DNA from: Oceanisphaera avium
GTDB lineage: Bacteria; Pseudomonadota; Gammaproteobacteria; Enterobacterales; Aeromonadaceae
NCBI RefSeq assembly: GCF_002157875.1
Contig: NZ_CP021376.1
Coordinates: 496,001-560,000, forward strand
Direction of reading: 5' to 3'
Length of the DNA stretch: 64,000 bases
Shown one piece after another: positions 1 through 64,000 of this stretch; the stretch's first letter is position 1; each line of letters starts with the position of its first letter. Under the pieces are notes generated by a model that saw nothing but the letters and a program-made list of their open reading frames with translations, was not told the DNA's origin and ran no database searches. Made by a program: the position numbers and the translations under genes.

Positions 1-350
1 GCGTGATTATGTGGATCCTACCCGCAGTCTTGGTCACAGTGATCGCTAAGTCTTTTTAACCTCTTACCCTTTTACGTCCTTGGGCTTGGCACTAACGTAA
101 GATCAATGTTGTCGTTGACTTACTGAGCTATTACCTACTAAAGCCTGCCTTAATGAAGAATGTGTGTTAAGTCACTAATTTGCTAGCGCTCCTGCCACTA
201 TACTGGCGAGCGCAAGCTGTGCTGTGTAGACTTTACGGTTTGGCTTGCGGCGACCGAACAGCTGGCATATCTGTAACACCGTTTCTGCTCGTCTCATCGC
301 TTAAGCTCGATATTTCATATCTGCTCTGACCTAAAAAGGGGATTAACACT
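1..350. other. Left edge and speA upstream region
   Basis: No complete gene is visible. Two short reading frames are open at the left edge and could be the end of a gene cut by the window. Positions 3-59 encode a hydrophobic tail (WILPAVLVTVIAKSF, then stop), which looks like a last membrane helix. Positions 2-49 encode a polar tail (DPTRSLGHSDR, then stop). Only one can be real and I cannot decide between them. An imperfect inverted repeat at 186-213 (GCGCTC..GCCA / TGGC..GAGCGC) encloses a TATACT hexamer at 199-204. This could be a -10 element or an operator for speA, but no good -35 hexamer is visible. Confidence 0.3.
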
Positions 351-2255
351 ATGGCCAATTGGTCTGAACAAGATGCGTTAAAAATATATAACCTACCTTA
401 CTGGGGGGATGGTTTTTTTCATCTCGACCCCCAAGGGCGTGTGGTGGTGACCCCCGATAAATCTCGCCCAGAAGCGAAAGTAGTATTAGCAGATGTGATT
501 GCTGACTTAAAAGCCCAAGGCTATGCCACACCGGTATTGTTGCGTTTTCCCGAAATTATTAAAAGCCGTATCGATGCGCTGTTTAATGCTTTTAATAACG
601 CCATTACTGAATACGGTTATGAAGGGGATTACCTCACCGTTTATCCGATAAAAGTGAATCAGCAGCGCGGCGTACTCGATGCGGTCACTAAGGCTTATAA
701 AGATAAGCCACGCTTAGGATTAGAGGCGGGCTCTAAGCCGGAATTATTAGCCGTATTAGCGCACAGTCATGAAACTGAGTCGGTGATTGTGTGTAATGGT
801 TATAAAGATAAAGAATATATTCGCCTCGCCTTATTAGGCACTAAGATGGGGCACCAAGTATATATTGTCATCGAAAAGCTATCTGAGCTAGCGATGGTGA
901 TGGAAGAGGCAAAATGCATTGATGTAGAGCCAAGACTAGGCGTGCGTGCTCGTCTTGCCTCACAAAGTGCGGGCAAGTGGCAATCCAGTGGCGGAGAAAA
1001 ATCAAAATTTGGCTTAAGTGGAGCCCATGTACTTAAGCTTATCTCACAGCTGCGTGAAGCCAACTGCTTACATTGGCTACAGCTACTGCATTTTCACTTA
1101 GGCTCACAAATTGCCAATATTCGTGATATTCAAAAAGGCGTACGCGAATGTGGTCGCTTTTACGCTGAATTACGCCGCTTAAACGTGCCGATTAATATTG
1201 TGGATGTGGGCGGCGGGCTAGGTGTAGATTATGAAGGGACTCGTTCTCAAAGTTATTGCTCAGCTAACTACAATATGCGCGAGTATGCCAATAATGTGGT
1301 GTGGGGCATTGGCGATGTGTGTCGTGAATTTGAGCTACCGCATCCGTTAATTATTAGTGAGTCGGGGCGCGCGATTACCGCTCATCACGCGGTATTAATT
1401 TCTGATGTTATCAGTATTGAGTCGGCTAAGCCGCAAACACCTACGCCGCCTCGTGATAATGCTGCCATGCTATTGCATAATATTTGGGAAACTTGGCAAG
1501 AGATATGTCGTGAAGACCCGCCTTTATTGGAAATTTATCATGATACCGTCGCCGAGCTGGCCGATGTGCATCAGCAATACAATATGGGCTTAATGAGCTT
1601 AGAAGAGCGCGCTTGGGCGGAAGAGATCCATCTTAGTATTTGTCTGGCCATTAAGGCTGAGCTTCGAACGGCGAATCGCTCGCACCGACCCATCATTGAT
1701 GAGTTAAATGAAAAACTCGCCGACAAATGTTTTGTTAATTTCTCTTTATTTCAGTCCTTGCCAGATGCGTGGGGCATCGATCAAATTTTTCCGGTGCTGC
1801 CACTGGTAGGTTTAGACAGAGAGCCGACACGTCGCGCCGTGGTGTTAGATATTACCTGTGACTCCGATGGCGCTATCGATCAGTATGTGGACGGCCAAGG
1901 CGTAGAAACCACCTTGCCCATGCCTGAGTTTGTACCGGGACAGCCGCAATACCTAGGCTTTTTCTTAGTGGGCGCTTATCAAGAAATTTTAGGAGATATG
2001 CATAATCTCTTTGGTGATACCCATAGCGCTGAGGTGTCGTTAGATGCGAATGGCAAAGCACAGCTTAATGATATTAAAGCCGGCAGTACGGTGGCAGATA
2101 TGTTGCGCTATGTAGATATTGCTCCCTCGGCTATTACGGCAAGTTATGAAACATTGCTTAGTCAACCTCAGCTGGATCAAGAAACTCGCGATATGATGCT
2201 CGCCGAGTTAAATGCAGGTTTGGAAGGTTACACCTATCTTGAAGAAGAGCGCTAA
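351..2255 (+). CDS. speA: Biosynthetic arginine decarboxylase
   Basis: It decarboxylates L-arginine to agmatine, the first step of the agmatine route to putrescine. The 634 residues are close to the usual length of about 630-660. It is a PLP enzyme of the alanine-racemase/ornithine decarboxylase fold (fold III). The N-terminal barrel carries VYPIKVNQQ, with the PLP-binding lysine at about K101, followed by HFHLGSQI and the glycine-rich VDVGGGLGVDYEG phosphate loop. The C-terminal part holds DITCDSDG, containing the conserved active-site cysteine. The ATG at 351 follows an AAAAAGGGG ribosome site at a suitable distance. No speB (agmatinase) lies beside it in this window, so any partner gene is elsewhere or beyond the left edge. 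Identification rests on strong sequence recognition. Confidence 0.97.
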   Translation: MANWSEQDALKIYNLPYWGDGFFHLDPQGRVVVTPDKSRPEAKVVLADVIADLKAQGYATPVLLRFPEIIKSRIDALFNAFNNAITEYGYEGDYLTVYPIKVNQQRGVLDAVTKAYKDKPRLGLEAGSKPELLAVLAHSHETESVIVCNGYKDKEYIRLALLGTKMGHQVYIVIEKLSELAMVMEEAKCIDVEPRLGVRARLASQSAGKWQSSGGEKSKFGLSGAHVLKLISQLREANCLHWLQLLHFHLGSQIANIRDIQKGVRECGRFYAELRRLNVPINIVDVGGGLGVDYEGTRSQSYCSANYNMREYANNVVWGIGDVCREFELPHPLIISESGRAITAHHAVLISDVISIESAKPQTPTPPRDNAAMLLHNIWETWQEICREDPPLLEIYHDTVAELADVHQQYNMGLMSLEERAWAEEIHLSICLAIKAELRTANRSHRPIIDELNEKLADKCFVNFSLFQSLPDAWGIDQIFPVLPLVGLDREPTRRAVVLDITCDSDGAIDQYVDGQGVETTLPMPEFVPGQPQYLGFFLVGAYQEILGDMHNLFGDTHSAEVSLDANGKAQLNDIKAGSTVADMLRYVDIAPSAITASYETLLSQPQLDQETRDMMLAELNAGLEGYTYLEEER

Positions 2256-2331
2256 GCGTTATCGACTTAGGCAAAAAGTAAAGTGTGCACAGGCAAGCGC
2301 TAACTAGCGCCTAGCTTTACAGTAACAATAC

Positions 2332-2352
2332 GCCCCTAAGCTGTTTAGGGGC
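2332..2352 (+). terminator. Hairpin after speA
   Basis: GCCCCTAA and TTAGGGGC form a perfect 8-bp stem about 75 bases after the speA stop. The tail is TATTAG rather than a clean T-run, so it is a weaker intrinsic terminator candidate. Confidence 0.5.
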
Positions 2353-2418
2353 TATTAGTGATTAGTAAGTAGCGCACCGTTCAACGGCTGCTATTTTATT
2401 ATTTTTATGTCTTATTGC

Positions 2419-2574
2419 TTAGTTTTCACGAGATTTAGCCAATTTGCGCTCATAATCTTGGATAACGATGCGCAGTGCCTGTAACGCTAATTCAGGCGCT
2501 ATTTGATTTACTTCCAATAACGCGATCACATCTACTGCTAAGCGTATCTCTGCTGGCGCTTCCTTTAAGCTCAT
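2419..2574 (-). CDS. ybaM: YbaM-like small protein (DUF2496)
   Basis: This 51-residue gene was found by reading the gap between speA and psrA on the minus strand. It begins MSLKEAPAEIRLAVDVIALL and ends ERKLAKSREN. The pattern M-S-L-x-x-A-P, LAVD-IALLE-NQI and DYE-KL matches my memory of Escherichia coli YbaM (DUF2496), a short protein of unknown function. An AAGGAC ribosome site lies about 7 bases before the ATG. It stands alone, convergent with speA and divergent from psrA. It is probably a small soluble helical protein; no catalytic motif is visible. Confidence is high that it is a real gene and moderate for the family name. Confidence 0.8.
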   Translation of the reverse strand: MSLKEAPAEIRLAVDVIALLEVNQIAPELALQALRIVIQDYERKLAKSREN

Positions 2575-2680
2575 GCTTGTCCTTTTAGTATCTCAATGAC
2601 CCACTCAAGTAAGACGAATCTTTACTGCTGCGTGGCCATAATCATGGGCAGCAGTGCTTATCGATTGCTAGTTTATAGAT

Positions 2681-2785
2681 AAAAAAATGCCCAGCAAAGC
2701 TGGGCGAAGACTGAGTACTTAATTACAGTGGCATAACATTGGAGGGGAGAGGAGAAGAAAGGTTCCGCGCTTCACACTATTTATC
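2681..2785 (-). ncRNA. Candidate small RNA with orphan terminator
   Basis: On the minus strand a perfect hairpin (GCCCAGC TTT GCTGGGC, 2689-2705) is followed by an A then seven Ts, a textbook intrinsic terminator. No minus-strand gene lies between it and the divergent psrA start. The DNA just upstream on that strand reads CTTCTCCTCTCCCCTCC (about 2739-2755), a CU-rich stretch able to pair with purine-rich ribosome sites, as many sRNA seed regions do. A weak TAAGAT -10 candidate lies about 2780-2785 with no good -35. The start is therefore a guess. It could instead be a relic terminator or the end of an antisense psrA leader transcript. Confidence 0.3.
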
Positions 2786-2812
2786 TTATCTCTGAGCTTA
2801 GCGGCTTTTAGC

Positions 2813-2856
2813 TTGACAATAACCGTCTTTAAAACGTAAATTTTAAACAGGTGTTT
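2813..2856 (+). promoter_or_regulatory. psrA-fadE promoter with PsrA-like box
   Basis: TTGACA (2813-2818) is spaced 17 bases from GTAAAT (2836-2841), giving a plausible sigma-70 promoter. The inverted repeat AAAC-AGGT-GTTT (2845-2856) covers the expected start point. It matches the AAAC N4 GTTT type of site described for PsrA, so negative autoregulation is likely. Confidence 0.6.
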
Positions 2857-2870
2857 TATTTGAGGTGGTT

Positions 2871-3512
2871 GTGGCTAAAGTCGAAACTAAACAGAAGATC
2901 CTAAATAGTGCCGAGCAGTTATTTGCACAAGCCGGGTTTAGTGATACTTCATTGCGCCAAATTACCGCGGCCGCTGGCGTTAATCTGGCATCGGTTAATT
3001 ATCATTTTGGCTCTAAAAAAGACTTAATTAAAGCGGTAATGAATCGTTATTTATCAGTATTTATGCCTAATGCCGATCAGGCTCTGGTGCAGTTACTAGC
3101 CCAACCGCGCTGCACGGTTAGCGAGGTATTCCAGTGTTTCGTGGCTCCTTTACTGAGCTTAACCAGTATTCATCGCCAAGGACCGGAGATTTTTTTGCAG
3201 CTGCTCGGGCGCGGTTATATTGATAATCAAGGTTTTTTGCGCTGGTTTATTGTTAATCACTATGGGCAGGTGCTCGGCCATTTTAGCCAAGCTATCCATA
3301 AAGCAGCCCCCCAGCTAACAAAAGCACAAATGTTTTGGCGGCTGCACTTTACGCTAGGCACGGTGATTTTTACCATGGCGTCCAGTGAAGCGCTTAAAGC
3401 CATTGCCAATAATGATTTTAATGAAGAAATAGATGTAGAAGGGCTGGTGAAAAGGTTAATTCCTTATTTGGCCAGCGGTGTCACTGCCGAGGCGTTAGCT
3501 GGTTCAGATTAA
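2871..3512 (+). CDS. psrA: TetR-family fatty-acid regulator PsrA
   Basis: This is a DNA-binding repressor of fatty-acid catabolism genes, whose known ligands are long-chain acyl compounds. The N-terminal helix-turn-helix reads ILNSAEQLFAQAGFSDTSLR, then ITAAAGVNLASVNYHFGSKK, typical of the TetR family and close to Pseudomonas and Shewanella PsrA. The C-terminal ligand domain covers about residues 80-205. I prefer GTG at 2871 (213 residues) over GTG at 2865, because the TGAGG ribosome site at 2861-2865 overlaps the earlier codon and is well spaced from the later one. It lies 12 bases before fadE, so the two are cotranscribed. A PsrA-like palindrome sits at its promoter. The name is inferred from sequence resemblance plus context. 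Confidence 0.85.
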   Translation: MAKVETKQKILNSAEQLFAQAGFSDTSLRQITAAAGVNLASVNYHFGSKKDLIKAVMNRYLSVFMPNADQALVQLLAQPRCTVSEVFQCFVAPLLSLTSIHRQGPEIFLQLLGRGYIDNQGFLRWFIVNHYGQVLGHFSQAIHKAAPQLTKAQMFWRLHFTLGTVIFTMASSEALKAIANNDFNEEIDVEGLVKRLIPYLASGVTAEALAGSD

Positions 3513-3524
3513 TAGGAGTGTCTT

Positions 3525-5759
3525 ATGAGTTTACGTAAAAAATGGATAACGGGTCCGGCCTTTACCACTTTTAAAAAAATCTTACCTCCCTTATCAGTTA
3601 CCGAGCAAGAGGCCATGGAGGCGGGCTCTGTGTGGTGGGACGGTCAGTTATTTAGCGGTAACCCTGACTGGTCAACCTTATTAGCCTATGGTCCTTCTCG
3701 GCTTACCGATGAAGAACAGTATTTTCTCGATAACCAAGTAGAAACTCTGCTTGGCATGTTAGATGACCATAAAATAGTGAATGAAGACCGCGAGTTGCCT
3801 GAAGCAGTATGGGCTTATATTAAAGCCCAAGGTTTCTTCTCTTTAATTATTCCTAAAGAGTATGGCGGCTTAGACTTTTCGGCTTATGCCAACTCCACGA
3901 TAGTGGCGCGTATTGCATCGCGCAGCTTAAGTGCGGCGGTAACTGTGATGGTACCCAACTCCTTAGGCCCTGGCGAGCTGTTAATGCACTACGGTACGCC
4001 TGAGCAAAAACAACGTTGGTTGCCTGGTTTAGCGAATGGCAGTGAAGTGCCCTGTTTTGCCTTAACTGGCCCAGAGGCGGGCTCTGATGCCGGCGCCATT
4101 CCCGACTCAGGGGTAGTGTGTAAAGGGGAGATAGACGGCAAAGAAGTACTAGGAATTCGTCTTAATTGGGACAAACGCTATATCACGCTGGCGCCAAGAG
4201 CCACCGTATTAGGCTTAGCTTTTAAGTTATTTGATCCCGATGCTCTACTGAGTGATGACCCAGCTCCTGGCATTACTTGTGCATTGATCCCAACTCATCA
4301 CACAGGTGTTGAGATTGGCGATCGACATTTTCCGATGGGCTTGGCTTTTTTAAATGGCACCACTCACGGTAAAGATGTGTTTATCCCGCTGGATTGGATC
4401 ATTGGCGGCCCTGAGTTTGCAGGGCGTGGTTGGCGAATGCTGGTGGAGTGTCTATCGGCAGGACGGGGAATATCACTACCGGCATTGGGCACCGCCAGTG
4501 GCCATTTAGCCGTGCTCAGCACCAGTGCTTATGCTTATGTGCGTAAACAGTTTGGCTTATCAATCGGTAAATTTGAAGGCATACAAGAAGCGCTAGGCAG
4601 CATTGGCGGCTTAACTTATCAATTAGAAGCCACCCGTCGTTTAACTGCTAACGCCTTGGATGCCAATGAAAGTCCAGCCATTGTCACGGCTATCTCTAAA
4701 TACCACATGACAGAAATGGCGCGCACTGTATTAGATCACGCTATGGATGTCCATGCTGGTAAAGGCATACAAATGGGACCTAAAAATTACCTTGCTCATA
4801 ATTACATGGGGATACCGGTCGCCATCACGGTTGAGGGCGCTAATATTTTAACCCGCAACTTAATGATTTTTGGTCAAGGTGCTACCCGATGCCATCCTTA
4901 CGTACTGCATGAGTTACAAGCTGCGGCCAACCCTGATCATGAGGCAGGATTAGCGGCATTTGATAAATTATTATTTCAACATATTGGCTTTGCCACCAAA
5001 AACGTATTCGGTGCACTATGGCAAGGTATGACAGGCGCCCGTTTTAACCGAGCGCCGGTGACCGGGCCAACGGCGGTGTATTATCGCCAACTGAGTCGTA
5101 TGAGTAAGGCACTTGCGCTGTGTGCCGATATGTCGATGTTAACCTTAGGCGGTGATCTTAAGCGCAAAGAAATGATCTCAGCTCGCTTAGGGGATGTGCT
5201 CAGTCACTTATATTTAGCCAGTGCTACCTTAAAATATTTTGAAGATAATGGTCGCGCAACGGACGAACTGCCTTTTGTGCATTATGCATTGGGGCGTAAC
5301 TTACACTTAATAGGCGATGCGCTAGAGGGATTTTTCGATAACTTTCCTAATCGAGTATTGGCTGCTACCTTACGCGCGTTAATTTTTCCACTAGGCAATC
5401 CTTATAACAAGCCGCTCGATAGTCATGCCCAGGCGATCAGTGTGTTGTTAATGAACCCAAGCTCAGCGGTGCGCCAGCGTCTTACTCATTTATGTTATGT
5501 ACCTAGTGCAGATACGCCTGGCTTAGGGGAAGTAGAGGCGGCCTTTTTAGCCATGGTGGGCGTACAAGATATTGAGCAAAGATTACGAGCGGCACAAAAA
5601 GCGGGCACCTTAGCGCGCAAGCTCAGCTTTGAGCAGTTACTAATAGAAGGTCAAGCACAACAACTGCTGGATGATGAAGATATTTGCCGTTTAAAAGAAG
5701 CTGACAGACTGCGTAAAATCGCCATTGCGGTCGATAGTTTTAAGCCAGGGGAGCTATAA
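3525..5759 (+). CDS. fadE: Acyl-CoA dehydrogenase FadE
   Basis: It performs the first oxidation of fatty-acid beta-oxidation, acyl-CoA to trans-2-enoyl-CoA, using FAD. The 744 residues contain the acyl-CoA dehydrogenase domains (about 70-460), with CFALTGPEAGSDAG in the FAD/substrate region and HAGKGIQMGPKNYLAHNYMG. A C-terminal DUF1974-type helical region typical of FadE follows. Compared with the 814-residue E. coli protein as I remember it, the N-terminal hydrophobic segment of about 70 residues is missing. This protein starts directly at MSLRKKWITGPAFTTFKKIL, so it may be soluble or only peripherally membrane-bound. The AGGAG site before ATG 3525 supports the start, 12 bases after psrA. 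Confidence 0.93.
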   Translation: MSLRKKWITGPAFTTFKKILPPLSVTEQEAMEAGSVWWDGQLFSGNPDWSTLLAYGPSRLTDEEQYFLDNQVETLLGMLDDHKIVNEDRELPEAVWAYIKAQGFFSLIIPKEYGGLDFSAYANSTIVARIASRSLSAAVTVMVPNSLGPGELLMHYGTPEQKQRWLPGLANGSEVPCFALTGPEAGSDAGAIPDSGVVCKGEIDGKEVLGIRLNWDKRYITLAPRATVLGLAFKLFDPDALLSDDPAPGITCALIPTHHTGVEIGDRHFPMGLAFLNGTTHGKDVFIPLDWIIGGPEFAGRGWRMLVECLSAGRGISLPALGTASGHLAVLSTSAYAYVRKQFGLSIGKFEGIQEALGSIGGLTYQLEATRRLTANALDANESPAIVTAISKYHMTEMARTVLDHAMDVHAGKGIQMGPKNYLAHNYMGIPVAITVEGANILTRNLMIFGQGATRCHPYVLHELQAAANPDHEAGLAAFDKLLFQHIGFATKNVFGALWQGMTGARFNRAPVTGPTAVYYRQLSRMSKALALCADMSMLTLGGDLKRKEMISARLGDVLSHLYLASATLKYFEDNGRATDELPFVHYALGRNLHLIGDALEGFFDNFPNRVLAATLRALIFPLGNPYNKPLDSHAQAISVLLMNPSSAVRQRLTHLCYVPSADTPGLGEVEAAFLAMVGVQDIEQRLRAAQKAGTLARKLSFEQLLIEGQAQQLLDDEDICRLKEADRLRKIAIAVDSFKPGEL

Positions 5760-5841
5760 GTCAGCGCGGTGCGTTAAGCGTCTTACTTAATCTTATCTTT
5801 AACGGAGAGCGTAAAACGTACCGCGCTTTTCGCTAAGATAA

Positions 5842-5868
5842 AAAAAGCCGCTCAATGAGCGGCTTTTT
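5842..5868. terminator. Bidirectional terminator, fadE/pykA
   Basis: GCCGCTC-AAT-GAGCGGC is flanked by A5 on the left and T5 on the right, so it can stop both fadE (+) and pykA (-), which converge here. Confidence 0.9.
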
Positions 5869-5909
5869 ATTGACGGCGTTATCGCTGTTAAGAAACTTAA
5901 ATTTTAAGC

Positions 5910-7349
5910 TTACTCAACGGTCAAGATTTTGCAGGTATTAGTGCTACCTACTACTTCCATGGTGTCACCATGGGTTAATAACACCAAGTCACCACTGCTG
6001 ACAAAGCCGGCTTTTTTCAATGTAGCCAGCGCTTCACGGCTCACTTCTGCATTGCTTAGAGTAGTGTCGTGTTTAAAGAACACCGGAGTTACGCCACGGT
6101 ACATGTTGCTCCACGCCAGCGTTTTTTCTTCGCCAGATAAGGAGAAGATCGGCAGACCTGAACTGATACGTGACAGCAACAGCGGAGTCGTACCAGAATG
6201 AGTGAGCGCAACAATAGCTTTAACCCCTTGTAGGTGGTTAGCGGCATACATAGTCGACATCGCGATAGTTTCTTCAACTGAAGTAAAGGTGAAGTTCATG
6301 CGATGATTTGAAACATTGATGCTAGGGTGCTTTTCAGCGCCTACACAGACTTCCGCCATGGCTTTCACTGTTTCGATAGGGAAATCACCGGCTGCAGTTT
6401 CAGCAGACAGCATTACCGCATCGGTACCATCTAGCACAGCGTTCGCCACGTCCATCACTTCTGCACGCGTTGGTAGAGGAGCGGAAATCATAGACTCCAT
6501 CATTTGTGTTGCGGTGATCACGACGCGGTTTAAGCGACGTGAAGCGCGGATCAGTTTTTTCTGTACGCCGACCAGCTCAGAGTCACCAATTTCAACGCCT
6601 AAGTCACCTCGAGCCACCATGACCACATCAGAAGCTAAGATTACATCTTCCATCGCAGCATCGGTAGCCACGGCTTCAGCACGCTCAACTTTAGCCACCA
6701 ATTTTGCATTACTGCCTGCAGCGCGCGCCAATTCACGTGCAATACGCATGTCTTCGCCGGTACGCGGGAAAGAGACTGCCAGATAATCAACGCCAATTTT
6801 AGCGGCAGTGATAATGTCTTCTTTATCTTTTTCAGTTAGTGCGGGTGCAGATAAACCACCGCCTTTTTTGTTGATGCCTTTATTATTAGATAAAGGACCG
6901 GCTACCGTGACTTCGGTAAAGATTTTATTACCTTCCACGCTGTCAACACGCAGTTGTACACGGCCATCGTCTAATAACAGGACATCACCAATTTTAACGT
7001 CTTGTGGCAGGTCTTTATAATCGATGCCTACTTGTTGCTGGTCGCCTTGGCCTAAGTCTAAGTCAGCATCCAAGATAAATTTATCGCCTAAAGCCAGCTC
7101 AATTTTTTTATCTTTAAAGGTAGAAACACGGATCTTAGGACCTTGTAAGTCACCCAGAATAGCCACGTGTACACCCAGTTTTTTAGCAATATCACGAACT
7201 TGATTGGCACGATTCATATGATCTTCAGCGGTGCCGTGAGAGAAGTTCATGCGTACAACGTTTGCGCCGGCTTTAATAATGCCTTCGAGATTGTTATCGC
7301 GATCAGTTGCCGGGCCCAGGGTAGTAACTATCTTGGTACGTCTTAACAT
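5910..7349 (-). CDS. pykA: Pyruvate kinase II
   Basis: It makes pyruvate and ATP from phosphoenolpyruvate and ADP at the end of glycolysis. The 479 residues match PykA length (about 480). The start [19 protein letters not shown] and the end [12 protein letters not shown] are characteristic of the PykA rather than the PykF isozyme. Visible motifs are VVRMNFSHG (about 32-39), [12 protein letters not shown], the catalytic-lysine region [21 protein letters not shown] and [10 protein letters not shown] (metal, substrate and interface regions), and [20 protein letters not shown]. It is a single gene. Good CRP- and FNR-like sites lie upstream, suggesting control by carbon status and oxygen. Confidence 0.96.
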
Positions 7350-7551
7350 AAGAGACTCCAGTGTAGAGGTAGATCACATAAAGAAGAGAACTGGCGATCG
7401 CGTGATATACGCAAATAAGTAAACTCGCCAATGTAAAGCGGCGTTAATATCAATGAGCAACTCAAGGCTAACGGAGTAACCCGCGCTTGAGAGAGGTCCT
7501 TTGCTTTGCTCACGATTAAATGCAGCATCCTTGGTTTATAAATTGTTATGG

Positions 7552-7631
7552 ATAATAGCGTAAGGAAATAGGAAAGTGTAGACCGGGTCACATAAATGCC
7601 GGCTTTTATGCCCCTATTTGATCGAAATCAA
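7552..7631 (-). promoter_or_regulatory. pykA promoter with CRP- and FNR-like sites
   Basis: On the minus strand a TATTAT -10 (plus 7552-7557) has TACACT 17 bases upstream. TGTAG-ACCGGG-TCACA (7577-7592) is close to the CRP consensus and centred about 40 bases before the predicted start, a class II position. TTGAT-CGAA-ATCAA (7618-7631) is a perfect FNR/Anr consensus, centred about 80 bases before the same start. The start point is inferred. The 5' leader would be about 195 bases. Confidence 0.6.
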
Positions 7632-8156
7632 GGTTTTGCGTTATAAAAAGGTGTTTTTTTATCCTTTTTTTAACGTTTGCCACTTTTTTAACCAACTAAG
7701 AATTACTACTTCCTTTTACAATCGTGCTCAGTACAGCAATAACCAACAACTGCGTCAACCTTAGGCGCGCGCTTTAGGGTGCGGATGTCTATTTATTCAC
7801 CGAGTTGGATATCCAAGCACCACTAATGCTTAAAATTATGCTTAAATAACGCCACTTTTTTTTAAAAAAGCTAAAAAGTGAGGCTGATAAGTGAAGTAAA
7901 GAAGTGAGCCACTTAGGTATAAAGATAAGCAACTGCTGTGAGTGTTAAACTTTACAGCTTACTACTAAAAGAAAAGTCAGAGTCAGGTGCGTTTTGCCAA
8001 GAAAGAGCTTACCTGCCTTAAAAAGCGACTCAAGTTCAAGAGATAAAGTTTTATTGATGCTAACGCTACTGTAGCGCAAGTGAAGGGCGTAGGTGGAATG
8101 GTTAGCGGCTAAGCTGTGAATTTTATAAAGAGAATAAAAACTAAACTGCACAGATA
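7632..8156. other. Intergenic region between pykA and sodB
   Basis: About 520 AT-rich bases without a convincing gene. The only longer frame (minus, 7945-8151, 68 codons) has no ribosome site and no recognisable protein character. I see no repeats or clear regulatory palindromes. Confidence 0.5.
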
Positions 8157-8183
8157 AAAAAACCCCGGCGAGCCGGGGTTTTA
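8157..8183. terminator. sodB terminator
   Basis: AACCCCGGC-GA-GCCGGGGTT (8161-8180) is preceded by a run of As, which read as Us on the sodB strand. It is a strong intrinsic terminator 14 bases past the sodB stop. Confidence 0.88.
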
Positions 8184-8193
8184 AAGCGAGAAA

Positions 8194-8775
8194 TTATTTG
8201 GCGAAGTTTTCTGCCGCAAATTCCCAGTTTACTAATGACCAGAAGGCTTTTACATAGTCAGGACGCACGTTGCGATAGTCGATGTAGTAAGCATGCTCCC
8301 ACACATCACAAGTCAGCAAAGGGGTTGCGTCACCGGTTAATGGGCAACCGGCGTTAGAAGTATTAGCAATGGCTACGCTACCGTCAGCATTTTTCACTAA
8401 CCAAGTCCAACCTGAACCAAAGTTAGTGACACATGACTTAGTAAATTCTTCTTTAAATGCATCAAATGAACCGAAAGCGGCATTGATTGCATCAGCTAAA
8501 GCACCGGTTGGCTCGCCGCCACCGTTAGGTGATAAGCAGTGCCAATAGAAAGTGTGGTTCCAAATTTGTGCTGCGTTGTTAAATACACCGCCTGCAGAAG
8601 ATTTAATAATCTCTTCTAAAGACTTACCTTCAAACTCAGTACCTGGGACTAAGTTATTGAGGTTAGTTACATAAGACTGGTGGTGCTTACCGTAGTGATA
8701 CTCCAGCGTTTCAGCTGAGATATGCGGTTCCAGAGCGTCTTTAGCGTAGGGCAGGGCAGGAAGTTCAAATGCCAT
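8194..8775 (-). CDS. sodB: Superoxide dismutase [Fe]
   Basis: It converts superoxide to hydrogen peroxide and oxygen in the cytoplasm. The protein is 193 residues, the E. coli SodB length, counted from [10 protein letters not shown] at 8775; a longer in-frame extension to 8925 is not needed and has no family similarity. Metal ligands are visible in the conserved contexts [10 protein letters not shown] (His), NHTFYWHCL (His) and [11 protein letters not shown] (Asp, His). [13 protein letters not shown] is an iron-type signature, which points to Fe rather than Mn. GGAG lies 9 bases before the ATG. It is divergent from grxD, an association also seen in enterobacteria. Confidence 0.96.
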
Positions 8776-9139
8776 TATTATATTCTCCATTTTTGATGGT
8801 GCCAGCTTAGCGCTGGTCAAGACATTGCTACTTGCTTTGTAATTACGGATGCGACCAACAACATAATAGTCGCACTCCGCTAAATTGCTAAATTCATTGT
8901 AGCAGCTACCTAGATGGCTAAACAACAGTCACGTTGAGTTAGATAACGTATTGTTGTAAAACAACTATTTTTTTTTCATTGATCTAGGTCGCTTTATTCG
9001 CGTTGCGGCTTAACTGCAATTTTAATCACGGCCACTTGTGACCCCGCAGAGATAACGTAGAATGGCTCGGGAATTGTCATATTCATGACTTGTCTTTTTT
9101 AATAGGTTGCTCTAGAAAAGTAACCGTTTTGAGGTGCGC
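8776..9139. promoter_or_regulatory. sodB/grxD divergent promoter region
   Basis: This stretch of 364 bases separates divergent starts. A perfect inverted repeat GTCAT-ATTC-ATGAC lies at 9076-9089, about 50 bases before grxD, and could be an operator. No Fur or IscR site is clear enough to claim. Confidence 0.35.
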
Positions 9140-9472
9140 ATGGACACAATTGAGAAAATCAAAACCCAAATCAGTGAAAATCCTATTCTTCTTTATATGA
9201 AAGGCTCACCTAAATTTCCAAGCTGTGGCTTTTCTGCTCAAGCCTCACAAGCCTTAATGAATTGCGGCGAGCCTTTCGCCTTTGTCGATATTTTACAAAA
9301 TCCTGAAATCCGTGCCGAGTTACCCAAATATGCCGATTGGCCCACTTTCCCTCAATTATGGGTTGATGGTGAACTAGTGGGTGGCTGCGATATCATTATG
9401 GAAATGTTTCAACAAGGTGAGCTCAAACCCTTGATTGCTGAAACGGCAGCTAAATACCCAAAGCCTGAGTAA
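9140..9472 (+). CDS. grxD: Monothiol glutaredoxin GrxD
   Basis: This cytoplasmic monothiol glutaredoxin binds and transfers [2Fe-2S] clusters with glutathione and BolA-type partners. The 110 residues carry the CGFS active site at C29-S32 in KFPSCGFSAQA. The glutathione-binding features WPTFPQLWVDGELVGGCDI follow. The ATG at 9140 is preferred over GTG 9134 because the GAGG ribosome site (9131-9134) overlaps the earlier codon. It is close in length to E. coli GrxD (115 residues). It is monocistronic, with a bidirectional terminator directly after it. Confidence 0.95.
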   Translation: MDTIEKIKTQISENPILLYMKGSPKFPSCGFSAQASQALMNCGEPFAFVDILQNPEIRAELPKYADWPTFPQLWVDGELVGGCDIIMEMFQQGELKPLIAETAAKYPKPE

Positions 9473-9482
9473 TAATGTGAGA

Positions 9483-9528
9483 GGAGTAAAGTGGGAGGGA
9501 TAAAATATCGACCCTCGTGTTTTACTCC
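9483..9528. terminator. grxD/tusE bidirectional terminator
   Basis: GGAGTAAA..GAGGG pairs with CCCTC..TTTACTCC across an AT-rich loop, between two convergent genes. Confidence 0.65.
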
Positions 9529-9536
9529 TTATTTAT

Positions 9537-9866
9537 TTAAAGGCATTTTGCTGGTTTAGGTAATCCGGCAAGCTTAGTGGCTTGTTTAGCCGGACCTTTA
9601 GGAAATAGTCGAAATAAATAGCGACTGTTGCCTTTCTCGACTCCTAGCTCATTCGCCATGGCTTTTACTAAGGCGCGCATCGCCGGTGAAGTATTGTATT
9701 TAAGATAGAAAGCCCGCACAAATTCCACCACTTCCCAATGCTCAGCCGTTAATACTATCCCCTCCTGCTCTGCCAACAAGGGCACCATCTCAGGTTGCCA
9801 ACATTGATGATCGATAAGATAACCTTGAACATCGGTAGCAAAGAGGGCGTGATTAAACTCAAGCAT
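9537..9866 (-). CDS. tusE: Sulfurtransferase TusE
   Basis: This is the last carrier of the Tus sulfur relay. It receives sulfur from TusBCD and delivers it to MnmA for 2-thiouridine formation at tRNA wobble positions. The 109 residues belong to the DsrC/TusE family: [18 protein letters not shown] and [27 protein letters not shown] are conserved blocks. The essential cysteine is the penultimate residue, C108, in the C-terminal KPAKCL. It lies downstream of the yccS-like gene and is followed by the terminator shared with grxD. The tusE-yccS-yccA-tRNA-Ser neighbourhood resembles the E. coli arrangement. Confidence 0.95.
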
Positions 9867-9903
9867 AACTTTCCTTTAGGTGAACCGCTTACAGCTTATT
9901 ATA

Positions 9904-12107
9904 TTAACGAATTCTTACGGGCGGTGCATGATTGTCGTGAGGAAAATGCTCTGCTAACTGATAGAGATCATAGACCAATAAGCTAATGTGATTAAGAAGC
10001 TGAGTACTTAAGCACTGCCATTGTTGCTGTTCATTGTCTAAGTCCGGTGCACAATTTAGCTCCTCGCTCGCTAAGGGCTTGGCGAGTACTGTTTTTTGGC
10101 TTAATAACGGTTGCGAATGGCGTAACGCGTGAGCTGAGGTTTTTAACTGACTAACGAGCTGCTCTACTTGTTGTATTTGATTGGCTGCTAATGCCACGCT
10201 TTCGCTGCGATGAGCGCCTAGAGCAGAAAGGTAAGACAAAAGCGCGTGATTACGATAGGCAATATCAAAGCACACACTTAACCAGTATTTTGCTACGGGT
10301 TCAACGCGAATATGTTGCCAAGCGAGTGCCAATTGATTATCTGCAAGGTGGGCTTGTTTGCGTGCCAGTCGATAATCGAGGTGCTCATGGCGCGCCTTAG
10401 CAAACTGTTGCACTATGGCTGATAAATACTCAGCATTAGCGTCCATCGCCTCTGCCATTAATCGTGGCAAGTGACGTTGTTGCCAGTCGGGCCACACCCA
10501 CCACACGGCGCCAAAAGCTAAGGTACAGCCTAATAAGGTATCAAATAATCTAGGCTGCCAGATAAGCTCACTTGCCCCTCCTTGTAGGTTAAATGCCAGC
10601 AACACAAACAAGGTTACAAAGCCCACCGCCCAGCTGTAGTGCACTTTTACTTGCGTGAAAAACACTAACGCGCACACTAATAAAATAACCAATTGCGCGC
10701 TAAGGGTAGGAAAGAATGCCAATAAAGGGACGGCTGCTAAAATGCCGCCCAAGGTGCCTAGCGTGCGTTGCACGAGTCGTTGGCGAGTGGCACTAAAGCT
10801 TGGCTGACACACAAATAAAATAGTTAATAAAATCCAGTAACCCCGCTCTAAAGAAAACACACTAATCAAAATATAGCCCAAGGCAAAGCAGCTACACAGC
10901 CTTATACAGTGGCGAAATAACAGCGCATCGGGATGCAAAAGAGCCTGGAGTTTAGGCCAAAAGGCTTGCTGAGGGGGTGTGGCCAGCTCAATGCGAGGGG
11001 GGGCTTACTAGGGTGAGCTTGAGTCAGTGCTTCACCTTGGATCAGTGCTTGATGCAAGTCTGCTAAATTGCGACCAAGATAGCGCATTGATGTCACTAAG
11101 TGTGGCGGATAATGTTGTTGTAGGTGGCTATAATCTATCTGGTTTTGTAACGCACTTAGCTCCCAACCAATACGCTTGCTATGGCTAAAAGTACGGTGGC
11201 TTAAAATCGCTCGCCCTAGTTTTTCACAAGACTCGCCTAGCTCCATTAATACCACATGGTAGCCCAGCAACACTTGGTGATGTTGTAAGTCACGATTAAG
11301 CTCTTGATAAGAGTAGTGACTGGACGCACCGCGCTCATGCATATCTTGTACTAATAAGTACAAAGCCAGTAAACGGTTTAGCTCGGTATCATCAGCACGG
11401 CTTTTTCGGCGCCGATTAAGCATACGTTTGGTGTGCTCTAGGGAATTAACTACGTCGATATTGAGCAGGGCTAATTGATGACGTAAGGCTTGATGTTGTT
11501 CAGCGGGGCTATCAAAAAAGCGCGCTTTCACCACTAAATAGCGCGCCAGTGCGAAATAGCATTGCGCCAGTTGTTCATGAACTTGTTTATAAGGCCAAAT
11601 TAATAAAATAAGCCAAGAGAGTAAGCCGTACCAAGTGGCTCCTAGCGTAAGTAATAGCGGTTGATACCAAAAAGAGGGACTATCGGCATGACCTTGCATG
11701 GCATATAAAGAAATTAATAAAATACCAAAGCCTAAGTTGCCCTTGGTGCTGCCCCATGCGGCCATTAACATCAGCACTAAGGTACCAATGACCAGAAAGG
11801 GTCCGAAAAGCCAAGGAAAGTCGATTAAGAAGGTGACTAAGGTAATAGCGATAAAAAAGCAGATCAAGCTAACAATGAGCTGCTGGAGTCGCGCTTTAGG
11901 GTTTTGATCTACTTCACTTAATGCTCCCGCCATAATACCTAGGGTAAGGGTGACCGCCGCGGGGATCTGCTCCAGTGCCAGACCCACTCCCAAAGTAGAT
12001 GCCATTGCCAGCACCACTTTTAGGGCTAAAAATACATGGCTATTAGTGAAAAAAGCCTTAAGCGCCACACTGACAGTGGTAGTAGAAATAGCCGTGGGCA
12101 TCGCCAT
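9904..12107 (-). pseudogene. yccS: YccS-like FUSC-family membrane protein, frameshifted
   Basis: Two overlapping frames (10902-12107, 401 codons; 9904-10938, 344 codons) together cover a protein of about 720-730 residues, the length of E. coli YccS. The first holds the N-terminal membrane block and the cytoplasmic helical region; the second holds the C-terminal membrane block (ALLFRHCIRLCSCFALGYIL) and tail. The break is at a run of seven Gs on the plus strand (10997-11003). One more base there would read K-P-P-P-R-I-E-L-A-T and fuse the frames seamlessly through QALLHPDALLFRH. As written, translation ends soon after the array of membrane helices is half made. YccS/YhfK proteins resemble aromatic-acid/efflux permeases, but the substrate is unknown. 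A sequencing error or phase variation are alternatives to true decay. Confidence 0.85.
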
Positions 12108-12303
12108 GTCACCTCTTAGTTAATCGAGTTTAGGTCGCCGTAAATCATATTCAGACATAGTAAGTCATTAAATTAAGTGAATAAATTGGGTCTCTCTTTT
12201 TAGCATACCCTTGATAACACACAATAAACAGTGTTTAAAAACGAGAGCTAACATAAGAGACCTGGTTGTTTTTTTAAGTGAAGAAAGGGTGGGTTTTTGC
12301 CAT

Positions 12304-12324
12304 AAAAAAAGCCCCTTGCGGGGC
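12304..12324 (-). terminator. yccA terminator
   Basis: On the minus strand GCCCC-GCAA-GGGGC is followed by T7, 22 bases after the yccA stop. Confidence 0.9.
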
Positions 12325-12346
12325 TTGTTTGCTTTAATGGCGAGTC

Positions 12347-13006
12347 TTAATCGCGGCTAAGGCCTAATAAGCTCAACAGGCTTAAGAAAATATTAAAGAT
12401 AGAAACATACAAGGTCATGGTAGCCGAGATGTAATTACGCTCACCACCATGGATAATAGCACTGGTTTGCATCAAGATGGCGCCGGAGGAGAATAAGATA
12501 AATAAGGCGCTTAATGCCAAGCTTAATGCGGGCAGATGGAAAAATAAGTTAGCGATAAAGCCCACGATAATCACTACAAAGCCGGCCATCATCATGCCAC
12601 CTAAGAAAGACATGTCTTTCTTAGTGGTCAGCACATACGCTGAAAGCGATAAAAACGTCAGTGCGGTGCCACCTAATGCTAACATCACGGTTTCAGTGCC
12701 GTTGCTCGTATTGAGGTAGTAGTTAATGATGGGGCCTAAGGTGTAACCAGTAAAAGCGGTGAAAGCAAAAATGCACAGTAAGCCTAGACCGCTGTCACGG
12801 TTACGCTCTGTTAAGAACATTAACCCGTAAAAGCCGACCAAAGTGATCAGTAAGCCTGGACGAGGTAAGCCCAACATGGCACTCAACCCAGCAGAAAATG
12901 CCGCCACTATCAGTGTCATACCCAATAACATATAGGTATTACGCAACACTTTGTTAGTGGCCAGCTCACTCGATTGTGTGCGAGGGATGGAATTTTGGTA
13001 GCGCAT
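12347..13006 (-). CDS. yccA: Bax-inhibitor-1 family protein YccA (FtsH modulator)
   Basis: This inner-membrane protein, known in E. coli as a substrate and modulator of the FtsH protease, helps protect the SecY translocon. The 219 residues contain seven likely membrane segments, beginning with LLGMTLIVAAFSAGLSAMLG after a charged start (MRYQNSIPRTQSSELATNK). Conserved blocks are FAFTAFTGYTLGP and the C-terminal GERNYISATMTLYVSIFNIF, diagnostic of the BI-1/YccA family. It is a single gene with its own terminator and lies next to tRNA-Ser, as in E. coli. Confidence 0.93.
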   Translation of the reverse strand: MRYQNSIPRTQSSELATNKVLRNTYMLLGMTLIVAAFSAGLSAMLGLPRPGLLITLVGFYGLMFLTERNRDSGLGLLCIFAFTAFTGYTLGPIINYYLNTSNGTETVMLALGGTALTFLSLSAYVLTTKKDMSFLGGMMMAGFVVIIVGFIANLFFHLPALSLALSALFILFSSGAILMQTSAIIHGGERNYISATMTLYVSIFNIFLSLLSLLGLSRD

Positions 13007-13251
13007 AACAAGCTCCTTTAGCTTTACTCCCTTATCGGTGATGTGACAGTCACAGTGTTACCAATAAGAATAAATAAATTTATACCACTATTTGGACATA
13101 AGACGCCGGTATTGTCGAGCCTTCTGTTTATTGTCGGCGGATCTCGGTTGGCGGACTTTAGCGCAATCTGCGCGTAAAGTGCTCGCTTGCTAAAATTAAG
13201 TCATTTATCAGTTTACAAGCAGGTCTGGTATTAGGTAGTATGCACGGCGTC

Positions 13252-13342
13252 GGAGGGGTGGCAGAGTGGTTGAATGCACCGGTCTTGAAAACCGGCATGG
13301 GTTTATAGCCCATCCAGGGTTCAAATCCCTGCTCCTCCGCCA
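13252..13342 (+). tRNA. serT: tRNA-Ser(UGA)
   Basis: This is a 91-base class II tRNA. The acceptor stem GGAGGGG pairs with CTCCTCC (13332-13338, one G-U), with discriminator G and an encoded CCA (13340-13342). The anticodon stem CCGGT/ACCGG encloses loop CTTGAAA, anticodon TGA, reading UCA. A long variable arm (GGGTTTATAGCCC region) and a T-arm with GGTTCAAATCC confirm a serine tRNA. No integrase or duplicated 3' end lies nearby, so this common integration target is unoccupied here. Confidence 0.98.
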
Positions 13343-13349
13343 AATTATA

Positions 13350-13383
13350 AAAAGCCCGCAGCGTTAAGTTGCGGGCTTTTTTC
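13350..13383 (+). terminator. tRNA-Ser terminator
   Basis: AAAGCCCGC and GCGGGCTTTTTT form a stable hairpin with a T-run 10 bases after the tRNA. Confidence 0.92.
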
Positions 13384-13415
13384 ATGCTTGTTGCTCGCTT
13401 ATTAGAGATTAATCG

Positions 13416-14087
13416 ATGGATATATTGCTCAACACGCCTGATTTTTTGGTGATTAATAAACCCGCTGGTATTGGTATGCACCAAGAAGCAGAGCAACCAG
13501 GCTTAGTGCGGTTACTCAGCGAGCAACTGGGGAGCACCCTGTATCCCGTGCACCGCCTCGATAAAGTCACCACAGGTGTGCTCGTTTTGGCGCGCCACCT
13601 TAGCGCTAATCGCGAGTTGAGTAAGCAGTTTGCACAGCGCCAAGTCAGTAAAGCTTATTTAGCGTTGTCTGCGGCTAAACCTAATAAAAAGCAGGGCTTG
13701 ATAAAAGGCGATATGGAAAAAAGCCGCGGTGGTAGCTGGAAGCTGGCACGCACTATGACCAATCCGGCCATTACCCGCTTTTATAGTTGCCATTTGGCGG
13801 AGCAATTACGAGGGTTCTTATTACAGCCACAGACTGGAAAAACTCATCAACTACGAGTAGCGCTAAAAAGCCAAGCCAGTCCTATCGTAGGGGATGTGCG
13901 CTATGGTAGTGAAAGTAGTGATCGCGTCTATTTACATGCTTGGCAATTAAAGTTTACTTACCAAGAACAGCCCATTTGTGTGCGCGCGCCCTTAATTGCT
14001 GGCCAGTTATTTATGCAACATGGTGAAGCCTTAACGCTGTGGGCTGACAGTGTACTTAACCCTTCCTCACCGACGGCCGCTGCCTAA
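13416..14087 (+). CDS. RluA-family pseudouridine synthase
   Basis: This enzyme probably isomerises a uridine to pseudouridine in rRNA or tRNA. The 223 residues show the RluA-family core: DFLVINKPAGIGMHQE (about 10-24), the catalytic motif HRLDKVTTG with the active-site aspartate at D49, and QPQTGKTHQLRVALKSQASPIVGD near residue 140-165. No S4 domain is present, consistent with the short TruC/RluA-like single-domain group (I recall a Rlu-type family of this length in Vibrio and Shewanella). The target base cannot be told from sequence. The start ATG 13416 has a weak ribosome site (AGAGATTAATCG). It follows the tRNA terminator and is followed by an SDR gene. Confidence 0.88.
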   Translation: MDILLNTPDFLVINKPAGIGMHQEAEQPGLVRLLSEQLGSTLYPVHRLDKVTTGVLVLARHLSANRELSKQFAQRQVSKAYLALSAAKPNKKQGLIKGDMEKSRGGSWKLARTMTNPAITRFYSCHLAEQLRGFLLQPQTGKTHQLRVALKSQASPIVGDVRYGSESSDRVYLHAWQLKFTYQEQPICVRAPLIAGQLFMQHGEALTLWADSVLNPSSPTAAA

Positions 14088-14213
14088 CAACCAAACAATC
14101 ACCACACAAAAAATAAGAAATAATTGTTATATCCTAGCAAGAAAGCCTATCTCTAAAAGGTCTGATAGATAAATGCCATCTGGCAATTAAACGCAAGATA
14201 AAGGGAGACAGGC

Positions 14214-14918
14214 ATGCAATATTGGATTATGGGCGCAGGCGGAATTGGGCGGGCATTGACCGAACACTTAGCTCGCCAAGGCGATAATGTGGTGTTATTT
14301 AGTCGCACTCTACCTGAGTTATCAAGCGCGGCGTGGCCACAAGTTAGCTGGCAGCAAGTAAATAATACCGACGGCGATGCGCTGTTTAAAGCCTGTCAAC
14401 ATTTGGCGCTGCCCGACACCGTTATTAATACCATAGGTATGTTACAGCAAGCGGCGCAACAACCCGAAAAGCGCCTTGAGCAGCTAAGCCTTGCTGCCTT
14501 TAATAACAGTTTACATATTAATACTTGGCCGACGTTATTGATGGCACAAATACTGAGTCAGCGGTTAACGCGCGATCATAAGCTACAGTTTGCTGCATTG
14601 TCGGCCAGAGTGGGCAGTATTAGTGATAATAGGGCAGGGGGCTGGTATAGCTATCGCATCAGTAAGGCGGCGCTAAATATGGCCATTAAGACTATCGCAC
14701 TCGAATGGCAACGCCGCTTTCCTCAAGCCATTATGGTGGGGCTGCATCCAGGGACGGTGGCCACTTCTTTATCTGCGCCTTTTAGAGCCGGGTTAGCTAA
14801 GGGGCAGTTACATACCCCTGAGCAAGCAGCAAGTCACCTAATTGCGGTGATGAACTCGCTGACTACTGCGCACTCAGGGAAAATTTGGGCGTGGGATGGA
14901 CAAGAAATTCCCGCATAA
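14214..14918 (+). CDS. Short-chain dehydrogenase/reductase, CsgA-like
   Basis: This is an NAD(P)-dependent oxidoreductase of unknown substrate. The 234 residues begin with a Rossmann nucleotide site (WIMGAGGIGRAL, G7/G9/G10 type), have INTIGML in place of the usual NNAG motif, a serine in the ALSARVGSISD segment, and the catalytic YSYRISK (Tyr-x3-Lys). HPGTVATSLSAPF is the PG motif after the active site. It resembles the CsgA/C-factor-like SDR group. An AAGGGAGA site precedes the ATG. It is convergent with ribA and possibly cotranscribed with nothing else, being 126 bases past the pseudouridine synthase gene. Confidence 0.85.
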   Translation: MQYWIMGAGGIGRALTEHLARQGDNVVLFSRTLPELSSAAWPQVSWQQVNNTDGDALFKACQHLALPDTVINTIGMLQQAAQQPEKRLEQLSLAAFNNSLHINTWPTLLMAQILSQRLTRDHKLQFAALSARVGSISDNRAGGWYSYRISKAALNMAIKTIALEWQRRFPQAIMVGLHPGTVATSLSAPFRAGLAKGQLHTPEQAASHLIAVMNSLTTAHSGKIWAWDGQEIPA

Positions 14919-14923
14919 GTCGT

Positions 14924-14966
14924 CATTAAGAGCTGACTTTCTCAATTATTAGCCAAGCTCTTAATG
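14924..14966. terminator. Convergent hairpin between SDR gene and ribA
   Basis: CATTAAGAGCT and AGCTCTTAATG form an 11-bp perfect stem with a 21-base AT-rich loop. There is no clear T-run, so it is a possible bidirectional terminator. Confidence 0.5.
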
Positions 14967-14986
14967 GCGTAGGTAGCGCAGAGTAA

Positions 14987-15592
14987 TTATTTTTGCGGGG
15001 TGTCTTTAAACATATGACCTAACTTGCCGGCTTTGGTGTCTAAATAATGTTCGTTAAAGGGGTTACGGCCTTCTTGCAGTGCAATGCGCTCTACCACTTC
15101 AATACCTAAGGTTTCCATGGCCGTGACTTTACGGGGATTATTGGTCATTAATTTTAACTGCTTTACGCCCATGTCGATTAGCATATCGGCACAAATAGTG
15201 TAATCACGCATATCCGCATCAAAACCCAGCTCAACATTGGCCTCTACCGTATCTTTGCCTTGGTCTTGTAAGTTATAAGCGCTAATTTTATTGAGTAAGC
15301 CGATACCGCGGCCTTCTTGGCGTACATAAAGTAAAACGCCGCGACCTTCTTTAGCGATGCGCTCCATGGCCGCTTGTAATTGAAAACCACAATCGCAACG
15401 CAAGCTAAATAAAGCATCCCCAGTGAGGCATTCAGAATGAATACGTGCCAGCACCGCAGGGGAGTCCTCGATATTGCCCATCACGAGAGCGGCATGATCT
15501 TTACCTGTCCCTTTCTCTTCAAAACCGATCAGGGTAAAGGTGCCCCAGGGGGTCGGCAGTTTTGAGTTTGCCATCCGGGTAACACTGCTCAT
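14987..15592 (-). CDS. ribA: GTP cyclohydrolase II
   Basis: It opens the imidazole ring of GTP, the first committed step of riboflavin synthesis. The 201 residues match the single-domain RibA (196 in E. coli). The zinc ligands C55, C66 and C68 lie in [16 protein letters not shown]. The catalytic tyrosine/arginine region is [15 protein letters not shown], followed by LMTNNPRKV. No DHBP synthase domain is fused. I saw no FMN riboswitch upstream. The start at 15592 gives [17 protein letters not shown]; an internal ATG seven codons in is also possible. Confidence 0.96.
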
Positions 15593-15824
15593 GACGTTCC
15601 TCTTTAGTAATTAGGTGAGTAGAGATATCAAAAAAATGGCGTTCATTGTAAAGCGGAAGTGCCAGCAGGTATAGACGCAATATGAACTCGCGCCCTCAAG
15701 AGGGGATAAATTGTCTGTTTTTAAACGGGCAATGACTGCTTTTTAATAGCTGACTTAGGTATACTGCGCCGGTGCAGCACCTGACTTACCTGGTGCTCAA
15801 GCTGATGATTTACTGGAGAAAGCC

Positions 15825-16520
15825 ATGACTGAACAAGCTCCCGTCATTACCGTAGACGGCCCAGGAGGGGCGGGCAAAGGCACGCTTTGCCAGTTGCTTG
15901 CCCAAAAATTGCAGTGGCAATTACTCGACTCCGGCGCCATTTATCGAGTCTTGGCCTTAGCCGCCCTGCATCATAATGTTGCCCTCGATGACGAAGCCGG
16001 TTTAGTGCCATTAGCGGCTTATTTAGACGTTCAGTTTCCTGTGCTTGCCGGCCAAGTGGCGACTGTGCTCGAGGGCGAGGATGTGTCCCAGGTTATCCGT
16101 ACTGAAGATATAGGCAATGCTGCGAGTAAAGTCGCCGCGTTTCCTCGAGTACGTGAAGCCTTGTTGCGCCGCCAGCGAGCATTTCGAGTGGCACCGGGGT
16201 TAATCGCCGATGGCCGTGACATGGGGACGGTCGTTTTTCCTGATGCACAGGTTAAAATTTTCCTTGATGCCAGCGCTCAAGAAAGAGCCCAGCGGCGCTT
16301 GATACAGTTGCAAGATAAAGGCTTTGATGTTAGTTTTGACCGTCTTTTAAGCGAAATTCAAGCACGAGACGACCGTGATCGCAATCGGGCCACCGCGCCT
16401 TTGAAAGCGGCTGATGATGCGTTAGTAATTGATTCTACACATTTATCTATTTCAGAAGTTGTAGATAAAGTGTTGGATTATACTCATCAAAAGCTCACTG
16501 GTTTGCAAGTGAACGATTAA
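15825..16520 (+). CDS. cmk: Cytidylate kinase
   Basis: It phosphorylates CMP and dCMP using ATP. The 231 residues carry the P-loop GPGGAGKGT at about 12-20, the CMP-binding region [30 protein letters not shown], and the LID arginines in [19 protein letters not shown]. The TGGAGAAAGCC ribosome site supports ATG 15825. It is the first gene of the classical cmk-rpsA-ihfB-lapA-lapB-pyrF order. It may be cotranscribed with rpsA, 158 bases downstream. Confidence 0.97.
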
Positions 16521-16678
16521 GTCCTAAGGGCTGTTTCGCAAAAAGTTTACTTATTTATACCCAACGTCAAGATGTCTTGACTCTGCCCTCGTCATGGAAG
16601 ACGCGGGTCTATGTTAATCACCCCACAGGTGCGGGATTGCCCAGTGGATGTTCAACTTAAAAAGTGTATTCATTAAAT
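16521..16678 (+). promoter_or_regulatory. rpsA leader without a clear Shine-Dalgarno
   Basis: The 158 bases between cmk and rpsA have several short hairpin-prone stretches (for example CCCCACAGGTGCGGG at 16621-16635) and no purine-rich ribosome site before ATG 16679; the last 20 bases are AU-rich. This matches the known unusual rpsA initiation region, whose fold is recognised by S1 itself for autoregulation. Confidence 0.55.
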
Positions 16679-18349
16679 ATGACTGAATCTTTTGCTCAAC
16701 TCTTTGAAGAGTCTCTGAAAGAACTTGAAACCCGTCCGGGTTCCATTGTTAAAGGTACTGTAGTTGCTATTGAGAACGGTATCGTTCTGGTAGATGCAGG
16801 CCTAAAGTCTGAATCCGCTATTCCTGCTGACCAGTTCAAAAATGCGCAGGGCGAGCTGGAAGTTAGCGTTGGCGACGTAGTAGATGTTGCACTGGACGCG
16901 GTAGAAGACGGTTTCGGTGAGACTCTGCTTTCTCGTGAAAAGGCGAAACGTCACGAATCTTGGATCCAGCTGGAAAAAGCCTACGAAGATCAAGAAACCG
17001 TTATCGGTGTGATCAACGGCAAGGTTAAAGGTGGTTTCACTGTAGAAGTGAACACTATCCGTGCTTTCTTACCAGGTTCATTGGTTGACGTACGCCCAGT
17101 ACGCGACACCTTGCATTTGGAAGGTAAAGAGCTTGAGTTTAAAGTCATCAAGTTGGACCAAAAGCGCAACAACGTGGTTGTTTCTCGTCGTGCTGTTATC
17201 GAAACTGAAAACAGCGCTGAGCGCGAGCAATTGCTTGAGAACCTGCAAGAAGGTCAAGAAGTTAAAGGTATCGTTAAGAACCTGACCGATTACGGTGCTT
17301 TCGTTGACTTGGGTGGCGTAGATGGCTTGCTGCACATTACCGATATGGCTTGGAAGCGCGTTAAGCACCCAAGTGAGATCGTGAATGTAGGTGACGAAAT
17401 TAACGTTAAGGTACTGAAGTTTGACCGTGAGCGCACTCGTGTGTCTTTAGGTCTTAAGCAGTTAGGTGCCGATCCATGGGTAGAAATCGCTAGCCGTTAC
17501 CCAGAAAGCACTCGCCTGTCTGGCCGTGTGACTAACTTGACTGATTACGGTTGCTTCGTAGAAATCGAAGAAGGCGTTGAAGGTTTAGTACACGTGTCTG
17601 AAATGGACTGGACCAACAAGAATATCCACCCATCTAAAGTGGTTTCTGTTGGCGATACCGTTGATGTAATGGTGTTGGATATCGACGAAGAGCGTCGTCG
17701 TATTTCTCTGGGTCTGAAGCAGTGCAAGTCTAACCCTTGGCAGCTGTTTGCGGAAACGCACAACAAGGGTGACCGTGTGTCTGGTAAGATCAAGTCAATC
17801 ACTGATTTTGGTATCTTTATTGGCCTAGACGGCGGCATCGACGGTCTGGTTCACTTGTCAGATATCTCTTGGAGCGCCGGTGAAGAAGCGGTTCGCGAAT
17901 TCAAGAAAGGCGACGAAATTGACGCCGTGGTTCTGCAAGTTGACCCAGAGCGCGAGCGCATCAGCTTGGGTGTTAAACAGATCGACGAAGATCCGTTCAA
18001 TGCTTACTTAGCGGACGTTAAGAAAGGTGCTATCGTTAAGGGTACTATCACTGCTGTTGACGCTAAGGGCGCAGTAGTAGAGATGGGCGAGGGCGTAGAA
18101 GGTTATGTCCGTGTAGCTGATATCTCTCGTGATCGTATCGAAGACGCATCTACCGTATTAAAAGTAGGTGAAGAAATCGAAGCACGCTTCATGGGTGTGG
18201 ATCGCAAGAACCGTACTTTAAGCTTGTCTATCCGTGCGAAAGACGAAGCTGAAGATAAAGTGGTTCTGGATAACCTGAACCAGCAACAACCAGAAGATGT
18301 TGGTTTAAGTGCTATGGCTGAAGCCTTCAAGGCAGCCAAAGGCGAATAA
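16679..18349 (+). CDS. rpsA: 30S ribosomal protein S1
   Basis: This large ribosomal protein unfolds and docks mRNAs on the 30S subunit. The 556 residues match E. coli S1 (557). It contains six S1/OB-fold repeats, seen as recurring G-x-V-x-x-[IL]-T-D-[YF]-G-x-F and V-S-E/L-S-D-[MI] motifs (for example [20 protein letters not shown] and [20 protein letters not shown]). I start at ATG 16679 ([17 protein letters not shown]), not the upstream GTG at 16664. Codon use is biased to highly expressed codons compared with the neighbours. A strong GC-rich terminator follows. Confidence 0.98.
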
Positions 18350-18363
18350 GCCTATCCGAGTGT

Positions 18364-18391
18364 AAAAGGGGGCCTTCGCGGCCCCCTTTTT
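18364..18391 (+). terminator. rpsA terminator
   Basis: GGGGGCC-TTCG-CGGCCCCC with a T5 tail, closed by a stable UUCG loop. Confidence 0.93.
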
Positions 18392-18417
18392 GTTAGGTAA
18401 TGATCAGGAGTACAGTA

Positions 18418-18699
18418 ATGACTAAATCCGATCTTATTGAAAGACTGGCTGAACAATACAGTCATCTAGGCACTAAAGAAGTAGAGAACGCCATTAAAGA
18501 AATCCTTGAACAAATGTCGGTCAGCCTAGAAAGTGGTGATCGCATTGAAATTCGCGGGTTTGGTAGTTTTTCTTTACATTACCGGGCGCCTCGTCAAGGT
18601 CGCAACCCTAAAACGGGTGAGAAAGTGGAATTAAGCGGTAAGCATGTTCCCCATTTTAAACCGGGGAAAGAGCTACGCGAGCGTGTTAATCCCAGCTAA
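18418..18699 (+). CDS. ihfB: Integration host factor subunit beta
   Basis: This DNA-bending protein subunit pairs with IhfA. The 93 residues (94 in E. coli) contain the DNABII signature: [25 protein letters not shown], including the intercalating proline arm, followed by [16 protein letters not shown]. The start is ATG 18418 after an AGGAG site, not the upstream frame start at 18400. It lies immediately downstream of the rpsA terminator, so it probably has its own promoter or depends on read-through. Confidence 0.97.
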
Positions 18700-18854
18700 T
18701 TGTTTTATGTAATAACGCATGTTTAACAAGATTTTCGACCTTGTCCGCTAATAGGCAATTTAAGAGTGCTTTATTTTCTAGTAACTTGACTAGCGGCAAT
18801 GTGGTTTTTCCGAGATAATGCACATACTCAACATCAGGGAATTGAGAGGGTTAA

Positions 18855-19142
18855 GTGAAAATAATTATTGGCCTTATTATATTAGCCATACTGTTTGCCG
18901 TGGGTATTACACTGGGCACACAAAATGATCAATTAGTTCATGTTAACTATTTGTTAGCACAGGGCGAATATCGTCTGTCTTCATTATTAGCTATTATCTT
19001 CGTAGCAGGCTTTGTGGTCGGCTGGTTGGTATTTAGTTTTGTACTGTTGCGTTTGAAAATGAGCAACCGAGGGTTAAATAAGAAAGTTGAGCGCCAACAA
19101 AGAGAGTTAACTGAGCTTAGAGCCTTACCGCTTAAGGATTAA
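18855..19142 (+). CDS. lapA: LapA family inner-membrane protein
   Basis: LapA (YciS) is a small inner-membrane protein that works with LapB in controlling LPS synthesis through LpxC degradation. The 95 residues show two membrane helices (about 3-20 and 43-65) with the conserved NDQLVHVNYLLAQGE loop between them and a basic coiled tail (RLKMSNRGLNKKVERQQREL). The start codon is GTG (18855) after GAGAGG. It is 8 bases from lapB and clearly cotranscribed with it. Confidence 0.9.
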   Translation: MKIIIGLIILAILFAVGITLGTQNDQLVHVNYLLAQGEYRLSSLLAIIFVAGFVVGWLVFSFVLLRLKMSNRGLNKKVERQQRELTELRALPLKD

Positions 19143-19150
19143 TAAGCTTT

Positions 19151-20320
19151 ATGCTAGAACTGTTATTTCTGCTGCTACCAGTCGCGGCGGCTTATGGCTG
19201 GTACATGGGACGCAGAGGAGTTCGGCAGGACGCTCAAACAAAATCTACTCATTTTTCCCGACAATATGTTACCGGGTTAAATTTTTTGCTGTCTGACGAG
19301 CCGGATAAAGCCGTTGATCTATTTATCCAGCTACTGCAAGTGGACAGTGAAACCATAGAAACTCATTTAGCATTGGGTAATTTATTTCGCTCTCGGGGTG
19401 AAGTTGATCGCGCTATTCGTATTCATCAAAATTTAGTTGCCCGCCCTAACTTATTATGGGAGCAGCGCCACTTAGCGATGTTGGAGCTGGCGCGCGACTT
19501 TCTTGCGGCAGGACTGTTAGACAGAGCCGAGCACATCTTATTAGAGCTTAAAAGTGATCCCGATTACCAAGAAGAAGCGCTAAGCTTATTGCTGGTTATT
19601 TATCAGCAGCTAAGAGATTGGGAGCAAGCGATTACTATCGCCGAGCGTTTGAAAAAACGCCAAGGCTTAAAAGCGTTGACACTTATTGGCCATTTTTACT
19701 GTGAATTAGCAGAAATAGCGTCGCGTAATCAAGATCCTAAGCGAGCCATTGGCTTATTAAAAAAAGCCCTCAAAGCAGACTCAGGATGTGTAAGGGCGAA
19801 TTTGCGCTTGGGCGATCTCTACCTTAAACAACAACAATGGTCATCAGCACTTAATCACTTATCACAAGTCATTGTCCAAGACTCCGATTTTATCAGTGAA
19901 GTATTAACCCCCTTACAGCAATGCTACCAAGCGTTAAATAATGAAGCCCAATTTATAGAGCAACTTAAACTTTGGGTCAGCCAAGATACGGGCGCCAGTG
20001 CGGCTCTTATGCTGGCTGATTATATTGTCAAACAACAAGGTTATTTAGCGGCTGAAAAAATGATGCTGACTCAATTACAGCACCAGCCCACGATGAAAGG
20101 TTTTCACCGATTAATGGCGTATCAATCCCATAATGCGGAGCAAGGTCGAGCCCGAGAAAGCTTAGATATGTTGAGTAATTTAGTGGCTGAGCAGATGCGC
20201 TTAAAACCTAGCCATAAATGTAGCCAGTGTGGTTTTGCCACTCGCTCTTTATTTTGGCAATGCCCCTCTTGTAAACAATGGGGCTGCATTAGACCCTTGC
20301 GTGGCTTAGATGGTGAGTAA
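19151..20320 (+). CDS. lapB: Lipopolysaccharide assembly protein LapB
   Basis: LapB (YciM) links LPS synthesis to FtsH-mediated turnover of LpxC. The 389 residues match family length. There is an N-terminal membrane anchor (ELLFLLLPVAAAYGWYMGRR), then tetratricopeptide repeats from about residue 45 to 335 (for example LALGNLFRSRGEVDRAIRIH), and a C-terminal rubredoxin-like metal site with C357, C360, C371 and C374 (CSQCG...CPSCK). Fused membrane anchor, TPR and metal knuckle are diagnostic. It sits between lapA and pyrF as in E. coli. Confidence 0.95.
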   Translation: MLELLFLLLPVAAAYGWYMGRRGVRQDAQTKSTHFSRQYVTGLNFLLSDEPDKAVDLFIQLLQVDSETIETHLALGNLFRSRGEVDRAIRIHQNLVARPNLLWEQRHLAMLELARDFLAAGLLDRAEHILLELKSDPDYQEEALSLLLVIYQQLRDWEQAITIAERLKKRQGLKALTLIGHFYCELAEIASRNQDPKRAIGLLKKALKADSGCVRANLRLGDLYLKQQQWSSALNHLSQVIVQDSDFISEVLTPLQQCYQALNNEAQFIEQLKLWVSQDTGASAALMLADYIVKQQGYLAAEKMMLTQLQHQPTMKGFHRLMAYQSHNAEQGRARESLDMLSNLVAEQMRLKPSHKCSQCGFATRSLFWQCPSCKQWGCIRPLRGLDGE

Positions 20321-20409
20321 ACAAATTTAAAGTGAAGTGTGAGGCGTAAATTCACTGTACTCCCCTCACTCTTTACAACTTGTGATATAAATTTTGAAGG
20401 TAACTAGTT

Positions 20410-21117
20410 ATGCAAACTCTCAGCAAACCTGATCCAAAAATTCTGATTGCACTCGACTTTGCCGATCAAGCTCACGCCTTGGCACTGGTCGAACAATTAG
20501 ACCCTCGCCAATGCCGCCTTAAAGTGGGCAAAGAAATGTTTACCTTGTTTGGTCCTGAGTTTGTGCGCAGTTTAGTAAAAGCTGGCTTTGATGTGTTTTT
20601 AGATCTTAAGTTTCACGATATCCCCAATACGGTAGCGAACGCAGTCGTCGCTGCAGCAGAGCTTGGGGTATGGATGGTGAATGTGCATGCCAGTGGGGGG
20701 CTGCGCATGATGAAAGCGGCTCATGAGGCATTATTGCCCTATGGTGAACAAGCGCCTTTGCTAATTGCGGTAACCGTGTTAACCAGTATGACAGATGAAG
20801 ACTTAGCACAAGTGGGCGTCTCAAGCTCCCCTGCAGAGCAGGTGTTATCACTTGCGCGCTTAACTCGTGATGCTGGCTTAGACGGCGTGGTATGCTCGGC
20901 TCAAGAAGCCAGTTTATTAAAAGCAGAGTTGGGCGCCAATTTTAAGCTTATTACCCCAGGTATTCGCCCAGCAGGCAGTGACGCCGGTGATCAGCGCCGC
21001 ATTATGACGCCACAGCAAGCCTTGGCCGCAGGCAGTGATTATTTAGTCATAGGCAGACCCATTACCTTAGCGCCAAACCCAGCACAGGTGTTAGCTGACA
21101 TTAATAACAGTTTGTAG
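20410..21117 (+). CDS. pyrF: Orotidine 5'-phosphate decarboxylase
   Basis: It converts OMP to UMP in the last step of de novo pyrimidine synthesis. The 235 residues form a TIM barrel with the catalytic motif [11 protein letters not shown] (D65, K67, D70). The C-terminal phosphate-binding segment is [17 protein letters not shown] and [10 protein letters not shown]. An AAGGT site precedes ATG 20410. It is 89 bases after lapB and has its own strong terminator. Confidence 0.97.
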
Positions 21118-21156
21118 CTGTCGCTATTTTTAAAGGCAGTGAATATTTTTAATAAG

Positions 21157-21185
21157 GCGCACAGTTAAGTGCGCTTTTTTTTTTT
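21157..21185 (+). terminator. pyrF terminator
   Basis: GCGCAC-AGTTAA-GTGCGC followed by eleven Ts. It lies just in front of the DUF3820 gene and separates it from pyrF. Confidence 0.92.
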
Positions 21186-21198
21186 ACGAGATACATTT

Positions 21199-21417
21199 AT
21201 GAGCTTAGATACCTCTAATTTATTAAGAATCATCAATAAGCCGATGCCTTTTGGTAAATATAGTGGCCGCGCGCTCTTAGCGTTACCGCTTAATTATTTA
21301 TGTTGGTTAGAGCGCCAAGGCTGGCCAAAAGGTGACTTAGGGGCGGAGTTAGCTCTTATCTATGAGTTAAAACACAATGGTGTCGCTGAGCCCTTGTATG
21401 CCTTACTGAGACGCTAA
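21199..21417 (+). CDS. DUF3820 family protein
   Basis: This 72-residue protein has the conserved core PMPFGKYSGRALLALPLNYL then CWLERQGWPKGDLG, which I recognise as DUF3820, a family sometimes labelled quorum-sensing-regulated virulence factor on thin evidence. The MPFGKYKG-type motif also occurs beside exonucleases, so a nucleic-acid role is possible but unproven. I start at ATG 21199, because the longer frame from 21169 runs through the pyrF terminator. The ribosome site is weak (ACGAG). Confidence 0.8.
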   Translation: MSLDTSNLLRIINKPMPFGKYSGRALLALPLNYLCWLERQGWPKGDLGAELALIYELKHNGVAEPLYALLRR

Positions 21418-21484
21418 TTTTAATAAGGTTTGCAGGCAAGGTGTTGGCTCAACAAGAAGCGACTTACTATGGAAAATGACCTAT

Positions 21485-21511
21485 AAAAAAGGGCCGTTAA
21501 GCCCTTTTTTT
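21485..21511. terminator. Bidirectional terminator, DUF3820 gene/hns
   Basis: A6-GGGC-CGTTAA-GCCC-T7 serves both convergent genes. Confidence 0.85.
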
Positions 21512-21531
21512 AAAATTCACTACTTGCCTTA

Positions 21532-21942
21532 TTACTCTTTAATAAGGAAGTCTTCTAAGGTTTTGCTGCCGCTATCAATGGCATTTTTAATAGGCGAGGG
21601 CTTGCGGCCTTGACCAGTCCACGTTTTATAGTCGCCATTGTCATCATGGTATTCATACTTAGCAGGGCGCTTTTTACGAGGAGCACTTACCTTTTTAGCC
21701 GGCTCAGCTAATTGCAGTAAGTCATTTAAATCAATGCCGTCTGCCGCCATCTGATCCATATATTCTTTTAATTTACGCTCGCGCTCTTTTGCGTCCGCTT
21801 CTTCTGCTTCTTTTGTTTCACGTTGTTCTTCAATCACGCTCGTAAGTTTTGCTAGCGCTTCTTCCATTTGCTCTAGGGTAAGTTCACGAGTAGCGGCGCG
21901 CAAGCTACGAATGTTTAATAAGGTTTTCAGAAAGTCTGTCAT
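21532..21942 (-). CDS. hns: H-NS family nucleoid protein
   Basis: This is a histone-like protein that binds curved AT-rich DNA and silences transcription. The 136 residues start MTDFLKTLLNIRSLRAATREL, the typical oligomerisation end. A charged coiled-coil follows (about 30-75: EEQRETKEAEEADAKERERK) and then a basic linker (APRKKRPAKYEY). The C-terminal DNA-binding domain has the hallmark TWTGQGRKP at about 110-118. ATG 21942 is chosen over GTG 21951 because AGG is correctly spaced only from the ATG. An AT-rich upstream region of about 690 bases would suit autoregulation. Confidence 0.94.
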   Translation of the reverse strand: MTDFLKTLLNIRSLRAATRELTLEQMEEALAKLTSVIEEQRETKEAEEADAKERERKLKEYMDQMAADGIDLNDLLQLAEPAKKVSAPRKKRPAKYEYHDDNGDYKTWTGQGRKPSPIKNAIDSGSKTLEDFLIKE

Positions 21943-22635
21943 TGCAGTCACCTAAAGAGTTATTTATTTTTTATGGTTTAAATTTACAACTTCATATTAA
22001 TTGAAGCAAGGTAATTACTAAAATACTTTTATATTTAATGATATTAGTCGATTTTCTATAAAAGATTATGAATATAGCTTTGCATTTTGCGAATGCTAAT
22101 TGCTAATTAAAAATACTATTTGTCTTAGATATGAGAAAGCTTGGCTTGTTAAGCTAAGAATGGCATAAATAAATATCTAGACTCGTATGAATTAATAGTA
22201 AAGACGTTTCACTTCTTCTAGTCAAGCCACGGCCATCAAGTAACCTTAATTAACTTGTTGGTATTGCCAGTTTAATCAATGACAGCTTGGATAAGCGCAA
22301 AGTAATTAAAAAAAGAGCCGCGCCAATGGGTGTCGTATCTTGAGATGTAATTGATAAATATAATAAAATTTAAAAATTAAACGCAAATTTAACAAAAAAC
22401 AATCTCTCTATTTATTAGATAAATTTAACTACCCATAGTCTGCACTGCAGACGCAGCGGGCAGATTAAACAAGGAACTTAGTTGCTGCAGTTGTTATTAC
22501 CTAGGATAATGCTTAGCCATTAGCGCTTAGTTAAGGCAGCTAAGCCAGCCGCTGATTAAGGTCATTCAGTGGTTTTGGGTCGTGATGTGAGTTGTTGCGA
22601 TAATCAGATAGTAAACGCTCAGTTTAGGTGTGGTT
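21943..22635. promoter_or_regulatory. AT-rich hns/nhaC divergent region
   Basis: This stretch of 693 bases separates two divergent genes, with long A/T tracts from 21960 to 22430 typical of an H-NS autoregulatory region. A perfect inverted repeat GTCTGC-ACT-GCAGAC at 22438-22452 is the only clear operator-like element. I see no small gene with a ribosome site. Confidence 0.4.
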
Positions 22636-24192
22636 GTGGAAACGAATTTTATTCAAAGTTATTGGTCACTTTTTCCACCGTTACTAGCCATAGTGCTAGC
22701 CGTGGTTACCCGTAAAGTATTGCTCTCTTTAGGGCTAGGCATTATTTTAGCCGCGCTTTTATTAGGTCAGTTCTCGTTGCTTGAGAGCAGCAATTTGCTG
22801 ATAAGCCATATAGTAGGGCTATTTTGGTCTGATGGTGCGCTCAATGATTGGAATTTAAACATACTCATATTTTTATTACTGCTAGGTTGTATGATCAGTA
22901 TGTTAAGTCGCACGGGCGCTACCTTAGCCTTTGCGCAATGGGCACAGACTCGTATCAAGAATAGACGCCAAGCTAAAGTAATGACTGGAATGCTGGTATT
23001 TATCTTTTTTATTGATGATTACTTTCATAGCTTATCCGTAGGTACTATTTGTCGCCCCGTTACCGATCGCTTTAATATCTCTCGAGCCAAGCTTGCTTAT
23101 CTTTTAGACTCTACCGCCGCCCCCGTTTGCGTATTAATGCCCATTTCTTCTTGGGGTGCCTATATTATCGCGCTGGTGGGAGGCATTTTGGTTAGCCATG
23201 GCATAATCGGTAATAGTGCCTTGGGTGCGTTTATTATCATGGGCAGCATGAATTATTATGCGATTTTTACCCTCGTTATGGTGTTACTCGTGATTCGGGG
23301 GGGCTGGGATTTAGGGGCAATGGCGCGTCACGAACAAGCGGCCTTGGCGGGGGAGCTATACGACAAAGCTAAAGGCCTGCCTCCGGGAGTGGCAGAAAAT
23401 AGCGAGCAAGTAGGCCAAGTCAAGGACTTATTATTAGCCATTGCCTGCTTAACGTTAGTGACCGTCGCTGGGCTGTTAATCACCGGCAGCTTGGCACTCA
23501 ATGCCAGTAATCAGCCATTTAGCTGGCTAGGAGCGCTAGAAAATACCAATGTGGGTTTATCTTTAGTCTTTGGCGGTGTGGCGGGATTTTTAGTTTGCGC
23601 CTTTGCTATGTGGCGCCAAGCGGTGAGTGCGACCAGTTGGCAGCAAACCTTGCAGTTGGGCATAAAGGGCATGCTGCCAGCTATTTATATTTTATTACTG
23701 GCGTGGACCATTGCCGGATTAATAGGACAGCTACAGACAGGTCAGTACTTAGCGTCACTTATTCAGCAAAGTATGCCAGTCTTTTTATTACCGGCGGTGT
23801 TATTTTTATTAGCAGGATTAATGGCGTTTGCCACGGGCACCAGCTGGGGTACCTTTGGCATTATGTTGCCAATTGCTGCAGATATGACGATGGCCATTGA
23901 TGCTCAGTTATTATTAGCTGCCATGTCGGCTGTGATGGCCGGCGCTGTATTTGGCGATCATTGCTCGCCTATCTCAGATACTACTATTTTGTCTTCAACA
24001 GGTGCTGCGTGTCATCATATGGATCATGTCTTAACCCAGCTTCCTTATGCATTATCTATCGCCTTGGTTAGCTTGGTCGGCTATTTGGCTTTAGGCTATA
24101 GCGGCTCGTCATCGGTGGGTTTTTTAGCGGCCTTAGGCGCATTAGCAGTGGTGCTCTTGGCTTGGTCTAGTAAGAGAGTAGCTAAGGCCTAA
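22636..24192 (+). CDS. NhaC-type Na+/H+ antiporter family protein
   Basis: This polytopic inner-membrane transporter has 518 residues from GTG 22636 (GTG 22630 is less well spaced from the AGG site). Conserved features of the Na_H_antiporter family include FFIDDYFHSLSVGTICRPVTDRF, STAAPVCVLMPISSWGAY and the C-terminal FATGTSWGTFGIMLPIAADM with VFGDHCSPISDTTILSS. The last two blocks are typical of the NhaC/MleN/YuiF group. Ion exchange is the best guess, but malate/lactate or amino-acid antiport is known in the same group, so the substrate is open. It stands alone. Confidence 0.82.
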   Translation: METNFIQSYWSLFPPLLAIVLAVVTRKVLLSLGLGIILAALLLGQFSLLESSNLLISHIVGLFWSDGALNDWNLNILIFLLLLGCMISMLSRTGATLAFAQWAQTRIKNRRQAKVMTGMLVFIFFIDDYFHSLSVGTICRPVTDRFNISRAKLAYLLDSTAAPVCVLMPISSWGAYIIALVGGILVSHGIIGNSALGAFIIMGSMNYYAIFTLVMVLLVIRGGWDLGAMARHEQAALAGELYDKAKGLPPGVAENSEQVGQVKDLLLAIACLTLVTVAGLLITGSLALNASNQPFSWLGALENTNVGLSLVFGGVAGFLVCAFAMWRQAVSATSWQQTLQLGIKGMLPAIYILLLAWTIAGLIGQLQTGQYLASLIQQSMPVFLLPAVLFLLAGLMAFATGTSWGTFGIMLPIAADMTMAIDAQLLLAAMSAVMAGAVFGDHCSPISDTTILSSTGAACHHMDHVLTQLPYALSIALVSLVGYLALGYSGSSSVGFLAALGALAVVLLAWSSKRVAKA

Positions 24193-24327
24193 ACGACGAC
24201 TAGGCTTAGCTAACTAACCAGTTAAGCCTTACTAAACGCTGTTTTAAGAATCGATTACATGCGCAGTGATGGGCATGCATTACGTGGACTCACCTTGGCG
24301 TCGCTGGGGTGAATAAATGCGGGGAGG

Positions 24328-25551
24328 TTAGCTTATTTTTTGTTTGGTCAGTGCTGTACACCATTTCACTGCTTCTTCATAAAAGAAGCCACTTTGTTGT
24401 TCAGTTAAATTTACAAACTCTAAACGCTGCTGCAAGACTGGCCAGTTTGCTTGTTCATGATCTTGCATCACGCCCATTAAAAAGCCTAATTGTCCTTTTT
24501 GCTCTAATAGTGCTTGTTTTACCGGCTCAGTTACTGAAAGGTGCGGTAAAATATCGGCAATTGGTCTTTCTAATAACACATCTAAAAAAGAGAATAACCC
24601 ACAAATAAAGGCGTCTTCTTGAAGGCTGGGACAAACTTGCTCTGCGAGTAATTCACACCATTTAGCGCGGATCATCGACAAGCGATATAATTCTACGTTT
24701 TTATCTTTGCTAATGTAGGCAGTCATCATTAGCGCAGTAAAACGTTGCAACTCTTTGTGCCCTAAAAAAACTAAGGCGTTACGTAAATTATCAATATGGT
24801 GCAGTCGATAGCCTGAATGTAAGCTATTGACATAGCGCAATAAGTAATAAGATAGCGAGACATCGCGGCTAAATAAGGCCGTTAACTTGGTGTAGTCTAT
24901 TTCTTGTTCATTAATCGCCGACAGTAACTCAAAGGCGGTCATTTCATTGGTCGTTAGAATGCGGCGGCTGATGACTTGCGGTTGTTGAAAATAGTAACCT
25001 TGAAAAAAGCTAAAACCGGCATTTTTTGCGGCAATATACTCATCATGTGTTTCCACTTTTTCCGCAATAAAGCGCAGTTGAGTATAAAAGCGGCAGCGAA
25101 TAATTAAACGCTCACACTCGGCGATGGAAGTTTGACGTAAGTCCATTTTTACAAAATCGACCCAAGGTAAAAATTTTTCCCATTCTTTACTGGGAATATG
25201 ATCATCGAGGGCGACTTTTAAGCCGAGTTTTTTTAACTGTTTAATGCATTCTAATAATTCATTATCAGGGGTGGCGGTTTCTAATACTTCAATAACTAAC
25301 CGACGTTGGCGAAAAGAGTCGGCGACACCTTCTCTGAGTAAAGCATCGGTAAAATTAACAAAGCATAAGCCTTCACCCACTAAGTCTTCAATTTTTTGAC
25401 TTAAAAATTGCTCAGCCAGCAGGCGGCGGGTGGCCACTTCCGAGTCTATATCGGGAAAGCGATTTTCAAGGCTAGTGCGAAATAGCAGTTCATATCCTAG
25501 CGGATTACCTAGACTATCTAAAATAGCTTGCCTGGCGACAAAACAATGCAT
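24328..25551 (-). CDS. Degenerate EAL plus HDOD domain protein
   Basis: This two-domain signalling protein has 407 residues. Residues about 1-195 are an EAL-like domain: FVARQAILD, GYELLFR (the EAL motif reads ELL, E21), LKVALDDHIPS replacing DDFGTG, and AEKVET near 160 with FFQGYYF. Residues about 200-390 are an HDOD domain (LSYYLLRYVNS, NALVFLGHKELQRF). This architecture is that of the YuxH/CdgJ group, known in Vibrio to affect motility. Loss of DDFGTG argues against c-di-GMP hydrolysis; it may bind ligand or partner proteins. It stands alone, between an antiporter gene and fadL. Confidence 0.85.
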   Translation of the reverse strand: MHCFVARQAILDSLGNPLGYELLFRTSLENRFPDIDSEVATRRLLAEQFLSQKIEDLVGEGLCFVNFTDALLREGVADSFRQRRLVIEVLETATPDNELLECIKQLKKLGLKVALDDHIPSKEWEKFLPWVDFVKMDLRQTSIAECERLIIRCRFYTQLRFIAEKVETHDEYIAAKNAGFSFFQGYYFQQPQVISRRILTTNEMTAFELLSAINEQEIDYTKLTALFSRDVSLSYYLLRYVNSLHSGYRLHHIDNLRNALVFLGHKELQRFTALMMTAYISKDKNVELYRLSMIRAKWCELLAEQVCPSLQEDAFICGLFSFLDVLLERPIADILPHLSVTEPVKQALLEQKGQLGFLMGVMQDHEQANWPVLQQRLEFVNLTEQQSGFFYEEAVKWCTALTKQKIS

Positions 25552-25618
25552 AGGGATCCTAAGAAAATTAAATCAACCGAGTAAATATACAGGAATGCGT
25601 TTAGATAAACAAAAGCAT

Positions 25619-25640
25619 AAAAAAGCGCCCAGTGGGCGCT
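25619..25640 (-). terminator. fadL terminator
   Basis: On the minus strand AGCGCCC-ACT-GGGCGCT is followed by Ts, 43 bases after the fadL stop. Confidence 0.85.
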
Positions 25641-25682
25641 AATATGGCTTATATTTTAACAGCTTGAGTAAATGATGCGCGA

Positions 25683-26918
25683 TTAGAAGGCATAGTTCAT
25701 TTGTAGGCCAAATAAATAAGCGTCGCCACCGGACTCAAATTCAAAAGGTGCTTCATTTACGGTCACTTTTTTACCGTCCAAGAAAGCAAAGGCGGCATCC
25801 ATGCTTAAGTTATCATTAATCGCATAGGTGGCACCCAGGGTATACCAAGTACGATCCACATCTGGAATTGAGATAGAGCGCGAGTCTTCTGGTACCGGCG
25901 ACTTATCGTAGGCAATGCCGCCGCGCAGTGTGAATTTATCGTTTAGCTGGTGGGTAGCACCGGCACTGAGTCGCCAGCTGTTTTCAAAGCCTTCATCCTT
26001 TTGAAATAACTCGTTACCTTGCGGACTCACTGCTCTGAGTTCTTTAAAGGTATGCCATTCGGTAAACATAATACCGTAATGCAGTGCCCAGTCTGGCTGC
26101 ACTTGGTGAAAGCCGGATAACTCCGTTATGGCAGGCAAGCTTAAGTCTAATTTTCCGGGAGAGTTAATCCCGGTTGATTGGCTAGAAAAATCGCCTTCCA
26201 GTGTTAAGTCTACTTTAGAGCGATACGTCAGCGCCCAACGATTATCATCGTCGGCTTCTAATAGTAAGCCGACGTTCCAGCCATAGCCCCAATCATCCCC
26301 TTTTAAGCTAACAACTTCAGTACTAGGAGCTAGGGGAGCTAATATACCTGCATGACGAGTAACTTCTGCATCGGCATAGACGGCGTTGAAGCCGGCTCCT
26401 AAAGAAAGGTGCTCATTCACTTTAAAAGCCACATTAGGATTTAAATTCAAAGTGAGTAAGTCCGTCTTGCCAGCTACCGGCCCTGCATAGTGATTATCTT
26501 GATAAGTGGTGGATAAGCCGTAGTTAGTAAAAGCGCCAAAGCCGAGGGCCCATTGTTCATTAACCGGTTGCACGTAGTAGAAAAACGGTGCTACTGCACT
26601 GTCGGCAATGTCTTTTGAGCTAGTAGGCAAGCCTGCCGCTTGCCCTACTAAAGCGGTATTGCCTTTTCCTTCTACATCCACATCAGGATTAATATAAATG
26701 GCCCCTGCAGAAAGAGCAGGGCCATCAAATAACGTCATAGCGGCGGGGTTTCTGCCCACCACGGAGGCGTTATCGCCAATGGCGCCTTCGCCGGCAAACG
26801 CCCGCCCCAGACCGGTGGCATTTTGTTCAGCCAGTTGAAAAGCGGCACTGTGTGCGGGTTCTGTCACTACTAATATGGCCGCAGCCACCAAAGATAATTT
26901 AAGTATATTTTTGCTCAT
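25683..26918 (-). CDS. fadL: Long-chain fatty acid outer-membrane channel FadL
   Basis: This beta-barrel takes up long-chain fatty acids across the outer membrane. There are 411 residues from MSKNILKLSL (26918), preferred over the frame start at 26948 because it gives a clean signal peptide ending near AHSA-AF. The mature N-terminal hatch AFQLAEQNATGLGRAFAGEG and VVGRNPAAMTLF are typical of the FadL/TodX family. The last residue is Phe (LQMNYAF), as expected for a barrel protein. It precedes its own terminator, and a PsrA-like box lies upstream, linking it to the fad regulon. Confidence 0.92.
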   Translation of the reverse strand: MSKNILKLSLVAAAILVVTEPAHSAAFQLAEQNATGLGRAFAGEGAIGDNASVVGRNPAAMTLFDGPALSAGAIYINPDVDVEGKGNTALVGQAAGLPTSSKDIADSAVAPFFYYVQPVNEQWALGFGAFTNYGLSTTYQDNHYAGPVAGKTDLLTLNLNPNVAFKVNEHLSLGAGFNAVYADAEVTRHAGILAPLAPSTEVVSLKGDDWGYGWNVGLLLEADDDNRWALTYRSKVDLTLEGDFSSQSTGINSPGKLDLSLPAITELSGFHQVQPDWALHYGIMFTEWHTFKELRAVSPQGNELFQKDEGFENSWRLSAGATHQLNDKFTLRGGIAYDKSPVPEDSRSISIPDVDRTWYTLGATYAINDNLSMDAAFAFLDGKKVTVNEAPFEFESGGDAYLFGLQMNYAF

Positions 26919-27069
26919 GAATGACTCTCTCATCATTATGTTATGCATTGGCCGCTCAGTCTTATCCAGTAAGTCTCTGAGGCCGTTAACTCTAGGTCCT
27001 TGAGTTAAGTTTTATTAACCAAGAATATTATTAGCAAAATTGAGCATAAGAATTGGTTAATGAAAAGTA

Positions 27070-27081
27070 AAACGAATGTTT
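27070..27081 (-). promoter_or_regulatory. PsrA-like box upstream of fadL
   Basis: AAAC-GAAT-GTTT has the same N4 spacing and the same TGTTT half as the box before psrA. It lies about 152 bases before the fadL ATG and abuts the putP terminator. Confidence 0.55.
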
Positions 27082-27108
27082 AAAAAAAGGAGCCTTAAAG
27101 CTCCTTTT
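27082..27108 (-). terminator. putP terminator
   Basis: GGAGC and GCTCC form the stem on the minus strand with a T7 tail, 18 bases after the putP stop. Confidence 0.85.
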
Positions 27109-27125
27109 GTGAACTGGCGCAGCTA

Positions 27126-28598
27126 TTAGAGTTCAGACTCCATGCGGCGAAAGCCCAAAATCACTTCTTGGTGAGGAGGCGTACCTAAGCGGCTAATTAC
27201 GATGCACGCGATACTGGCAAACACAAAGCTTGGCACGATTTCATACAAATCAAATATAGCGAACGGCCCGCCGCTTAGTTGCTTCCAGCCAATGACGGTT
27301 AGCGCACCTATGATGATGCCGCTTAAGGCGCCATTTCTTGTAAGGCGCGGCCAATACACGGCTAAAATAATGACCGGACCAAAGGCACCGCCAAAACCGG
27401 CCCAAGCATAACTGACTAAATCAAGCACTGAGGAGCTGGGATTAAGCGCAATAATAATGGCAAAGAGGGCGACCGCGACCACGGCTAATCGACCGACCCA
27501 TACCAGTTCATTATCTTTGGCATGAGGGCGAAGCCAGCGCTTATAAAAGTCTTCGGTAATAGCAGAGGAGCACACTAATAATTGAGAGTCGATGGTGCTC
27601 ATAATGGCCGATAAAATGGCTGCAATTAGTAAGCCTGCCACCCAAGGATTAAACACGGTTTGCGCTAAGGCAAGAAACACCGTTTCTGCATTATCTAGTG
27701 GCGCATCCACAAAATACACGGCCCCCGCTAAGCCCACAGCCACAGCCCCAATTAGAGATAATATCATCCAGCTCATGGCAATACGGCGCGACAGCGGCAC
27801 TGACTTGGGTGAGTCAATGGCCATAAAACGCGCCAAAATATGCGGTTGACCAAAATAGCCCAAGCCCCACGCTAAGAGACTTAAGCCACTTAACAGTGAA
27901 AAGTCATAAAATAAATCCAGTTTTCTGGCATCAGTGGTGGATAAAGTAGTCAGCGTTTCGCCAATGCCGCCTAGCTCATTCATTACCGCTAATGGCAATA
28001 CGATAAGCGCTAATAACATTAAAATGCCTTGAAAAAAGTCGGTCCAAGACACAGCTAAAAAGCCACCCATAAAGGTATACGCCATGATCACACCGCCGCC
28101 TAATAACAAGGCGCTCACATAAGGTAAGCCAAATACTTGTTCAAATAAGATAGCACCGCCCACTAAACCGGAGGCGGTATAAAATATAAAAAACACTAAA
28201 ATAGTAATGGCTGAAATGACGCGCAGCACGCCACTGTGATCGGCTAATCGGTTTTCTAGAAAGTCAGGGATGGTTAAGGAGTCGTTAGCAAATTCTGTAT
28301 ACACGCGTAATCGCTTTGCGACCAATAACCAGTTAAGCCAAGCGCCTATGACTAAACCAATACCAATCCAGGCTTGGCTTACGCCATATAAATAAATAGC
28401 GCCCGGTAAGCCTAATAATAACCAACCACTCATATCTGACGCGCCCACACTGAGCGCGGCGACGCTCGGGCCTAAGCGCCGGCCGCCTAAAATATAATCA
28501 CTTAGTGAGCGGGTGGCGCGATAGGCAATGATCCCAATCAGCATGGTTAGTATTAAATAGCCGACAAAGGTAATAAGAATGGGGATGTCTACGGTCAT
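27126..28598 (-). CDS. putP: Sodium/proline symporter
   Basis: It imports proline with sodium. The 490 residues belong to the solute:sodium symporter family with about 13 membrane helices. Conserved features include SLSDYILGGRRLGP with GASDMSGWLLLGLPGA (Na+ site, helix 2), the helix-9 segment ILSAIMSTIDSQLLVCSSAITEDFYK and the C-terminal SYAWAGFGGAFGPVIIL. These are hallmarks of PutP rather than pantothenate or solute symporters. There is no putA nearby. It lies upstream of fadL on the same strand but has its own terminator. Confidence 0.93.
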   Translation of the reverse strand: MTVDIPILITFVGYLILTMLIGIIAYRATRSLSDYILGGRRLGPSVAALSVGASDMSGWLLLGLPGAIYLYGVSQAWIGIGLVIGAWLNWLLVAKRLRVYTEFANDSLTIPDFLENRLADHSGVLRVISAITILVFFIFYTASGLVGGAILFEQVFGLPYVSALLLGGGVIMAYTFMGGFLAVSWTDFFQGILMLLALIVLPLAVMNELGGIGETLTTLSTTDARKLDLFYDFSLLSGLSLLAWGLGYFGQPHILARFMAIDSPKSVPLSRRIAMSWMILSLIGAVAVGLAGAVYFVDAPLDNAETVFLALAQTVFNPWVAGLLIAAILSAIMSTIDSQLLVCSSAITEDFYKRWLRPHAKDNELVWVGRLAVVAVALFAIIIALNPSSSVLDLVSYAWAGFGGAFGPVIILAVYWPRLTRNGALSGIIIGALTVIGWKQLSGGPFAIFDLYEIVPSFVFASIACIVISRLGTPPHQEVILGFRRMESEL

Positions 28599-28798
28599 GG
28601 AGCCTTCCTTGGTTTAGCACAGCGCTAAGAGGTAAGCGCAAAAATGATTTATTAAAATAACAAGCTAAACAACAGCTTAATTCATAAGGGCGGTTAATTC
28701 TCTTAGAAAAAGCCACTTAAGGTAATAGAGTGTGATCCATTTAACTTTTGGGGGCTGAGGGGGGGGCTTTATGGCTATGGGGAGAAAGGTAAGTAAAA

Positions 28799-28824
28799 GC
28801 ACAGCCTGCTTAACAGACTGTGCT
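28799..28824 (-). terminator. Terminator of the sigma/anti-sigma unit
   Basis: AGCACAG and CTGTGCT pair across a 12-base loop, followed by TTTTA on the minus strand, 30 bases after the anti-sigma stop. Confidence 0.7.
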
Positions 28825-28853
28825 AGAAGTGAAATATAAGTTAAGTAAGAAGC

Positions 28854-29579
28854 TTAAATAGCGTGCTTAAGCGAGGCTTGAATTTTGGCGGCCATAAGTT
28901 CGATATTTTCATCTTTTTCGCTGATCACCACTAAGTGATTTAAGTCCATGGGGATCACTTCACCGTGATAATGCTCGTCAGAAAAACGCTGTACACCTTC
29001 CAGTGTTCGCTTAGGCGGGACCACAAATACATGAACCCGTTGCTGCTCACCTTGAATAACTAAATGCGCGGCCGGGCCATTATCAAATAAGCAATGGTTG
29101 GCATAATAAACGTGGCCTACGTCAGTTAAGCTTTGTAGTTGAGTACCATAAGGTTGCAGCTTAGCGTTCACACTCGCTAAGGTGACCTGCTCATCTATGC
29201 GCTGGGTCAGTGCTGACTCGGCATACACATGCGCCATTGCCGTTTGTCCCATGGAGCTAAAAGGCGCAGAAGAAGTCTCATTAAAACTAACAAAGCGCGT
29301 TGAAAACCCTAACACAAAGGTCAGTGAAGCCGCTATTGCCAAATGGCGCCATGTTAAGCGGGGTGGTGCTGGCGTAACCGAGCCTTTTGGTATGGCTAAT
29401 AAGCGGTCTAATAGCTGGGCGGGCACGGGCTCTTGCAAGGCATTAGTCAGCTGGAAGTCCAATGCTTGTAGCTCAATTAACAGTGCCTGATTTTTAGGTA
29501 AGCGTGCAGCTTTTATAAAATCGGTGCTGTTATCATAAGGATTAGCATAAGCGCGGCGCCTAAACTCTAATTCATCCAT
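28854..29579 (-). CDS. DUF3379-type putative anti-sigma factor
   Basis: This 241-residue single-pass membrane protein has a cytoplasmic N-terminus of about 90 residues (MDELEFRRRAYANPYDN), one membrane helix near 84-100 (LAIAASLTFVLGFSTRFV) and a periplasmic domain of about 140 residues (VYYANHCLFDNGPAAHLVIQGEQQ). It matches my memory of DUF3379, found paired with ECF sigma factors in marine gammaproteobacteria. No His-x3-Cys-x2-Cys zinc anti-sigma motif is seen. Its start overlaps the end of the sigma gene by 8 bases, so the two are translationally coupled. The signal it senses is unknown. Confidence 0.8.
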   Translation of the reverse strand: MDELEFRRRAYANPYDNSTDFIKAARLPKNQALLIELQALDFQLTNALQEPVPAQLLDRLLAIPKGSVTPAPPRLTWRHLAIAASLTFVLGFSTRFVSFNETSSAPFSSMGQTAMAHVYAESALTQRIDEQVTLASVNAKLQPYGTQLQSLTDVGHVYYANHCLFDNGPAAHLVIQGEQQRVHVFVVPPKRTLEGVQRFSDEHYHGEVIPMDLNHLVVISEKDENIELMAAKIQASLKHAI

Positions 29580-30144
29580 GGTTATGGCCTCGGGCTTGAA
29601 GATCTTTTTCTAGTGCATCTTTCAATTTGTTACGCGCACGAAAGAGGCGAGTCATTACGGTGTTTTTATTCAAATTCAGTATCTCGGCAATTTCTTCACC
29701 ACTAAAGCCTCCCAACACTTGCAGCAGTAATGGCTCACGATATTCTTCGGCTAGCTCGCTAATATGGCGGCGTAACCATTCATTTTCCATTCCTTGCTCT
29801 AAACTTAACGCGTGTTGATCAGGCACCGCAACCGTGTCTAGGTCTACTAAATCAAATTGTTTACGCTCAAAGCGCCGCGCATTCTCACGACGCAAGATAG
29901 TAATCAACCAGGCTTTAGCGGCATTATCGTCCTTAAGGCTGTCTAACGACTTCCAAGCACGCAAAAACGTCTCTTGAACTAAGTCTTCAGCTACTTGGCG
30001 ATCGCGACACAGCCAATATGCATAGCGAAATAAATCGCCATGCACGGCATACACCAACGCATGATATCGCTGCTGTTTTAACGCCATATCACTAGAGACC
30101 GAGTCAGCCTCTGGTTGCTTTCGCCCAAATAAAGAAATCATCAT
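29572..30144 (-). CDS. ECF sigma factor (RpoE-like)
   Basis: This extracytoplasmic-function sigma factor has 190 residues. Region 2 reads LFRYAYWLCRDRQVAEDLVQETFLRAWK, then DNAAKAWLITILRRENARRF. Region 4 reads LAEEYREPLLLQVLGGFSGEEIAEIL, NLNKNTVMTRLFRARNKLKDAL, a clean helix-turn-helix. The ORF starts with two ATGs; the second (30141) is better spaced from GGTGA. It forms an operon with the downstream membrane anti-sigma gene. A TATAAT hexamer lies about 41 bases upstream. Regulon and trigger are unknown. Confidence 0.9.
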   Translation of the reverse strand: MMISLFGRKQPEADSVSSDMALKQQRYHALVYAVHGDLFRYAYWLCRDRQVAEDLVQETFLRAWKSLDSLKDDNAAKAWLITILRRENARRFERKQFDLVDLDTVAVPDQHALSLEQGMENEWLRRHISELAEEYREPLLLQVLGGFSGEEIAEILNLNKNTVMTRLFRARNKLKDALEKDLQARGHNHG

Positions 30145-30184
30145 TCACCGTTAACATAGGTTGGCTGGGTCGAGTTTACGCCCA

Positions 30185-30190
30185 ATTATA
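30185..30190 (-). promoter_or_regulatory. -10 element for the ECF sigma gene
   Basis: A perfect TATAAT on the minus strand (ATTATA on plus), with only a weak -35 (ACTTTT-like) at about 17 bases. Confidence 0.45.
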
Positions 30191-30333
30191 GTCCCGTGCG
30201 AGTATACAAAAGTGAGGAGGGCGCGTGTTGTTAATAACTGCAGCCCACTTAACAACTAAGACAGTGTGCTTATAACTCAGGGCGGCACCGAGTGCTAAAT
30301 AGTGTTGTCTGAGTATTTTCTTTGTTAGCATGC

Positions 30334-30350
30334 TTGAGGTCAGACCTGTT
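30334..30350 (+). promoter_or_regulatory. FadR-like operator before fadIJ
   Basis: TTGAGGTC-A-GACCTGTT carries the perfect inner palindrome AGGTC-A-GACCT and matches most fixed positions of the E. coli FadR consensus (GGTCNGACC core). It lies 79-95 bases before the fadI ATG. fadR itself is not in the window. Confidence 0.6.
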
Positions 30351-30428
30351 AGCTGGCACCTTCATGTTGAGAAAGTTTATGCTTATAACAGGTTAATTTT
30401 ATTCTTTATGCTCATACAAGGAGCCTGC

Positions 30429-31742
30429 ATGATGGCGACAACCCCTTTAACGACACCCCTTGGTGATCGCATTGCGATTGTGTCGGGATTAAGAACGCCC
30501 TTTGCTCGTCAATCCACCGCCTTTCGCGGTATTCCTGCGCTTGAGCTGGGTACCATGGTGGTGAATGAGCTACTGGCTCGCACGCCCATCGAGACAAGCC
30601 AAGTGCAGCAGCTAGTCTTTGGCCAAGTGGTGCAAATGCCCAGTGCGCCTAACATTGCCCGCGAAATTGTCTTAGCCAGTAGCTTACCCGTTACTACCGA
30701 TGCTTACAGTGTCACGCGCGCCTGTGCCACCAGTTTTCAAGCGGTCTCAAATTTAGCTGAATCTATGTTAAGCGGCCAATTAGAAGTGGGTATTGCCGGT
30801 GGGGCAGACTCGTCGTCGGTATTGCCGATAGAGGTTTCAGACAGTTTGGCAGAAGCCTTATTAGACTTAAGCAAAGCCAAAAGCTTAAGCGCTAAATTTG
30901 CCATCGTCCGCCGTCTTAAATTAGCCGACTTAGCCCCAGTACCGCCAGCGGTAGCCGAATACTCAACTGGGCTAACCATGGGCCAAACTGCCGAGCAAAT
31001 GGCTAAAAGCCATCATATTAGTCGCCAAGCACAAGATGAATTTGCGCTGCGCTCTCATCAGCTCGCCAGTCAAGCGTGGCAAGAGGGCAGGCTTGATGAG
31101 CAAGTGATGACCGCCTATGTGCCGCCTTTTAAAGCGGCGTTTGAGCAAGATAATAATATTCGACCCGACTCTAAACTTGCCGATTACACCAAGCTGAAAC
31201 CGGCCTTCGATCGCCGCCATGGCACCGTCACTGCGGCCACCAGTACGCCGCTGACCGATGGTGCGGCGGCGATATTAATGATGACCGAAAGCAAAGCTAA
31301 AGCCTTAGGCCTAAAACCATTAGGTTATATACGCAGTTATGCTTATGCCGCATTAAGCGTAGAGCAGGATATGCTGCTAGGGCCGTCTTATGCCACGCCG
31401 CTAGCCCTTGATAAAGCTGGCTGCACACTGGCAGACATGGACCTAATTGATATGCATGAGGCTTTTGCCGCTCAAACTTTGGCTAACTTACAGATGTTTG
31501 AAAGTGTTGAGTTTGCCAAGCGCCATTTACAGCGCAATCAGGCCATTGGCGTCGTGGATATGGCTAAATTTAATGTCTTGGGCGGATCCCTAGCGTATGG
31601 TCATCCCTTTGCCGCTACCGGAGCGCGCATGATCACCCAAACCCTAACTGAGCTTAATCGCCGCGGTGGCGGTTTAGCGTTAACTACCGCTTGTGCCGCC
31701 GGTGGCTTAGGCGTAGCCATGGTATTGGAGAGCGCACAATGA
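30429..31742 (+). CDS. fadI: 3-ketoacyl-CoA thiolase FadI
   Basis: It cleaves 3-ketoacyl-CoA with CoA to give acetyl-CoA, the last step of beta-oxidation, in complex with FadJ. There are 437 residues from [15 protein letters not shown] at 30429 (E. coli FadI 436), chosen because AAGGAG lies at the right distance; the frame extends upstream to 30330 without similarity. The thiolase active-site cysteine is in [13 protein letters not shown], and the catalytic His and Cys are in [17 protein letters not shown] and [10 protein letters not shown] near the end. ATGA overlap with fadJ shows translational coupling. A FadR-like site precedes it. Confidence 0.95.
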
Positions 31743-33922
31743 ACCAAATAATCGATTCTCACACCGAATCACCTACCCCCCTTAACACCGCCTCTGCGTT
31801 TACTCTGCAAGTACAAGAGGGCATTGGCGTTATCACCATGGATGTACCCGGCGAGCGCATGAACACCCTGCGTGAAAGTTTTGTAGCTGAAATCCAACTT
31901 TTATTACAAGACATTGCCGCCAATAACACCATCACAGGCTTAGTATTATGCTCCGGCAAGCCCGACTCTTTTATTGCCGGTGCCGATGTTAATATGTTGG
32001 CCGCATGCAGCACGCTCGAGCAAGCTCAAGCGTTATCAAAAGCCGGACAAACCGTCTTTAACGAGCTGGCAGCACTGAATATTCCGTTAATAGCGGCGAT
32101 TCACGGTGCTTGCTTAGGCGGCGGCCTTGAGCTGGTACTGGCGTGTCATGGGCGGGTGTGCAGTGATCATGAAAAAACCCGCTTAGGACTACCAGAGGTG
32201 CAATTAGGTTTGATCCCAGGTTCGGGCGGCACCCAACGCTTACCTCGGTTAGTCGGTTTACCTACCGCGTTGGATATGATGTTAACTGGCAAGCAGCTGC
32301 GCCCTAAGCAAGCGCGAAAATGTGGCTTAGTCGATGAGGTAGTGCCTCATAGCATCTTGCTTGATACCGCCATTGCTATGGCGCGCGAGCTAGCTGCCAA
32401 CATTCAATCAAACACGGCTAAATCAAAAACGAGCGTTAGCCAATGGGCACTGCAAGGCAACCCAGTGGGGCGCAAGTTAGTGTTTGAGCAAGCCACCAGT
32501 AAGGTAAAAGCCAAAACTGGCCGCCATTATCCTGCCCCTTATAAACTCTTAGAAGTCGTTAAAGTAGGCCTAGAGCAGGGCATTAGCCAAGGCTTGGCCG
32601 CCGAAGCCCAAGCCTTTGGCGAGCTGGTCATGACTGATGAATCAGCCGCACTGCGCCATTTATTTTTTGCCACTACCGAGATGAAAAAAGAAACCCAGTG
32701 GCAGGGCGCCGATGCCCAACATTTATCTCATATTGGCGTACTAGGGGGGGGCTTAATGGGTGGCGGCATTGCGTTTGTAACCGCTACCAAAGCCCAGTTG
32801 CCCGTTCGCATTAAAGATGTGGCTCATCATGGCATTAATCAGGCCATGAAAAGTGCCCACAGCTTATTGGCTGAAAAAGTGCGAAAAAAGCACCTTACTG
32901 CCCCTCAAATGCACCAGCAACTAGGGCGCATTACCGGCACCCTTGATTATCGTGGCTTCGAGCGTGTAGACATGGTGGTAGAGGCGGTGTTTGAAGACCT
33001 AGATATTAAGCACCAAATGGTGGCTGAGGTAGAAGCCCATTGTCCCACTCATACTATTTTTGCCACTAATACTTCTTCATTACCGATTGAGCAAATCGCA
33101 CAAGGTGCCCAGCGCCCAGCACACATACTGGGCCTGCACTATTTTAGTCCAGTAGATAAAATGCCACTGGCAGAAATTATCCCCCATACCGGCACCTGTG
33201 CTACTGCCATCGCTACTGCACTCAAGCTCGCCCGAGCTCAAGGAAAAACACCGATTGTAGTTAAAGATAAGGCAGGCTTTTATGTTAATCGCATCTTAGC
33301 GCCCTATCTTAATGAAGCGGCTCGCTTATTATTAAGCGGCGAACCCATAGATGCGATTGACCGCGCCCTTAAAAACTATGGTTTTCCGGTAGGCCCAATG
33401 ACATTACTGGATGAAGTGGGCATCGATGTGGCCGCTAAAATCGCTCCGGTATTAGCTCAAGAGTTAGGGGAGCGCTTTATCGCGCCTGATGCCTTTAATA
33501 AGCTGCTAGAAGATAATCGTAAGGGTAAGAAAAATGGCCGCGGATTTTATCGCTATGAAGCAAACAAGCGCCCCAAGAAACATAGAACCGTCGATGAAAG
33601 CGTCTATAAGCTGCTGCAGGTTAAGCCACTGAGTCAATTACCTGATCAAGAGCTGGCCGAGCGTTGTGTCTTATTAATGCTTAATGAAGCCGCCTTGGCG
33701 CTAGAAGAGGGCATAGTCGCTTCGGCACGCGATGGCGACATAGGGGCTATCTTTGGCATTGGCTTTCCGCCTTTTACCGGTGGCCCTTTCTTTTATATGC
33801 ACCAAATCGGCATTCAAACCGTGATCGACAAGATGCAAGAATACGTGCACAAGTATGGCGCGCGTTTTACGCCTTGTGAACCCTTGCTGCGTATGGCAGC
33901 TGCAGGAAAAAGTTATTATTAA
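31739..33922 (+). CDS. fadJ: Fatty acid oxidation complex subunit alpha FadJ
   Basis: This bifunctional enoyl-CoA hydratase and 3-hydroxyacyl-CoA dehydrogenase has 727 residues from ATG 31739, overlapping the fadI stop by ATGA. The N-terminal crotonase domain (about 15-205) has [10 protein letters not shown] (oxyanion hole), [15 protein letters not shown] and [20 protein letters not shown] with two catalytic glutamates. The central NAD domain begins [14 protein letters not shown] (about 335), with the catalytic histidine in [14 protein letters not shown]. It ends in the two 3HCDH C-terminal domains. FadIJ is the arrangement used in E. coli under anaerobic conditions. Confidence 0.96.
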
Positions 33923-33964
33923 CTGCGCAGTGCCCAGTAAGCACGACATTATTAAACTTTGTTC

Positions 33965-33989
33965 ATACCGGGCTCGTCCCGGTATTTTT
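33965..33989 (+). terminator. fadJ terminator of P1-hairpin type
   Basis: ATACCGGG-CTCGT-CCCGGTAT then T5. The stem is the same as the P1 hairpins of the repeat arrays at 42181-43042, with a different loop, so a P1 element seems to be used as a terminator here. Confidence 0.85.
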
Positions 33990-34289
33990 AGCGCATTAAA
34001 CGCAACTCAATTCGTTGTTAAAGACTAACGATCTTTTGCCACGCAATACTCGGAACAACACGAAAAAATTAAGTTGGGATAAGTAAGAGCCATCGTCATC
34101 TTGGCGAAAGTCAGGATCTAGGTTTTGTTACGTGCCAAGCGTCTAATGGATTTACTAATCCTCAATCCTCAATCCTCAATCCCCAATCCCTTGCAATGCA
34201 CCGCCATTGAATTTTCATCTTAGCTCTTGAAAAACGGCTCACTACCCCCATCTTTTAGCTATTAGTCAAACAAGCAAAGGAACATCAAG
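33990..34289. repeat. P2 hairpin copy and 7-bp tandem repeat before htpG
   Basis: 34099-34118 is one P2 hairpin (ATCTTGGC-GAAA-GTCAGGAT). 34160-34190 is a heptamer tandem, three CCTCAAT then one CCCCAAT. The same kind of heptamer is found at 48038-48068. The htpG promoter must lie within this stretch; no sigma-32 type -35/-10 pair is clear to me. Confidence 0.75.
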
Positions 34290-36206
34290 ATGTCAGATGC
34301 TGTGCAAACCGAAACCCATGGTTTTCAAACTGAAGTAAAACAACTGCTTAACCTAATGGCTCACAGCCTGTATTCCAATAAAGAAGTTTTCTTGCGCGAA
34401 TTGGTCTCTAACGCTGCCGATGCCGCGGATAAGTTGCGCTTTAAAGCCCTTTCTCAAGGCGACTTGTATGAAAACGACGGTGACTTACGCGTTCGTTTAA
34501 TTCTTGATCAAGACAAGAAAACGCTGACCATTTCTGATAATGGTATCGGTATGAGCCGCGAGGAGATCATCGATCACCTCGGCACCATCGCAAAATCCGG
34601 TACCAAGGCCTTCTTCGGTCAGTTGTCTGGCGATCAAGCGAAAGACTCACAGTTAATCGGTCAGTTTGGTGTGGGTTTTTATTCAGCTTTTATCGTGGCC
34701 GACAAAGTAACCGTACTGAGCCGTGCCGCCGGCCAACCGGCAGATCAAGGTGTGCAGTGGGAGTCTGATGGTGATGGTAGCTTTACCGTTACCGATATTA
34801 ATAAGCCAAGCCGTGGCACCGACGTTATTTTGCACCTGCGGGACAGTGAGCAAGAGTTCTTAGATGACTGGCGCTTGCGCAGCATTATTGGGAAATATTC
34901 TGATCACATCAGTGTGGCCGTTGAAATGTGGAAAGACGGTGAGCCTGAGCAAACCGATGAAGAGGGTAAAGTTACAGCCGCTGCTACGGAAGGTGAGTGG
35001 GAGCAAGTTAACAAAGCCACCGCGCTGTGGACACGCTCTAAAAACGACATTAGTGATGAAGAATACCAAGAGTTTTATAAGCATATTTCTCATGACTGGC
35101 AAGATGCGCTGGACTGGAGCCATAACAAGGTTGAAGGTAATCAAGAATATACCAGCCTATTGTATGTGCCGGCCAAAGCGCCATTTGACTTATATAACCG
35201 CGAACAAAGCCATGGCTTGAAGTTGTATGTGCAGCGCGTCTTCATTATGGATGATGCCGAGCAGTTTATGCCAACATACCTACGGTTTGTAAAAGGCGTG
35301 CTCGACACTAACGACTTGCCGCTCAACGTGTCTCGTGAAATCTTACAAGACAATAAAGTGACCGCCCAGTTGCGCAAAGCGTGCAGCAAGCGGGTGTTGT
35401 CTTTGTTAGAAAAAATGGCCAAAAACGAGCCCGAAAAGTATCAAGGTTTTTGGACCGAATTTGGTAATGTACTTAAAGAAGGCCCCGCTGAGGATTACAG
35501 CAACCGCGAACAAATTGCCGGTTTACTGCGCTTTGCTAGCAGCAATAATGACTCAGATGCGCAAACCGTCTCACTGGCTGACTATATAGAGCGCATGCCT
35601 GAGGGCCAAGATAAGATTTACTACATTACCGCCGATAGTTTCGCCGCCGCTAACCATAGCCCGCACCTCGAAATTTTCCGCAAGAAAGGCATCGAAGTAT
35701 TGCTAATGTGGGAGCGGGTTGACGAATGGCTAATGAGCCACCTTAACGAATTCGACGGCAAGCAATTTGTGTCTGTCACTAAAGGTGAGCTGGACTTAGG
35801 CGAGCTAGACGACGAAGAAACTAAAAAAGCCCAAGAAGAAGCCAAAGAAGCTTTGGCACCTTTGCTAGAGCGCGTTAAAACTGCGCTAGGCGATGAAGTC
35901 AAAGAAGTGCGTTTGACTCATCGCTTAACCAGCACGCCCTCTTGTGTGGTCGCTGGTGAGCACGACATGAGCACGCAGATGATCAAGCTGATGCGCTCCG
36001 CCGGCCAAGAAGTGCCAGAGCAAAAGTATATTTTGGAGCTCAACCCTGAGCATACGTTAGTGAAAAAGCTAGAAACCCTTGAAGCCGGTGAGCAATTCAA
36101 CGAGTGGTCGCAACTGCTCCTTGAACAAGCGCAACTGGCCGAGCAGGGCGGTTTAAAAGACCCCGCTGCCTTCGTAGCGCGCGTTAACCGCTTATTGTTG
36201 GACTAA
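34290..36206 (+). CDS. htpG: Chaperone protein HtpG (Hsp90)
   Basis: This cytoplasmic ATP-dependent chaperone has 638 residues (624 in E. coli). The N-terminal ATPase domain (about 1-230) has [28 protein letters not shown] and [15 protein letters not shown]. The middle domain has [20 protein letters not shown], then [20 protein letters not shown], containing the catalytic arginine region, and a C-terminal dimerisation domain follows. AAAGGAAC precedes ATG 34290. It sits between fadJ and adk; htpG-adk-hemH is a known conserved order. It has its own terminator. Confidence 0.97.
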
Positions 36207-36238
36207 AGCGCTAACATAAAACTCATTAGTAAATAATT

Positions 36239-36263
36239 AAAACCCGGCCCTGGCCGGGTTTTT
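36239..36263 (+). terminator. htpG terminator
   Basis: AACCCGGCC-CT-GGCCGGGTT then Ts. Confidence 0.92.
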
Positions 36264-36466
36264 GTTTATGCAAAGAAAAGAGAGGCACAAGGGTGACGAA
36301 TAAAACACATCGTTACATAATAAGCGCACCCTCTTGGCATGTTACGCGTCACTCGCCGCTATTTTAGCTCTTCACCCTAAACAATAAGTCTAAGTTAACC
36401 GCGCTGTTACTTGTCCCGTGGTCGGTGTCGTGACACAATCGAGCACTTAATTTTTAAATTAACTAA

Positions 36467-37129
<663 letters not shown>

Positions 37130-37139
37130 GCATGAGCTA

Positions 37140-37168
37140 AGCCGAGTACGCTCGTACTCGGCTTTTTT
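37140..37168 (+). terminator. adk terminator
   Basis: GCCGAGTACG-CT-CGTACTCGGC with T6. Confidence 0.92.
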
Positions 37169-37236
37169 ATAGGTACATCTAAAGGCCTATTTAATGGCAT
37201 CAACGTGCGCTTCTTGTCTCACATACATTTAAAATA

Positions 37237-38217
37237 ATGGGTAATAACGTGAAAACAGGTGTGTTACTGGTTAACTTAGGCACTCCCACCGCCCCTACGG
37301 CGAAAGCCGTCCGTGCTTTTCTTGGGCAATTTTTACACGATTATCGCGTTGTCGATTTAACACGTATGCTGTGGTGCCCCATTTTACACGGCATTATTTT
37401 ACCGTTTCGCTCTCCTAAGGTCGCTAAGCTCTATGCCTCGGTGTGGATGGAAGAAGGCTCGCCGCTCATGGTGATTAGTCGTCGCCAGCAAGCAGCACTC
37501 GGCCAAATGCTGCAAGAAGCAGGCATTGATATGCCAGTGGCATTAGGGATGAGCTACGGTGAGCCCTCTATTAATACCGCGTGGCAAGAGCTAAAAGCCG
37601 CGGGCGTAGATAGAGTGATTATTTTACCGCTCTATCCCCAGTACTCTGTTAGCACCACGGCCTCGGTGTTTGATAGCTGGGCCAGAATTATGAAAAAAGA
37701 ACGTCGCTTACCCGCGTTTCGCTTTATTCGTGATTACCATGATAATCATGGCTATATTAAAGCACTGGCAGAGTCGGTACGCGCTAGTTGGCAAGAGCAC
37801 GGTCAAAGCGACTTATTACTCTTGTCGTATCACGGTATTCCTAAGCGCTTTGAAGACCAAGGTGACCCCTATGGTCAACAATGCCACCGTACCTCGGAAT
37901 TGCTAGCTGCTGAATTAGGCTTAGCGCCTCATCAATGGCGCACCACCTTTCAGTCGCGCTTTGGCCGAGAAGAGTGGTTACAGCCTTATACTGATAAAAC
38001 CATGGAGAGCTTGCCCGCTGAGGGTATTAAACGCATCAGCGTAGTGTGCCCGGCTTTTTCTGCGGACTGCTTAGAAACGCTGGAAGAAATATCCAGTGAA
38101 AACAAAGAGTACTTTATGAAAGCCGGTGGCGAGCAGTATGTGTATATCCCTGCTCTTAATGATAACCAAGCGCATATTCGTATGATGATGGATCTGGTAT
38201 GTCGAGAAATCGCCTAG
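37237..38217 (+). CDS. hemH: Ferrochelatase
   Basis: It inserts Fe2+ into protoporphyrin IX to give heme. The 326 residues contain [14 protein letters not shown] at the start, [22 protein letters not shown], the catalytic histidine H199 in [12 protein letters not shown], and [15 protein letters not shown] with the conserved glutamate. The start at 37237 gives [11 protein letters not shown] 37249 is an alternative. Neither has a strong ribosome site. It follows adk as in many relatives. Confidence 0.96.
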
Positions 38218-38238
38218 TTTAGTGCTACTTTATCCTTT

Positions 38239-38267
38239 AAAAAACCGAGCCTTGGCTCGGTTTTTTT
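38239..38267. terminator. Bidirectional terminator, hemH/sulA
   Basis: AAAACCGAGCC-TT-GGCTCGGTTTTTTT between two convergent genes. Confidence 0.9.
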
Positions 38268-38299
38268 GTGTAAAGGGCGGTCAAACTTTAGGCATAAAT

Positions 38300-38725
38300 T
38301 TAATGTCTAATATTTTTAAGCACAGACTCAGACTGATAGCTCACTAAGGTACGGGTTCTTTTTGCAGTGGCCTTCCAACATACTACGGCCGCAATGCTGG
38401 GGCTGCGTCTGGCTTTGGCTACTAGCATGGCGCTAGCTTGCTTGGCATCAATAACGCGCGCCGGATTAATGCCCGCTTTAAGTAGCGCGTGGCGAGACAG
38501 CGGCGCAGGCGCATTAGCAATAAAAATCCAACCCTTATTCTGTTGGCTAATTAAGGCAAGGTGCGCTAATAAGCGCGCCTGTTGCTTTGGACTCCAGCGA
38601 TCAATGTATATTTGCGGGCTAGATGCTTCAGCTATTGTCACTACTGAGGGATCGTGCATGATCTGTGGTGTCCCCCAAGCTAAAGGTGTGCAAAGTGCAG
38701 GGCGAGTGTGCAGCATAGTGGCCAT
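38300..38725 (-). CDS. sulA: SulA-like SOS cell-division inhibitor
   Basis: This is likely a DNA-damage-induced inhibitor of FtsZ ring assembly. The 141 residues share the SulA-type pattern: a disordered start, a central QNKGWIFIANAPAPLSRHAL then KAGINPARVIDAKQ (cf. W-x-x-P-x-x-L-S-R, AG-x-P), and SIAAVVCWKATA. Similarity to the E. coli protein is modest, but a perfect LexA box (38753-38768) sits 28 bases upstream of the ATG, strongly supporting an SOS role. A SulA-like recombinase accessory (ImuA group) is the main alternative but is normally longer. It is a single gene. Confidence 0.75.
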   Translation of the reverse strand: MATMLHTRPALCTPLAWGTPQIMHDPSVVTIAEASSPQIYIDRWSPKQQARLLAHLALISQQNKGWIFIANAPAPLSRHALLKAGINPARVIDAKQASAMLVAKARRSPSIAAVVCWKATAKRTRTLVSYQSESVLKNIRH

Positions 38726-38752
38726 AAGCAGTGTAGATCCTGTGGTTAACTA

Positions 38753-38768
38753 CTGTTTATCCATACAG
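38753..38768 (-). promoter_or_regulatory. LexA (SOS) box
   Basis: CTGT-TTATCCAT-ACAG, flanked by TA on both sides (TACTGT...ACAGTA), is a perfect match to the CTGT N8 ACAG consensus. It precedes the sulA-like gene on the minus strand. Confidence 0.88.
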
Positions 38769-38903
38769 TAAAGATCATTAAGTCAGAGATCAAGTAAACA
38801 CTGGTTAAATTTACAGTGTTTATAATGAGCGGGGGATAAAAAGACCCCTAAGCCCCCGCCTGCACTGGCGTTGCTAAAAATAAATAACAAAAGGAAAAAA
38901 GTC

Positions 38904-39107
38904 ATGGATATGAAACAACTGCAAGGCATGGACACTTTTATGGTGTTAAGTATTTTAAATGAAAAGCTGCGCCTAGAATGTGACAGCTTAACCACGCTCA
39001 TTGCTCGCTTTGATCTCGATAGTCAGTGGCTTATTAGCACCATGCACAGTATCGATCATCAATATGACAGTGTGAGTAATCAATTTAAGCCCATTATTAG
39101 CGCTTAA
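38904..39107 (+). CDS. DUF4250 family small protein
   Basis: This 67-residue protein begins MDMKQLQGMDTFMVLSILNE and ends SVSNQFKPIISA. The M-D-x-x-M-L/V-L-S-I-x-N-x-K-L-R start and Y-x-x-x-x-N-Q-F-K end match my memory of DUF4250, of unknown function. ATG 38904 follows AAAAGGA; the frame upstream of it has no support. It is predicted all-helical and cytoplasmic. It lies alone between the SOS box and tpm. Confidence 0.78.
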   Translation: MDMKQLQGMDTFMVLSILNEKLRLECDSLTTLIARFDLDSQWLISTMHSIDHQYDSVSNQFKPIISA

Positions 39108-39172
39108 CTAACATGCATACCATGATGGCTAGTAAGTTACCCGTCGCTACTTAACCTTGAGAGATATTTATT

Positions 39173-39856
39173 ATGGACATAGAGTTTTGGCAACAACGCT
39201 GGCAAGAAAATCGCATTGGTTTTCATCGCCAAGCCATCAATCCCCGCCTTATTCAGTTTTGGCCATCCTTAAATATTGCTAAGTCCGCGCGGGTATTAGT
39301 ACCGCTGTGCGGAAAAAGCAACGATATGCACTGGCTGGCCGAACAAGGACACGAAGTGTGTGGCTTTGAGCTTTCCCCAATTGCAGTTACCGAGTTTTTT
39401 AGCGACGCGGCGCTTAAACCGCTGCAGTCAACGGTGGGCCCTTATACCTGCTGGCAAGCGCCTCCTTATAAAATCTTCCAAGGAGATTTTTTTCAAGCAG
39501 CCAGTCTTAATCAACATTTTACTGCGATGTATGACAGAGCCGCGTTAGTGGCATTGCCTAACAGGTTGCAACCGCAATATGTGGCCTTATTGGCACAACT
39601 TTTATTGCCAGGTGCCCAAGGTGTGCTGATCACGGTGCACTATGCGCCTGAACAACAGCAAACGCCGCCATTTTCAGTGAGTGAAGCCAAAGTACGAGAA
39701 TTATTTGCGCCTTATTTTAGCGTGCAACTGTGTGCTCGCCATGCAGAAAGCCTCAATCATCCTCGTGCGGCCACCGATGATATAGAGTTTTTTGATGAGC
39801 TCAGTTTTATCGTGATTAGAAATGAGCAACCCGTAGTGCAACCCCGAGCTGAATAA
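39173..39856 (+). CDS. tpm: Thiopurine S-methyltransferase
   Basis: This S-adenosylmethionine-dependent methyltransferase is known in bacteria for thiopurine, selenite or tellurite methylation. The 227 residues begin FWQQRWQENRIGFH, followed by the SAM-binding VLVPLCGKSNDMHWLAEQGH and VCGFELSPIAVTEFF, then MYDRAALVALP. This order is diagnostic of the TPMT family. The start has GAGAGAT as ribosome site. The natural substrate in this organism is not evident. Confidence 0.93.
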   Translation: MDIEFWQQRWQENRIGFHRQAINPRLIQFWPSLNIAKSARVLVPLCGKSNDMHWLAEQGHEVCGFELSPIAVTEFFSDAALKPLQSTVGPYTCWQAPPYKIFQGDFFQAASLNQHFTAMYDRAALVALPNRLQPQYVALLAQLLLPGAQGVLITVHYAPEQQQTPPFSVSEAKVRELFAPYFSVQLCARHAESLNHPRAATDDIEFFDELSFIVIRNEQPVVQPRAE

Positions 39857-40131
39857 TCATCAATGACGCGCACAGTTAGTAAATAAATCACAGTCTACTA
39901 TTAGCTAAATATCGCGTTTAATAGCCATAAAATAAGGCTGTTTATGCCTACTTTACGTGTCAGCTAGTTTGTAATAGCGTTTTAGTCTTTAGTAAAAGAA
40001 GAAATCGCTGTAAAATAACCATGCATTAAGTGAGTAATTTTACCTTCATTTATTCACTGTTAGCGGTTTTTTATGCGCTTTCTTCGCTTAGCGCCGCTTT
40101 CTCACTCTTTTAGCTAAGCATTGGAGCACTC

Positions 40132-41499
40132 ATGCCTAAGTCTCTCGCCCCAGTAGCGACCGTCTCTGTTCGTAATTTGTTGATGTTTATGGTGCCGTCT
40201 TTGCTGGGAGTCTTACTCTTTATGACGCCCGTTAGCATTCAAGGGGACTTTACCATCCTGATTGCATTACTGGCTAAAAGCTTACAGGGAGCGCTGGCGG
40301 ATAGGTTGCCCTTAATTGTCACCTTGCTAATTAGTCTTTCTGCAGTGATTAGTCTAGTAACTACCTTATTTAAACCACAGCGCATGGTGCGCAGTGCCTT
40401 TTTAAATACCTTATTTAATCTCAGCCCCATTTGGCTTATTAGTCGTTTAGTGGGCGCGGTTTTTGTGGTGTTAGTCTATGGCCAACTGGGGCCAGAAATT
40501 TTATATAGCGCCGATACCGGTGGCTTAGTGCTTCATGACTTACTGCCGGTATTATTTTCGGTATTTATCTTTGCCGGTTTATTGCTGCCGCTACTCCTAG
40601 ACTTTGGACTGTTGGAGTTTATCGGCACCTTACTCACGGGCATTATGCGCCCCATTTTTCGACTCCCTGGGCGCTCTGCCGTTGATTGTATGGCCTCTTG
40701 GCTAGGCGATGGCAGTGTGGGTATTTTACTTACCAGTAAACAATATGAAGGCCATCATTATACGCAGCGCGAAGCGGCCATTATTGGCACTACCTTTTCC
40801 GCGGTCTCTATTACTTTTAGTTTGGTGGTGTTGGCGCAAGTTAAGTTAGAGCATTTATTCTTACCCTTTTACGGAGCTGTTTGCTTAGCCGGTATTGTGG
40901 CGGCTATTATTGTGCCGCGCTTACCGCCCTTAAGTTTAAAAAAAGACACTTTTATTAATGGCCAAGCTCGTCCGCTACAGGATGAAGCGCTGCCGCTGGG
41001 TTATTCAAGAGTGCGCCACGGCTATCAGCTAGCACTGCATCGCGCCAGTCAAGTAAGCAGCTTAAAGTTAGTAGCGCGCACCGGCGTACATAATGCGCTG
41101 GACATGCTATTAGGCGTATTGCCGGTAGTGATGGCGTTTGGCACCTTGGCATTAGTGATTGCAGACACGACCCCGTTATTTAGCTGGTTAGGGCTGCCAT
41201 TTATTCCGCTATTAGAGTGGCTGCAGATCCCAGAAGCCGCGGCGGCGTCGCAAACCATTATGGTGGGCTTTGCCGATATGTTTATTCCCGCTATCTTAGC
41301 TAGCGCCATTGAAAGCGATCTTACCCGCTTTGTGATTGCAGCACTGTCAGTGACTCAGCTTATTTATATGTCAGAGGTGGGCGCGCTCTTACTCGGCAGC
41401 AAGATACCGGTCAACCTGTTAGAGTTATTTGTAATTTTTATCTTACGCACGTTAGTCACGCTACCTGTGATTGCACTAGTGGCGCACTGGGTGTTTTAA
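40132..41499 (+). CDS. YjiH-type membrane protein with nucleoside-recognition (Gate) domain
   Basis: This polytopic membrane protein has 455 residues and about 10-11 helices. The MVPSLLGVLLFMTPV start, the central GRSAVDCMASWLGDGSVGIL and the late ADMFIPAILAS with TQLIYMSEVGALLL are characteristic of YjiH family transporters carrying Gate domains related to nucleoside permeases. Substrate is unknown. TTGGAG precedes ATG 40132. It stands alone downstream of tpm with about 275 bases of AT-rich DNA between; I see no regulatory palindrome there. Confidence 0.8.
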   Translation: MPKSLAPVATVSVRNLLMFMVPSLLGVLLFMTPVSIQGDFTILIALLAKSLQGALADRLPLIVTLLISLSAVISLVTTLFKPQRMVRSAFLNTLFNLSPIWLISRLVGAVFVVLVYGQLGPEILYSADTGGLVLHDLLPVLFSVFIFAGLLLPLLLDFGLLEFIGTLLTGIMRPIFRLPGRSAVDCMASWLGDGSVGILLTSKQYEGHHYTQREAAIIGTTFSAVSITFSLVVLAQVKLEHLFLPFYGAVCLAGIVAAIIVPRLPPLSLKKDTFINGQARPLQDEALPLGYSRVRHGYQLALHRASQVSSLKLVARTGVHNALDMLLGVLPVVMAFGTLALVIADTTPLFSWLGLPFIPLLEWLQIPEAAAASQTIMVGFADMFIPAILASAIESDLTRFVIAALSVTQLIYMSEVGALLLGSKIPVNLLELFVIFILRTLVTLPVIALVAHWVF

Positions 41500-41586
41500 G
41501 GACTACTGTACGCTTTACGTTAAAAAAAGGGATGGGCGTGAACGTATGGCGTTTAACATAAGGGGCATGCACCGGAGGTGATGATG

Positions 41587-42156
41587 ATGGATTCGGTACT
41601 TAGCTTTTGGTTTGAAGAGCTTAAACCCGCGCAGTGGTGGCGAAAAAGTAAAGCGCTGGATAAAAAAATAAAAGAGCGCTTTGGTGCGCTTTATTCCCAA
41701 GCAGTTGCGGGCGAGCTTTGGCAGTGGCGAGATACGGCGAAAGGGCGGTTAGCGGAAATTATTTTATTAGATCAATTTTCTCGCAATTTATTTCGTGACT
41801 CACCCCAAGCCTTTGCTGCCGATGCCATGGCGCTAGCCTTGGCACAAGAGGCGATTCGCGCCAAAGCCGATCAACAGCTCACGCCTGCCGAGCGGGTCTT
41901 TCTATATATGCCTTTTATGCACAGCGAGTCTAAAAAAATTCATCAGCAAGCCAGTCAATTATTTAGTGACAATGCCGATGCGAGCCAAGGCACTAAAGCT
42001 GAGCTTAAAGGCCCTATTAGTAGCTTGAAATCCCAACAGGCGCACAGCGCTATTATTGAGCGTTTTGGCCGCTATCCTCATCGCAATAAAATTTTAGCGC
42101 GTGAGTCCAGCAAAGAAGAAATCGAGTTTTTAAAGCAACCCGGCTCGTCCTTTTAA
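41587..42156 (+). CDS. DUF924 family protein
   Basis: This 189-residue soluble helical protein starts MDSVLSFWFEELKPAQWW. It has the DUF924 pattern: D-x-V-L-x-F-W-F, KIKERFGALYSQAVAGEL, AEIILLDQFSRNLFRDSPQAFAAD, FLYMPFMHSES and RFGRYPHRNKIL near the end. It is TPR-like in fold; function is unknown. GGAGG at 41574-41578 is followed by three ATGs (41581, 41584, 41587). The third has the best spacing, so I use it. It ends directly before the palindrome array. Confidence 0.85.
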   Translation: MDSVLSFWFEELKPAQWWRKSKALDKKIKERFGALYSQAVAGELWQWRDTAKGRLAEIILLDQFSRNLFRDSPQAFAADAMALALAQEAIRAKADQQLTPAERVFLYMPFMHSESKKIHQQASQLFSDNADASQGTKAELKGPISSLKSQQAHSAIIERFGRYPHRNKILARESSKEEIEFLKQPGSSF

Positions 42157-42180
42157 AGGGTTAGCCGTGCTTGCTATATG

Positions 42181-43042
42181 TGTGAGATACCGGGTCTAGC
42201 CCGGTATGACGGTTTATTACTCTGTCATCCTGGCGAAAGTCAGGATCTGTTAGGCTAGATGCTGTATGTGGGAGATACCGGATCCAGTCCGGTATGACGG
42301 TTTATTACTCTGTCATCCTGACGAAAGTCAGGATCTGTTAAGGTCAGATGCTATATGTGTGAGGTACCGGATCCAGTCCGGTATGACGGTTTATTACTCT
42401 GTCATCCTGACGAAAGTCAGGATCTGTTAGGCTAGATACTGTATATAGGAGATACCGGATCCAGTCCGGTATGACTGCTTATTACCCCGTCATCCTGACG
42501 AAAGTCAGGATCTGTTAAGGTCAGATGCTATATGTGTGAGATACCGGGTCTGGCCCGGTATGACGGTTAACTCCTAATCCTGACCTCTTACCCCGTCATC
42601 CTGACGAAAGTCAGGATCTGTTAGGCTAGATACTGTATGCGGGAGATACCGGATCCAGTCCGGTATGACTGCTTATTACCCCGTCATCCTGACGAAAGTC
42701 AGGATCTATTAGGCTAGATACTGTATGCGGGAGATACCGGATCCAGTCCGGTATGACTGCTTATTACCCCGTCATCCTGACGAAAGTCAGGATCTGTTAG
42801 GCTAGATGCTGTATGTGTGAGATACCGGGTCTAGCCCGGTATGACGGTTTATTACTCTGTCATCTTGGCGAAAGTCAGGATCTGTTAAGGTCAGATGCTA
42901 TATGTGTGAGATACCGGAACTAGTCCGGTATGACAGTTAACTCCTAATCCTGACCTCTTACCCCGTCATCCTGACGAAAGTCAGGATCTGTTAAGGTCAG
43001 ATGCTATATGTGTGAGATACCGGATCCAGTCCGGTATGACAG
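42181..43042. repeat. Ten-unit array of alternating P1 and P2 palindromes
   Basis: P1 hairpins (ATACCGGA-TCCAG-TCCGGTAT or variants) start at 42187, 42275, 42364, 42452, 42541, 42646, 42734, 42822, 42911 and 43017, so the period is 88-89 bp, with two 105-106 bp units that carry an extra CTCCTAATCCTGACCTCTTA. Nine P2 hairpins (ATCCTGAC-GAAA-GTCAGGAT) lie between them. Linkers alternate between TTAGGCTAGATRCTGTAT and TTAAGGTCAGATGCTATAT types. P1 stems change in pairs (GA/TC or GG/CC), keeping pairing. No coding frame and no transposase are seen. It lies between the convergent DUF924 and DUF2057 genes. Confidence 0.95.
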
Positions 43043-43072
43043 TTAACTCATGCAGAGCTTATGGCTTAGTTA

Positions 43073-43699
43073 TTATTGCTGTTGAATTGCCCAAATTTGA
43101 AAGGCACGCTGGGTGTCTTTATCGGCTTTATCCCACCAGTGCTTTAACATATCCAGCGCATCTGCATCTACGGGGGCGGCGCCATATTTCGCTTGGGCCG
43201 CTGCTACGGCGGCATCGGTGCGACCACTAAAGGCTTTATTATTTTCTTTTAAATAATCTTGAATACCGCGGGTTAAATCTAAGCCGGCAGGGCGGTGAAT
43301 AGTAAAGATCTCGGCATCGACTGCTTGGTTAGTGCGCTTATCGATCACTGTCACTTGGCTGGCTTGATCTCGCAAAAACTCTTTAGCTTGCTGATAGCTG
43401 GCCGGTTTTTGATATTGCAGCGCTAACTCTGTATCGGCATCTGTTACTACGTTAATAATGACAGGATCGCCTTCCATTACGCGAATGTTTTGGCGAGTGG
43501 AGTAATCTTCTACATACTCCAACACAAACTGATGTTTACCCGCGCCGACTTGGGCAGAGTGTACTGAGCTTAAGACGCTGTGTTTGGTTTTTTCACCATC
43601 TACAAGTAATAATTGATAAGGCTTAGGCGTTTCTATGCTGGCGGCATGAGCACCAAAAGACAACAGACCCACGGCGATAAGGGTTAACGATGTTTTCAT
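43073..43699 (-). CDS. DUF2057 (YccT-like) periplasmic protein
   Basis: This exported protein of unknown role has 208 residues from MKTSLTLIAVGLLSFGAHA (43699); the longer frame start lacks support. A signal peptide with cleavage near AHA-AS is clear. The body has YQLLLVDGEK, HQFVLEYVEDYS and a conserved C-terminal helix MLKHWWDKADKDTQRAF typical of DUF2057. The E. coli relative YccT has been connected to curli control, but that need not hold here. It is downstream of the large repeat array, on the opposite strand. Confidence 0.82.
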   Translation of the reverse strand: MKTSLTLIAVGLLSFGAHAASIETPKPYQLLLVDGEKTKHSVLSSVHSAQVGAGKHQFVLEYVEDYSTRQNIRVMEGDPVIINVVTDADTELALQYQKPASYQQAKEFLRDQASQVTVIDKRTNQAVDAEIFTIHRPAGLDLTRGIQDYLKENNKAFSGRTDAAVAAAQAKYGAAPVDADALDMLKHWWDKADKDTQRAFQIWAIQQQ

Positions 43700-43868
43700 T
43701 ACACTGGGCTCCTTAGCCATAAAGTAATTAACCACTACCACTTTACTAGGATGCGTAAATGGCAGCGTAAATAAGTGTTATCTAGGATTAAATAGCGAGC
43801 CGAGGGAGTTGTAAATAGAAGTTTGTAAATAACGTCCAGTCAAGCATTCATAATCAACTAAAAATCGT

Positions 43869-45977
43869 CTATTGCTGCGCAATATCTAAGGTAAAAGGGG
43901 GCAGCGCTTGAAGGAGGGCAGCGCCATAGCGCTTGCTGACTAAGCGCTTATCTAATAACACAATACGCCCAGTATCGCTTTCACTGCGCAGCAATCGACC
44001 ACAAGCTTGGATCAATTTACGCGACGCTTCAGGCAGCGCAAGTTGCATAAACGCATTACCGCCGGTTTGGTTGATCCACTCGGCCATGGCTTCTTCTACC
44101 GGCGAGGTAGGGACGGCAAAGGGCAACTTAGTAATAATTAAATTGGTTAAATAAATACCGGGTAAGTCTAAGCCTTCCGCAAAACTGCCGGTACCAAATA
44201 GCACGCTGGGCTGTTTGGCATCGCACTTTTGCTTGTGCAGCACTAATAAGGCGTGGCGACTGGCTTCACCTTGCACTAATAATGACTGCCCCTTAGCGCG
44301 CAGCGCCTTGGCCACCTCATTCATTTGTCGATAAGAAGAAAATAATACTAAGCTTGCCGCTTGCTCATCTAACCATTGTGCAATGTGAGTTACTAATAAG
44401 TCATTAAAGTCGCCATGACTGGGCTCACACTCTAGCGGTGGAATAATTAAGGCGCTGTTTTGATAATTAAAAGGCGAGTTAAGGCGCACATAATGGCTGC
44501 CATCATCAAGGCGCAAGCCTACGCTGCGCCTAAAATAGCTAAAGTCATTTAATGCGGTAAGGGTAGCCGACACCATTACTACTGCCGCTGCTCGCGACCA
44601 ACACCAAGCTTCTAATAAATGACCGACGGCTAAAGGCGTTACACACAACACCAGTTCTTTGGCATCTTTACTATCTAGCTCTAACCACCGCGCCGGCGGC
44701 GTGTGTTTTTCTAAGGTCGGTTTGAGTAATAAGCTGGCGCCATCGTATACTTGCTCGGCTTGCAATAACTGTAAGCTTATCATGGCCAGTGCCGCTTCTA
44801 TGGTCGCCGCTTTACTGGGATTTATTTTAAGTTGCTCGGCCAGCTGGCTATTAATGGGCCCCAGTGTTCGACAAAAAATCTGGCTGTCTTCTTTTAAGCG
44901 CAATAGCGGCTCATCCAAGGCGCAAGGCAAGTCACCGGTACTAAAGCGCAAACAGCCTTGCTCATCAGGTTTAAGCTCCCCTTTTTGCAATGCCGAGACT
45001 AACTGGCGATATAAGTCATTAAGACTGGGAATGAGCTGAGCCAAACCATGCTGTAATTTGCCAATGGCGGCTTGGCCGTCACTGCCTAATAGATCATTTA
45101 ATTTCCCTTGCCACTTATTAAATTGCTCAAGGGAGCGGATAAGGTGGCGTAAAGCCAGCCGTGCTGAGCCTTGCTCGCGCGCCACACTAGCAAGATGATG
45201 GGCTTCATCTAGCACATACACACACTGCTCCGGCTCTGGTAATACAAAGCCACCGCCCATACTTAAGTCTGCTAGTAACAGGGCATGGTTAACGACAATG
45301 ACATCGGCTTTTTCTAACGCAGCGCGCGCTTGATGAAACGGACACTGTTGATGGCCTAACATCGGCTGGCAGCTGTGGCGCTGCGCTTCTATGTGTTGCC
45401 AAAGACTGGGCGCAATGGGTGTAGGCCAACTGTCTCTATCGCCTAGCCAGTCGCCTTTAGCATAGGCTTGCCACAGTTCACTGACTTGTTTGAGCTGAGC
45501 TTCTGTTAAGGGGGCGGCCATTAATAAAGGCGCATCTGGTGTAAATAATTCAGTTTGGGCGACGCCCGCTTGTAAGTCATATAAGCGCCGCGCACAGCAA
45601 TAGCGAGCACGACCTTTGGCTAAGGCAAAACTAAAGCTGGGCTTACAGTGCGGGTGAAATAGCGGTAAGTCTTTTTCTATAAGTTGCTCTTGTAAAGCTA
45701 GGGTGGCAGTAGAGATCACTAAGGTTTTTTGCTGCATGCGCGCCCATGGAATGCCTGCCTGCAAATACGCCAACGACTTACCAATGCCCGTGCCGGCCTC
45801 GGCCACCAAAATTCGCCGCCCTGCATCGTAGCGCCCCGATAACACCTTACTCATTTCAGCCACTAAGTAATTTTGCTCCCGTCTGGGGGTAAAATTGGGC
45901 AAGGCTTTACTTAAGCGGCGATAATTTTCGCGCACTAAAGTGGCGTATTCACCAGATTCGGCTGTGGATTTGGGCAT
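43869..45977 (-). CDS. dinG: ATP-dependent DNA helicase DinG
   Basis: This XPD-like 5'-3' helicase acts on damaged or R-loop DNA. The 702 residues (716 in E. coli) have Walker A AEAGTGIGKS (60-69), ISTATLALQEQ, DEAHH near 257-261, and late motifs SFAEGLDLPG and IQACGRLLRSE. The iron-sulfur cysteines are atypical: C127 and C128 (RYCCARR), C203 and C212 are present, whereas the E. coli pattern has three cysteines in the second cluster. I saw no LexA box upstream. It stands alone. Confidence 0.92.
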   Translation of the reverse strand: MPKSTAESGEYATLVRENYRRLSKALPNFTPRREQNYLVAEMSKVLSGRYDAGRRILVAEAGTGIGKSLAYLQAGIPWARMQQKTLVISTATLALQEQLIEKDLPLFHPHCKPSFSFALAKGRARYCCARRLYDLQAGVAQTELFTPDAPLLMAAPLTEAQLKQVSELWQAYAKGDWLGDRDSWPTPIAPSLWQHIEAQRHSCQPMLGHQQCPFHQARAALEKADVIVVNHALLLADLSMGGGFVLPEPEQCVYVLDEAHHLASVAREQGSARLALRHLIRSLEQFNKWQGKLNDLLGSDGQAAIGKLQHGLAQLIPSLNDLYRQLVSALQKGELKPDEQGCLRFSTGDLPCALDEPLLRLKEDSQIFCRTLGPINSQLAEQLKINPSKAATIEAALAMISLQLLQAEQVYDGASLLLKPTLEKHTPPARWLELDSKDAKELVLCVTPLAVGHLLEAWCWSRAAAVVMVSATLTALNDFSYFRRSVGLRLDDGSHYVRLNSPFNYQNSALIIPPLECEPSHGDFNDLLVTHIAQWLDEQAASLVLFSSYRQMNEVAKALRAKGQSLLVQGEASRHALLVLHKQKCDAKQPSVLFGTGSFAEGLDLPGIYLTNLIITKLPFAVPTSPVEEAMAEWINQTGGNAFMQLALPEASRKLIQACGRLLRSESDTGRIVLLDKRLVSKRYGAALLQALPPFTLDIAQQ

Positions 45978-46355
45978 AATGTAGGGCTAAATAAGGCCAA
46001 TAACAGGCATGAAAATTGTGATCAAGGCGTGAGTTTACCAAGTCAACAACAAAATTAGCATTTATTAATTTAAACAAAATTTAAACGTTTTTTATTAAAT
46101 TCGCATTTTAATAAAGCACCGCAAAGCCTGACAGTATAATGGCTTGGCCTCGTTATGCCAGTTAATGGCTGAGTAAATAGCCAGTAGTGGAACTTAAATT
46201 TATTGCGTTGCCAGACTGTGTTTGTCATTAAAAGTTCATTTCGATTTCTTGCAAGCGTTAAATGGCGGTGATAGTCTGCAGTTCGTAGTAACGCAAGACG
46301 TTGCTAACACAGGGAAAATAAAGACTTAGTGTTTAATCACAGTAGGCATATAAAA
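45978..46355. promoter_or_regulatory. dinG/porin divergent region
   Basis: 378 bases, AT-rich around 46050-46110 (TTTAAAC-type tracts at 46070-46090), which would suit OmpR-like control of the porin. No box is clear enough to assign. Confidence 0.35.
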
Positions 46356-47411
46356 ATGAAAAAAACAATTTTAGCTCTGACCATTCCTGCACTGTTCGCA
46401 ACTTCTGCGGGTGCCGTGGAAATTTATTCCGCTGAAGATGGCTCAAAAGTAGACCTGTACGGTCGTCTGCAGTACCACGCTGGTGGTTTAGCTTATAAAG
46501 ACGCCCCTAACGCTAATGATCGCGAAAGCTTCGGCGGCGAAGGCCAAGCGCGTTTAGGTGTTAACGTTAAATACGCACTGGACGATGCTACTGCCTTAAT
46601 CGGTAAATACGAAGCTAACTTCGATGCAGAAAGTAAAGACAACGACAACGAAATCGACACTCGTTATGCATGGTTAGGTTTCCGTTTCATGGATACTACC
46701 GACCTGACCTTCGGTAAGAGCGAAGCAGCCCGCGCTCAGTTAACTGACCTGACCGACACCTTCGATATCTTTGGTGGTGAAGTAACTAAGGCCGGTGGTT
46801 ATAACCGTGTTGATGACCAAGTACGTTTAGCTTATGCCGAAAACGGTGTTGATTTACGTGCTTCTTACTCATTCAACGACGATCGTAAAGATGCAGCTTC
46901 TAACGCCAACAACGAAAACAACCGTTTAGGTTTATCAGCGGGCTACACCCTGCCAAATAACTTGGGCTTTGTTGCGTCTTACAGCCAAGATAAAAATCAG
47001 AACTTATTTGCAGGTCCTTCTTCTTCAAACCTTAACTTCCCTAACGCAGATAAGTCCACTGAGTGGGGCTTAGGCGCACATTACACAGTAGATGGCTTCT
47101 ACTTTGCTGGTCTGTACGGCGAGCGTGATGTTAAGTACGTTGGCGTTGCTGACGGTGGCGCACGCTTCTGGGAGCTGCAAGCCGCATACACAGTTCAAGA
47201 GTGGACCTTGCTGGCTAACTACGCCAACCAAAGTGCCCGTAATGCAGACGTTGATGCAGCAGCACGTGAATCTAATTTAAAAATAGACGAATATACCTTA
47301 GCTGCGCGTTATGCGTTCACGCCTAAGACTAAAGTGTATGCAGAATACGTGATCAACGAAGTTAAAGGTAAAGACGACCTGTACGGCGTTGGTATTCAGT
47401 ACAACTTCTAA
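46356..47411 (+). CDS. Major outer-membrane porin (OmpC/OmpU-like)
   Basis: This general diffusion porin has 351 residues from MKKTILALTIPALFATSAGA (46356); the frame start 46329 is not supported. The signal peptide is cleaved before VEIYSAEDG. The mature protein starts with the porin motif DGSKVDLYGRLQYHAGG and has alternating aromatic beta strands (YAWLGFRFMDTTDLTFGKSEAA) and a terminal aromatic residue (GVGIQYNF), needed for barrel insertion. Codon use is like that of highly expressed genes (rpsA, htpG). Ion selectivity cannot be told. Confidence 0.93.
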   Translation: MKKTILALTIPALFATSAGAVEIYSAEDGSKVDLYGRLQYHAGGLAYKDAPNANDRESFGGEGQARLGVNVKYALDDATALIGKYEANFDAESKDNDNEIDTRYAWLGFRFMDTTDLTFGKSEAARAQLTDLTDTFDIFGGEVTKAGGYNRVDDQVRLAYAENGVDLRASYSFNDDRKDAASNANNENNRLGLSAGYTLPNNLGFVASYSQDKNQNLFAGPSSSNLNFPNADKSTEWGLGAHYTVDGFYFAGLYGERDVKYVGVADGGARFWELQAAYTVQEWTLLANYANQSARNADVDAAARESNLKIDEYTLAARYAFTPKTKVYAEYVINEVKGKDDLYGVGIQYNF

Positions 47412-47449
47412 GCTAGCTTAATATTAATTAAGTATGAGTAATGAAGCAT

Positions 47450-47474
47450 AAAGCCGGCGCAAGCCGGCTTTTTT
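47450..47474 (+). terminator. Porin terminator
   Basis: AGCCGGC-GCAA-GCCGGCT then T5. Confidence 0.92.
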
Positions 47475-47619
47475 ATTGGTTAAGAAAGCGCCCAGCACCG
47501 AGCGCCCGGCGCCCAGCTGAATGGGCTCGTTAGTGAAGGTAAAAAGTGAAGAGGCGGGCTGGTGGCGCTTGCATTGCAGCTCAGTCTAAACCCATTAAAG
47601 AATGCTAGAGATGGTGCTA

Positions 47620-48290
47620 GTGAATGGGGAATAGGGATGGGTGATTAGGAAAAACTGACTCTAAAACGAGATCCTGACTTTCGTCAGGATGACGACCACG
47701 TTTGCTGATGACGACTATTTACATAGCAAATTTTATCTTCGATCTTATTCTTCTTTTTCCGTGTTCTTCCGTGACTATCTAACCAAGAGGCGTGGCAAAA
47801 ATATTAATAGGTTTTAGTTGCGCTCATTTAAGTGAACAGAGCTAGCCAACTGAAAACCTAAGATCCTGACTTTCGTCAGGATGACGAATACGTTTGCTGA
47901 TGACGACTATTTACCCATTAAATTCTCTTTTCGATCTTATCTCTATTTTTCCGTGTATTCCGTGGCAAAAAATATCTTTATTTTTATCTGACCGCTGACC
48001 GCAGGGCTATGTTTTGGTTTAGCTCGGCGCTATCCTTCCCCAATCCCCAATCCCCAATCCCCAATCCCTGTTCATTTCGGCACGGTTCTGGATTTTGTAG
48101 CACGCCCACTTAAGTGAAGAGCGAAGAGGACTCGCCAACTGAAAATCTAAGATCCTGACCTTCGTCAGGATGACGATAACCTAGGCCCTTACCAATCAAA
48201 ATTCTGTTTTCGATGTTATTTCTATTTTTTCCGTGTTCTTCCGTGTATTCCGTGGCAAAAATATCTTTATCTGACAGCTTAGAGCTGAAC
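47620..48290. repeat. Three-unit direct repeat with inverted P2 hairpins
   Basis: Units of roughly 190-290 bp each begin with an inverted P2 hairpin (47671-47690, 47863-47882, 48152-48171; ATCCTGAC-TTTC-GTCAGGAT then GAC), go on with an AT-rich segment (GATGACGACTATTTAC, TTCGATCTTAT) and end in a TTCCGTG tandem (for example 47949-47964 and 48230-48255), whose other strand reads CACGGAA repeatedly. The second unit holds four CCCCAAT heptamers (48038-48068). The whole lies between the porin terminator and the zinc-finger gene, and no gene is seen in it. Confidence 0.85.
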
Positions 48291-48311
48291 GCTTACCGCT
48301 CTCCGAAGGAG

Positions 48312-48680
48312 TTAAAGCTTCCAGCTCGCAGGCTGGCTATTTAAAAACTTACTGTGGCAAAGGCTACAGCGTTGGCGACAGGGGTCTTGAAATAACAGCT
48401 CACGACTGAGCTCTACTTCGCAATCACTGCACAGGCCATAAAGGCCTAGTTGCTGTTGGCACAAAGCCGCATCTACTTTTTTTAATTGTTTAATATAAGG
48501 CTGCAGCTGCGGCCATGCATACAGCGCGCCTTGGTCGGCCCACTCGTCGGGAGATAAGAGGGTAAGCTGCCTTGCTAATTCACTATCTAACGCCTGCACA
48601 GCCTGCAAAAACGCTTGTCTTTGCTGGGACACTTCTGCTCCTAGGCGCTCTTCCAGTTGAGACTCTAGTATGCTGCTCAT
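48312..48680 (-). CDS. DksA/TraR-type zinc-finger protein
   Basis: This 122-residue protein has an N-terminal coiled-coil of about 70 residues (VSQQRQAFLQAVQALDSELA) and a C-terminal four-cysteine zinc finger, YGLCSDCEVELSRELLFQDP and CRQRCSLCHSKF. This is the TraR/DksA fold. The coiled-coil tip lacks an obvious Asp-Ala-Asp tip motif of true DksA, so direct control of RNA polymerase with ppGpp is uncertain. It may be cotranscribed with nothing; dusC lies upstream on the same strand, 68 bases away. Confidence 0.8.
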   Translation of the reverse strand: MSSILESQLEERLGAEVSQQRQAFLQAVQALDSELARQLTLLSPDEWADQGALYAWPQLQPYIKQLKKVDAALCQQQLGLYGLCSDCEVELSRELLFQDPCRQRCSLCHSKFLNSQPASWKL

Positions 48681-48748
48681 AATGTTCCCTATCAGCTAAA
48701 AAAGGACCTCATTATAGGCAGCCTTGGTGCATTGCAGCATGACGTACA

Positions 48749-49684
48749 TCAAAGAGCAGCCAGTGTGCGACGAATGTCGTCTGTGTGCGTTAGGGTGCGA
48801 ATTTCCCTAAAAAGCGTGTTAGCTTCGGGATATTGAATTTTTAAATAGCTTAACCACTGCTTAATACGATTAGGATAATATTCGCCTTTATCGCCGGCGA
48901 TTTCTTGAGAAGAGTAATCTAATAATAATGCCACCACCTCATACCAGTTCATGGGCGCGATATTATCTTTAATGGTGGCCGCTAAATTAGGCAGCGCTAG
49001 CGCACCGCGCCCGAGCATCACATCACTGCACTGACTTTGCGCTTTGGCTTGTTTGGCGTGCTCGCTATTCCAAATCTCACCGTTAATCACTACCGGTATG
49101 CTAAGTGCAGCGCGAATGTTAGCCACCATGGGCCAATACGCCGGCGGGCGATAACCGTCTTTTTTGCTGCGCGCATGTACGGCTAGCTCATTAATACCGG
49201 CCTCAGCCAAGGCTTGGCTATTTTCTAGGTAGCTTTCGCGGTCTTCTAAGCCTAAGCGAATTTTGGCACTCACCGGCAAGTGGGCGGGCACGGCATCGCG
49301 CACTGCCTTGCCAATGCGATATAATTGCTCGCTATCGGCTAACAAAGAGGCGCCGCCACGGCTTTTATTCACGGTTTTAGCGGGGCAACCAAAGTTAAGA
49401 TCAATGCCATTGGCGCCTAATTCACAAGCTTGAATGGCGTTTTCTGCCAGCCAGTGTTCATCTTGGCCCAGTAATTGAATGCGCACCGGCGTGCCATTAG
49501 GTGTGGTACAGCCGCTATGTAGCTCGGGACATAACCGATAAAATACCCGTGGCGGCAAGCGCATATCTACCACCCGAATAAACTCGGTGACACATAAGTC
49601 AAAGGGATTGATACGGGTAAGTAAATCACGCATTAGGTGATCTAATACCCCCTCCATGGGAGCTAAAATAAGGCGAGCCGTCAT
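48749..49684 (-). CDS. dusC: tRNA-dihydrouridine(16) synthase DusC
   Basis: This FMN enzyme reduces U16 of tRNAs. The 311 residues start with MTARLILAPMEGVLDHLMRD. It has the catalytic cysteine at C100 in DLNFGCPAKTVNKSRGGASL, the HARSKKDGYRPPAYW segment diagnostic of the DusC group, GEIWNSE, and MLGRGALALPNLA. It is followed by the zinc-finger gene on the same strand, and the two may be cotranscribed. Confidence 0.94.
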   Translation of the reverse strand: MTARLILAPMEGVLDHLMRDLLTRINPFDLCVTEFIRVVDMRLPPRVFYRLCPELHSGCTTPNGTPVRIQLLGQDEHWLAENAIQACELGANGIDLNFGCPAKTVNKSRGGASLLADSEQLYRIGKAVRDAVPAHLPVSAKIRLGLEDRESYLENSQALAEAGINELAVHARSKKDGYRPPAYWPMVANIRAALSIPVVINGEIWNSEHAKQAKAQSQCSDVMLGRGALALPNLAATIKDNIAPMNWYEVVALLLDYSSQEIAGDKGEYYPNRIKQWLSYLKIQYPEANTLFREIRTLTHTDDIRRTLAAL

Positions 49685-49924
49685 TAAAAAGAAGCAACCA
49701 AAAAAAGTGAGGGCGCGATTATAACAGATTAAGCGCCTTGGTTAGCATGAAGGGATATTAACTCTATCAGTGCGAGTAGTGGTCGCTTCGCTTCTTGCAA
49801 TAATGAGAGCTGACGCTGCCTTATGGTCAGCAATTTTTGTTATTATTTTAATCAGTGGTAGGTTTTTTATTTATAGCTGACTTCAGGCCAGAGTCATTCT
49901 ATCTCTCCCGTTGCTAGGTGCGCC

Positions 49925-51106
49925 ATGATAGAGCTTAAAACTAAATTATGGTGGCGCGCCACACTGGCATTAGGCTTAGGCTCCATGCTGGTATTTATCA
50001 ACTTATATATGGCTCAGCCCTTATTGCCACTCATGGCAAACAGCATGGCCGTTTCTCCCTTATCAGCCTCTTGGGTATTATCCATTGCCACACTGGGCTT
50101 AGCGCTAGGCTTATTATTTTGGGCAAGGGTGGCAGATAGTTGGGGTAGAAGGCCGGTAATGCTGGGCTGTTTACTGGCCTCTATTATATTAAGTTTACTT
50201 ATTTCACAACTTACTCACTTTACTCCTTTATTAGTGGCGCGCGGCATTCAAGGCTTTTTCTTGGCCGGCTTGCCAGCTACTGCCATTGCTTATATGAGCG
50301 AAGAGTTAACACCCAAAGCACTGGTAACCAGTATAGGTATCTATATTGCCGCCAATTCTTTGGGTGGCATAGCGGGCAGGGTATTAGGTGGCTTAGTAGC
50401 CCAGTGGGGAGGGCACTGGCAAAGCCCTTTTTTAGTACTAGGCATGGTGAGTGCGCTGTTGTGGTTAGGCGTATTAAAGTGGTTGCCCGCTTCACAATAC
50501 TTTTACGCCAGCGAAAAAGGACAAGGCGTAAGTGCGTTATTGCAGCACCTTAAAAACCCTCAATTGTGGCCTATTTATTTAATTGGCGGCCTAAACTTTA
50601 TGGTGTTTTTAAACCAATACAGTTATGTGGCTTTTTATTTATCGGCACCGCCCATTCAATTAGCCAGCAGTGCTTTAGGTTTATTATTTCTAACTTATTT
50701 AACCGGTACTTTAGCGTCCAGTGTGAGTGGTTGGCTAATCACTCGTTTTGGATTATGTCAGACTTTACTGGCGGCCATTGCGCTGTTTGCGATGGGTAAT
50801 TTAGGCTTATTACGCCCCACATTGCCCTTTATTTTAGTGACGCTCTTAATTGATAGCTTTGCTTTTTTCTTAGCCCATGCCTGTGCCAGTAGTTGGATTG
50901 GCCGCAGTGTCAATGAGCACCGCGCCTTAGCCTCTGCTTTATATTTGGTATTTTATTATTTAGGTGCCAGCCTTGGCGGCTTATATCTTTATCCCTTTTG
51001 GAACTGGCTGGGCTTAACGGGGGTGATGCTAGGTAGTTTATTGATATTAATAATCACGGCTGGCTTAACGCTGCGTTTATTGGTTAACCAAAGGACAGTG
51101 GTTTAA
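49925..51106 (+). CDS. MFS transporter, YnfM-like
   Basis: This 393-residue major facilitator protein has 12 predicted helices. The start is MIELKTKLWWRATLALGLG. The signature loop between helices 2 and 3 is ARVADSWGRRPVMLG, and a second arginine-rich loop follows helix 8. IYIAANSLGGIAGRVLGGLV resembles the YnfM/arabinose-efflux-like group. The substrate is unknown, and drug or metabolite efflux is only a family-level guess. It is divergent from dusC, with a 240-base gap. Confidence 0.82.
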   Translation: MIELKTKLWWRATLALGLGSMLVFINLYMAQPLLPLMANSMAVSPLSASWVLSIATLGLALGLLFWARVADSWGRRPVMLGCLLASIILSLLISQLTHFTPLLVARGIQGFFLAGLPATAIAYMSEELTPKALVTSIGIYIAANSLGGIAGRVLGGLVAQWGGHWQSPFLVLGMVSALLWLGVLKWLPASQYFYASEKGQGVSALLQHLKNPQLWPIYLIGGLNFMVFLNQYSYVAFYLSAPPIQLASSALGLLFLTYLTGTLASSVSGWLITRFGLCQTLLAAIALFAMGNLGLLRPTLPFILVTLLIDSFAFFLAHACASSWIGRSVNEHRALASALYLVFYYLGASLGGLYLYPFWNWLGLTGVMLGSLLILIITAGLTLRLLVNQRTVV

Positions 51107-51307
51107 ATGCTTGTGAGCTAGGGGTTAATAAAATTGTCCCGCGCTCAGTTAAAAATAATAATTAAAAAATTAAGCACGATTGAACCACGAGCTATACGAA
51201 AAAATAGCGATAATATGCACAAAAATAGGTAGATAAAGACTTATTTTTACTGAAGAAATAGTGTTTATAGCCTCTATTAAGCTCGCTAGATGCAGGGCGC
51301 TAATTGT

Positions 51308-51847
51308 TTAAGCAAAATAATCTGTAGGGACGGGGACCACTTGTTGCAGAGCAATTTCTATCGCTATGGTGTCGGCTAAGCTTTGGCAATGAAATTTAAT
51401 TTGATAAGGCGCTAGAGATAAAGTGAGCTCGGGATGAGAGCTATGGAGTGCACTGCAATTAAAAGGCACCCAAGGGTAGTCGAGTAGTAATTGCTCAAGG
51501 CTTAGTACTACTATTTCTCCATGCTCAAGACCGGCAAGATGCCGTTTCCCCGCTTTTGGAGCAGCAAGCTCTAGACACCTTATAGGGCCAAAGGCACTGG
51601 GAATGGCGTGGTGTAAGCGATAAGTAATAATAGGGCGTTGACCTATCATGCCCTCTACTAATACTTCGCCAAACATCATTAACCGTGCTCTTAGTTCTAA
51701 ATATTCTTGAGTTGTCGCTGCCCGGTAACAAATGTGATCCATAGGACCTAGGCGTAGCGAAAGGCCATGTTCTAGCATGCCTTGTTCAAGATGGCCTAAA
51801 AAAGGCGCCAGCTTACCCAGCACCTCTTCTATGTTGCTAGCTACCAT
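51308..51847 (-). CDS. YecM-like VOC-fold protein
   Basis: This 179-residue protein of the YecM family (vicinal-oxygen-chelate-like fold) contains LGPMDHICYRAATTQEYLEL, RPIITYRLHHAIP and CLELAAPKAGKRHLAGLEHGE, giving conserved His and Glu residues that could bind a metal. Function is unknown. Its start overlaps the stop of the preceding gene by 7 bases (ATGGTAG), so it is translationally coupled to the coiled-coil protein upstream. Confidence 0.8.
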   Translation of the reverse strand: MVASNIEEVLGKLAPFLGHLEQGMLEHGLSLRLGPMDHICYRAATTQEYLELRARLMMFGEVLVEGMIGQRPIITYRLHHAIPSAFGPIRCLELAAPKAGKRHLAGLEHGEIVVLSLEQLLLDYPWVPFNCSALHSSHPELTLSLAPYQIKFHCQSLADTIAIEIALQQVVPVPTDYFA

Positions 51848-52605
51848 TTTTTCTTAGGTTCAAACAGCTGATCCAACTCTGATTTTTCATTTTCTTCTTC
51901 GCGCGCTAATTGTTCTTGCTCTACTTTTTTTAGCTTAGAAGTGAGCTCGGCTAATTTGGTTTGCATGCTATTTTCTATGCTTTTTAGCTGTTCGTCTTTG
52001 TCTGGAATTTGCTCAAGGACGTTTAGGCCTTTTTTAAGCATTTGGCGCGCGGTGTGGTTATCTTTATTGGCCATGGCTAAGCCGGAGCGCTTTGCTAAGT
52101 TAATTAAATTAATTTTTAAGCGAATATGCTCAAGGCGCCGGTCTTCTGCCACAAAAGTGGCATTCCCCAGCTTACCCCTACTGTGCTCGCCACGGATCAC
52201 TAAGCGCAATCGTTTAATAATTTGTAACATTTGAATGGCGTGCTGATCCGACTCTGGCGCTTTAAGCGTGGCTTGTTCTTTTTGATAATTATCTTTTACT
52301 TGCTGCAGCTGATGTTCAATGCTGGTAATGCGACTTTTAATTTGGCTGTTTTTTGGCTCTTGGCGCAGCATTTCTTGCAAACTATGCAAAATTCGTTGAT
52401 ACAGCGCATGCACTAGCGCTTGGCTATAAGGCAAGTTGCCTGCGTTTTGCAGTAACTCTTCGGTCTCATTAATGATATTTTTATGCTTAAACAAGGCATT
52501 ACGTTTTTCTGCTTCTTGTTTTTGCCAATATTGCTGCACAATATTGTAAATAATCACCAGAAACAGCAGGGCGCCTATGGCTATGAGGATCAGGGTTAGC
52601 GTCAT
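51841..52605 (-). CDS. Membrane-anchored coiled-coil protein, unknown function
   Basis: I do not recognise this 254-residue protein well. Residues about 4-22 (LTLILIAIGALLFLVIIYNI) form an N-terminal membrane helix; the rest is charged and helical, with likely coiled-coil at 75-115 and 205-240 (SIENSMQTKLAELTSKLKKV). No catalytic motif is visible. It is the first gene of a two-gene unit with the yecM-like gene and divergent from cysB. A structural or scaffolding role is the cautious guess. Confidence 0.75.
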   Translation of the reverse strand: MTLTLILIAIGALLFLVIIYNIVQQYWQKQEAEKRNALFKHKNIINETEELLQNAGNLPYSQALVHALYQRILHSLQEMLRQEPKNSQIKSRITSIEHQLQQVKDNYQKEQATLKAPESDQHAIQMLQIIKRLRLVIRGEHSRGKLGNATFVAEDRRLEHIRLKINLINLAKRSGLAMANKDNHTARQMLKKGLNVLEQIPDKDEQLKSIENSMQTKLAELTSKLKKVEQEQLAREEENEKSELDQLFEPKKKW

Positions 52606-52722
52606 ATAAGGGCGACTCAGTTGGAGTGAAAGATAAAAAATAAATGTTACCCCAGACGCGGGTCTTTAGCTAATTTGCAGAGCATTAAATGCTCATTTCT
52701 TGATCTTACCCCCATGTCTCAT

Positions 52723-52737
52723 ATAACTTATAGTTAT
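52723..52737 (+). promoter_or_regulatory. Inverted repeat upstream of cysB
   Basis: ATAACT-TAT-AGTTAT, a perfect 6-bp inverted repeat, 77-91 bases before the cysB ATG. It is a candidate autoregulatory operator, since CysB-type regulators bind AT-rich repeats near their own promoters. Confidence 0.45.
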
Positions 52738-52753
52738 TACGGACTCGCCCTGA

Positions 52754-53788
<1,035 letters not shown>

Positions 53789-53796
53789 CAGAGCGC

Positions 53797-53889
53797 AGCC
53801 GTACGTTTAACCTGGTACGCCGTAAGTTAAAGAGAAGAACAGCCCTCTTTTTGCCTACAGCGTGTGGCATAAAACGTACGGCTTTTTTT
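53797..53889. terminator. Long-loop bidirectional terminator, cysB/gloA
   Basis: AGCCGTACGTTT (53797-53808) and AAACGTACGGCT (53872-53883) are perfect 12-base arms separated by 63 bases, followed by T7. It lies between convergent genes; the gloA stop codon overlaps its right end. The loop is unusually long for an intrinsic terminator. Confidence 0.65.
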
Positions 53890-54295
53890 ATTCTCCTAAG
53901 CCTTTACCGGCATCGGCTTTAGCGATCAGCTCAATTTTATAGCCGTCTGGATCTTCTACAAAGGCAATCACAGTACTGCCGCCCTTCACTGGGCCTGGCT
54001 CACGCACGACTTTGCCGCCGGCGGCGCGGATTTGTTCACACATGGCGTAAATATCGTCGGCTTCAATAGCGATATGGCCATAAGCGGTGCCTTGATCGTA
54101 GCTGTCGGTATCCCAGTTATAGGTGAGCTCTAATACCGCTTCATCTTCTTCTTTGCCATAGCCAACAAAGGCGAGCGTATATTGGTACTCCGCATTTTCG
54201 CTGGTGCGTAATAATTTCATACCCATAACGTCGGTATAAAAAGCAATCGATTTATCAAGGTGACCTACGCGCAACATAGTGTGCAAAATTCGCAT
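53888..54295 (-). CDS. gloA: Lactoylglutathione lyase (glyoxalase I)
   Basis: It converts the methylglyoxal-glutathione hemithioacetal to S-lactoylglutathione. The 135 residues equal E. coli GloA. Metal ligands are visible in [16 protein letters not shown] (His5), [13 protein letters not shown] (Glu), [12 protein letters not shown] (His) and [13 protein letters not shown] (Glu). The start MRILHTM at 54295 after AAGGAAG is chosen over the upstream frame start at 54322. It is probably a nickel enzyme, as in other proteobacteria of this type (family knowledge). Confidence 0.96.
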
Positions 54296-54566
54296 ACTTA
54301 ATCTTCCTTTTAAAATGAACAACTAAATTCGGATAACAAGGCTTATTTTCTTAAGCATTGAGCATGGCATCGCCAGTATAGCATTTTGAGCTGCGACAGA
54401 ATAAGTCCGAGTTGTTATACAGATGTTGGCAATATGTTTTTAGCTAGGGTAGTCTTATTCATGCCGTCAGTAACAAGAAGCATTAAATAATTAATTATTC
54501 TTGTTGGCATTTATTATAAACACTTTTCATCTGAAACTATGTGTAACCTAACCTGAGGATCTTATT

Positions 54567-54773
54567 ATGAATTGGGATATTGCAGAAGGTAATTGGAAAC
54601 AATTTAAAGGTAAGGTAAAAACACAGTGGGGCAAATTAACTGACGACCAGCTGGATCAAATTTCAGGCAAGCGCCAAGAATTATCAGGGCGTATTCAAGA
54701 AGCCTACGGCGTAAGTAAAGACGAAGCTGAAAAACAAATTAAAGAGTTTGAAGACCGTAATCGCGATTTGTAA
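54567..54773 (+). CDS. CsbD-like stress protein
   Basis: This 68-residue protein, MNWDIAEGNWKQFKGKVKTQ followed by WGKLTDDQLDQISGKR and ending EFEDRNRDL, is a clear CsbD/YjbJ family member: abundant, highly charged, helical and often induced by general stress. Function at the molecular level is unknown. GAGGATC precedes ATG 54567. It is monocistronic with a strong terminator. Confidence 0.92.
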   Translation: MNWDIAEGNWKQFKGKVKTQWGKLTDDQLDQISGKRQELSGRIQEAYGVSKDEAEKQIKEFEDRNRDL

Positions 54774-54817
54774 TTAAGCGATACCGCGCGTGATATTCTT
54801 TTAAATACGAGCGAATA

Positions 54818-54853
54818 AACACCCCAGTGCTGCAAAGTACTGGGGTGTTTTTA
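54818..54853 (+). terminator. csbD terminator
   Basis: AACACCCCAGT and ACTGGGGTGTT then TTTTA. Confidence 0.92.
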
Positions 54854-54910
54854 TTTATGCCGCCATCCTAGCTTACATCAGGCTCTTGTGTTAGGGCTTA
54901 GTGCTAACAG

Positions 54911-55405
54911 CGAGATACCGAGGCAAGCTCGGTATGACGACAAGAGCGGTGTTTTTTGTTGCTGCCGTCATCCTGACGAACGTCAGGATCTGCTTTTAGG
55001 GCTTAAGTATTAATGCGAGATACCGAGGCAAGCTCGGTATGACGACAAGAGCGGTGTTTTTTGTTGAGTCCGTCATCATGGCGCACGTCAGGATCTGCTT
55101 TTAGGCTTTAGTGCTAACAGCGAGATACCAAGGCAAGCTCGGTATGACGACAAGAGCGGTGTTTTTTGTTGAGTCCGTCATCATGGCGAACGTCAGGATC
55201 TGCTTTTAAGGATTATTGCTAATAGCAAGCTACCAAGGCAAGCTCGGTATGACGACAAGAGCGGTGTTTTTTGTTGCTGCCGTCATCCTGACGAACGTCA
55301 GGATCTGCTTTTAAGGATTATTGCTAATAGCAAGCTACCGAGGCCAGCTCGGTACGACGACAAAAGTGGTGTTTTTTGTTGGGGCCGTCGTCCTGACGGT
55401 AAGAG
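54911..55405. repeat. Five-unit 105-bp array of P1/P2-type hairpins
   Basis: P1-type hairpins (ATACCGAG-GCAAG-CTCGGTAT) start at 54915, 55020, 55125, 55230 and 55335, an exact 105-bp period. Between them lie P2-type hairpins (ATCCTGAC-GAAC-GTCAGGAT, some with ATCATGGC left arms). The linkers GACAAGAGCGGTGTTTTTTGTT and CTTTTAGGGCTTAAGTATTA differ completely from those in the first array. The last unit is broken after TCCTGACGG. No open frame or transposase is seen. It sits between the csbD terminator and the end of nth. Confidence 0.93.
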
Positions 55406-55424
55406 TGGTTTTTACCGTCTGTTA

Positions 55425-56060
55425 TTAAATTTCTGTTTTTTCTTTAAATTCGCATAAGTCTTCGATAATACAAGAGCCACAACGAGGTTTGCGGGCAATG
55501 CAGGTGTAGCGGCCATGTAAAATAAACCAATGATGGACATCGAGCTTAAACTCAGCCGGTACCCACTTTAATAAGCCTTGTTCAACCTGATCGACGGTTT
55601 TACCTTTAGCAAAGCCGGTGCGATTAGCCACTCTAAATATATGAGTATCTACGGCAATGGTAGGCCAGCCAAAGGCGGTATTAAGCACCACGTTTGCTGT
55701 TTTTCTGCCAACACCGGGCAATGCTTCTAATGCTTCACGGCTTTCTGGTACCACACTGTTATGTAGCTCAACTAACATGGCGCAGGTTTTAATGACATTA
55801 ACCGCTTTAGTATTAAATAAGCCAATGGTTTTAATGTGCTCTTTTACACCATCCACACCCAAAGCTAGCATGGCTGCGGGTGTAGGGCCGGCGGCAAATA
55901 AACCTATGGTGGCTTTATTTACACTAACATCGGTCGCTTGTGCCGAGAGCAAAACCGCAATCAATAACTCAAACGGATTAGCAAAATTAAGCTCAGTAGT
56001 GGGGTTAGGATTATTTTCTCGCAGCCGCTCTAAAATTTGGCGCCGCTTATCTTTATTCAT
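55425..56060 (-). CDS. nth: Endonuclease III
   Basis: This DNA glycosylase/AP lyase removes oxidised pyrimidines. The 211 residues equal E. coli Nth. The helix-hairpin-helix is LPGVGRKTANVV with catalytic K120, followed by D138 in AVDTHIFRVANR. The [4Fe-4S] cysteines C187, C194, C197 and C203 sit in YTCIARKPRCGSCIIEDLCEF. All key residues have E. coli numbering. It is the last gene of the rsx operon, 15 bases after rsxE. Confidence 0.97.
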   Translation of the reverse strand: MNKDKRRQILERLRENNPNPTTELNFANPFELLIAVLLSAQATDVSVNKATIGLFAAGPTPAAMLALGVDGVKEHIKTIGLFNTKAVNVIKTCAMLVELHNSVVPESREALEALPGVGRKTANVVLNTAFGWPTIAVDTHIFRVANRTGFAKGKTVDQVEQGLLKWVPAEFKLDVHHWFILHGRYTCIARKPRCGSCIIEDLCEFKEKTEI

Positions 56061-56075
56061 AATGTAGCTTCTACT

Positions 56076-56771
56076 TTATAAAGAGGTAACGCGTGCTCGG
56101 GTGACTTCAGTTTTAGCTGGGGGCGCTACTTTAGCAGCTAATTTAGTGTCTAGCCAGTTTTTGCTGGCCACTAATAACCCTAGGCCAATAAAGGCGCCGG
56201 GTGGCAAAATGGCCAGTAAAAAGCCATTATCTAAATGCAAAATATCCATACGTAGCACAGTGGCCCACTCGCCTAGTAATAATTCGGCACCATCAAATAG
56301 GGTACCTTGGCCTAAAAGCTCGCGAAGGCCACCTAATACTAATAATACACAGGTAAAACCTAGGCCCATCATTAAGCCATCCAGTGCCGCTAAGGGGGCG
56401 CTATTTTTAGAGGCAAAAGCCTCGGCTCGGCCAATAATGACGCAATTGGTCACAATAAGCGGAATAAAAATCCCCAGTGATTGATATACGCCGTAAGTAT
56501 AAGCGTTCATAAGTAACTGTACGCAGGTAACGAGGCTGGCAATAATCATGACATAAATGGGAATACGTATTTCATTCGGCACCCATTTTCGCACCAACGA
56601 TACGCTGGTATTAGAGCACACTAATACTAATAGCGTCGCCAATCCTAACCCCATGGCGTTGGTCACGGTACTGGTAACGGCCAACACTGGGCACAAGCCT
56701 AAAATTTGTACTAGCGCTGGGTTATTGCTCCACAGCCCTTGGCGCATGAGGTCTTTATATTGTTCGTTCAT
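56076..56771 (-). CDS. rsxE: Electron transport complex subunit RsxE
   Basis: This integral membrane subunit of the Rsx/Rnf electron transport complex, together with RsxA, forms the membrane core. There are 231 residues from [24 protein letters not shown] precedes this ATG, and it overlaps the rsxG stop by ATGA. Six helices are predicted; [21 protein letters not shown] holds the conserved cysteine region near helix 1, and [18 protein letters not shown] holds the second, the half-cluster found in RsxA/E. Confidence 0.95.
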
Positions 56772-57400
56772 AAACTGTCTCCACAAGCTGGCGCTTGGGT
56801 TAAGAGTTCGGGATGTTGTTGCACTAATAACAACACTTTACGCACCGCTTTTACTACCGCTCTGGGAGTAATAGTCGCGCCGGTAAAAGCATCAAACTGA
56901 CCGCCGTCGTTACGCACCGCCCAGCGGGTATCTTTTTCATCGGTCATGGACTTACCATTAAAGCTTAAAATCCACGGTGAGCGTTTAAGCTCAATTTTAT
57001 CACCAAGCCCTGGCGTTTCATTATGCGTGAGTACGCGTACGCCATTAAGAGTGCCATCGGTTTTGACACCCACAATTAACTTAATATCGCCGCTATAGCC
57101 ATCAGGCGCTATGGCTTCAATTGCATAGCCTTGAGCTTCGCCGCCCTTAACTGCGGTAAAAACCGGCAGTGCTTGTTTGCTGCCCAAAAACTGTGGGTTA
57201 GTGACCATCACACAGTGGGCGAATAAGGGCTCATCATGGTTGCTTTCTGGCAAGAGCTCATCCAACACCCGCAGTAATTGCGCCTGCTCTTGCTCTATAA
57301 TGGTGCCTTGCGTTAAGCGGTGCGTGAGAGCGACCACCGCCGTGCACACCAGCGCAAAGATGGCGAGCGTGAGGGCATTTTTACGCATCATCTCTAGCAT
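56768..57400 (-). CDS. rsxG: Electron transport complex subunit RsxG
   Basis: This periplasmic FMN-carrying subunit of the Rsx/Rnf complex has 210 residues with one N-terminal helix (about 8-28). The covalent FMN site is [14 protein letters not shown] (TGAT 173-176). [19 protein letters not shown] is also conserved. The start overlaps the rsxD stop (TAATG) and the end overlaps rsxE by 4 bases, so the operon is tightly coupled. Confidence 0.95.
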
Positions 57401-58449
57401 TAGCGCGCGGCTCCATAGGTAGTGGGTTTAGTCAGCGCATCAATCATGGGCACACAAAGGTTGGCTAACAGCACGGCAAAAGCGATGGCATCGGGATAAC
57501 CACCAAAAGTGCGAATAAGATAAATTAATAAGCCAATTAAAGCGCCATACACTAAGCGGCCTTTAAATGTAGTGGCGGCAGAGACTGGGTCGGTGGCAAT
57601 AAAAAATGCCCCCAACATAGTGGCTCCCGATAACAAGTGCAGCGTAGGGCCAGCAGTCCCATCGGGGGCCATTAAAAAGCCCACTAAACTGGCTACAAAT
57701 AGGCTTAATAAGATAGCTAGCGGAATTGTCCAGCTGATCAGGCGCAGTCTTAGCATAAGCAAGCCACCGGCTAAGTAAGCCAAGTTAACCCACTGCCAAC
57801 CCATGCCCGCCAGGCCGGCAAAAATCGGATTGGCTAAGATTTCATTGGCGGTATTACCTTGGGTAAAGCCAGTTTTTAGGGTGTCGAGCGGAGTGGCTAA
57901 GGTAGTGCCATCGGCCAGCTCTCGTAACTGATGAGGACTAAAGCCATCGAGCGTAAAACCGGTGAAAATAGCGGATACACTATCGGCCATACTTACCGGG
58001 TAAGGTTGTAACTCCAGCGGCGGTAACCAGCTCGTCATTTGTACTGGGAAAGACACTAACAGTAAGACATAAGCGACCATAGCAGGGTTAAATAAATTTT
58101 GACCTATGCCGCCATAAAGCTGTTTTGCCACAATAATGGCAAAGCCGGTACCAATCACCACCAACCACCAAGGAGCTAGTGGCGGTACTGCAATGCCAAT
58201 TAATAAAGCACTTAACAGCGCTGAATTATCGGTAAGCGGATGCAAGCTTCGCGCGCGCAGTTTTAACACTAAGGCTTCTGCGCCATAGGCGGTGAGCACA
58301 GCTAATAAGATTTGCACTAAGCTGCCTGAGCCAAAAAACCACCACTGCGCAGCGATACCTGGCAATAAGCAATAACACACGCGGCGCATCAGCGTGGGCG
58401 TATCTAAAGGAATACGATCGTGTGGGGAGCTGCTAACTGTAAACGCCAT
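57400..58449 (-). CDS. rsxD: Electron transport complex subunit RsxD
   Basis: This membrane subunit of the Rsx/Rnf complex has 349 residues and about 9-10 helices. YGGIGQNLFNPAMVAYVLLL is conserved, and the covalent FMN threonine region is ADGTTLATPLDTL at about 180-192, where the usual S/T-GAT reads TLAT. A second LLSGATMLGAFFIATDPVSA segment follows at about 272-291. It is related to NqrB. It overlaps rsxC and rsxG by a base or so on each side. Confidence 0.95.
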   Translation of the reverse strand: MAFTVSSSPHDRIPLDTPTLMRRVCYCLLPGIAAQWWFFGSGSLVQILLAVLTAYGAEALVLKLRARSLHPLTDNSALLSALLIGIAVPPLAPWWLVVIGTGFAIIVAKQLYGGIGQNLFNPAMVAYVLLLVSFPVQMTSWLPPLELQPYPVSMADSVSAIFTGFTLDGFSPHQLRELADGTTLATPLDTLKTGFTQGNTANEILANPIFAGLAGMGWQWVNLAYLAGGLLMLRLRLISWTIPLAILLSLFVASLVGFLMAPDGTAGPTLHLLSGATMLGAFFIATDPVSAATTFKGRLVYGALIGLLIYLIRTFGGYPDAIAFAVLLANLCVPMIDALTKPTTYGAAR

Positions 58450-60992
58450 TATGACTGCTCTTCTTTATCTGAGGTGGGGCTAGACTGCTGGGCTGCCTTA
58501 CGGGCTTTAGCGCGTGCCACTGCCGCCTTAATGGCGGCTTGTTTGTTAGCCGCGGCATCTGTGGACTCACTGGTTTGTGTAGGCTCATCGGCTGGCGGGG
58601 GTTCAACGTGCTCGGCTGCGGGGGCTTGGGCTAGTTTTTTCGCTTTAGCACGAGCAACGGCAGCTTTAATGGCGGCTTGTTTGTTAGCCGCGGCATCTGT
58701 GGACTCACTGTTTTGTGTAGGCTTATCGGCTGGCGTGGGTTCAACGTGCTCGGCTGCGGATGCTTGGGCTAGTTTTTTCGCTTTAGCACGAGCAACGGCC
58801 GCTTTAATGGCGGCTTGTTTATCGGTACTTGGCTGCCCACTGTCTGTTGGGGTGAGCGTGGCGGTGACCTCTTTTTCAGGCTTAGTTTGCGCCGGCGAGT
58901 TAAGCGCGGCCATGGCGGCTTTTAATTCGGCTTCTTGTTTTGCTTTAGCCCGAGCCACGGCCGCTTTAATGGCCGCTTTTTTATGATCCACTTGTTTTTT
59001 GCGCGCTGGCGCTTGATCTAGCGCGGGCTGCGCTGCGTCTTGTTCGCCACTGCTTTGCTTAAGGTGAGCGGCGTCTAAGGGCTCAGCTTGCGCTGCCTTG
59101 CGCGCTTTAGCGCGTGCAACGGCGGCTTGAATGGCGGCTTTTTTACTGTCTGAATTATGGCGAGTGCTTGACTCAGAGCCTGGGTTTTCTAACTCAGCCT
59201 GCTGAGTGTCGGGCTCGGTTTGGGCTGCTTTACGCGCCTTGGCGCGGGCAATGGCGGCGGCGACGGCCGGATTTTTCCCCGCAGCTTGGGGCGCATCGCT
59301 AGCGGCGGCTTCATCGCCAGTCATAGCTGAGCCTTGTGCCGCTTTTAGCGCGCGATTGCGCCTGGCTTCTTCTTTACGCGCGGCGCGCGCGGCGGCCATA
59401 TCTTCTGGTGGCGTCTCGGCGGCTTGGCGAGCTTTGACTCGGGCGAGGGCGGCGGCCACCGGATCTTCACCGGTTTTAGCGGTTTGTTCTGCCATGCGCG
59501 CCTTGCGCTCGGCGGCAGCTTTAGCTTGGCGCGCTTGGCGCTCTTCTTTTTCTAAGTTTAAACGGGCTTGGCGAGCTTCAAAGCGCTCCTTAGCGCGCTC
59601 CGCTTGCTCAGCTTCTTGGTGAGCTTGGCGAATATCGGCTTTTGCGACCCGATAATATTGCACCAGTGGAATATTACTGGGGCAGACATAAGCACAGGCG
59701 CCGCACTCAATACAGTCAAATAAATTATGGCTTTCCAGCTTTTCATGCTCTTCGCTGCGCGCATACCAGTAGAGCTGCTGGGGTAATAAACTCACCGGGC
59801 AAGCATCGGCACATTTACTACAGCGAATGCAGGCCATTTCATCCACAGGCGGTGATAGCTCCACCATTGACGGCGCTAAAATGCAGTTACAGCCTTTAAT
59901 AATGGGCGCTTGGGCGGTGTGTAGAGTAAAGCCCATCATGGGTCCGCCAATAATAATGCGCTGCTCAGGCTCGGGCTTAAGGCCATAACGTGTTAGCAAA
60001 TAACGAATAGGCGTACCTATATACACCCAGGCATTACCTGGATGTTCAAAGGTATTACCCGCCATAGTGACCACACGGCGGATCAAGGGCTCATCTTCAA
60101 TAATGGCTTGTTGTACGGCAAACACGGTGCCGACGTTTAGCATCACGATGCCTAAGTCTGACGACAAACCTTTATGGGGGACTTGTAAGCCGGTCAGTAT
60201 TTCAATTAATTGTTTTTGTCCGCCAGAGGGGTACTTGGTGGGTACGGCCACAATAAGCAAGTTGTCATCGCTGTTAGCGGCTTTTAGGGCGGCAATGGCT
60301 TCAGGCTTATTATCTTCAACGGCGATGATGGTGAGCGTTGGTTTTACAATATGGCGCAAGATATCCACGCCCTGCAAAATTTCTGGCGAGTGCTCGCGCA
60401 TGAGGCGATCATCGGCACTGATATAGGGCTCACACTCTACGCCGTTAATAATTAAAGTTTCTATGGGCTGCTGGCGCGTCGGTTTATCTTTAGCGTGGCT
60501 TGCCACTTGGCTGGCTGCAAGTTTCACATGGGTAGGAAAGCCGGCGCCGCCTAAACCTGTGATGCCCGCTTGATGAATGCGTGCTAGCAAAGCTTGAGGT
60601 TCAAGCAAGCTATAGTCGCTAACAGGAAAACGCTCGCGCCAGGTATCTTGGCCATCAGGTTTTAGCACTATGCATAAACCACTTAAACCAGAGGGATGGC
60701 ATAAGGGGCGGTCTTCAATCGCTACAATCGTGCCCGAAGTCGGTGCGTGAACGGCTACCATCATCGGATTAAGCGACTCACTTAAGGTTTGACCTTTAAG
60801 TACCTGTTCGCCAACAGTGACTTGTATTTGCGCGGCTTGGCCTATGTGTTGACGTACTTGTAGTACTAATTCCTCAGGTAGGCCAGCGTCACTAATGGGC
60901 GTGAGATTAGCAGGCGCCTTGCGCTGTGGCGGATGGATACCGCCATGAAAGGTGTGCAACTGGCCCGCTTTTAAATTTTCTAACCACGCCAT
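58449..60992 (-). CDS. rsxC: Electron transport complex subunit RsxC with repeated Ala/Lys tail
   Basis: This peripheral subunit carries the NADH/FMN-type site and two [4Fe-4S] clusters. The 847 residues are longer than the E. coli protein (740). The core occupies about 1-450, with GLGGAGFPTHVKL (148-160), NGVECEPYISADDRL, and clusters CIRCSKCADACP (388-399) and CIECGACAYVCP (427-438). The tail of about 400 residues is a low-complexity charged region with at least six copies of a [KN]-x-A-A-I-x-A-A-V-A-R-A-K-A-[RK] motif. Two of them are almost identical 46-residue units (DNA repeats from 58545 and 58683). It starts 1 base after rsxB ends. Confidence 0.95.
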   Translation of the reverse strand: MAWLENLKAGQLHTFHGGIHPPQRKAPANLTPISDAGLPEELVLQVRQHIGQAAQIQVTVGEQVLKGQTLSESLNPMMVAVHAPTSGTIVAIEDRPLCHPSGLSGLCIVLKPDGQDTWRERFPVSDYSLLEPQALLARIHQAGITGLGGAGFPTHVKLAASQVASHAKDKPTRQQPIETLIINGVECEPYISADDRLMREHSPEILQGVDILRHIVKPTLTIIAVEDNKPEAIAALKAANSDDNLLIVAVPTKYPSGGQKQLIEILTGLQVPHKGLSSDLGIVMLNVGTVFAVQQAIIEDEPLIRRVVTMAGNTFEHPGNAWVYIGTPIRYLLTRYGLKPEPEQRIIIGGPMMGFTLHTAQAPIIKGCNCILAPSMVELSPPVDEMACIRCSKCADACPVSLLPQQLYWYARSEEHEKLESHNLFDCIECGACAYVCPSNIPLVQYYRVAKADIRQAHQEAEQAERAKERFEARQARLNLEKEERQARQAKAAAERKARMAEQTAKTGEDPVAAALARVKARQAAETPPEDMAAARAARKEEARRNRALKAAQGSAMTGDEAAASDAPQAAGKNPAVAAAIARAKARKAAQTEPDTQQAELENPGSESSTRHNSDSKKAAIQAAVARAKARKAAQAEPLDAAHLKQSSGEQDAAQPALDQAPARKKQVDHKKAAIKAAVARAKAKQEAELKAAMAALNSPAQTKPEKEVTATLTPTDSGQPSTDKQAAIKAAVARAKAKKLAQASAAEHVEPTPADKPTQNSESTDAAANKQAAIKAAVARAKAKKLAQAPAAEHVEPPPADEPTQTSESTDAAANKQAAIKAAVARAKARKAAQQSSPTSDKEEQS

Positions 60993-60993
60993 G

Positions 60994-61548
60994 TTAATCT
61001 ACCTGCTTGATATCAATGGGTTGGAGCTGCCATTTCCAGTTATCTGTGGTCACACTAATGGGCACCATTTCGATACAATCGGTAGGGCAGGGATCCACAC
61101 ATAAATCGCAGCCTGTGCATTCATCGACAATCACAGTGTGCAGCGCTTTAGTGGCCCCCACTATGGCATCGACCGGACAGGCGGCAATGCATTTTGTGCA
61201 GCCAATGCACATGTCTTCATGGATAAAGGCCACCCGCTTTTCCGGAGCTGCGGCTTCGGCGCCCATGGCCTGCGGCTCAACGCCCATTAAGTCGGCAATT
61301 TTTCGCATAGTGGCATCGCCACCCGGCACGCATTTATTAATGTCATCGCCATCCGCGACCGCTTGGGCATAGGGCCGACAGCCTGGATATCCGCATTGCC
61401 CACATTGAGTTTGTGGTAACAGCTCATCAAGCTGTTCAACGATAGGATCTGACTCCACCTTAAATTTAATAGCGGCAAAGCCTAAAATTAAGCCAAAAAT
61501 GAGCGCCAATAGCGCCAATACGGCAATGGCGATTAAGATATTACTCAT
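60994..61548 (-). CDS. rsxB: Electron transport complex subunit RsxB
   Basis: This iron-sulfur protein of the Rsx/Rnf complex has 184 residues, with an N-terminal membrane anchor (about 3-27). The first cluster ligands are in [15 protein letters not shown] (C49, C52, C57) and NKCVPGG. Two ferredoxin-type clusters follow: [16 protein letters not shown] and [17 protein letters not shown]. Start overlaps the rsxA stop (TAATG). Confidence 0.96.
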
Positions 61549-62129
61549 TACAACTTCACCAAGCCGGTAAAGCCCATAAAGGCCAGAGACATTAGGCCGG
61601 CGGTGATCATGGCCAGCGCCGCACCTTTAAAGGGCGCGGGCACATCGGCGCCGGCAAGTCGCTCACGCATAGCGGCAAATAACACCAGCACTAAGGAAAA
61701 GCCTAAGGCGGCGCCAAAGCCATAAATCAAGCTTTGCATAAAGTTATGCTGCTCATTGATATTGAGCAGGGCCACACCAAGCACCGCACAGTTGGTGGTG
61801 ATCAGTGGTAAGAAAATACCGAGCAGGCGATAAAGCGTGGGGCTGGTTTTATGCACCACCATTTCAGTGAACTGCACCACCACCGCAATCACTAAAATAA
61901 AAGATAAAGTGCGCAGATAAGTGAGCTCAAGGGGCAATAAAATATATTGGTTTACCAGATAAGAGCAGGCGGCTGCGAGCGTAAGCACGAAGGTAGTGGC
62001 CATCCCCATTCCGATGGCGGTTTCTAACTTGCCGGACACGCCCATAAAGGGGCATAAGCCTAAAAACTTCACTAATACGAAGTTGTTGACCAGCACGGTG
62101 CCGACAAATAGCAACAAGTATTCAGACAT
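61548..62129 (-). CDS. rsxA: Electron transport complex subunit RsxA
   Basis: This first gene of the operon is an integral membrane subunit pairing with RsxE. The 193 residues equal the E. coli length, from [20 protein letters not shown] (62129); the upstream frame to 62162 is not needed. [11 protein letters not shown] and [15 protein letters not shown] are the paired cysteine segments. Ribosome site GAGTG is weak. In E. coli the complex re-reduces SoxR; here no soxR is in the window, so a role in nitrogen or redox balance is equally possible. Confidence 0.95.
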
Positions 62130-62348
62130 GATCACTCGGCGATTTAAAATGACAGCGGTCATTATCGGACTTTATGGCGCATTTCACAATGGCACATCCG
62201 TCTTGATAACCGGCTGTAGGGATTAAAAAAGCCAGCAATGACGTAAGTTAAGCTATTGATTAACATAATGTTCACAGTGTTAACAACAGCAGGGCAGCGA
62301 GCAGTAGTCACCCTTAGGACTTAAGCCATTGGCTTTGCCAAAAACGAC
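62130..62348 (-). promoter_or_regulatory. rsx operon upstream region
   Basis: No gene seen. TTGAT-TAAC-ATAAT at about 62254-62267 is a half-conserved FNR-like site (perfect left half only), and GTTCACAGTGTTAAC nearby is a partial palindrome. Neither is strong enough to call. Confidence 0.3.
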
Positions 62349-62376
62349 AAAACGCGAGGGATGAGCCTCACGTTTT
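62349..62376 (-). terminator. Terminator of the Cys-rich small gene
   Basis: On the minus strand AAAACGTGAGG pairs with CCTCGCGTTTT (one G-U) and is followed by GTCGTTTTT, about 80 bases after the small gene's stop. Confidence 0.65.
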
Positions 62377-62454
62377 GTAATTGTTCACTGTTTTAATTTA
62401 ACTGACAGACTAATTAATAACGGCCAACTAAGTGACAGACGCTAGGCTTAATGA

Positions 62455-62562
62455 TTATTGGGCCTGCGTTTGTTGTTCAGCTTGTGCTTCAGCTTCAGCT
62501 GCTGCACGTTCTTCTTCTTGGCGAGTATGTTCGCCGCCGCAACCACCACAACATCCGCTCAT
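62455..62562 (-). CDS. Cys-rich 35-residue protein (CCGGCGG start)
   Basis: This small protein was found by reading the gap on the minus strand: MSGCCGGCGGEHTRQEEERA then an acidic/glutamine-rich helix ending QQTQAQ. A perfect AGGAG lies 6 bases before the ATG and a terminator follows, so it is very likely expressed. The CC-GG-C cluster could bind metal. I recall similar CCGSC-type small proteins annotated in Shewanella-like genomes, without known function. It lies between rsxA and pfkA. Confidence 0.75.
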   Translation of the reverse strand: MSGCCGGCGGEHTRQEEERAAAEAEAQAEQQTQAQ

Positions 62563-62690
62563 CTTTATCTCCTATGACTGACTTAACGCTTGGTCTTGAA
62601 CTGAAGCCAGTATAGTGAAGCCATTAAATAAAAAATGTGATCTAGCGCAAGTAAGTGGTATTTAAAATGCATATTACGGTTTACCGATTA

Positions 62691-62706
62691 AAAAGCCGCG
62701 CTTTTT
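62691..62706 (-). terminator. Short hairpin after pfkA
   Basis: AAAAGC-CGC-GCTTTT, a short AT-flanked stem 13 bases after the pfkA stop; it is weak but well placed. Confidence 0.45.
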
Positions 62707-62718
62707 TACAAATTTTTT

Positions 62719-63681
62719 CTAGAACAAGACATTCGAAAGCTGATACAGCTCTTCATTAAAGGGGCGCTTTAAGTGCTTAATACAGTCAATGATATCGTGA
62801 TGCACAATGGCATTACTTTGTAAGCCCACACAGCGCCCACCATAGCCTTCTAATAATAACTCTACTGCGCGAGCACCCATGCGACTGGCTATAATTCGAT
62901 CCACGGCCGTAGGGGTACCGCCACGTTGAATATGCCCTAAAATAGTGGCGCGAGTGTCACGCCCAGTCGCGGCTTGAATATCATAGGCCAGACGATTGGC
63001 ATCGCACATATTTTCACAAATGGCGACGATGGCATGTTTTTTACCCTTAGCCACCCCTTCAAAAATTTGCCCAATAAGCTCGCCTTGATCGTAGGGGACC
63101 TCCGGCACTATCACGTATTCGGCACCCCCTGCCACGGCGGCTGACGAAGTCAGATCTCCACAGTGGCGGCCCATAATTTCCACCACCGAAATACGATTAT
63201 GCGAGCTACAGGTATCACGCAGTCGATCAATGGCCTCTACTGCCACATTCAGTGCCGTATCAAAACCAATGGTAAAATCTGTGCCGGCAATGTCGTTATC
63301 TATAGTGCAAGGAATGCCAATACAAGGAAAGCCAAGCTCAGTGAGGCTCATGGCGCCCATATAAGAGCCATCGCCCCCTATTACCACTAGGGCATCAATG
63401 CCATGGTGTTTAAGATTTTCCACCGCTGTTTGGCGCACACTTTCTTCTTTAAACTCAGGAAAGCGCGCCGAGCCTAAAAAAGTCCCGCCACGGGTAATGA
63501 CATCTGATACCGAATAGCGATCAAGGGGGCGTATTTCGTTATTAAATAAGCCTTTATAGCCATTTTGAATACCAAATACTTCCAGTTTATGGTGTAAGCC
63601 GGCTCGCACCACGGCGCGGATCGCCGCGTTCATGCCAGGCGCATCGCCACCACTGGTTAATACGCCAATGCGTTTAATCAT
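62719..63681 (-). CDS. pfkA: ATP-dependent 6-phosphofructokinase
   Basis: It phosphorylates fructose 6-phosphate, the committed step of glycolysis. There are 320 residues from [20 protein letters not shown] (E. coli 320); an upstream extension to 63729 has no similarity. GGDGS binds ATP ([12 protein letters not shown]), [17 protein letters not shown] holds the catalytic aspartate region, MGRHCGDL and [13 protein letters not shown] are substrate and allosteric segments. Together with tpiA (upstream on the same strand) and pykA it covers key glycolytic steps. Confidence 0.97.
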
Positions 63682-63740
63682 GGCTGCTCTCTTATTGTAA
63701 GAATGAATGAAGACTAATTTATAACTCAAGCTTAGACGAC

Positions 63741-63762
63741 GGCGCTGTTAACACTCAGCGCC
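63741..63762 (-). terminator. Hairpin between tpiA and pfkA
   Basis: GGCGCTG and CAGCGCC form a 7-bp stem with an 8-base loop and no T-run. It may attenuate or partly stop tpiA transcription. Confidence 0.4.
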
Positions 63763-63782
63763 TGCGTGAGAGTGGCTAAAAA

Positions 63783-64000
63783 TTAAGCACCCGCTTGAAT
63801 AATAGCGGCGAATTCGTCTGCATTTAAGGCGGCACCGCCCACTAGTGCACCGTCGATGTCGGGCATAGCAAATAAGCCAGCGGCACTGGCGCCTTTAACG
63901 GAGCCGCCATAAAGAATTTGCACCTTGTTCGCAATTTCAGCATCACTGTTAGCTAAAAAAGCGCGAATATCGGCATGCACTTGCTGTGCTATCTCGGGGG
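63783..64000 (-). CDS. tpiA: Triose-phosphate isomerase, C-terminal part
   Basis: Only the last 72 residues are inside the window ([20 protein letters not shown] to AAIIQAGA, stop at 63783); the gene continues past the right edge. [20 protein letters not shown] with [14 protein letters not shown] is the phosphate-binding end of the TIM barrel and is diagnostic. The catalytic residues are outside. It is upstream of pfkA on the same strand. Confidence 0.95.

Follow-up and report, generated by a model that had tools for sequence, protein, structure and literature searches.

Introduction

The closest described relatives of the repeat analyzed here are the CGTC-tagged REPs. According to the part of the founding paper available to us (Di Nocera, De Gregorio and Rocco 2013, PMC3733652), these units carry the tag CGTC, often TGTC, and end in a 3-base tail that is mostly CCA. 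Their stems are 8-9 bp long and almost always start with AT pairs, and their loops measure four bases in family 1 and five bases in families 2-4. Most units occur as head-to-head dimers; tag-inward pairs are rare, head-to-tail pairs negligible and clusters rare. In this account no transposase lies beside the CGTC REPs, and it is left open whether their transposase has been lost or whether a range of other transposases moves them. Our literature search, which covered open-licence articles, found no later work on CGTC REPs.

We analyzed a window of 64,000 nucleotides from Oceanisphaera avium. It covers bases 496001-560000 of a genome that is complete in one contig and 2,902,896 bases long. An initial annotation of the window had described an array of two alternating hairpins, P1 and P2, and had listed possible roles for it: mRNA 3' end protection, protein or gyrase binding, a source of repeated small RNAs, or a mobile palindrome family. 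It had also proposed a genome-wide count of the hairpins and a search for a RAYT/REP-type transposase. We identify the array as a cluster of CGTC-tagged REPs, and hence "mobile palindrome family" named the right class. Hairpins of this class were known before, so the tandem array is a further example of something already described.

Results

The array lies at 42185-43040 of the window between two convergent genes. The DUF924 gene (41578-42156, plus strand) ends 28 bases before it and the DUF2057 gene (43073-43741, minus strand) ends 32 bases after it. Direct reading, the covariance model score and a recount give 19 CGTC-tagged REP units. Ten units with a 5-base loop (P1; starting at 42185, 42273, 42362, 42450, 42539, 42644, 42732, 42820, 42909 and 43015) alternate with nine units with a 4-base loop (P2; starting at 42224, 42312, 42401, 42489, 42595, 42683, 42771, 42859 and 42965). 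The step from one P2 to the next is 88 or 89 bases in six of eight cases and 106 bases in the other two, which bears out the alternating array with an 88-89 bp period that had been annotated.

P1 and P2 are not unrelated hairpins, a point that the initial annotation had missed. Both are the same tagged unit, placed on opposite strands, and when either is read on its own strand it follows the plan GTC-AT-stem-loop-stem-AT-CT; within the array the tag strand is plus for P2 and minus for P1. A typical P2 (42312-42336, plus strand; direct reading and covariance model) consists of GTC, an 8-bp stem ATCCTGAC/GTCAGGAT, the loop GAAA and then CT. A typical P1 (42273-42298, minus strand; same methods) reads GTC, an 8-bp stem ATACCGGA/TCCGGTAT, the loop CTGGA and then CT. 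The P1 stems are GGA/TCC in seven of ten copies and GGG/CCC in three, so the paired stem changes reported earlier are real; in the P1 at 42362 the outermost pair is altered on one side only. Seven of the nine P2 copies are identical, and two carry the left-arm variant TGGC, as had been noted.

The first head-to-head dimer (42224-42298, plus strand; covariance model and spacer listing) joins a P2 at 42224-42248 (tag on plus) to a P1 at 42273-42298 (tag on minus) through a 26-base spacer. Eight further dimers follow and reach 43040, and an unpaired P1 (42185-42210) opens the array. Tandem Repeats Finder reports periods of 88, 177 and 370 bases, that is, duplications of duplications. The second half of the array (42595-43040) is approximately a copy of the first, with a period of about 370 bases and 2.2 copies over 42217-43040. 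These tandem periods argue that local duplication built the array.

The better evidence that pairing is kept comes from an unselected count, since our alignment of 30 units had itself been selected for pairing. We searched for GTCAT...ATC at a fixed distance, with the inner six pairs left free, in 464 kb of the genome; these make up 16% of it and consist of the window plus stretches picked for holding matches, and are thus repeat-rich. At least five of the six inner pairs are formed in 143 of 164 matches with a loop of four bases and in 134 of 143 with a loop of five. For loops of three and six bases the counts are 1 of 14 and 3 of 15 (together 4 of 29), and reversed and Markov controls yield at most one per loop class. 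The inner stem is thus paired with loops of four and five bases and not with loops of three or six, and the 464 kb scanned hold at least 277 copies. The AT pairs are read rather than tested in this count, because they are built into the search pattern; in the selected set the first stem pair is A-T in all 30 units and the second is T-A in 29 of them. Across the copies in the genome several stem positions vary, and they do so by paired changes. The earlier claim that pairing, not sequence, is kept therefore holds genome-wide as well.

With up to three mismatches the P2 consensus has 17 matches in the window (vs. none in 100 shuffles), and the genome-wide count that had been proposed gives 145 matches (vs. 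none for the reversed pattern). The base before GTC is C in 109, T in 30, A in 3 and G in 3 of 145 P2 copies; among 134 P1 copies it is C in 99, A in 20 and T in 15. The units carry a (C/T)GTC tag, and their unpaired tail is CT plus one base. Among the matches listed, CGTC units crowd at about 57-180 kb and 1.29-1.40 Mb of the genome and are not evenly spread.

We compared neighbors that lie within 250 bases of each other in the 464 kb. Head-to-head pairs number 101, and their spacers measure 26-30 bases in 68 cases. The 99 tag-inward neighbors have spacers that range from 9 to 108 bases, and many of the 89 head-to-tail neighbors are spaced by 9 or 12 bases. Inside arrays we see no excess of head-to-head over other orientations; it is the head-to-head spacers that are regular. 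Since these mostly fall at 26-30 bases, the P2/P1 dimer is the regular module, and arrays repeat the dimer plus a linker. By eye, many spacers look partly self-complementary.

The window holds further units. A second CGTC array (54913-55358; Tandem Repeats Finder and covariance model) has a P1 variant with the stem ACCGAG/CTCGGT and a 105-base period. Consensus search and covariance model also find a single P2 unit with two changes at 34095-34119 (plus strand) and three single P2 units on the minus strand (47669-47693, 47861-47885 and 48150-48174, together spanning 47669-48174), which lie inside a longer repeat. This repeat of about 190-290 bases (47640-48290) also carries TTTTTCCGTG...CCGTGGCAAAAA. 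CCGTG...CCGTGGCA stretches, which resemble part of it, adjoin repeat sites in the same-genus genomes G005 and G015. Near the single P2 units there are 7-base tandem repeats, AATCCTC at 34157-34189 (4.7 copies) and TCCCCAA at 48037-48068 (4.6 copies). A 138-base tandem repeat at 58504-58820 (2.3 copies, 93% matches) perhaps falls, by its composition, within a coding region. Rfam at gathering scores reports tRNA only over the window.

REP clusters prefer the 3' sides of genes. Of 47 intergenic clusters, 18 lie in convergent, 27 in unidirectional and 2 in divergent gaps, whereas the 256 gaps divide into 48, 157 and 51. The clusters are enriched in convergent gaps (p = 0.006) and depleted in divergent ones (p = 0.006). 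The 47 clusters exclude 25 single units within mechanical reading frames, which are probably chance matches; about the same number are included in our relaxed set of 361 units.

Gene order around the array is kept within the genus. The DUF924-DUF2057 gap could be measured in 20 of 23 genomes and is 56 to 116 bases long in 13 of them. It is 922 bases long and holds the array in this genome; in G005 it is 540 bases long. Reading by eye revealed no CGTC unit in this gap in G015, G022 or G005, the nearest genomes by DUF2057 protein. The gap holds a RAYT and GTAG repeats in G002, GTAG repeats in G018, and, in G009, G013 and G020, other palindromes that carry a GTC tag, share the plan of the units and end in CCA. 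Different repeat types have entered the same convergent gap in different species (loci L106, L108, L110, L111 and L112). A terminator-like hairpin is found in the gap of 15 of 19 relatives, and in this genome the sole match is weak and coincides with a P2 hairpin; a second, separate terminator rule did not find the relatives' usual terminator in this gap either. We considered whether arrays replace terminators and rejected the idea: among convergent gaps, terminators occur in 12 of 19 with arrays and in 20 of 28 without (p = 0.75).

We compared G005 and G015 over 300 and 320 kb, where aligned blocks are mostly 89-95% identical. For 22 of the 38 clusters in G005 the corresponding site in G015 also has units, for 7 it has none, and 9 could be assigned no position. 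In the opposite direction, 21 of 28 G015 clusters have units at the same place in G005, 1 does not and 6 could not be placed. Most placeable CGTC sites are thus common to both genomes. One of the seven unmatched G005 clusters, perhaps a decayed unit, does not differ in length between the genomes; several consist of a single unit and could be chance matches. Two are multi-unit clusters with other sequence at their place in G015 (448 bases in one case and about 625 bases in the other, where GTAG-like palindromes can be seen by eye). No clean empty site for CGTC units was found between G005 and G015. One array of dimers differs in length, with about two more 112-base periods in G015 than in G005.

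Zobellella denitrificans and Z. iuensis are 90.5% identical, and three GTAG-repeat loci of the first correspond to gaps of 32-50 bases in the second. Only these three loci, which were read by eye, are used, because the GTAG detector is noisy (15 and 7 units vs. 10 and 15 in reversed controls); with it, placed clusters are common to both genomes in 1 of 9 and 1 of 5 cases. The contrast suggests that CGTC turnover is slow, although the GTAG sample is very small.

The initial annotation had taken it as a hint of plus-strand RNA that the TGGC variants of P2 keep G-U pairs on that strand only. Within the array the wobble pairs are there: where a stem has changed on one side, in three cells of two P2 copies and in one cell of the P1 at 42362, the altered pair wobbles when read on plus. 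Genome-wide, however, G-T exceeds A-C weakly, and does so on the tag strand of each unit. Among distinct copies, G-T against A-C on the tag strand is 17:11 for P2 and 17:9 for P1 (p = 0.08 together), and counting by position and type in this genome gives 5 to 5 for each of them. Adding G005 and G015 gives 46 to 22, with a nominal p = 0.005 for copies that are not independent. Because the tag strands of P1 and P2 are opposite, the wobble excess does not point to one transcript, and we rejected it as a sign of plus-strand RNA. The GNRA tetraloop, also put forward earlier, is not a kept feature: the P2 loop is GAAA in 58, GCAC in 36 and GAAC in 26 of 145 copies. One dimer folds better than shuffles on both strands, as RNA (z = -3.16 for plus, -3.01 for minus) and as DNA. 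Where clusters lie between genes of one direction, P2 is oriented with transcription in 17 cases and against it in 8, a difference that is not significant by our estimate.

The proposed search for a RAYT/REP-type transposase was negative. The complete genome has no match to PF01797 (Y1/RAYT), for which positive controls matched, and the best match of a relative's RAYT protein is an unconvincing 18 bits (28% over 61 residues). We therefore rejected RAYT as mobilizer in this bacterium's own genome. Y1 is present in 38 of 61 genomes searched, this genome among the 61. We fetched 20 Y1 loci, not all of them RAYT-like, from genomes of the same genus. None of the 20 shows a GTCAT...ATC unit, and several show repeated GTAG palindromes. 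For Y1, then, no transposase gene is flanked by the units either in this genome or at the relatives' loci, and the RAYT gene flanked by its repeat, as in the GTAG system, is not found in this genome.

For counts in other genomes we trained a model, R1, on the units of this genome; its counts elsewhere are lower bounds, as other CGTC stems are missed. R1 has at least 122 matches in this genome, at least 123 in G005, at least 118 in G015 and at least 24 in G010, which is also without Y1. In the RAYT-carrying Zobellella genomes G001, G018 and G020 it has 0, 1 and 0 matches. Among 303 gammaproteobacterial genomes, 36 have matches and 13 have nine or more, a cut-off for "rich" that was set after seeing the table. 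Y1 is missing in 5 of the 13 rich genomes (G000, G107, G113, G133 and G351; for three of these, absence means not being among the listed positives) and in 105 of the 303 overall. A broader model, R2, had poor E-values and was left out of the counts. Piv and dRS3 in Neisseria prompted the idea that IS110 could be involved. As a required partner it was rejected: this genome has no IS110 match, and it is missing from 9 of the 13 repeat-rich genomes. Neither Y1 nor IS110 is present in the CGTC-rich genomes G000, G107, G113 and G133.

In our class sample of 369 genomes, in which this genome is the only one of its genus, the exact P2 stem occurs in this genome (70 copies) and once in G275; it is also present in the same-genus G005 and G015. 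It occurs in 14 stretches of viral-collection contigs as well, 12 of which have 66-73% G+C. Several of these are head-to-head pairs, and in L190 and L192 the partner of P2 is a unit with a 5-base loop, the combination seen here. The phage-like contig L191 (14 kb, 73% G+C), whose reading frames look by eye like those for terminase, portal and capsid, has 12 P2-type units in five places, mostly head-to-head.

Discussion

Our data show the anatomy of the units, their presence at many genome sites, the kept pairing, the preference for the 3' sides of genes and the difference in dimer number at one site between two relatives. We consider it very probable that the array is a CGTC-tagged REP array of head-to-head P2/P1 dimers, explained jointly by entry in this lineage and tandem growth. 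On this view a dimer would have entered the intergenic space here in this lineage, and tandem duplication of the dimer plus its linker, through slippage or unequal recombination, would then have enlarged the array between the convergent genes. More tentatively, the dimers may first have been dispersed by an enzyme that recognised the tag strand in its folded form, in the way that TnpA-REP recognises GTAG REPs. No Y1/RAYT is now encoded in this genome, so such a disperser would have been lost or would act otherwise, and movement today looks rare. A transposase may once have been present and since been lost. As there is no insertion with a clean empty site, dispersal is read from the copies alone, and the missing units in the relatives' gap could also reflect a loss. 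An effect on the convergent mRNAs, if any, would be secondary.

One could argue that a chance palindrome was amplified in place as a local satellite, without any dispersed family, and the higher-order periods of the array are what such a process would leave. We give this next to no chance, since it is already contradicted by dispersed copies: the units form dimers and clusters at many other sites of this genome and in sister species, and the exact P2 stem recurs in the viral-collection contigs. Alternatively, the hairpins could be RNA elements transcribed from the DUF924 side, acting in 3'-end protection or termination or as small RNAs, with selection on the plus-strand fold. The convergent 3' location, the stable folds and the plus-strand wobble of the one-sided changes in this array are consistent with this, as is the missing canonical terminator of the relatives, bar the weak match at the P2 hairpin. 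However, the strands of P1 and P2 are opposite, and the weak preference for wobble follows the strand of the unit concerned; the orientation of P2 shows no significant bias toward transcription, the GNRA loop is not kept, and terminator rates in convergent gaps are similar with and without arrays. An RNA function as the explanation of the array therefore seems improbable to us.

How the dimers spread is a separate question. RAYTs or other transposases of relatives could have moved the units in trans via horizontal transfer, or a RAYT since lost here could have done so. G005 and G015, equally rich in CGTC units, have RAYT-type genes, and 8 of the 13 CGTC-rich genomes have Y1. Yet rich genomes are without Y1 at the general rate, G010 has its matches and no Y1, no GTCAT...ATC unit flanks any of the 20 fetched Y1 loci, and the RAYT-carrying Zobellella genomes have next to no matches. 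Overall we regard mobilization in trans, or by a RAYT since lost, as possible but rather unlikely. It is also conceivable, though we think it quite unlikely, that CGTC REPs have no transposase of their own and that host machinery for replication and repair, working on the tag strand in its folded state, copies their dimers and amplifies them in tandem through template switching at hairpins. The rich genomes without Y1 and IS110, the single observed copy-number change and the lack of a clean insertion keep this reading in consideration. If true, it would be a transposase-free way to make a repeat family.

Dispersed CGTC dimers that entered the gap and grew in tandem remain our preferred reading, and the array itself is an ordinary, well-formed intergenic repeat. 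Its host group (Oceanisphaera, Oceanimonas, Zobellella, Aeromonas and Tolumonas) is not named in the text of PMC3733652 available to us. The genome is a clean case: one complete contig, at least 277 units in the sixth scanned, no Y1 and no IS110 match. It helps to narrow the open question of which enzyme, if any, moves CGTC REPs. In the class-wide sample CGTC-rich genomes show no association with Y1 genes (5 of 13 vs. 105 of 303 without Y1). A side-by-side comparison is possible because one GTDB genus has both CGTC-rich genomes, whose sites are mostly common, and RAYT/GTAG genomes, whose repeats differ in place.

Compared with known systems, the array has much in common with the GTAG REPs and their RAYT/TnpA-REP (REPtrons, BIMEs, REPINs), namely palindromes in alternating orientation, an unpaired tag, an intergenic location and tandem arrays. 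However, the tag here is (C)GTC and not GTAG or GTGG, the RAYT of that system is absent from this genome, and the relatives' RAYT loci with repeated palindromes carry the GTAG tag. The likeness to CGTC-1 and CGTC-2, as far as the available text of PMC3733652 describes them, goes further. P2 fits CGTC-1 with its loop of four bases and P1 fits CGTC-2 with its loop of five, and the C/TGTC tag, the 8-bp stem that starts with AT, the short unpaired tail, the head-to-head heterodimers, the 3'-side location and the lack of an adjoining transposase, here as judged for Y1, are all common to both. The tail differs (CT here, CCA in most published CGTC units). Large clusters and head-to-tail neighbors are common here, whereas the former are rare and the latter negligible among the published units; we count the frequent head-to-tail neighbors as a difference. 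Large clusters of the same unit plan are, by that paper's account, also formed by the dRS3 repeats of Neisseria, which it assigns to CGTC-1.
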